From an uncultured Alphaproteobacteria bacterium (GTDB taxonomy: Bacteria > Pseudomonadota > Alphaproteobacteria > Rhodobacterales > Rhodobacteraceae): 32,356 nt of DNA. The notes under the pieces were generated by a model. It saw only the letters and a list, made by a program, of their open reading frames with translations. It made no database searches and had not been told where the DNA came from. The stretch's first letter is position 1, and each line of letters opens with the position of its first letter. Location of the stretch: positions 1-32,356 of the forward strand of contig CACIIZ010000014.1 of NCBI GenBank assembly GCA_902586855.1, given 5' to 3'. This document shows positions 1 through 32,356 of this stretch, one piece after another. A program made the translations under genes and the position numbers.

Positions 1-97
1 CCAATAGAAAGCCTTCATAAAAACCTTTAACCACATCTGGAATAGGCTTACCTCTTCTATCACTTTCTGGAGTTGAAAAAGATTTACTATTGGTCAT
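1..97 (-). CDS. 5' end of an unidentified protein (partial, runs off window start)
   Basis: Minus strand reads ATG at 97-95 then open to window edge: MTNSKSFSTPESDRRGKPIPDVVKGFYEGFLL...; divergent from the 194 gene. No family recognised. Confidence 0.5.
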   Translation of the reverse strand, partial: MTNSKSFSTPESDRRGKPIPDVVKGFYEGFLL

Positions 98-193
98 ACT
101 AAACCCTTAATTCTTATTTTGGATAAATAATATATAACAAGAATGATCAAATTATCAAAAATAAAATCAAGCAAATGTAAGAAAGCAAAATAA

Positions 194-1087
194 ATGTTTA
201 GATTTTTAATACAAAAAAAACTCAGATATCGATTCAAAAGAGTATTTTTTTGTTTACTTATTGTATACCTAGCTTACCCCTTTCCATATGCATCAAGAAT
301 CGTGAAACAATCTATCCATTCTTTGAATGCAGCCCAACCTGAATCCTGGCAAATACAGTTTTTCAAAGCATGGAAAGACAAAAAAGACATACAGAAGTAT
401 GCCTTGTTTATTGAACTTAATAATGAATGGAAAACATATTGGAAGTACCCTGGGGATACTGGTTTTTCTCCCAAATTCCAAATTGTAAGAAGTAAAAATC
501 TTAGGCAGTTTCAGATTGCATGGCCAACACCAGAAATCTTCTATGAGAATGAAACTGAGATATACGGATTCAAAAATAAAGTAGTTCTTCCATTGCTAAT
601 GCATCCCCAGGATCCAAGTCAGGACGTTGAGTTTGAACTGAAAATAAACTTGGGATTTTGTAACGACATATGCATTCCTAAAGAATTCAATTTCAAAAGT
701 AGAAATGCTGAAAAAACTTCAGAAATTCAAGATGCTGAGATACGAAAATTCATTAAAAAAGTCCCGATTGAGTTACCTGTCTCAGCAAACAATTTTTCTT
801 GCTCTGTAGTGTCAGAGGGAGGGAATTTAAGGATTTATACTCAGTTGGGGAATGACTTTTTTAAGAAAGAAAATGGGGTAACTGATGTCATATTTTATTA
901 CGAAGATGATAGCATTTGGTTTAGCGAAAAAATTCATGAATTGGAGAAAAAAATTCAAACTTTTAGCGCTAAACTAAACCATATAAATGATCAAAACATC
1001 GCAATTGATAGAAGTAGGATAGAGTTAACACTATTGACTCAAAGCGGAAGCTTTACTATCAACGGATGTTTCAATTCAAGGGTTTAG
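194..1087 (+). CDS. Exported DsbD N-terminal-domain-like (COG4233-type) protein
   Basis: N-terminal hydrophobic signal-like segment; WKTYWKYPGDTGFSPKF and FCNDICIPKEFNF resemble the DsbD alpha/COG4233 domain with a conserved cysteine pair. Confidence 0.75.
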   Translation: MFRFLIQKKLRYRFKRVFFCLLIVYLAYPFPYASRIVKQSIHSLNAAQPESWQIQFFKAWKDKKDIQKYALFIELNNEWKTYWKYPGDTGFSPKFQIVRSKNLRQFQIAWPTPEIFYENETEIYGFKNKVVLPLLMHPQDPSQDVEFELKINLGFCNDICIPKEFNFKSRNAEKTSEIQDAEIRKFIKKVPIELPVSANNFSCSVVSEGGNLRIYTQLGNDFFKKENGVTDVIFYYEDDSIWFSEKIHELEKKIQTFSAKLNHINDQNIAIDRSRIELTLLTQSGSFTINGCFNSRV

Positions 1088-4000
1088 GATAACTTTTTTT
1101 TCCTAAATCGATCAGTTAAAAATATGAAGATAGAAATAGCTGAAAGCAATAGAACTAGCGGAAACATTGCAATAACAGTATATTCAAATTTTATTCCTAA
1201 ACTCTCAAGGCGGGTATTATCACCCATTCCTGACAATGCATAGAAAATAATGAATATGTTTAATCCAAAAACTATAGAGATACAGCCATATACTATTCTA
1301 AATACAAGAGGTGTTCTTCTACCAAAAACAATCCTTCTCAAAGACTTAACCAAAGATAGGCAATCTCTTTGGACAACAACAATGGCAGGAACCAAGAATA
1401 AGACAATAAGCATACCAAAACCCAACCCGTAAACCAGTGTAACAATAGTTGGTTTTAGAAACTGTGCATCTTTGGAAGTTTCAAAAAGTAATGGAGTTAA
1501 ACCTAGAACTGTCGTAAGGGTAGTTAATAATACTGGACGTAGCCTGTCACAAATTGCGTCCAAAATAGCAGGTTTTAATCCTCTATTTTGGGCATATTCA
1601 TCAATAGTTGAAACCAGAACTATGGAGTCATTTATGATAATTCCTGTCATACCAATAAGTCCAACGACCGAAAATAAGGATAAATTGATTCCCCACAAAT
1701 AATGTCCCCAAAGAGTACCGATAAGACCAAAAGGAATGATTGACATGACTACAATAGGCCTAGTCCAACTGGCAAAAACCCAGGCTAAGGCTAAGTATAT
1801 GCCTACTAAGCACAATAAAAATCCTATTAGGGCATCGTTAAGAAAATCTCGTTCTTGTTGGAATAAGCCACTAAGGTACGTATCAACACCAAACCGAGCC
1901 CTGACATCAGGCAAAATATCGAGTTTAATTAGATCAATTATTTCTTTTGCACGGTCTGGATCATCAGCAGAAATATCACCCGTGACAGTTATTTTTCTCT
2001 GTCCATTTTCCCGAGAAATAGATGAAAATCCAAATCTAGAGGTAACCGATACTATATCTGAAAGTCTGATATAATCTCCAGCTGGGCTAATTACATTTAC
2101 TCGCTCAAGAAAGTCTGATTGGATATCAGAATCAGGGATTTCTACAACTACTTTTGAAGAACGATTGCGAAGTGGAAAGCTAATTGCTTCAATTCCGTTC
2201 AATTGTTGATAAAGTTGTTTACCAACATTATCAATATCAAATCCTAGTGCTGTCCCTCTTGGCTTGAGTTCAAGTATTAGTTCATTCTTATCGTATGCCT
2301 GTGAGTCCTCAAGACCAGATACTTCTGAGAGACTTATTAATTGGTTTTGAAAATAGACAGATGCAGCCTTTAATTTTTTAAGATCAAAACCCAGAAAGTC
2401 CACCGAAAGACTATCACTCCCAGGACCCGATCTCCAACTTCTAAAACTCAAGGTCTCCAATAAAGGATGTCTTATTATTTCGTCCTGAATTCTTCCCAAA
2501 AATGCATAGGAGGAGTACGGACGCAAATCTGCATCTATTAGTTCCACAGAAATAGAACCCAACTGATCTGGATCTTTGTTTTGAGACCCCGCAATTGCTC
2601 TTCCAGAATTGCCGCCAATTTGGCTAATAGAAAAGGTCAAGGGATTTACTCCATATTCCTTCTGATATTCATTTGAAATTTTTTCAATTGCACGTATCAT
2701 TTCACCAAGCATGTCCTTGGTATCAGATCTCTTTGCACCAGGTAGCATTGCAATATTCCCCGTGAAACCGCCTGCCTCTGGAGCATCAAAAAACCTCCAT
2801 TTGATTTTTCCTGATATCATCAATGTACTGCTTAAAACCAGTAATAAGACCGAAGCACTTAAAACGGGATAACGAAGTTTGATTACATAAAATGTAAAGG
2901 GCCTAAACACTCTTTCTCTGAAGATGCGAAACCCCACGTTGAACTGATCTGAAGGCCAATCATACCATGATTTCTTATATGTCTTTGCTTTCAAGGCATG
3001 AACCATATGATTGGGTAAAACTAAAAAACACTCAAGTAGAGAGGCCACCAATACTACGATAACAGTGAAAGGTATATCTGCTATCAAGCTACCAAATCTT
3101 CCTCCAACCGCAACTAACCCGGCAAATGCTATAATTGTTGTAATAGTAGCGGTGAATACTGGTAAGGCCATCCTGGTGGCACCTCTTTCGGCTGCCTGTT
3201 CAGGTGTTTCACCAAGCCTTCTCACGCGAAAATCTGCATGTTCTCCCACGACTATGGCATCATCCACCACAATGCCTAGACAAATAATCAATGCAAAAAG
3301 GGATATCATGTTGAAAGTCAGTCCAGATACATACATCAAGGCAATGGCTGCTAAAAGCGCAGCTGGAATACCTGCAGCAACCCAAAATGCCGTACGCGCA
3401 CTTAAAAAAATAAATAACAAGATCAAAACAAGGCCTAACCCCTGCAATCCATTACTTAACAAAATCTCCAAACGATTAGAAATAAGATCTGCTCGGGTCT
3501 TCGAAAGTTCAATTTTGGTACCTTTAGAAAGGGATGCTCCGTATTCCTCCGTGATCCGTTCAACCTGCCTTTGAATATCAATGGCATCACTTTCAGCGGA
3601 GCGATCAACGCGTATTACAACAGCCCTATTCCCATCCGTAAAGTACTCCCTCCTCTTAGATTTATTATCAAAATAAATGTTGGAAAGATCACTCAGCAAT
3701 ATTTCTCTCTGAGAATTAGGAATCCTTATCAAAATATTCCCTATATCTTCGATTGTTCTCTTGGAAATACCACTTCTAACCCGATTAGATGTTCCTACTT
3801 CCCCCGTCGGGTCAGTATCAACCTCAGCTGAAATTACATTGGCCAGCCGATTCAATGGAACCTTATATCTGATCAGATTAACTGAAGGTACACTTACTCT
3901 AATTATGGGCGCGCTAACACCCATAATTTGAGTATTACTTATTCCCTGTCTGTAAAGCTTTTGTGTAAATTCATCAGCTAACATAGCTAACTGTTCAAGC

Positions 4001-4464
4001 TCTATTGGCCCTGAAATAACAACATCAGTTACTCTATCACGCCAAGAAATTCTTTTGATGGTGGGAGGGTCAGACGTTTCTGGCAAATCTTGTACTGAAT
4101 CTAAAGCCGTTTGGACGTCTTCCTTTGCCTTTAACATGTCTGTACCTGGCTTAAAGTCAATATATATTCTTGCATTCCCTTCAGTCGAGGACGATATGAT
4201 TTGATCTACACTATCGATTCCAAGTAAGGGCGCTTCTAGGAGCGAGATGATGGCATCATCAATATCTTCAGGACCTGCTCCAAGCCATTTCACACCAATA
4301 TTCACTTTTTCTATTACTACATCAGGAAAAAATTGAGATCTGATTTTACTTATCGCCAAAAGTCCTAGGACTACCATGAGAACTAGTATCATATTTGCTG
4401 CAGTGTTATGCCTTGCAAAATAACTAATCATTCCCGAAACAGTAGATCCACCAAACTGTTTCAT
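1084..4464 (-). CDS. RND-family efflux transporter, inner-membrane subunit
   Basis: 1126 aa; N-terminal FARHNTAANMILVLMVVLGL, TM4 motif LGIVVDDAIVVGEH, repeated 6-TM plus large periplasmic domain layout typical of AcrB/MexB-like proteins. Confidence 0.95.
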   Translation of the reverse strand: MKQFGGSTVSGMISYFARHNTAANMILVLMVVLGLLAISKIRSQFFPDVVIEKVNIGVKWLGAGPEDIDDAIISLLEAPLLGIDSVDQIISSSTEGNARIYIDFKPGTDMLKAKEDVQTALDSVQDLPETSDPPTIKRISWRDRVTDVVISGPIELEQLAMLADEFTQKLYRQGISNTQIMGVSAPIIRVSVPSVNLIRYKVPLNRLANVISAEVDTDPTGEVGTSNRVRSGISKRTIEDIGNILIRIPNSQREILLSDLSNIYFDNKSKRREYFTDGNRAVVIRVDRSAESDAIDIQRQVERITEEYGASLSKGTKIELSKTRADLISNRLEILLSNGLQGLGLVLILLFIFLSARTAFWVAAGIPAALLAAIALMYVSGLTFNMISLFALIICLGIVVDDAIVVGEHADFRVRRLGETPEQAAERGATRMALPVFTATITTIIAFAGLVAVGGRFGSLIADIPFTVIVVLVASLLECFLVLPNHMVHALKAKTYKKSWYDWPSDQFNVGFRIFRERVFRPFTFYVIKLRYPVLSASVLLLVLSSTLMISGKIKWRFFDAPEAGGFTGNIAMLPGAKRSDTKDMLGEMIRAIEKISNEYQKEYGVNPLTFSISQIGGNSGRAIAGSQNKDPDQLGSISVELIDADLRPYSSYAFLGRIQDEIIRHPLLETLSFRSWRSGPGSDSLSVDFLGFDLKKLKAASVYFQNQLISLSEVSGLEDSQAYDKNELILELKPRGTALGFDIDNVGKQLYQQLNGIEAISFPLRNRSSKVVVEIPDSDIQSDFLERVNVISPAGDYIRLSDIVSVTSRFGFSSISRENGQRKITVTGDISADDPDRAKEIIDLIKLDILPDVRARFGVDTYLSGLFQQERDFLNDALIGFLLCLVGIYLALAWVFASWTRPIVVMSIIPFGLIGTLWGHYLWGINLSLFSVVGLIGMTGIIINDSIVLVSTIDEYAQNRGLKPAILDAICDRLRPVLLTTLTTVLGLTPLLFETSKDAQFLKPTIVTLVYGLGFGMLIVLFLVPAIVVVQRDCLSLVKSLRRIVFGRRTPLVFRIVYGCISIVFGLNIFIIFYALSGMGDNTRLESLGIKFEYTVIAMFPLVLLLSAISIFIFLTDRFRKKKLS

Positions 4465-5945
4465 TAGTTTCTTCCCATACCTTTTTCCAACCTACGCAAA
4501 GTTTTTACACTTATGTTTCCACCACTGACTTCCTTTATTAATCGGTCTTTGACATTCTGCGGCATTCGGTCCATCGATTTCAAAAAATCAAGTAGTTCAT
4601 TCTTTTTTGCTTCATCAAGTTCTACAATTTTATCCTCCTCCTCTTTCTGAGCTGCTTTATCATTTTCAAGATCAGAGGCACGCAAAGGTTTAACCTTCAA
4701 TCCTCTACCTAATTGAGGTGAACGTTGCATCACATATTCAGCTCCTTGAGGTGCTCCTGATACAACTACAATTTCTCCCTGCCTACGTAGAATATTTACG
4801 TTCACCTCTTGGAGTCTATTATCACTGGATAAAATAAATAGTCTTCCGTCTATAGTTACCGCCGAAGCCGGCAAGACTGAAACATCTTTCATTTCAGGCT
4901 CTTCAACTTCTACTAGTAAAAAATCACCAGGTCTTAACAAATTATAATCTGTCAAATAGAGAGATGCAAAAATCTGCCGACTACTTCCTGCCTCAGATAT
5001 TTCTGGACTCACTCGTTCTATTCTACCCTTGAAGCGAAGAATGGAATCGGAAATTTCTACCTTTGCTATAATTTCTAAAGCCTGCAATTTCCCTTTCTCA
5101 TTTATAACTCTAGAAAATTCATTGGCAGAAAGACTAAACTTTACCTCTACTGCATAAGGATCAATCAAGACACCTAACTTTTCATTCTTACTCACAAGAC
5201 TTCCAGGTGTAACATTAGCAGTGGACATAACACCAGAGAATGGTGCGACATGCTCTGTCTCCTCCAAGTTTCTTTCAGCTTGCTCGATGGCTATCGACCG
5301 GCGTTTTAATTGAATTCTTAGTTTGCTTAGATTGATTTTTGATTTTTCAACCAAATTTTGCTTATTGATTAGTTGTTGTTCTGCGGAGGAATAAGCTAAT
5401 TCACTGGTTTCGACAACACTACTAGTGGTCAACCCAGAGGTAGCAAGTTTCTTCTGCCTATCTAGTGAGTTTTTTCTTAAGCTAAGTTGTTTCTCCGCTA
5501 CTTTCTGATCACTCAGTGCTAAGTTTAGCTGGGACTTCGCCTCTTTCAACTGAGCTTTGGTTTCCTCTAAATCTATTTCTGCTACCTGGAGAGCATTTAA
5601 AAAATCTTTTTGATCCAACCTGAATAAGGCTTCTCCCTCGTTTATAAATCCTCCTTCAACAAATTTTTCTGACACATAGTTCAGCCTGCCTGCTTCCGTT
5701 GACCGTATCTCTAGGGTCCTTTTTGATACAGCTTCACCATACGAAAAGATTTTTGGTACAATTGCTGTGAGTTCAACTTTTTCCACATTTACTGCAAAAA
5801 CTCTCTCTCTCTGATAACGCTTTTTCTCAGGTTTCTCAGATCTTGTCTTAATTGCATCAAAAAGGTAAAAACCAGCAAAAAAAAGTACAGCCACTGTGAG
5901 GCTAAAAACTAATGTTCCTATGAAACTTCTAAATAAAAACCTCAT
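4464..5945 (-). CDS. RND efflux periplasmic adaptor (membrane fusion protein)
   Basis: N-terminal TM anchor, long coiled coil, APFSGVMSTANVTPGSLVSKNEKLGVLIDP lipoyl-like motif; stop/start overlaps the RND gene (TAATG). Confidence 0.93.
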   Translation of the reverse strand: MRFLFRSFIGTLVFSLTVAVLFFAGFYLFDAIKTRSEKPEKKRYQRERVFAVNVEKVELTAIVPKIFSYGEAVSKRTLEIRSTEAGRLNYVSEKFVEGGFINEGEALFRLDQKDFLNALQVAEIDLEETKAQLKEAKSQLNLALSDQKVAEKQLSLRKNSLDRQKKLATSGLTTSSVVETSELAYSSAEQQLINKQNLVEKSKINLSKLRIQLKRRSIAIEQAERNLEETEHVAPFSGVMSTANVTPGSLVSKNEKLGVLIDPYAVEVKFSLSANEFSRVINEKGKLQALEIIAKVEISDSILRFKGRIERVSPEISEAGSSRQIFASLYLTDYNLLRPGDFLLVEVEEPEMKDVSVLPASAVTIDGRLFILSSDNRLQEVNVNILRRQGEIVVVSGAPQGAEYVMQRSPQLGRGLKVKPLRASDLENDKAAQKEEEDKIVELDEAKKNELLDFLKSMDRMPQNVKDRLIKEVSGGNISVKTLRRLEKGMGRN

Positions 5946-6072
5946 TTGATCCCTATACCAAACAAATCATTAAAATTGGGAGATGACCACTATAAATATA
6001 AATTTTCCATTTTGATCAAGTGTTATCTGCCCATTAGGGACTACCAGTCCAAAAATCTAGGTCAAATCATCT

Positions 6073-6606
6073 CTATTTTCTGCGCTCATGTTCTTCTAAT
6101 CTTGGCAAAATTTCTACAAAGTTACAGGGTAAATTTCTATAATCAAATTGCTTCCTCAGAATATGGTCCCATGCATCTTTACAAGCCGCGGGTGATCCAG
6201 GTAGCGCGAACAAAAATGTACCACCTGAAACACCGGCACATGCCCTACTTTGAATTGCAGACATTCCAATTTTTTGCATAGAGACAGAAGCAAAAAGAAT
6301 CTCAAAGGCATTTATGCTTTTTTCATATAACTCACTATGGGCCTCGACAGTAACGTCCCGTCCAGTAAGACCTGTTCCACCTGTAGTTAAGATAACATCA
6401 ATTTTACTTACTGCTATCCAAAGTTTAAGACAATTTTGAATTTCTGACTTCTCATCCGCTACTAGTCTTCTTTCAATTACTCTGTGACCGGATTCAAGAA
6501 CCCTTTTTTCTAATACGGCACCGGATTTATCCGAAGCCAGGTTCCTAGTATCAGATACAGTCAATATCCCAAATCCAACGGGGATAAATTCTCTTTTAGT
6601 TCCCAA
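6073..6606 (-). CDS. moaB: Molybdenum cofactor biosynthesis protein B (MoaB/MogA family)
   Basis: LTVSDTRNLASDKSG, LTTGGTGLTGRDVT, ALPGSPAACKDAW motifs of the MoaB/Mog family. Confidence 0.92.
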   Translation of the reverse strand: MGTKREFIPVGFGILTVSDTRNLASDKSGAVLEKRVLESGHRVIERRLVADEKSEIQNCLKLWIAVSKIDVILTTGGTGLTGRDVTVEAHSELYEKSINAFEILFASVSMQKIGMSAIQSRACAGVSGGTFLFALPGSPAACKDAWDHILRKQFDYRNLPCNFVEILPRLEEHERRK

Positions 6607-7456
6607 AATTCTCTCCCTCTCTTATCAGCTCCTTTAATAGTTTTAAATTATTCCACGTACGCCTCTTCCTTTCGGGGAATTTAATCATAGAATTGATCCC
6701 TTCAATCTCAATAGCTGGAATTTCATTATAGTATCCAATTTGCCCATGCTCTTTATTACTCAAAAATTGATCAGTTAAACCAAGTATCAAACTTGGAATT
6801 TTTCCAATTAGTACCAGGTAGCGCGGAGAAACCATATTTATATATCTTTTGACAAAAGGTCTAATTAAATTGAGATCAGATTCTTGCGTATTAAAACCTT
6901 TAACAAGTCTGAATGGGAATGCTGGCAAAACATACATTCCCGATTCTTTTTCCCCATCAATACTTAGTCCCAAAGCTGCAAATATTTTGGTAAATAGCTC
7001 TCCAGCTAATCCAGTATAGGGCACCGATACAAGTTCTTCTGCTCGGCTCGGAGGCTCAGAAACAATCATTACATTTGAATTGGGATTACCACTCGCCAGG
7101 GCCATACCTGAAGAACCTTTTCGGGCATGAAACCCTGAAAAACTTTTGATGCTATTCTCTAATGTATCAATATCGAAAGCTTGGTTGGCTAATTCAACTG
7201 CTTTTGATATCAAATCCAATTTCAAGTCTGTTTCTATTAAAGTTTGAGTTTCTTGAAACGATTTATTTTTTGCGCTATCTGAAATTAAATTTCTACTCAC
7301 GATTTTACTATCCCCACAGGGAAAGATTGCTTCACCAGGGAGCAATCCTAGTCCAAAAATGATGTCGATCTCTATTTCATTGAGGTCTGGTTCGTTTAAT
7401 CCAGTTTCAGTATAGTCAACAAAAGTTGCTAAAAGGGCCTTTTGAAAATTATCCAA
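6596..7456 (-). CDS. Divergent uracil-DNA glycosylase family 4-like protein (catalytic and Fe-S motifs not conserved)
   Basis: Collinear with family-4 UDG: SGNPNSNVMIVSEPPSRAEELVSVPYTGLAGELFTKIFAALGL ... RPFVKRYINMVSPRYLVLIGKIPSLILGL ... RKRRTWNNLKLLKEL; key residues substituted. Confidence 0.75.
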   Translation of the reverse strand: MDNFQKALLATFVDYTETGLNEPDLNEIEIDIIFGLGLLPGEAIFPCGDSKIVSRNLISDSAKNKSFQETQTLIETDLKLDLISKAVELANQAFDIDTLENSIKSFSGFHARKGSSGMALASGNPNSNVMIVSEPPSRAEELVSVPYTGLAGELFTKIFAALGLSIDGEKESGMYVLPAFPFRLVKGFNTQESDLNLIRPFVKRYINMVSPRYLVLIGKIPSLILGLTDQFLSNKEHGQIGYYNEIPAIEIEGINSMIKFPERKRRTWNNLKLLKELIREGENFGN

Positions 7457-7578
7457 CTAAATCTCTTTCCAAAAAATATTCTTTATTTTTTAAGATATTC
7501 AAATCTACAAATTATTACAAAGTTAATTGCGAACACATAACATATATTATATTATCGTTTCAAAAGGGATAGTACTAA

Positions 7579-8517
7579 TTGCTAAATAGAAAAGATCTAT
7601 TAGGAACGGCCGATTTATCAAAAGAAGAGATTTTGTCGATCATTGATTTAGCAGAACTTTACTCCCGTGATAATATTGATAATGCTAATAATACCGGAGT
7701 TTTGAGGAACATCACTCAGATAAATTTGTTCTTTGAAAACTCTACAAGAACCCAAGTAAGTTTTGAAATTGCGGGAACTAAACTGGGAGCTAACATTGTA
7801 AACTTCCCACTCGGAAATAGCTCACAATCTAAAGGAGAGACCCTACTTGATCTGGCAGCAACACTTAATTCAATGTTCCCTGATATTTTAGTAATTAGAC
7901 ATCCCAACTCTGGCGCTGTTCAATTGATATCAGAGAAAGTTAAATGCTCAGTTATTAATGCGGGTGATGGTAATCATGAGCATCCCACTCAAGCTTTATT
8001 AGATGCTCAAACTATCCGCAAAAGGCTTGGAAAAATTAGTGGTCTCAAAATTGCAATTTGTGGGGATGTAGCTCATAGCAGAGTTGCCAGATCAAATATT
8101 TTTTGCCTGAAAAAATTAGGCAATAGCATTAAAGTGATTGGGCCTAAAACTTTGATACCTAAAGGTATAGAAAGTTTTGGAGTAGAAGTAACCCATAACA
8201 TGTTTGATGGCTTGCAAGACATCGATGTTGTGATGGTTCTCCGATTACAGAAAGAGAGAATGGATGGAGCTTTTTTTTCATCAGAGCGGGAATATTTTCA
8301 TTTTTATGGATTAGATGAAAGAAAAATGCAGTATGCGAAGCCTAATGCTATAATCATGCATCCTGGCCCAATGAACCGAGGAGTTGAAATAGATGGAGAT
8401 CTGGCAGATGACATAAATAGATCAGTAATTACACAACAGGTAGAAGTTGGTTTAGCAATCCGCATGGCAATATTAGATCTTCTTACTGCGAAACATCCTC
8501 TGAGAAAAAATGTCTAG
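7579..8517 (+). CDS. pyrB: Aspartate carbamoyltransferase catalytic chain (TTG start)
   Basis: [55 protein letters not shown]: canonical ATCase motifs. Confidence 0.97.
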
Positions 8518-9784
8518 AACTATTACTTTTGTTAATGCATGTTTGATTGATCCAGCTTCGTCAGAAGAAACGTTTGGATCTCTGACAATAGAAAGTGGGG
8601 TCATTTCAAGAGTGAATGGACCCACAAAAGGTGTTGTAATTGATTGTCAGAAGGCATGCTTGGCACCTGGAATAATCGACTTAGGGGTTCATATCTGCGA
8701 ACCTGGTGAGAGACATAAGGAGAGTTTTAAGTCGGCTAGCCTGGCAGCAGCATCTGGGGGAGTGACTTCAATGGTTACCTTTCCAAATACCATACCAGCG
8801 ATAGATAATCCAGAATTATTGGAATTCTTCATTAATAGATCAAAAGAGTCGAGCAAAATACGGGTCCTTCCAACGGCTGCAATCACAAAAAACTGTTCAG
8901 GTAAAGAAATCTGTGAACTAGGTTTTTTGCAGGATAAAGGTGCCGTAGCTTTTACCAATGGTTTAAGAAGTATAAGAGACTCAAAGATTTTTTTAAAAGC
9001 CCTTTCCTACGCTGCCAGTCTAGATTTACCTTATATCGGACATTGCCAAGATTACTTCCTGTCGTATGGCACTTCTGCAACCTCCGGACCGTTTGCAACG
9101 AAATTGGGTCTATCAGCAGCCCCAATAGAGGCTGAAAAAATTTGCCTCGATAGAGATGCAAACTTAGCAGAAATTTCTGGAATTCATTACCATGCATCTC
9201 AAATAACTACCGAATTAGGTCTGAAAACAATAAAATCCCTCAAATCTAAAGGTAATAAGATTACCGCTGGCACCTCAATTCATCATCTAATTTTTGATGA
9301 AAAAGATATTGGAAATTATAGAACTTTCTTCAAACTTAGTCCTCCCCTAAGGTCAGAAAATGATAAACTGATACTTCTTCAAGCTATTAACGAAGAGACT
9401 ATTGATACGGTCAGCTCTTTTCACTTACCCCAAGATGAGGAAAGTAAGAGACTGCCTTATGAATTAGCAGCTAATGGAGCAATTGGGTTACAGACTTTGC
9501 TTCCAGCAGGTTTAAAGCTTGTAAAAGATGGGCACTTAAGTCTAGCTAAATTATTTCAGAAAATATCTTTAAATCCTTCAAATTTAGTAAATTCAAAATC
9601 TGGAAAACTTTCTGAAGGCTGTCCAGCTGATTTAGTTTTATTTGATCCAGCCCTTCCTTTTGTCTTAGATCGCTTTAGTTTGCTATCCAAGGCAAAAAAT
9701 ACACCCTTTGACGGATATACACTATGTGGAAAAGTGTTAAGGACTTTTGTCAATGGAATTGAGGTATTTAACTGTGACAAATAA
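8510..9784 (+). CDS. Dihydroorotase-like protein, probably non-catalytic (PyrC'/PyrX type)
   Basis: Amidohydrolase family; overlaps pyrB by 8 bp; metal-binding DxHVHxR replaced by DLGVHIC; catalytic Asp motif region reads [10 protein letters not shown]. Confidence 0.9.
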
Positions 9785-10420
9785 ATGATACCCGATTTGC
9801 TCCGATTTTGGGGAGCTTCCCCATCTAGTAGTACAGCTCTGGTTTGGGTTGGGACCATTTTTATGTTAGCATATTTTTTTGGCTCAATCCCTTCAGGGAT
9901 AATAGTGACCAGAGCTTTTGGTTTGGGAAATTTAAAGAGCATTGGTTCCGGCAATATTGGAGCGACTAATGTCCTTAGAACTGGCTCCAAGAAAGCTGCT
10001 TTGATCACCCTGATCCTAGACTTTGGCAAAGGGATAATTGCAGTGTTTCTGACCGAAAAATACCTTGGAATAACCGCAGCCCATTTTGCAGCTCTAGGGG
10101 TATTTTGTGGCCATCTTTTCTCAGTATTTCTTTTTTTTAATGGAGGAAAAGGAGTGGCAACCTTTTTAGGAATTTTGTTGGTTTTAAACCTTTACATTGG
10201 GGCAACAGTGTGCATTTTCTGGTTAATTGTTGCATGGTGGACTAAGTACTCCTCATTAGCCTCTTTAATATCGTCAGTTCTATCTATCTTAATACTTGTT
10301 ATTTTGGAGGATCTATCCTTTATGTGGTTATTACTGATAATGGTTTTATTAATTTGGTTAAGGCACAGAAAAAATATTTTGAGGCTATTAGAGGGAAAAG
10401 AACCAAGAATAAACTTCTAA
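9785..10420 (+). CDS. plsY: Glycerol-3-phosphate acyltransferase PlsY
   Basis: FGSIPSGIIVTRAFGLGNLKSIGSGNIGATNVLRTGSKKAALITLILDFGKG and GHLFSVFLFFNGGKGVAT motifs; starts immediately after the preceding stop (TAAATG). Confidence 0.96.
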   Translation: MIPDLLRFWGASPSSSTALVWVGTIFMLAYFFGSIPSGIIVTRAFGLGNLKSIGSGNIGATNVLRTGSKKAALITLILDFGKGIIAVFLTEKYLGITAAHFAALGVFCGHLFSVFLFFNGGKGVATFLGILLVLNLYIGATVCIFWLIVAWWTKYSSLASLISSVLSILILVILEDLSFMWLLLIMVLLIWLRHRKNILRLLEGKEPRINF

Positions 10421-10546
10421 TCCTTTTTCTGCACTTTCGCTAAAGAAAATCAAAAAAAATTAACTTTGAAAAGGCCTTACCACAGCCACAAATCAAATTT
10501 TGACAGTATGTCTAAATGATCTTCATATCGTAACTGAAAACTTCCT

Positions 10547-11914
10547 CTAATAACAGTATTCACTATAAATGCATTTAAGATCGCCTGACCAACTGGTGCG
10601 ATATTTCTCTAAAATTTCATCAGCCAAAGAACTACCCTTTTCTAAGCTTTCGAAAAGGGGTAACAAAAATTCACTTTCATCCAGTTTCGTTTCGTGTGCA
10701 TTGCATTTGCGCCTCTCTAACAAGCCCTTATGAGATAGGTTTAAAAGATCAAATGCTATGCTCTTCACTGATCTAGATCGTATAGAGGCTCCTAATCCAT
10801 GCTTCGCAACATCGCAATACAGTTGCTGCCTTTGAGCAGAAGTCCAATTCTTGCACAACTCCCAGGCCCCATCCAATGAACTTTGGCTATAAATTATTCC
10901 AACCCAAAATGCTGGGAGTGCACAAATTTTAGCCCAAGGCCCAGCATCAGCCCCTCGCATTTCGATGAATTTCTTCAATCTTACCTCTGGGAAGATTGTT
11001 GTTAGATGATCTTCCCAATCGGAGAGTAAAGGTTTTTCCTTTGGCAAAGCTTCTAGCTCGCCGCTAAGGAAATCTCTAAATGATTGTCCCAGAGCATTTA
11101 GATATTTGCCTTGCCGATTAACAAAATACATTGGCACATCCAACGCATAATCTACCCATGCGTCAAACCCAAAACTTTTTTCAAAAACAAATGGAAGCAT
11201 ACCAGTCCTAGCCTTATCAGTATTTTGCCATATTCTAGACCGATAACTACTATACCCAGTTTTTTTACCTTCAAAAAATGGTGAGGCTGAGAATAATGCT
11301 GTAGCTATAGGTTGCAAAGCTAATCCAACTCTCAATTTCCTAACCATATCTGCTTCAGAACTATAATCCAAATTTACTTGCACTGTACAGGTTCTAAACA
11401 TCATTTGAGTTCCATGAGAACCAACTTTTTCCATGTAAGGTGCCATTAACCTATATCGCCCTTTTGGCATCACTGGCATATCAGCATGTTTCCACAGAGG
11501 TGCCGTCCCTAGCCCAAGGAAACCAGCACCTATCCGGTCGGCGATAGTCTTAACCTCAGCCAAATGATTAGCTACTTCCAAGCACGTCTGGTGTACATTC
11601 TCTAATAGAGCTCCAGATAGTTCTAATTGGCCACCAGGTTCTAAACTTATATTTGCTCCATCCTTAGAAAGACCAATCAACTGATTTTCCTCTAAAATAG
11701 GGGACCAGCCAAATGTTTCCTTTAGACCCTGTAAAATTGATTTTATGGAACAGGACCCAGAATAAGGAAGCGGTTTCAAATCGAATTTATTGTAGCCAAA
11801 TTTCTCATGCTCCGTGCCTATTTTCCAATCTTCGACTGGTTTGCAACCATCCTCTAGATACTGAACTAATTCCCTCGTGTCTTCTATAGTTTTAGTCAAA
11901 CCTTTGCTGCCCAT
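10547..11914 (-). CDS. gshA: Glutamate--cysteine ligase (plant/alphaproteobacterial type)
   Basis: IGTEHEKFGY, ISLEPGGQLELSGA, MMFRTCTVQVNLDYSSEADM, EMRGADAGPWAKICALPAFWVG motifs. Confidence 0.95.
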   Translation of the reverse strand: MGSKGLTKTIEDTRELVQYLEDGCKPVEDWKIGTEHEKFGYNKFDLKPLPYSGSCSIKSILQGLKETFGWSPILEENQLIGLSKDGANISLEPGGQLELSGALLENVHQTCLEVANHLAEVKTIADRIGAGFLGLGTAPLWKHADMPVMPKGRYRLMAPYMEKVGSHGTQMMFRTCTVQVNLDYSSEADMVRKLRVGLALQPIATALFSASPFFEGKKTGYSSYRSRIWQNTDKARTGMLPFVFEKSFGFDAWVDYALDVPMYFVNRQGKYLNALGQSFRDFLSGELEALPKEKPLLSDWEDHLTTIFPEVRLKKFIEMRGADAGPWAKICALPAFWVGIIYSQSSLDGAWELCKNWTSAQRQQLYCDVAKHGLGASIRSRSVKSIAFDLLNLSHKGLLERRKCNAHETKLDESEFLLPLFESLEKGSSLADEILEKYRTSWSGDLKCIYSEYCY

Positions 11915-12005
11915 AATTACAGAGTATCATGTGATGAATTTTTTGAAAGTATAAAAAATCTAGGAAAGAGTTGAGTCGATATCCTTTTTTTGTCTTCCAA
12001 AGCTG

Positions 12006-12752
12006 TTAATTTGACCAGAAACCACAAGTGCTTTGCCATACGCTGACTGAAGCTATCACAGCTGTTTCGGCACGCAACACCTGAGGTCCCAAAGAGACAC
12101 TGTTAACGTATTCTTGCGACATTAGTAGATCTACTTCGTTTTTTGAGAAACCTCCCTCTGGTCCGACCAAAATTGCCATAGGTTTAAGTTTCAAATTTTT
12201 GAGAACCACATTGATATGATTTCCTTGCAATGTCTCATCACAAAAAATCATTATCCTCTCGGGATCCCAAGATTGGAGAACCTTTTTTAAAGTTTTTAAA
12301 TCTTCTAATTCCGGCAACCAAGTCGAACCACACTGTTGCGCAGAACTTATCATGATACTCTGAAATCTTTTTTTATTAACGTTTGGCAGGTTTGTGAAAT
12401 CCGTAATAACAGGTATTATTTTCTTAACTCCAAGCTCTACACATTTTTCAATGATTAATTCTGTTCTTGCTTTTTTTATGGGAGCAAACAACAACCAAAG
12501 ATCAGCTGGACTGCTCACAGACTTTAGAAAGCGACAAATTTTCACCCTAAGCTCTTTCCTAGAAATAAAGACTATCTTACATTGATACTCACCCGTCCTA
12601 CCATCTAGTAAATTTATTTTGTCACCCACTTTACATCTCATTACACTATTTAAATAATGAAATTGTTCTGAAGTTAGGGCATACTCTTTATGGGCTTTAA
12701 AAAGCTCTTCTAAGTTAGCATGACAGTAAAGCCTGATCTTACTTTTTGGCAT
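12006..12752 (-). CDS. rsmE: 16S rRNA (uracil1498-N3)-methyltransferase RsmE
   Basis: PIKKARTELIIEKCVELGVKKIIPV, ILVGPEGGFSKNEVDLL, SLGPQVLRAETA SPOUT/RsmE motifs. Confidence 0.95.
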   Translation of the reverse strand: MPKSKIRLYCHANLEELFKAHKEYALTSEQFHYLNSVMRCKVGDKINLLDGRTGEYQCKIVFISRKELRVKICRFLKSVSSPADLWLLFAPIKKARTELIIEKCVELGVKKIIPVITDFTNLPNVNKKRFQSIMISSAQQCGSTWLPELEDLKTLKKVLQSWDPERIMIFCDETLQGNHINVVLKNLKLKPMAILVGPEGGFSKNEVDLLMSQEYVNSVSLGPQVLRAETAVIASVSVWQSTCGFWSN

Positions 12753-12754
12753 TT

Positions 12755-13738
12755 ATGGAGTACTCCTTGAAATTGACCCAGAAAAAAGACATACCATTTG
12801 ATCAAGTGGCAGACGCAGATGAAAGAAACTGGATTGACTCATTTTTTCCAAAATGGACTGTTCCTTATCTCCGCCTCAGCCGCGCTGACAGGCCCGCTGG
12901 TACTTGGCTTCTATTGATACCATGTTGGTGGGGTATTCTACTAGCCGCGAGTGAAAAAAACAACTTTGGTTTGGTCACTCATGATTTATGGCTATTAACT
13001 GCATGCACGATAGGCGCATTTTTAATGCGTGGAGCAGGATGTACTTGGAATGATATACTAGACAAAGATTTTGACCGACTCGTCGAGCGCACAAGACTAA
13101 GACCCATACCTTCTGGACAAGTTGGCATATTTAGTGCACTCATCTGGATGACTATTCAAGCACTTTTGGCTCTAGTTGTTCTCCTCACCTTCAATAAATT
13201 TAGCATATTAGTAGCAATCTCATCCCTTTTTTTGGTTTTTATTTACCCATTCTCTAAACGTTTTACGTGGTGGCCACAACTTTTTCTTGGATTTACTTTC
13301 AATTGGGGAGTATTAGTGGGCTACTCGGCTAGCAAAGGTGAATTGAGTTTAACTGCTTTTATAATCTATGCTGCTGGAGTTTCCTGGACATTATTTTATG
13401 ACACCATATATGCCCTACAAGATATTAAAGATGATGCTCATGTTGGTGTGAAATCTACTGCCCGTTTATTTGGCAAGAATGTTAAGATTTGGTTAATTTT
13501 ATTTCTTCTAATTTTCTGGTTTCTGGCGTCAACAGCATTATTTCTGAATAAGACAAATCAAAGCCTCATGGGCATAGCTTTACTTTCATTTGGGATTTTT
13601 CTATTGCTTGCACATTTACTTAACCAGGTTAGAACACTAGATATCAACTGCACGAAATCCTGCATGAAAGCTTTTAAATCAAACCGAGACACTGGTTTAA
13701 TTTTAGTGATGACATTATTGGTACTATGCTTTATTTAA
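12755..13738 (+). CDS. ubiA: 4-hydroxybenzoate octaprenyltransferase (UbiA); ATG at 12755 preferred over the ORF-track TTG at 12746
   Basis: RPAGTWLLLIPCWWGI, GAGCTWNDILDKDFDRLVERTRLRPIPSGQ, DTIYALQDIKDDAHVGVKSTA prenyltransferase motifs. Confidence 0.95.
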   Translation: MEYSLKLTQKKDIPFDQVADADERNWIDSFFPKWTVPYLRLSRADRPAGTWLLLIPCWWGILLAASEKNNFGLVTHDLWLLTACTIGAFLMRGAGCTWNDILDKDFDRLVERTRLRPIPSGQVGIFSALIWMTIQALLALVVLLTFNKFSILVAISSLFLVFIYPFSKRFTWWPQLFLGFTFNWGVLVGYSASKGELSLTAFIIYAAGVSWTLFYDTIYALQDIKDDAHVGVKSTARLFGKNVKIWLILFLLIFWFLASTALFLNKTNQSLMGIALLSFGIFLLLAHLLNQVRTLDINCTKSCMKAFKSNRDTGLILVMTLLVLCFI

Positions 13739-13758
13739 CTAAAAACTTGGTACAAATG

Positions 13759-14247
13759 TTACCACCTAGATAGCAATTCTTCGTCAGATTGCTTACTTTT
13801 CACCCAAGAACTGTTGTCTTCAAAATGTTCTTTTTTCCAAATTGGCACACGACTCTTCAGAAAATCCATAATGAATTCAGATGCTTTGAACGCCTCGTTT
13901 CTATGTGAGGCTGCAACTAATGCAAGGACTATATTGTCTCCAGGTACCAATTTTCCAACCCTATGAATTACCCTTATTGCACCCAATTCCCACCTATCTT
14001 TAGCCTCCTGACAAATTGAAATTATTTCCCTTTCTGTCATGTCAGGATAATGCTCCAACTCTAAAAATAATAGTTCTTTTTCCGTATCTCGATCATTTCT
14101 AACTTGCCCCAAAAAACTTACTAGTCCACCAAAATTTTTTCTTTCATTCTTTATGGATTCTATTTCAAATTGTAGGTTGAAATCATGTCCCTGGACCGAG
14201 ACAAAAATTTCACAATGGTTTATCCCGTAACTTGACAACTTAACCAC
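13759..14247 (-). CDS. moaE: Molybdopterin synthase large subunit MoaE
   Basis: GGLVSFLGQVRNDRD, LELEHYPDMTEREI, HRVGKLVPGDNIVLALVAASHRNEAFKASEFIMDFLKSRVPIWKKE. Confidence 0.95.
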   Translation of the reverse strand: MVKLSSYGINHCEIFVSVQGHDFNLQFEIESIKNERKNFGGLVSFLGQVRNDRDTEKELLFLELEHYPDMTEREIISICQEAKDRWELGAIRVIHRVGKLVPGDNIVLALVAASHRNEAFKASEFIMDFLKSRVPIWKKEHFEDNSSWVKSKQSDEELLSRW

Positions 14248-14488
14248 CCGTCATCGGCGGAAAGAATGCAACTTCCCTAGCATTCTCTATTGAGGTCTTA
14301 AGATCTTGCACTAGCTTTTGATCTACCGCCACTCGAACACTCTTCAAATCGGAAAAAGCCATAGCATATCTCTCTTCTAATTGTACTAACTCTTCAATTA
14401 GGCCTATTACAGTTGTTGCCTTTATATCCTTTTCTTCATTAGGCACTCCTACTTTTTCCCTTAACCATGAAAAGTATAAAATTTTCAT
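14240..14488 (-). CDS. moaD: Molybdopterin synthase small subunit MoaD
   Basis: 82 aa ubiquitin-like protein ending in PPMTGG; overlaps moaE and pgsA. Confidence 0.92.
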   Translation of the reverse strand: MKILYFSWLREKVGVPNEEKDIKATTVIGLIEELVQLEERYAMAFSDLKSVRVAVDQKLVQDLKTSIENAREVAFFPPMTGG

Positions 14489-15057
14489 TTCCTATCTACA
14501 CCAAGCAAAATTACGGCCCTACAAACATAGACTAAACCAGTGTATAAGGCAAACCCTGCTGCAAGCCACAAAAATAGTAAACCCAATTGGAATAAATAAA
14601 AGTTTGCAAAACCAGGCAACTGCGAGGTCAGAAGACAAATTATTGCAACCATCTGTATGCCTGTCTTAAATTTGGATAACTTCATCACAGAGAAATTCTT
14701 TCCATCACTACCAAAAAATTCTCTAATTCCTGACACAAGAATTTCTCTAGTGATGATCAAAATACTAGGTATTCCTAGTAAGTAATTATATTCGTCACCA
14801 AAAACTACGGTAAGATAACTCAAAACCAAAATTACTAGTAACTTGTCTGCAATTGGATCCAGCATCTTACCAAAGTCAGATGATTGATTTAAACTACGAG
14901 CTAGATAACCATCTAGAAAATCTGTAATGGAACAGACAGTAAAAATGATTAATGCCCAAAAACATCCAGCTTCTTTTGTATTAAACAAGATCACGAATGG
15001 GAGCGATACCGATCCTAATATTCGAATAATTGTAAGTGAATTTGGGATATTCAACAC
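14485..15057 (-). CDS. pgsA: CDP-diacylglycerol--glycerol-3-phosphate 3-phosphatidyltransferase
   Basis: NIPNSLTIIRI start; CDP-alcohol phosphotransferase motif TDFLDGYLARSLNQSSDFGKMLDPIADKLL. Confidence 0.96.
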   Translation of the reverse strand: MLNIPNSLTIIRILGSVSLPFVILFNTKEAGCFWALIIFTVCSITDFLDGYLARSLNQSSDFGKMLDPIADKLLVILVLSYLTVVFGDEYNYLLGIPSILIITREILVSGIREFFGSDGKNFSVMKLSKFKTGIQMVAIICLLTSQLPGFANFYLFQLGLLFLWLAAGFALYTGLVYVCRAVILLGVDRK

Positions 15058-15077
15058 CTAACCTGTACCTCTACGTT

Positions 15078-16931
15078 TTAATTCTCGTGATTAAAATAGT
15101 CATATATTTTTTTTGCAAGATTTCGCGATATTCCCTTTGCCATGCTTAGTTCGTCTATCGAGGCTCTAGAAACTTCTTTGGTTGATCCAAATTTCATTAG
15201 CAGAATGTGCTTCCTTACAGTACCTAAACCATCTATATCATCTAACTTAGTGAGGCTTAAAGCTTTACTTCTCCTCTTTATATGCGCTCCAATAGCAAAT
15301 CTATGTGCTTCATCTCGTAATCTTTGGACAAAATACCTTAGTGGATCACTTTGACCAATTTCCAATTCAGTCCTATCCTTTAGATATATTCTCTCTCTCC
15401 CAGAGTTTCTGTCTGGTCCTTTAGCTATAGCAACGATAGGAATATAACCTAGACCAGCCTCGGATAGTAAGCCTGAAACAATAGACAACTGTCCTTTTCC
15501 TCCATCAATTACTATGAGATCAGGATAGTTTTCCTTATGACTACTTTGCTCCATTTTCTCATTTATTCTAAACCTACGAGCAAAGACATTTTTCATCATG
15601 GCCGTATCACCTTTATTTTCTATTTGATTTACCGGAATATTAAATTTCCTGTATTCAGACCGAATGAAACCCTCTCTTCCCGAAACTATCATTGCTCCAA
15701 CGGCATGTGCACCCTGAATGTGAGAATTATCATACACCTCGATGCGTTCGGGTATTTTTTTGAGACTAAAAGTTTCTGCTGCCTTCTCCAGTAATCTGAG
15801 CTGTGTAGCACTTTCTGCCATTTTTCTTGCTAGACTTTCCTTAGCATTTCGTAAAGCATCTAAAACTAGGTCCCGTTTTTCGCCTTTTTGTGGTACAATT
15901 ATACGCACACGATTGTCGATTTTCTCTGTCAATAACTTTTCCATAAGCTCTTTATTTTCGATGTCATCAGACAAAATAAGTATCCTTGCGGGATCTCTGT
16001 TGAGATAGAACTGGCCCAGAAAAGCTTGCATAACCTCTGAATTAGGCATATCTATTCCTATTTTTGGATAATAATCCTTATTTCCCCAATTCTGATTAGA
16101 TCGGATAAAGTATACTTGAATACAGGCATGCCCAGACTCAACATTCAGGGCAAAAATATCAGCCTCTCTAATCTTGTCAGGATTAACACCCTGCAGGGGA
16201 TGAATCTTGGTTATTGCTTGTATTCGATCCCTGAATGCGGCGGCAAGCTCAAACTTCATAGCCCTAGAAGCTGAGACCATCTCTCGAACAAGCTTATCTT
16301 GAACCCGTTTTGACTTTCCACTCAGGAAATCATTGGCATCCGCTACTAGTTTTGCATAATCCTCTTTACTAATTTTTCCTCCACACGGCCCTGAGCATTT
16401 TTTCAGATGATAATTCAAGCAAGGTCTATTTCCCACCGCGACCTCGCGATCAGTACAGGATCTTAGTAAAAAAACTTTTTGGAGGGTTTCAAGTGTGCGA
16501 TTTACTGCAAATGCATTAGCAAAAGGACCATAATAACGGCCAGGTTTTGTTTTTTTGCCACGATATTTCTCAATTCTTGGGAAATCATGCTCCGTAGAAA
16601 TAAAAATATATGGAAAAGACTTATCATCCCTTAATAAAACATTATATTTAGGCCTCAATTGCTTAATCAGATTGTGCTCTAGCAACAAAGCTTCTGTTTC
16701 CGTCTTTGTCGAGAGAAACATCATAAAATAGGTGGCCCGGATCATTTGCTGTATTCGGGGAGAATGCCCCTTGTATTTTGAATAACAAGAAACTCGCTTT
16801 CTTAAATTCTTTGCTTTTCCAACATATAGAGGTTTGTGATTCCCATCGAGCATGCGATAAACACCCGGACCATTACTTAAAGTATTTAAATAACTCCTTA
16901 TTAGATCAGTACCAACTAAGCGATTATGCAT
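15078..16931 (-). CDS. uvrC: Excinuclease ABC subunit C (ATG at 16931 preferred; ORF extends to 16991)
   Basis: GIY-YIG: NGPGVYRMLDGNHKPLYVGKAKNLRKRVSCY; CLNYHLKKCSGPCGG; DLIVIDGGKGQL; C-terminal HhH. Confidence 0.96.
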   Translation of the reverse strand: MHNRLVGTDLIRSYLNTLSNGPGVYRMLDGNHKPLYVGKAKNLRKRVSCYSKYKGHSPRIQQMIRATYFMMFLSTKTETEALLLEHNLIKQLRPKYNVLLRDDKSFPYIFISTEHDFPRIEKYRGKKTKPGRYYGPFANAFAVNRTLETLQKVFLLRSCTDREVAVGNRPCLNYHLKKCSGPCGGKISKEDYAKLVADANDFLSGKSKRVQDKLVREMVSASRAMKFELAAAFRDRIQAITKIHPLQGVNPDKIREADIFALNVESGHACIQVYFIRSNQNWGNKDYYPKIGIDMPNSEVMQAFLGQFYLNRDPARILILSDDIENKELMEKLLTEKIDNRVRIIVPQKGEKRDLVLDALRNAKESLARKMAESATQLRLLEKAAETFSLKKIPERIEVYDNSHIQGAHAVGAMIVSGREGFIRSEYRKFNIPVNQIENKGDTAMMKNVFARRFRINEKMEQSSHKENYPDLIVIDGGKGQLSIVSGLLSEAGLGYIPIVAIAKGPDRNSGRERIYLKDRTELEIGQSDPLRYFVQRLRDEAHRFAIGAHIKRRSKALSLTKLDDIDGLGTVRKHILLMKFGSTKEVSRASIDELSMAKGISRNLAKKIYDYFNHEN

Positions 16932-17197
16932 CTCGGCTCCAGTGAGTATGATACGTAAAAAGCTATTATTCCTTTCCCAATAAGCAAGCAAAATTCTTTC
17001 ATAGAATCAATTGATAAAAATTTCATTCAATTAAACCTTAATCCGCCAATTAAAGTTTCCACTATTCCTGTGGAAAACACTGGGGGTAAAACCAATTTTT
17101 TGAATAGAATCCCTTTAATTTATTAAGTGTTCTACAGGTTGCCTAAAATTTATGCATATTTATTAACATATTGTTTTTATTAGCTATTTCTTTTCCA

Positions 17198-17965
17198 TTA
17201 ATTCGTTGGTTGCCAGTTAAGGTGCTCCCCTCCATCAATAGAAAGCATTTGTCCTGTTAATCCTGGTGACGATAAAATAAACCTTATAGCTCTACAAATT
17301 TCATGAACATCAGAACCTCTTTGAAGTAGTGTTCCCTTTCTCTTTTTTTGAAAGCTTACCTCCGTCTCAAAATGGGCCTTTAAGACAGGTCCAGGACCTA
17401 TAGCGTTTACTCTTATTCTAGGTCCCAGGGCTTGGGCGGCTAATTTGGTAAAATTCCATAGACCTAATTTTGCCAAGGTATAAGTCATAAATTTAGGATT
17501 TGAATTTAAAACTTTTTGATCAACTACATTGATTATATTAGCGCTTGAAATTATTTCCCCATTTATATCAGTTTGGGACTCAGGGACTTGCTTTGCAAAC
17601 GATTGGGATAAAAAAACTGGGGCTTTAAAGTTTGAAAATATGTGCCTGTCCCAGCTATCCATGCTCATCGTCAGCATACTATCTTTTTCAAAGATGGATG
17701 CATTGTTGACTAAAACTGAAAGATCTTTATTAATTTTTTCACGCGCTCTATCAATCAAGACCTCAATTTCTCGGTCTTGAAGAAGATTTGCCCTCAAACA
17801 AACAGCCCTTACACCCAATTTCCCTAACTGCTTCTGCAAAGAATTAGCCTCTTTTTCGGACTTAGAAAAATGTATCACGATATCATAACCGTCTTGAGCC
17901 AAAGATATCGCGATTTCTCTTCCAATACGCCTTGCTGCTCCTGTTATCAAGGCTGTCTTATTCAC
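17198..17965 (-). CDS. Short-chain dehydrogenase/reductase (possibly pteridine reductase/FolM-like)
   Basis: TGAARRIG (Rossmann glycine motif with Arg), LVNNAS, YTLAKLG catalytic Tyr-Lys, NAIGPGPVL. Confidence 0.85.
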   Translation of the reverse strand: MNKTALITGAARRIGREIAISLAQDGYDIVIHFSKSEKEANSLQKQLGKLGVRAVCLRANLLQDREIEVLIDRAREKINKDLSVLVNNASIFEKDSMLTMSMDSWDRHIFSNFKAPVFLSQSFAKQVPESQTDINGEIISSANIINVVDQKVLNSNPKFMTYTLAKLGLWNFTKLAAQALGPRIRVNAIGPGPVLKAHFETEVSFQKKRKGTLLQRGSDVHEICRAIRFILSSPGLTGQMLSIDGGEHLNWQPTN

Positions 17966-18026
17966 GTCCTATAATCCTCACTTCCGTTATGAACATTTCG
18001 TTAAAGCATTTCTAAGCCTCGAAAAA

Positions 18027-18836
18027 TTAAAGACGAAACTTAGAAAAATAGACTTTCTCGTTAATCGCATCAATTATTCCATCCACAGAAGCTTTACCAA
18101 ATCTGGAAAAAAACCCCCTTTTTCTATCCAACCTCTTAAACTTTATATCCGAACCAAATTTTCCTTTAAGTAATGGTTCCATATGGCCAATACCATCTAT
18201 AAGACCAAGATCTCGTGCCCTTTCGGCTTCCCATACTTCTCCCGTAAACACTTTCTTTCCATCAATTTTATTTCCTCTTCTCAAGGAAACAAAATTTTTG
18301 AAATTTTGGTGGATAGATTTTTGAATCAATTTCAGTCTAACGATTTCGTCCTTTTTCTCAGGCCGAAACGGATCCAACATACTTTTTTCATCTCCAGAAG
18401 TATATATCCGCCTTTCAACCCCTTGACGAGAAATAAATTCGTGAAAACCAAACCCAGCAGAAATAACTCCTATAGAACCCACTATAGAATTCTCATCAGC
18501 AAAAATCTCCTTTGCCGAACAAGCCAACCAATATCCTCCTGATGCAGCAACATCTTCACAGAAGGCATAAACAGGAACATCCTTTTCATCAGACAGTCTA
18601 ATAATTCTTGCTGCTAGAAGAGATGATTGGGATGGAGAACCACCAGGGGAGTTTATTATCAGCGCTATCGCCTTCAGTTTCCCTAAACTAAATGCCTTTT
18701 CCAACAAGGGTGCCATGGTCTGGTCATTAATTCCCCCACCGAGACGACCACCAGTGGAAATTACTCCCTCTAAGCGAATTACGGCTATCACACCCGATCT
18801 TTGAAATATTTTTTTAATCCAGGACCACAATCTCAT
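18027..18836 (-). CDS. S49-family serine peptidase (SppA/SohB-like)
   Basis: INSPGGSPSQSSLLA, FCEDVAASGGYWLACSA, ADENSIVGSIGVISAGFGF motifs. Confidence 0.93.
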   Translation of the reverse strand: MRLWSWIKKIFQRSGVIAVIRLEGVISTGGRLGGGINDQTMAPLLEKAFSLGKLKAIALIINSPGGSPSQSSLLAARIIRLSDEKDVPVYAFCEDVAASGGYWLACSAKEIFADENSIVGSIGVISAGFGFHEFISRQGVERRIYTSGDEKSMLDPFRPEKKDEIVRLKLIQKSIHQNFKNFVSLRRGNKIDGKKVFTGEVWEAERARDLGLIDGIGHMEPLLKGKFGSDIKFKRLDRKRGFFSRFGKASVDGIIDAINEKVYFSKFRL

Positions 18837-18900
18837 ATTAACTCCTTGATTGATATTTAAGAACTCATTATAGCTTTGGCAACAAAAACTTGCTGAAAAC

Positions 18901-18956
18901 TTGCGAATGACTGTTCAAAATTCCGCCTGTGGCTCGTTATCTTTTATCATTCGCAA
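18901..18956. promoter_or_regulatory. Perfect 10-bp inverted repeat in the divergent intergenic region (arms 18901-18910 and 18947-18956)
   Basis: ttgcgaatga at 18901-18910 and its exact reverse complement tcattcgcaa at 18947-18956, spacer 36 nt. Confidence 0.4.
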
Positions 18957-18997
18957 ACATAAAGTATGAACACTGAACCATTGACTAGATTAAACAA

Positions 18998-20152
18998 ATG
19001 TCGAAGAAAGTAGCGCCGCTAATTGGTTTAAAAGTTTTAGAATTGGCAAGGGTGCTGGCAGGACCTTGGGCAGGACAACTTTTGGCAGATCTTGGAGCTG
19101 ATGTTATTAAAGTAGAGTCCCCATTTGGTGATGAGACTCGCCATTGGGGGGAAGACCAAAAAGGTAGAGAAGATAGTTCCTATTTTAAATGCACCAATAG
19201 GGGAAAACTTTCACTGATAGCTGATTTAAAAGAGAAAAGTGATTTAAAGGTCGTTCACCATTTAGCCCAGAGAGCAGATATTATTATAGAGAATTTCAAG
19301 GTTGGAAACCTTAGGAAATATTCTCTAGATTACCCATCTTTAAAGAAAAAAAACCCAGGATTGATTTATTGTTCTATCACTGGTTTTGGCCAAACAGGAC
19401 CCTTAGCAGATAGACCCGGCTATGATTTCATTATCCAAGCAATGGCCGGTATTATGGATTTAACAGGTGAACCCTTGGGACCACCTATTAAACCAGGAGT
19501 TGCTTATGCTGATCTCTTTACTTCTCTCTACAGCGTAGTTGCAATTCAAGCAGCGCTGCTGGCGAAGAAGGAAACTGGTCCGGGCACGTATATTGATATG
19601 TCTCTATTTGATACCCAACTTGCTGTACTAGCTAACCAGGCATCATCATTCCTTTTATCAGGAACTATCCCAAAGAGAATGGGAAACTCGCACCCATCAA
19701 TTGTACCTTATCAAGTTTTTGAAACAGAAAATGGTTCAATTGTAATTGCATGTGGGAATGACAGCCAATTTAAATCTCTTTGTAAAGCGTTTGGTTGGAG
19801 TTTTTCAGAAGACCCTAAATTTTGTACAAACCAAGATCGGATAGAAAACAGAAAAAAACTAATTGATGAGATGTCACAAAGGTTAAAGCTACTTAAGAAA
19901 GAGTATATCTCTCAATTATTAGAGCGAGCAAAAGTACCCGTTGGTACAGTAAATTCTGTAAAGGAGGCTCTCTGCCACCCGCAGGCTTTATCAAGAGGCA
20001 TTATAAAATTAATAAAAGATGAACCTTTTGTGGGGACACCTATTACTTTTGAGGATTTCGATCTTCACTATAAAGAGAGTCCCCCCAGGCTCGGTGCAAA
20101 CACGACAGCTATAAAGAAAAAGATATCAATAGGGGAAATGTGGGAGAACTAA
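18998..20152 (+). CDS. CaiB/BaiF (family III) CoA-transferase
   Basis: LIGLKVLELARVLAGPWAGQLLADLGADVIKVESPFGDETRHWG; YDFIIQAMAGIMDLTGEP; IDMSLFDTQLAVLAN. Confidence 0.95.
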   Translation: MSKKVAPLIGLKVLELARVLAGPWAGQLLADLGADVIKVESPFGDETRHWGEDQKGREDSSYFKCTNRGKLSLIADLKEKSDLKVVHHLAQRADIIIENFKVGNLRKYSLDYPSLKKKNPGLIYCSITGFGQTGPLADRPGYDFIIQAMAGIMDLTGEPLGPPIKPGVAYADLFTSLYSVVAIQAALLAKKETGPGTYIDMSLFDTQLAVLANQASSFLLSGTIPKRMGNSHPSIVPYQVFETENGSIVIACGNDSQFKSLCKAFGWSFSEDPKFCTNQDRIENRKKLIDEMSQRLKLLKKEYISQLLERAKVPVGTVNSVKEALCHPQALSRGIIKLIKDEPFVGTPITFEDFDLHYKESPPRLGANTTAIKKKISIGEMWEN

Positions 20153-20153
20153 T

Positions 20154-21197
20154 TTGAAATACCAATATTTAGGGGGAAGTGATTTAAGGGTCAGTATTTT
20201 TTGTTTAGGCTCTATGACCTGGGGTGAATCTTCTACGGAGCAAGAGGGGCACTGGCAACTAGAGCACTCTATTTCCAATGGAATCAATTTCGTTGACACA
20301 GCCGAGATGTATCCCACAAATCCACTGAGACGTGAAACGGCTGGAGAAACAGAACAGATAATTGGAAATTGGCTAAAGGGAAGAAAGCGTAGAGATGATA
20401 TAGTAATAGCAACAAAAATTACAGGAGAGGGAAGTAAGACTATTCGCGACGGCGCCCCAATTACAAAAAAAACTATCAACATTGCACTTGAGGGAAGTCT
20501 TAAAAGGTTAAATACGGACTACGTAGATCTTTACCAGCTTCACTGGCCCAATAGGGGATCATATCACTTTAGGCAAAATTGGGTGTTTGACCCAACAAAG
20601 CAGGTCACATCTGAGATTAAGGAGAACATATTTGAAATTCTTGATTATCTTTCAGAGCTAGTTCGAGAAGGAAAAATTAGAGCAATTGGATTATCCAATG
20701 AAAGTGCCTGGGGCTCAATGCAATTTCTCAAAGCCGCCACTGAAAGTGGCTTTGAAAAGATTGCATCAATTCAGAATGAATATAGCCTTTTGTGCCGTTA
20801 TTTCGATACTGACTTAGCAGAACTGTGTCATAATGAAAATGTGCACTTAATGGCATATTCTCCACTTGCTGCAGGACTTTTAACTGGGAAATACCAAAAT
20901 GGTAAAGTGCCTCAAAAATCCAGATTAGAATTCTCTCCCGGACTTAATGGACGGCTCAATGAACGATCAATCAATGCTACCCAAAATTATCTCAATATAG
21001 CAAAAAAGTTTGGACTTCATCCTGTAAGCATGGCTTTGGCATTTTGTGCCCAGAGGCCTTTTATGGGATCAGTAATTTTTGGAGCAACCAAAAATAAACA
21101 GCTAAAGACGATTATTGATGGTTTGGACTTGGAATTATCTCAAGAGATATTAATTGAACTCGATAGGGTTCATAGAGCACATCCTTTTCCAATGTAG
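20154..21197 (+). CDS. Aldo/keto reductase, Tas-like (TTG start)
   Basis: LGSMTWGE, NFVDTAEMYPTNPLRRETAGETEQIIGNWL, DLYQLHWPNR, AIGLSNESAWG, AYSPLAAGLLTGKY. Confidence 0.92.
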   Translation: MKYQYLGGSDLRVSIFCLGSMTWGESSTEQEGHWQLEHSISNGINFVDTAEMYPTNPLRRETAGETEQIIGNWLKGRKRRDDIVIATKITGEGSKTIRDGAPITKKTINIALEGSLKRLNTDYVDLYQLHWPNRGSYHFRQNWVFDPTKQVTSEIKENIFEILDYLSELVREGKIRAIGLSNESAWGSMQFLKAATESGFEKIASIQNEYSLLCRYFDTDLAELCHNENVHLMAYSPLAAGLLTGKYQNGKVPQKSRLEFSPGLNGRLNERSINATQNYLNIAKKFGLHPVSMALAFCAQRPFMGSVIFGATKNKQLKTIIDGLDLELSQEILIELDRVHRAHPFPM

Positions 21198-21219
21198 AGT
21201 TTCAGGTTTCTTAAAATAT

Positions 21220-22143
21220 ATGATATCAATTCAAAATATTAGTAAGGTTTATGACCAAAACCTAAAAGCATTGGAAGAAATTTCTCTTGAAATTGAACCT
21301 GGCGAGATTTTTGCACTTTTAGGGCCGAATGGTGCAGGAAAAACGACGCTGATTTCGTCTATATGCGGACTAACCCGTCAGACGTCTGGTTTAATTAAGG
21401 TGTCAGGATTTGACACCTTAGAGGACTATAAAAAAACAAGATCACTAATTGGTTTAGTTCCCCAGGAATTTCCGCTCGAGAACTATGAAAGCGTTATAGA
21501 AACTGTTAAATTCACAAGAGGCCTCTTTGGGAAAAGTTCCAATCCTAGTTATATTGAGAAAGTTCTCAAATCACTCAGATTGTGGGAAAAAAGAAGTACT
21601 CCCATTATTGCCTTATCTGGCGGAATGAAGAGGAGGGTGCTCATTGCAAAGGCACTCTCTCATGAACCTGAAATTCTTTTCCTCGATGAGCCCACCTCAG
21701 GAGTTGACGTGCAACTGAGAAAAGAAATGTGGGATCTTATCATTGAACTAAAAAAAAGAGGGGTTACGGTAATACTTACTACCCATTATATCAAGGAAGC
21801 TGAAATGATAGCTGATAGGGTTGGGATTCTTAATAGGGGTAGGCTTTTATTAGTCGAAGAAAAAAAAGAATTAATTAAAAAGTTTGGGAAAAAAACGATT
21901 TCTGTGGAATTAAAAGAAAAACTTCACTCTATTCCAGAAAAAATTGCGGAAGAAAAAGTCTACCTTTCCGAAGACAGGCACTCAATTTTCTTCGAGGTAT
22001 CTAATACTAAAAATAAAATGAGTTTATCTGATACAATAAAAATGATAGCCGAGACAGGTTTATCCATTAATGATATTAATACTACAGAAAGTTCACTTGA
22101 AGATATTTTCCTTGAAATTATTGCTGAAGAGGAAATGAGATGA
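21220..22143 (+). CDS. ABC transporter ATP-binding protein (ATG at 21220 preferred; ORF track starts at 21154 inside the preceding gene)
   Basis: Walker A LGPNGAGKTTL, signature LSGGMKRR, Walker B EILFLDEPTSGVD. Confidence 0.95.
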   Translation: MISIQNISKVYDQNLKALEEISLEIEPGEIFALLGPNGAGKTTLISSICGLTRQTSGLIKVSGFDTLEDYKKTRSLIGLVPQEFPLENYESVIETVKFTRGLFGKSSNPSYIEKVLKSLRLWEKRSTPIIALSGGMKRRVLIAKALSHEPEILFLDEPTSGVDVQLRKEMWDLIIELKKRGVTVILTTHYIKEAEMIADRVGILNRGRLLLVEEKKELIKKFGKKTISVELKEKLHSIPEKIAEEKVYLSEDRHSIFFEVSNTKNKMSLSDTIKMIAETGLSINDINTTESSLEDIFLEIIAEEEMR

Positions 22144-22901
22144 ACTTCAATTCAATCAAATCGATTTATAAGTTTGAAATGGCCCGTGCACTTCGAACCA
22201 TAATGCAAAGTATACTCGCTCCAGTGGTCTCTACCTGCCTATATTTTATTGTCTTTGGTGCTGCGATTGGCAGCAAAATATCCGAATTAGATGGAATATC
22301 ATATGGCGCTTTCATTATTCCCGGCCTAATGATGCTTTCAGTGATGACAACGAGTGTCAACTATGCAGCTTTTGGTATTTATTTACCAAAATACACCGGT
22401 TCCATCTATGAAGTCATGTCGGCACCTATATCGGCTTTTGAAGTTATTATTGGATATGTTGGAGCAGCTGCCACTAAATCAATATTGATTAGTTTCCTAA
22501 TTCTACTAACTGCCACAGCATTTGTGAGTTTTGATATAAGGCATCCAATCTGGATGCTTGTTCTTCTAATAATGACTGGTAGCACATTTTCACTTTTTGG
22601 ATTCATTATAGGATTATGGGCCTCAAATTGGGAGAGGCTTCAACTTATACCCTTGATCGTTATTACTCCATTAGTTTTTCTTGGGGGAAGTTTTTATTCA
22701 ACCTCGATGCTGCCTGGATTTTGGCAAACTATCACCAAATTAAACCCCATCTTTTACATCATTAATGGTTTTAGGTGGAGTTTTTTTGGGACATCGGATG
22801 TACCAATAGGTGTTTCGATATTTTTCATGGCTGCATTTTTGTTGTTGTGCATTGCAGTAGTCTCCATAATCTTTAGGACAGGTTACAAGATAAGAAATTA
22901 A
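22140..22901 (+). CDS. ABC-2 type transporter permease
   Basis: Six hydrophobic segments; 4-bp ATGA overlap with the ATPase; ABC-2-like GGSFYSTSMLPGFWQTITKLNPIFYIINGFRW. Confidence 0.92.
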   Translation: MNFNSIKSIYKFEMARALRTIMQSILAPVVSTCLYFIVFGAAIGSKISELDGISYGAFIIPGLMMLSVMTTSVNYAAFGIYLPKYTGSIYEVMSAPISAFEVIIGYVGAAATKSILISFLILLTATAFVSFDIRHPIWMLVLLIMTGSTFSLFGFIIGLWASNWERLQLIPLIVITPLVFLGGSFYSTSMLPGFWQTITKLNPIFYIINGFRWSFFGTSDVPIGVSIFFMAAFLLLCIAVVSIIFRTGYKIRN

Positions 22902-22912
22902 CCTTGGACGAT

Positions 22913-24466
22913 TTACGTTTTTAAATGGATGGGGAATTTTTCAACAATTTCTTTTCGAATAGATGGAGACAGAGCTGCCTTTGAGATAGTTAACAACAAA
23001 TCCTCTTTCTTCTGTTTAGCTTTCATTAATAGCTCAGGTTTTCCATTCTCAGCCCACTCTTTTGGGCTCGATCTATCTCCTAACCTAGGATAGATATACT
23101 CAGTTTGCATCAAACCCAAAGTCTGTTCATGACCTAAATAATGGCCCGGACCATTCAGGCAAACAGACCTCATAGTCTCAACACTTAAGCTTATTTCGTC
23201 CACATTAATTCCCTTAACACAACGTAAAGCCTGACCCAGAAGGTCATCTCCTAAGATCATACTCTCCATGCAAAATCCCAACAATGAGGCGTGCATTCCG
23301 ACAGCCTCATATACCAAGTTTAAACCTGAAAGACCCGCCATTACATTCGATGTCGCCTGTTCCCAACCAGCTTGCATGTCAGGCAATTTTGAGTCTGCAA
23401 TACCAGCGGCTGCACCCCCTGGCAAATTGTAGAATCTATGCATCTGAGCACATCCTGCCGTCAAAAGCGCTTGCTCTCCAGATCCTCCAGACATTGCCCC
23501 TGTTCTTAGGTCTGACACGAATGGCCAGGTCCCAAAAACTGCTGGGAATCCACTTTCAATTGAATTGACATAAACAACGCCAGCTAGACATTCCGCAACT
23601 GCCTGCACTATTGCGCCTGCAATTGGTGCGGGAGCCGTAGCTCCAGCCTGTCCAGCCGATAGTAGTAGAATGGGCATGCCTTGCCTTATGCATTCTTCCA
23701 TAACTGAACAACTTTCTGTCGCAAATTTTAATGGCGGTACCACAAAACAATTTGAATTCGATATAAATGGTCTTTCTCTCCAAGAGCTTTCACCTCCAGA
23801 AAGTATGTGCACCATATCCATAATAGGCTTTACAAAAGAGGCCTCTGTAAACGACACCCCGACATGCTTGCTAGTTCCGGAACAGCAGGCATAGACAGTA
23901 TTGAGATCCATTTCAAAGTTATCTTTAATATCTCTACATACCATGGGTCTCTGTAGAAAATGTATATTATCAAGATGATGAGCTATTTTTGCAGCATTAT
24001 ATAAATCTGAAACAGTACTATCACGATAATTAGAGGTTTCCAAATCTACAACGTGCACCGCAGCCCCAGCAGTCCCATAATGCACTCTATTTTTCTTTAA
24101 TAAGAGGTCATACTCAGAATTCCTACCGTGAAGGTAAAAATCTCTGCAAGCAATGGATAACATCTTTTCTACGAGACCTCTTGGAAACTTTAATCTTCCA
24201 TCAGTTCCCAAAATTGCTCCTGCGTCGGTCATAGCCTTTACACCAGTTTCGGGAGCATCTGCTAAGCCTATTTCTTCAAGGACCTGAAGAGCAGCCTCAT
24301 GAATCTTTATTATTTCATCCTGGCTTAATGGATTATAGGTCCCTCCTATTAGCCCGGGCTTGACAGGCCTTAACTCCTTTGCCAAAGGTGCAGATCTTAA
24401 TGCCTGTCTTGCAGCCCTACCTCCAGCCCTCTTATTTTTTTCTTTATCCTGAATGCCTCTCTCCAT
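22913..24466 (-). CDS. Trimethylamine methyltransferase (MttB) family protein, non-pyrrolysine (ATG at 24466 preferred)
   Basis: GLIGGTYNPLSQDEIIKIHEAALQVLEEIGLADAPE, HVVDLETSNYRDSTVSDLYNAAKIAHHLDNIHF, GGSGEQALLTAGCAQMHRFYNLPGG; continuous ORF with no internal UAG. Confidence 0.93.
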   Translation of the reverse strand: MERGIQDKEKNKRAGGRAARQALRSAPLAKELRPVKPGLIGGTYNPLSQDEIIKIHEAALQVLEEIGLADAPETGVKAMTDAGAILGTDGRLKFPRGLVEKMLSIACRDFYLHGRNSEYDLLLKKNRVHYGTAGAAVHVVDLETSNYRDSTVSDLYNAAKIAHHLDNIHFLQRPMVCRDIKDNFEMDLNTVYACCSGTSKHVGVSFTEASFVKPIMDMVHILSGGESSWRERPFISNSNCFVVPPLKFATESCSVMEECIRQGMPILLLSAGQAGATAPAPIAGAIVQAVAECLAGVVYVNSIESGFPAVFGTWPFVSDLRTGAMSGGSGEQALLTAGCAQMHRFYNLPGGAAAGIADSKLPDMQAGWEQATSNVMAGLSGLNLVYEAVGMHASLLGFCMESMILGDDLLGQALRCVKGINVDEISLSVETMRSVCLNGPGHYLGHEQTLGLMQTEYIYPRLGDRSSPKEWAENGKPELLMKAKQKKEDLLLTISKAALSPSIRKEIVEKFPIHLKT

Positions 24467-24473
24467 TTTTAAG

Positions 24474-26918
24474 TCACATCCTGACCTTATTCGATTTTGG
24501 ATCATACATAGGTTTTATGCTAACTTTAGCAGGGATCGGTTTGCCAGCAACATCAATTGAATAATCAAAATTCAGAATTTTCTCATCAGTTAAACCTTTG
24601 CAATCTATATAACCTAGCCCCACAGCAGCCCCCAAAAAGTGTCCATAATTACCAGAGGTGACGTAACCTACGATTTTATTATCCCTAAGAATTGGTTCAT
24701 TATGATAAACCATTTTCGATGGGTCATCGAGCAAGAATTGTAATAGCAATTTATTCAGACCCTGTTTCTTTTTTTCTAAAATGGCTTGTTTACCAAGAAA
24801 ATCCCCTTTTGACATGTCAACCGTGAAACCAAGACCTGCTTCGATAACATGATCTTCGTCCGTAATGTCATGACCAAAATGTCTATAAGCTTTCTCTATC
24901 CTACAGCTGTCTAAAGTGTGCAAACCGCATAGCCCAAAATTGACTTGGTCTTTAACTTTCCAAATCTCTTCAAAAACGTGTGCACATTGATCGGAGCTAA
25001 TATAGAGCTCCCAGCCCAATTCACCTACGTAGCTGACCCTATGGGCTCTTGCTACGCCATAACCAATTTCTATATCTCTCCAAGTACCAAAGGGATGGTT
25101 TTCGTTAGAAAAATCATTAGGTGATAGTTTAGTTAATAACTGACGAGAATTTGGTCCCATGATTGATAGTACACCTTCGGAAGCACTGACATCCACTACC
25201 GCCACATTTTTCAATTTAGCAAAACGTCTAAGCAGCTTTAGATCACGCTGCAAAGTAGCGCACGGCACTACTAGCAAAAATGAAGTTCTTGAAAGACGAG
25301 AAACAGTCAAGTCACTTTCAATACATCCTTTTCTATTAAGAATTTGCGTATACACTATTTTCCCTACTGGTACATCTACTTGAGCTGTACAGATAAACTG
25401 TAATAAATCTAACGCTTCATCACCCTCAACTCTAATTTTCCCAAAAGATGACATATCAAAAATTCCTATGCCTTCTCTAACTGATTGGTGTTCAATTTTT
25501 TGATTTTCGAACCAGTTTTGCTTACCCCAAGAGTATTGGTATTCCGGCTTTTGTCCTGGTAAAGAAAACCAATTTGCTCTTTCATAACCAGCGACTTCCC
25601 CAAAAACTGCTCCTAAATCCTTCAGATAGCTATGAAAAGGGGAACGTCTTATGTTACGACTGGTTTCAGGCTGAAGGTATGGAAAGTGATCTGCATAAAG
25701 TAATCCCAGACTTTCCGAAACCCTTTGTTTTAAATAATTTCTATTACGCTGAAATGTTTCAGTTCTCCTAATATCTACTTCCCAAAGGTCAAAAGGTGGT
25801 TCCCCATCATTAATCCAGCTAGCAAGCGCCATCCCGGCACCACCAGATGAAACAATGCCAACTGAATTATAACCAGCAGCCACCCAATATCCCTCACATG
25901 AAACAGATTCTCCTAAGTAGTACCTATTGTCTGGAGTAAAACTTTCAGGCCCATTAAAAAATGTCCTAATTCCAACCGAGTTTAGAACAGGCATTCTCTT
26001 GAGGCCAAGCGATAAAACTGGCTCAAAGTGGTCAAGATCTTCAGGTAATTGGTCAAAACAAAAATTCTCCGGTATACCATCCACTCCCCATGGTTTAGCC
26101 CTTCTTTCAAAAGCGCCCAGCATCATCTTACCAGCATCTTCTTTATAATAGGAGTACTCGTCAGGAACCCTCAATACTGGTAGTTGGCCAAGCCCCTCTA
26201 TAGGTTCAGTAACAATATAAAAATGCTCACAAGCATGTAAAGGAATTACAACATTGCTTTTTGCACCCAATTCTCTGGCCCACATTCCTCCACAATTAAC
26301 AACGATATCCGACGTTATATTTCCTATCTCACCACCTTCTAGGCGATACTTCACACCTGTTACCTTATCATATTCTATGCTGACGTCCGAGACTGTAACT
26401 CCCTCTTCTATTTGAATACCCATTTGCCGAGCTCCTTTTGCCAGCGCCAAAGCTATATTGGCTGGGTCTGCTTGACCATCTTTAGGGAGAAATACCCCAG
26501 AAAGAATATTGTCCATATTGAGGATTGGATATTTTTCCTTAATTTCTGTGGGCTCAATTTCACTGACTTCAACTCCAAAAGCTCTGGCTAAAGCGGCTTG
26601 CCGATTAAGTTCTTCTTTACGACTTTCAGTAAGAGCCACCGTTATTGAACCGTTCTGTTTCATGCCTGTTTCAATACCTGTTTCCTGGGCCAAATTGACA
26701 TACAGTTCCGCTGAATACTTCGCCAATCGAGTCATGTTTTGGGAGTTTCGCAACTGACCAATTAGACCTGCTGCATGCCAGGTAGTACCGGACGTTAATT
26801 TCTTTCTTTCCAAAAGAACCACATCCTTCCAGCCTAACTTGGCCAAATGGTAAGCCACTGAACAACCAGAAATACCACCGCCAATAATTATCGCTCTAGC
26901 ATTTCTTGGTAAATTCAT
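24474..26918 (-). CDS. FAD-dependent oxidoreductase/GcvT-domain fusion, sarcosine-dehydrogenase-like (ATG at 26918 preferred)
   Basis: AIIIGGGISGCSVAYHLAKLG, TSGTTWHAAGL (covalent-FAD His motif), GYERANWF, GcvT-like region TQILNRKGCIESDLTVSRL and GELGWELY. Confidence 0.93.
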   Translation of the reverse strand: MNLPRNARAIIIGGGISGCSVAYHLAKLGWKDVVLLERKKLTSGTTWHAAGLIGQLRNSQNMTRLAKYSAELYVNLAQETGIETGMKQNGSITVALTESRKEELNRQAALARAFGVEVSEIEPTEIKEKYPILNMDNILSGVFLPKDGQADPANIALALAKGARQMGIQIEEGVTVSDVSIEYDKVTGVKYRLEGGEIGNITSDIVVNCGGMWARELGAKSNVVIPLHACEHFYIVTEPIEGLGQLPVLRVPDEYSYYKEDAGKMMLGAFERRAKPWGVDGIPENFCFDQLPEDLDHFEPVLSLGLKRMPVLNSVGIRTFFNGPESFTPDNRYYLGESVSCEGYWVAAGYNSVGIVSSGGAGMALASWINDGEPPFDLWEVDIRRTETFQRNRNYLKQRVSESLGLLYADHFPYLQPETSRNIRRSPFHSYLKDLGAVFGEVAGYERANWFSLPGQKPEYQYSWGKQNWFENQKIEHQSVREGIGIFDMSSFGKIRVEGDEALDLLQFICTAQVDVPVGKIVYTQILNRKGCIESDLTVSRLSRTSFLLVVPCATLQRDLKLLRRFAKLKNVAVVDVSASEGVLSIMGPNSRQLLTKLSPNDFSNENHPFGTWRDIEIGYGVARAHRVSYVGELGWELYISSDQCAHVFEEIWKVKDQVNFGLCGLHTLDSCRIEKAYRHFGHDITDEDHVIEAGLGFTVDMSKGDFLGKQAILEKKKQGLNKLLLQFLLDDPSKMVYHNEPILRDNKIVGYVTSGNYGHFLGAAVGLGYIDCKGLTDEKILNFDYSIDVAGKPIPAKVSIKPMYDPKSNKVRM

Positions 26919-29365
26919 GATCGCAGAACCAAATTCTCTGGATCCCAAAGAGGTCCTGGATCTTGAATGATAGCGTTATAGGTTTGCCCAAAGATATCTA
27001 TACAAACTTCTTGGTTTGGCTTTGCACAGTCAGTTGCTACCACTCCTAATGCCAGTGAAGCTCCGACCCTGTGGCCATAAGCACTACTTGTGACTTCACC
27101 TACAATCCTACCATCCAGCGTGATAGTGGACATGTATGGAGCATCACATTCATTTCCTTCAACAATCATTGTTACAAATTTTTTGGATACTCCCCTTTGC
27201 TTCTCTTTGAGCAAAGCTTCCTTACCCGGAAAAGACTCTGGCTTATCAAATTTAATAAAACGCTCCAGTCCACTCTCTAGTAAGGTATAATCAGTAGAAA
27301 GATCTCCCTTCCAAGCTTTGTAGCCTTTCTCAACACGTAAACTATCAAGAGCAAACATACCAAAAGGAGTGGCACCCTCCAAGATTACTCGCTCATAAAC
27401 CACAGATAAATCTTCCTTCCTAACATGAATCTCCCAACCCAACTCGCCAGCATAGCTTACCCGAGCCAGTAGAACATCCTTACCTAGAATTTGAGAACGC
27501 TGTAAGGACAACCAAGGTAATTCAAAATCAGCATTAGATATTTCACTTAATAACTTTCTAGATTGGGGGCCGGTCACTATCAAACAAAACCAGTCTTCTG
27601 TCTGATCAACTATATTAACGTTGGTCTCCTCAGTTATCCCATTCCTAAGAACTGATAAATCATGCCATTGAGCTGCCCCTGCAGTAATCAGGGAAAATTC
27701 ATCTTTTCCAAGATGCATAATTGACATTTCAGTAAGAACTCGACCACGTTCATCTGAAAAATATGCAAGGCTCATTCGATTTAGCGATGGGAGACCTCCA
27801 GCAATTTGTCGAAGCAACCAATTTCCAGCTCCCTGACCATTTATATGGTATCTGGAAAACCCTGGCAGGTTCAATACGCCAACATTGGAGTGTACAGCCA
27901 GACACTCTTCTTTAACTCTTTGAAACCAAGGTCCTTCTCTCTCCCAAGTTTGGGTAGAAGCTTCAGAGGTATCGTCTCCCGGTTTGGCAAACCAATTGGC
28001 ACGCTCCCATCCATTATATGCCCCCATTTGCCCCCCCTGCTCAACAATTCTATCGTGCACTGGGGATAGTTTCTTATTTCTACCCGCTGGCCAGGAGTGA
28101 AAAGGAAAATGAATAGCATACTCGTGACCATAAACTTCGGCTGCTTTTTCCTGACAATAATTATCATCCGCAAAATCAGTAAACCTTCTTGGATCACAAG
28201 ACCACATGTCCCATTCAGTTGATCCTTCGGCAATCCATTCTGCCAAAACCTTCCCAGCTCCACCTCCTTGAGCAATTCCAAAAGTAAAAACACAAGCCTC
28301 AAAAACATTCTTTAACCCAGGTGAAGGACCTATAAGGGGATTACCATCTGGCGTATAAGGAATCGGTCCATTGATAACCTTCGAAATGCCCGCTTGTCCT
28401 AAAATTGGAACTCTCTGCATCGCATCATTTACATACCATTCAAGCCGATCTATATCATCTGGATACAACTGAAAGCTGAAGTCTTCAGGTAGAGGATCGG
28501 CACTATCTTTCCAATGAATCTTACAATTTCTCTCATATGGCCCCAAATTTAGGCCATTTTTTTCTTGTCGCAAATAATAACTGCTATCTACATCTCGAAG
28601 AAGGGGTAATTTCTTATTTGTCCCCTTTGCTCTCTCGACCAACTCTGGAATTTCTTCAGTTAGAAGATACTGATGACTCATCACTGCCATAGGCGCGGAC
28701 CTACCACCATATGGTAAAAACCAATCACTCACCCGCTTCGCATAATATCCTGCTGCATTCACAATTATTTCACACTCTATCGGACCTTTATCCGTTTTTA
28801 CAATCCAGTCATCTCTTGACTTACTTATTCCTATCGCAGAGCAGAAACGGATTATTGATGCACCAAGATCTCTCGAACCCTTGGCCAAAGCCTGAGTAAG
28901 CTGCGCTGGGTCTATATCACCGTCGTTCGGATCAAAAAGAGCACCTTCCAGGTCATGAACTTCTAAGAAAGGATACTTTTCTTTCAGTTCCATCAAACTG
29001 ATCACTTCCAAATCCATTCCCTGATAAATTCCCATCCCTTTAGCTCGCTGAAATTCCTGCATACGCTCCTTAGAATGGGCTAACCTTACGGATCCTGTCA
29101 CATGATAATTCATTGGATAATCTACAGCTTTGGATAGTCCCCTGTATAATTCTGTCGAATACCGCTGCATGTTCATAATGGCCCAAGAAGAAGAAAAAGT
29201 TGGAACATTCCCCGCTGCATGCCAGGTACTACCAGCAGTTAGTTCATTTTTTTCCAAGAGGAGAAGATCTCTGCAACCGGCTTTTGCCAAATGATAGAGG
29301 CAAGAAACTCCAACCACTCCACCACCAATTATAACTATCCTGGCTGATTTTGGTAACTCTGACAT
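26915..29365 (-). CDS. FAD-dependent oxidoreductase/GcvT-domain fusion, dimethylglycine-dehydrogenase-like
   Basis: IVIIGGGVVGVSCLYHLAKAG, TAGSTWHAAGN, GWERANWFAKPGDD, SDERGRVLTEMSIMHLGKDEFSLITA, YAGELGWEIH; strong G-rich RBS (GGGGGG) before ATG. Confidence 0.93.
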   Translation of the reverse strand: MSELPKSARIVIIGGGVVGVSCLYHLAKAGCRDLLLLEKNELTAGSTWHAAGNVPTFSSSWAIMNMQRYSTELYRGLSKAVDYPMNYHVTGSVRLAHSKERMQEFQRAKGMGIYQGMDLEVISLMELKEKYPFLEVHDLEGALFDPNDGDIDPAQLTQALAKGSRDLGASIIRFCSAIGISKSRDDWIVKTDKGPIECEIIVNAAGYYAKRVSDWFLPYGGRSAPMAVMSHQYLLTEEIPELVERAKGTNKKLPLLRDVDSSYYLRQEKNGLNLGPYERNCKIHWKDSADPLPEDFSFQLYPDDIDRLEWYVNDAMQRVPILGQAGISKVINGPIPYTPDGNPLIGPSPGLKNVFEACVFTFGIAQGGGAGKVLAEWIAEGSTEWDMWSCDPRRFTDFADDNYCQEKAAEVYGHEYAIHFPFHSWPAGRNKKLSPVHDRIVEQGGQMGAYNGWERANWFAKPGDDTSEASTQTWEREGPWFQRVKEECLAVHSNVGVLNLPGFSRYHINGQGAGNWLLRQIAGGLPSLNRMSLAYFSDERGRVLTEMSIMHLGKDEFSLITAGAAQWHDLSVLRNGITEETNVNIVDQTEDWFCLIVTGPQSRKLLSEISNADFELPWLSLQRSQILGKDVLLARVSYAGELGWEIHVRKEDLSVVYERVILEGATPFGMFALDSLRVEKGYKAWKGDLSTDYTLLESGLERFIKFDKPESFPGKEALLKEKQRGVSKKFVTMIVEGNECDAPYMSTITLDGRIVGEVTSSAYGHRVGASLALGVVATDCAKPNQEVCIDIFGQTYNAIIQDPGPLWDPENLVLRS

Positions 29366-29506
29366 GCGCCCCCCATTTAAAGCGAGAAATCATACGATTT
29401 GCTAAAGTTTCTTCTTAAAAAAATTATAGTTTTATTTAAACTAAAACAAGAAATAAAAACGACTTCACCCTTTTTAGAAAAATGATTCTGATGAAACCTT
29501 ACGAAA

Positions 29507-30730
29507 CTAAAAAAACGCTTGTAGACCTGTCTGAGCCCTGCCTAAAATCAGTGCATGAATATCATGGGTTCCCTCATAGGTATTGACGGTTTCTAGGTTA
29601 ATTAAATGTCGCATGACCCCATAAGATATATCGATTCCATTGGCACCTAGCATGTCCCGAGTATTTCTCGCTATTTCCAGCGCTTTTCCACAGTTATTTC
29701 TCTTTAATAAACTGATTGTCTCTGGGCTTGCACGACCCTGATCCATTAATCTACCCAAAGATAAAACAGCACCTAGTCCAAGACTTATTTCAGTTTGAAT
29801 ATCAACTAGTTTCTTTTGAAATAATTGGTTTTGAGCTAATGGGCGCCCAAATTGATGTCTATCAAGCCCATACTGTCTCGCAGTATGCCAACAAAATTCA
29901 GCCGCCCCAAGTACGCCCCAAGAAATTCCATATCTGGCTCTATTTAAACAACCAAATGGTCCTTTTAAGCCTTGAATCTCTGGTAGCAACGCATCCTCTT
30001 TAACGACAACATTATCCAAAACTATCTTTCCCGTTACAGAAACTCGTAGGCTAAGCTTCCCGTCAATTACAGGAGCAGACAATCCTGCCATACCCTTCTC
30101 CAGAAGAAAACCTCTTACCTTACCATTATGAGCTTCGGACTTTGCCCAAATAATAAAAACATCTGCGATGGGGCTATTAGAAATCCAGCATTTCTCACCT
30201 GTCAGTTTATACCCCTCAGGCACTTTCTGCGCTCGAGTTGTCATACCGCCAGGATCAGATCCAGCATTTGCTTCTGTTAACCCAAAGCACCCCACAAGTT
30301 CACCTTTAGCTAATCCAGGCAAAAATTTCTCCTTTTGTTCTTCTGACCCAAAAGCAAAGATTGGATACATCACCAAGCTCGACTGGACTGACATCATAGA
30401 ACGATAACCTGAGTCAATTCTCTCTATTTCTCTAGCTATCAACCCATACGAAACATAGTTAGCGCCTAAACCTCCATATACCTCCGGAATGGTAGCCCCA
30501 AGGAGGCCCATCTCACCCATTGCTCTAACTACGCCTCTATCTATTTTTTCTGACTGAAAAGCATTTGCAACTTTTGGTTTCAACTCCTTTTCAGAAAATT
30601 CTCTAACTGATCTGATTAAAAGCCTTTCACTTTGAGACAGATTATCCTCTACCCGTAGAGGATCTTGCCAATCAAATTTGCTGAGCTCAGGAGTATCTAT
30701 CCTCTTCCCAGATCCGACAGTATCTTTCAT
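29507..30730 (-). CDS. gcdH: Glutaryl-CoA dehydrogenase / acyl-CoA dehydrogenase family
   Basis: [81 protein letters not shown] (catalytic Glu). Confidence 0.95.
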
Positions 30731-30813
30731 TATCTACTCACTCAATTCTTATTCTACTTCGAGTTTAATGATCAACTATTGGTTTTTCAAGTTTCATCCT
30801 TCTGTTTCTTTCC

Positions 30814-31120
30814 TTATTTAGAAGCATAGTAGGGTCCACTTCCTGTAATCAGCTCTTTAAAGTAATTATGACCTTCTTCCTCCCTTGTAAACACCAAGAA
30901 TAAAACTTTGATCCCCTTCAAAAAAATTGAACTTATAACCCAGCAATTTATCTTCCCAAAATTTAGTCACTATAGGCCTGGATAAAAGGAGAGAATATGA
31001 CGGGCGAGCTACGACAAAACCCCTGACACGTTTTTTAATATAGAAATGTACTAGCCAACAGAAGATTGGTATCGTATATTTAATTCTTGGCCTTCTTACG
31101 ATGCCAGTTTCTGTTACAAA
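30814..31120 (-). pseudogene. Possible frameshifted gene remnant of unknown family
   Basis: Minus-strand frame open 31120-30866 (FVTETGIVRRPRIKYTIPIF...FWEDKLLGYKFNFFEGDQSFILGV...) and an overlapping +1-shifted frame ending at 30814 with protein-like tail VFTREEEGHNYFKELITGSGPYYASK*; no ATG in either frame. Confidence 0.25.
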
Positions 31121-31150
31121 CTAAAATTATATACTTTGATGGGGGACAAT

Positions 31151-32356
31151 ATGGCTTACAATGTAAATAGGAATTCATTAGAAAATCATTGGATGCCCTT
31201 TACTGATAATAGGGGTTTTAAGGCTAACCCTCGCCTTATTGCTGAAGCATCTGGCGTAGTAATGAACGACCACATGGGCAACACCATCATAGATGGTTCT
31301 TCAGGACTGTTTTGTTGCCCGGCAGGACATTGCCACCCTAAAATCATTGAGGCAGTTCATGAGCAAATGAAAATCAATACTTACACTTCTCCTTTTGGAA
31401 CGGGTCATGAGGCTAGCTTCACACTAGCCGACAGAGTATCTGAACTAACACCCGAAGGGATGAACCATGTTTTTTTTGTAAACTCTGGTTCAGAAGCGGT
31501 TGATACAGCTCTAAAGATTACCATGGCATATCATTCTGCAATTGGAGAAAATAGAAGCCGATTTGTTAGTCGTGAAAGGGCTTACCATGGGGTTAATATG
31601 GGTGGAGTATCTCTTTCAGGAATGGTCAATAATAGGAAAACCTTCCCAATTGTGATGCCTGGCGTGGTCATGATGAGACATACTTGGACTGGAAAAGATT
31701 TAAATGTCCAGGGACAACCAGAGCAAGGTAAGGAATTAGCAAATGATTTGGAAAGATTTGTTCAAACCTACGGTGGTCAAACAATTGCAGCATGTATAGT
31801 CGAACCTGTCGCCGGTTCAACAGGAACTTTGGTGCCGCCAATTGGTTATCTTGAGCGTCTGCGAGAAATATGTGACCAAAATGGAATACTACTAATTTTT
31901 GATGAAGTAATTACTGGTTTTGGAAGGATGGGAACAAACTTTGCCGCTGACAGATTTCATGTAAAGCCAGATATCATGACCATGGCTAAGGCTTTGACAA
32001 ATGGATCCATGCCAATGGGTGCAGTCTGTGTAAAAGATGAAATCTATGACGTGGTCACTGATAGCGCAAATAAGGATGCTATAGAATTCTTTCATGGATA
32101 CACTTATTCTGGTCACCCTGCAGCATGCGCGGCAGGGCTTGCCTCCCTTAAAATTTACCAGGATGAAGACCTTTTTGAGAGAGCAAATAGTCTTTCTCCA
32201 TATTTTCTAGATAGTATATTCTCTCTTAGCGATCACCCTTTGGTAAAGGATGTGAGGGGTATTGGCCTGATGGCTGGAGTGGAAATGCATGCTGATAGCA
32301 ATCCAGGTAAAAGGGGTGGAAGACTACAAAAAGACCTGTTCTGGAATGGTTTACAC
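31151..32356 (+). CDS. Class III (PLP) aminotransferase, omega-amino acid:pyruvate type (partial at 3' end)
   Basis: Own translation, no stop before window end: MAYNVNRNSLENHWMPFTDNRGFKANPRLI...NSGSEAVDTALK...VEPVAGSTGTLVPP...LLIFDEVITGFGRMG...MAKALTNGSMPMGAV; GGGGG RBS just upstream. Missing from ORF track because truncated. Confidence 0.95.
   Translation, partial: MAYNVNRNSLENHWMPFTDNRGFKANPRLIAEASGVVMNDHMGNTIIDGSSGLFCCPAGHCHPKIIEAVHEQMKINTYTSPFGTGHEASFTLADRVSELTPEGMNHVFFVNSGSEAVDTALKITMAYHSAIGENRSRFVSRERAYHGVNMGGVSLSGMVNNRKTFPIVMPGVVMMRHTWTGKDLNVQGQPEQGKELANDLERFVQTYGGQTIAACIVEPVAGSTGTLVPPIGYLERLREICDQNGILLIFDEVITGFGRMGTNFAADRFHVKPDIMTMAKALTNGSMPMGAVCVKDEIYDVVTDSANKDAIEFFHGYTYSGHPAACAAGLASLKIYQDEDLFERANSLSPYFLDSIFSLSDHPLVKDVRGIGLMAGVEMHADSNPGKRGGRLQKDLFWNGLH

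Follow-up and report, generated by a model that had tools for sequence, protein, structure and literature searches.

What route do three tightly packed genes serve in the genome of an uncultured marine member of the Rhodobacteraceae? The minus strand of the window (the whole 32,356-nucleotide stretch of DNA that was analysed) carries FAD1 (26915..29365), a DMGDH-like FAD/GcvT fusion of 816 aa, FAD2 (24474..26918), a sarcosine-DH-like FAD/GcvT fusion of 814 aa, and MttB2 (22913..24466), a non-pyrrolysine methyltransferase of the MttB superfamily with 517 aa. The sequence places an ATGA stop/start overlap between FAD1 and FAD2 (26915..26918, minus strand) and a 7-nt spacer, CTTAAAA, between the FAD2 stop and the MttB2 start (24467..24473, minus strand), and the coordinates and architecture given in the first-pass annotation are correct. 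That annotation also read the genes as a candidate pathway of stepwise N-demethylation, which is the reading best supported here by linkage, co-occurrence, gene order matching SPO3400/SPO3396 of Ruegeria pomeroyi, and corrinoid parts encoded elsewhere. We consider it probable that the three genes perform a three-step N-demethylation of a trimethylammonium compound, most likely from glycine betaine to glycine.

In the proposed route, MttB2 is predicted to take the first methyl off a quaternary amine and pass it to cob(I)alamin on the one small corrinoid protein of the genome (MtgC type), a carrier that would be common to demethylation and to a split methionine synthase. MtgD would hand this methyl from the corrinoid protein to THF, and a RamA-like protein would re-reduce the cobalt. 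FAD1, of the DMGDH type, is predicted to demethylate the dimethylamino intermediate by oxidation, with THF accepting the C1 unit in the GcvT domain, and FAD2, of the SARDH type, is predicted to treat the monomethylamino intermediate likewise, leaving the free amine (glycine). The order of these steps is one that we infer; direct observation covers the genes, their domains, their linkage and co-occurrence, and the presence of the corrinoid machinery.

All three genes are under strong purifying selection, with dN/dS values of 0.04-0.07 against a congener (G005). For MttB2, an upstream ATG at 24505 is also possible; the alignment of relatives begins at 24466. A promoter and terminator scan gave fewer matches than shuffled sequence did and so was uninformative. 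The conserved FAD1-FAD2-MttB2 unit includes no betaine transporter, a point against the proposed route. An acyl-CoA dehydrogenase gene (29507..30730, minus strand) lies 141 nt upstream of FAD1 and, like the neighbouring omega-aminotransferase, CoA-transferase and ABC transporter genes, is kept in the genus only, alongside housekeeping genes such as uvrC. Because of this narrow conservation, we do not use these neighbours as evidence on the substrate, and the acyl-CoA dehydrogenase is not counted as a member of the pathway.

The assignments of FAD1 and FAD2 draw on Pfam, structure matches, motifs and gene order. In the Pfam search, both proteins show DAO, FAO_M, GCV_T and GCV_T_C domains across their whole length, a four-domain architecture that bears out the fusions first annotated. 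The two share about 33% identity. The best match of FAD1 is mammalian DMGDH (rat enzyme, 4pab, 544 bits). FAD2 shows no clear preference between DMGDH (441 bits) and DMG oxidase (408 bits) among the solved structures that came up, none of them a SARDH. FAD1 carries TWH, SHQY and TE motifs, with SHQY, SYY and TE kept among its orthologs; in FAD2 the TWHAAG, EHFY and ESDLTVSR motifs are conserved, and the His of TWHAAG is invariant among FAD2 orthologs. This covalent-FAD motif lines up with mammalian DMGDH in both proteins, and we take its His to be the flavinylated residue of DMGDH/SARDH-type enzymes.

The gene order of relatives adds to this picture. In two loci combined (L237 and L239), the order is FAD1-x-HMT-x-FAD2; a gene for LysE stands two positions upstream and one for a GDSL lipase two positions downstream. 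The published R. pomeroyi tags run SPO3402 (LysE), SPO3400 (DMGDH), SPO3398 (homocysteine S-methyltransferase), SPO3396 (SARDH) and SPO3394 (GDSL), with SPO3400 and SPO3396 assigned by homology. The two arrangements agree in a comparison of gene order, not of alignment, and by this published locus-tag order FAD1 and FAD2 are probably orthologous to SPO3400 and SPO3396.

MttB2, assigned from PF06253, the MtgB alignment and the tree, is a non-pyrrolysine family member that does not qualify as a pyrrolysine trimethylamine methyltransferase. It matches PF06253 (MTTB) with 368 bits (cut-off 25) over positions 1-488 of 500, and it reaches 338.9 bits against TIGR02369, below the equivalog cut-off of 525. 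In the alignment, Ile occupies the position of Pyl334 of MttB and there is no in-frame amber codon, so the "non-Pyl" label of the first-pass annotation holds. MttB2 aligns over its full length with MtgB (2qne/9yce, 197 bits). In the phylogeny that the annotation had proposed, it falls in a clade of its own (100/100), in a sister superclade to MtgB (split 96/91), and does not group with characterised MtgB or the mtg gene cluster. Because MttB2 sits in this sister superclade, glycine betaine is a putative substrate only, and other betaines are possible. We found no activity measurement for any member of the MttB2 clade. Homarine was considered as a substrate and dropped, as the literature points to the Mgd route rather than to MttB.

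The alternative that survives best keeps the same chemistry and changes the substrate: MttB2, FAD1 and FAD2 would remove three methyls from another trimethylammonium compound (an amino-acid betaine such as that of beta-alanine, for example), leaving glycine betaine to the MttB1-type MtgB and other DMGDH/SARDH paralogs. We regard this as possible though rather unlikely. Besides the separate clade of MttB2, it can draw on the paralogs in the same genome, which encodes an MtgB-like protein, MttB1, and another DMGDH-like protein that scores 546 bits to mammalian DMGDH versus 544 for FAD1; given these two, betaine could be handled without the operon. The ancestral neighbours of the unit, an AT1 aminotransferase and a PEP-mutase/ICL-like enzyme, would suit the further breakdown of an amino-acid product, but the Rhizobiales core unit lacks the aminotransferase. 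The R. pomeroyi megaplasmid bears a paralogous sister operon with an aminotransferase and an Xsc-like enzyme, which also fits this alternative and hints at taurobetaine as the substrate of that operon. Against it stands the agreement of FAD1 and FAD2 in gene order with SPO3400 and SPO3396, the predicted DMG and sarcosine dehydrogenases. A broader and more speculative version, which we find doubtful, is that members of the MttB2 superclade use B12 to demethylate, aerobically, a range of different betaines from the sea and from plants. Each would have FAD-GcvT dehydrogenases as dedicated partners, and all would channel their methyls through the single corrinoid protein of the split methionine synthase, the operon in the window serving a betaine other than glycine betaine and the megaplasmid paralog taurobetaine.

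Demethylation of glycine betaine by the preferred route would call for corrinoid machinery, and the first-pass annotation had noted that no corrinoid protein, reactivase or methylcorrinoid:THF methyltransferase was visible. This is true of the window and does not hold beyond it, where, as the annotation had allowed, the parts are found elsewhere. The genome encodes a pterin-binding MtgD-like protein (methyl-THF:corrinoid transferase) and a RACo/RamA-like protein in an operon on a different contig (locus L195). A small B12-binding corrinoid protein was not found in this MAG, which is 67% complete; it is present in 7 of 11 congeners, one per genome, including G005 (97% complete). The set of carrier, methylcorrinoid:THF transferase and reactivase is present at the genome level, with the corrinoid protein represented via the congeners. 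Five genomes rich in MttB paralogs (G047, G021, G014, G225 and G288) likewise have one small corrinoid protein each, as expected of a shared hub. Among 16 family genomes without any MttB, RACo and the small corrinoid protein are kept in only 5, and 9 have a full-length MetH instead. It is highly improbable that MttB2 uses a non-corrinoid methyl acceptor or is no methyltransferase in vivo, as the parts present elsewhere make an alternative acceptor unnecessary. The idea of another acceptor gains from the lack of a corrinoid gene in the operon and among the genes recognised in the retrieved MttB2 flanks. However, of 18 near-complete genomes of the family, each with MttB, every one has RACo and the small corrinoid protein, and in two genomes from outside the family (G049 and G063) their genes adjoin an MttB gene. 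In addition, the MttB-family members so far characterised act with a corrinoid protein (PMC12155760, PMC12478193).

The linkage of MttB2 to the FAD genes and their genome-wide co-occurrence are strong. The unit is retained across two orders, Rhodobacterales and Rhizobiales, and orthologs of FAD1 and FAD2 flank the MttB2 ortholog in 15/15 Rhizobiales-type loci and in 31/72 loci overall. Across 299 Rhodobacteraceae genomes, MttB2 and FAD1 occur together in 168, MttB2 alone in 5, FAD1 alone in 21 and neither in 105 (Fisher p=4e-52, a statistic that ignores phylogeny), and the association is also seen where the genes are unlinked (e.g. G014), so that the co-occurrence check suggested at first pass comes out in favour of the pathway. 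That the FAD proteins and MttB2 belong to unrelated pathways and are adjacent by chance is very unlikely, since the 41 loci without a FAD1 or FAD2 ortholog within 7.5 kb and the 26 discordant genomes are set against the order kept in two orders, the co-occurrence, and the independent pairing of other MttB paralogs with FAD/GcvT genes.

Few osmolytes in the sea are as abundant as glycine betaine, yet it was not until 2025 that its aerobic, B12-dependent demethylation came to be recognised. In Rhodobacterales and Rhizobiales, a single transcription unit would unite the corrinoid step with the two folate-linked steps that follow. The operon could thus mark the entire route compactly at the genetic level, and it allows the substrates of the many PF06253 paralogs to be told apart, betaine by betaine.

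The operon is a clear member of the pathway type described in 2025, and not a new kind of system. It has most in common with the MtgBCD/split methionine synthase system of R. pomeroyi (PMC12478193), also of the Rhodobacteraceae, which shares the PF06253 methyltransferase, a single small corrinoid protein, the pterin-binding MtgD, RamA, DUF1638 and the later folate-linked DMG and sarcosine steps. In that organism, mtgC and mtgD mutants are unable to use betaine, MtgC and MtgD are also required for methionine synthesis, and the PF06253 proteins SPO2108 and SPO2134 increase on betaine (PMC12478193). In one genome (G220), MttB2 lies about 11-12 genes from arginase, which is SPO2119 in R. pomeroyi (PMC9938194), a distance compatible with either SPO2108 or SPO2134 (15 or 11 tags away). 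Unlike in the mtg system, the MttB gene here shares one operon with both later dehydrogenases, and MttB2 belongs to the sister superclade, not to the mtg-cluster/4yyc clade. The split methionine synthase and RamA-like reactivase of Phaeobacter inhibens (PMC5764234) involve corrinoid, pterin-binding, homocysteine-methyltransferase, RamA-like and DUF1638 parts from the families also present in the relatives, but that study concerns methionine synthesis, not amine demethylation. The MtgB of Desulfitobacterium hafniense (PDB 2QNE/9YCE), to which MttB2 was aligned, is likewise a non-Pyl member of the MttB superfamily, separated by a well-supported split and coming from an anaerobe with its own MtgC/MtgA. 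Finally, mammalian DMGDH and bacterial dimethylglycine oxidase resemble FAD1 and FAD2 in the four full-length domains, the covalent-FAD His motif and the GcvT domain.

Three tightly packed minus-strand genes in the window constitute a supported candidate pathway for stepwise N-demethylation of a trimethylated amine, putatively glycine betaine, as the first-pass annotation had proposed; their linkage is conserved and the corrinoid machinery has been located. The coordinates were reproduced. FAD1 (29365-26915), whose best match is mammalian DMGDH (544 bits), shares an ATGA overlap with FAD2 (26918-24474), which matches DMGDH at 441 bits and DMG oxidase at 408 bits, and MttB2 (24466-22913), a PF06253 (MTTB) protein, follows after a 7-nt gap. 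Both FAD/GcvT fusions contain the Pfam domains DAO, FAO_M, GCV_T and GCV_T_C. The non-pyrrolysine assignment of MttB2 also holds, given 338.9 bits against the pyrrolysine trimethylamine model (cut-off 525) and an Ile aligned to Pyl334 of MttB. Against the congener G005, dN/dS is 0.038 for MttB2, 0.052 for FAD2 and 0.066 for FAD1. On the opposite strand, upstream of an acyl-CoA dehydrogenase gene, lies a class-III omega-aminotransferase gene (31151-32356; AptA model 537.8 bits, cut-off 500), which is truncated by the contig end and kept as a neighbor in the genus only. The window is an entire contig of a genome of 1.79 Mb in 108 contigs (67% complete) whose relatives are Rhodobacteraceae, and the nearest named matches to MttB2 come from MAGs and SAGs of marine Rhodobacteraceae and Alphaproteobacteria.

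This linkage is conserved in other genomes. Across a survey of 80 named loci encoding close MttB2 relatives, the order FAD1-FAD2-MttB2 repeats in Rhodobacterales and in Sinorhizobium, Shinella, Cohaesibacter, Hoeflea and others, frequently preceded by a divergently oriented LysR gene and followed by a 3-hydroxyisobutyrate-dehydrogenase-like gene. Where a locus extends 2.5 kb or more upstream of MttB2 (72 loci), a FAD1 or FAD2 ortholog lies within 7.5 kb of it in 31; for Rhizobiales-type loci, a set chosen via record title, the figure is 15/15. In S. meliloti Ak57 (CP090106, labeled pSymB, yet 3.7 Mb long), FAD2 has no annotated gene (L209:9394-11925); its first open frame spans just 441 aa, and it may be frameshifted. 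In other Rhodobacterales, MttB2 is found beside cysS and cimA, adjoining genes for a class-I aminotransferase and a PEP-mutase/ICL-like enzyme. FAD1 and FAD2, detached from it, are accompanied by genes for an XRE-cupin regulator, LysE exporter, GFA-family protein and homocysteine S-methyltransferase. Because two loci (L246 in G134 and L198 in G012) unite most of these genes in a single cluster, the separated arrangements are suggested to descend from one ancestral cluster. Co-occurrence persists where the genes are unlinked: among 299 family genomes (ortholog thresholds E<1e-200 and E<1e-240), MttB2 and FAD1 orthologs are both present in 168 and both absent from 105, with MttB2 only in 5 and FAD1 only in 21 (Fisher p = 4e-52, uncorrected for phylogeny and best taken as a measure of effect size). 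The congener G007, with MttB2 at a contig end, exemplifies the limits of incomplete genomes.

Corrinoid machinery, which the first-pass annotation had noted as missing from the window, was found elsewhere. Contig C39 of the same genome (L195) encodes a pterin-binding MtgD-like protein followed directly by a RACo/RamA-like reactivase. A small B12-binding protein of ~240 aa was not found in this 67% complete MAG; of 11 congeners, 7 encode it, G005 (97% complete) among them. In G025 (L205), its gene occurs together with DUF1638 and a gene for a homocysteine methyltransferase. The small corrinoid protein is accompanied by RACo in each of the 18 near-complete family genomes that were examined, every one of which has MttB, and in G063 and G049, from other families, corrinoid, DUF1638, MtgD-like, RACo and MttB1-type genes stand side by side. 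Among the 16 family genomes lacking any MttB, just 5 retain the small corrinoid protein, and RACo is retained in exactly those 5; full-length MetH is present in 9. Even genomes rich in MttB paralogs have one small corrinoid protein only. This distribution agrees with a split methionine synthase with a RamA-like reactivase (PMC5764234), and with the requirement for R. pomeroyi MtgC and MtgD in methionine synthesis and betaine demethylation alike (PMC12478193).

Glycine betaine is our best guess for the substrate. In R. pomeroyi, predicted DMG/sarcosine demethylation proteins and the PF06253 proteins SPO2108 and SPO2134 rise on such N-osmolytes (PMC12478193). SPO3400 and SPO3396, which have H4F-binding domains, are named as the dehydrogenases for DMG and sarcosine (PMC4744692), and neighboring tags are a LysE transporter (SPO3402), a homocysteine S-methyltransferase (SPO3398) and a GDSL lipase (SPO3394) (PMC4809877). 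Since detached clusters at L237 (LysE, GFA, FAD1, PNPOx-like, homocysteine S-methyltransferase, AraC-type regulator, FAD2) and L239 (FAD2, EamA, GDSL lipase) match SPO3402-SPO3394 in order and spacing, FAD1 and FAD2 are most likely orthologs of SPO3400 and SPO3396. MttB2 is compatible with SPO2108 or SPO2134, as the gene order in G220, where arginase (SPO2119 in R. pomeroyi; PMC9938194) lies ~11-12 genes from MttB2, fits either alike. A PF02574 homocysteine S-methyltransferase of ~300 aa often lies between FAD1 and FAD2 in Rhodobacterales (L107:4634-5521; L237:7187-8083; L239:10806-11756).

The phylogenetic placement of MttB2 qualifies the glycine betaine reading. In a maximum-likelihood tree of 37 sequences, where two long branches (Pyl MttB and G047_C41) are of unsure position, the window protein falls within the MttB2-ortholog clade (100/100). 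Its superclade, which also holds several other FAD-paired MttB proteins and an R. pomeroyi megaplasmid MttB, is split (96/91) from D. hafniense MtgB, the S. meliloti structure 4yyc and mtg-cluster proteins. Thus, the proposed non-Pyl homolog could be placed, but outside the characterized MtgB clade, although it may well catalyze the same reaction. No measured substrate was found in the literature for any superclade member. The MtgB side includes a second MttB-family protein of the window's genome, MttB1 (L001:1480-3036, contig C12; 345 bits to 4yyc, 304 to MtgB), with no methylotrophy genes beside it; another DMGDH-like protein of that genome matches the mammalian enzyme as closely as FAD1 (546 bits). 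Because of these two paralogs, betaine could be broken down without the window operon. The R. pomeroyi megaplasmid operon (NC_006569, SPO_RS21400-21380; L210:9929-19249) comprises LysR, an MttB 45% identical to the window protein, a class-III aminotransferase, two FAD/GcvT genes and a TPP enzyme with sulfoacetaldehyde acetyltransferase as best match (394 bits, below the cut-off of 676). Such content would suit a route from taurobetaine by demethylation to taurine and then to sulfoacetaldehyde, and suggests that close relatives use other betaines, perhaps taurobetaine. At L227 (G015:C832:34000-48000), the MttB shares 65% identity with the megaplasmid protein and adjoins an Xsc-like gene (70%), with no FAD/GcvT genes beside it.

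Other MttB paralogs pair independently with FAD/GcvT genes (L203, L210, L214, L220, L222, L225, L228, L229, L230), and coupling of a corrinoid methyltransferase to flavin/folate demethylases is a recurring theme. G047 has ~10 MttB paralogs, four beside FAD/GcvT fusion genes (L222, L225, L220, L230), and a single small corrinoid protein. Different methylated compounds have already been proposed for multiple PF06253 proteins (PMC12478193). The window operon belongs to an already known kind of system, with D. hafniense MtgB on the other side of the split from its methyltransferase.
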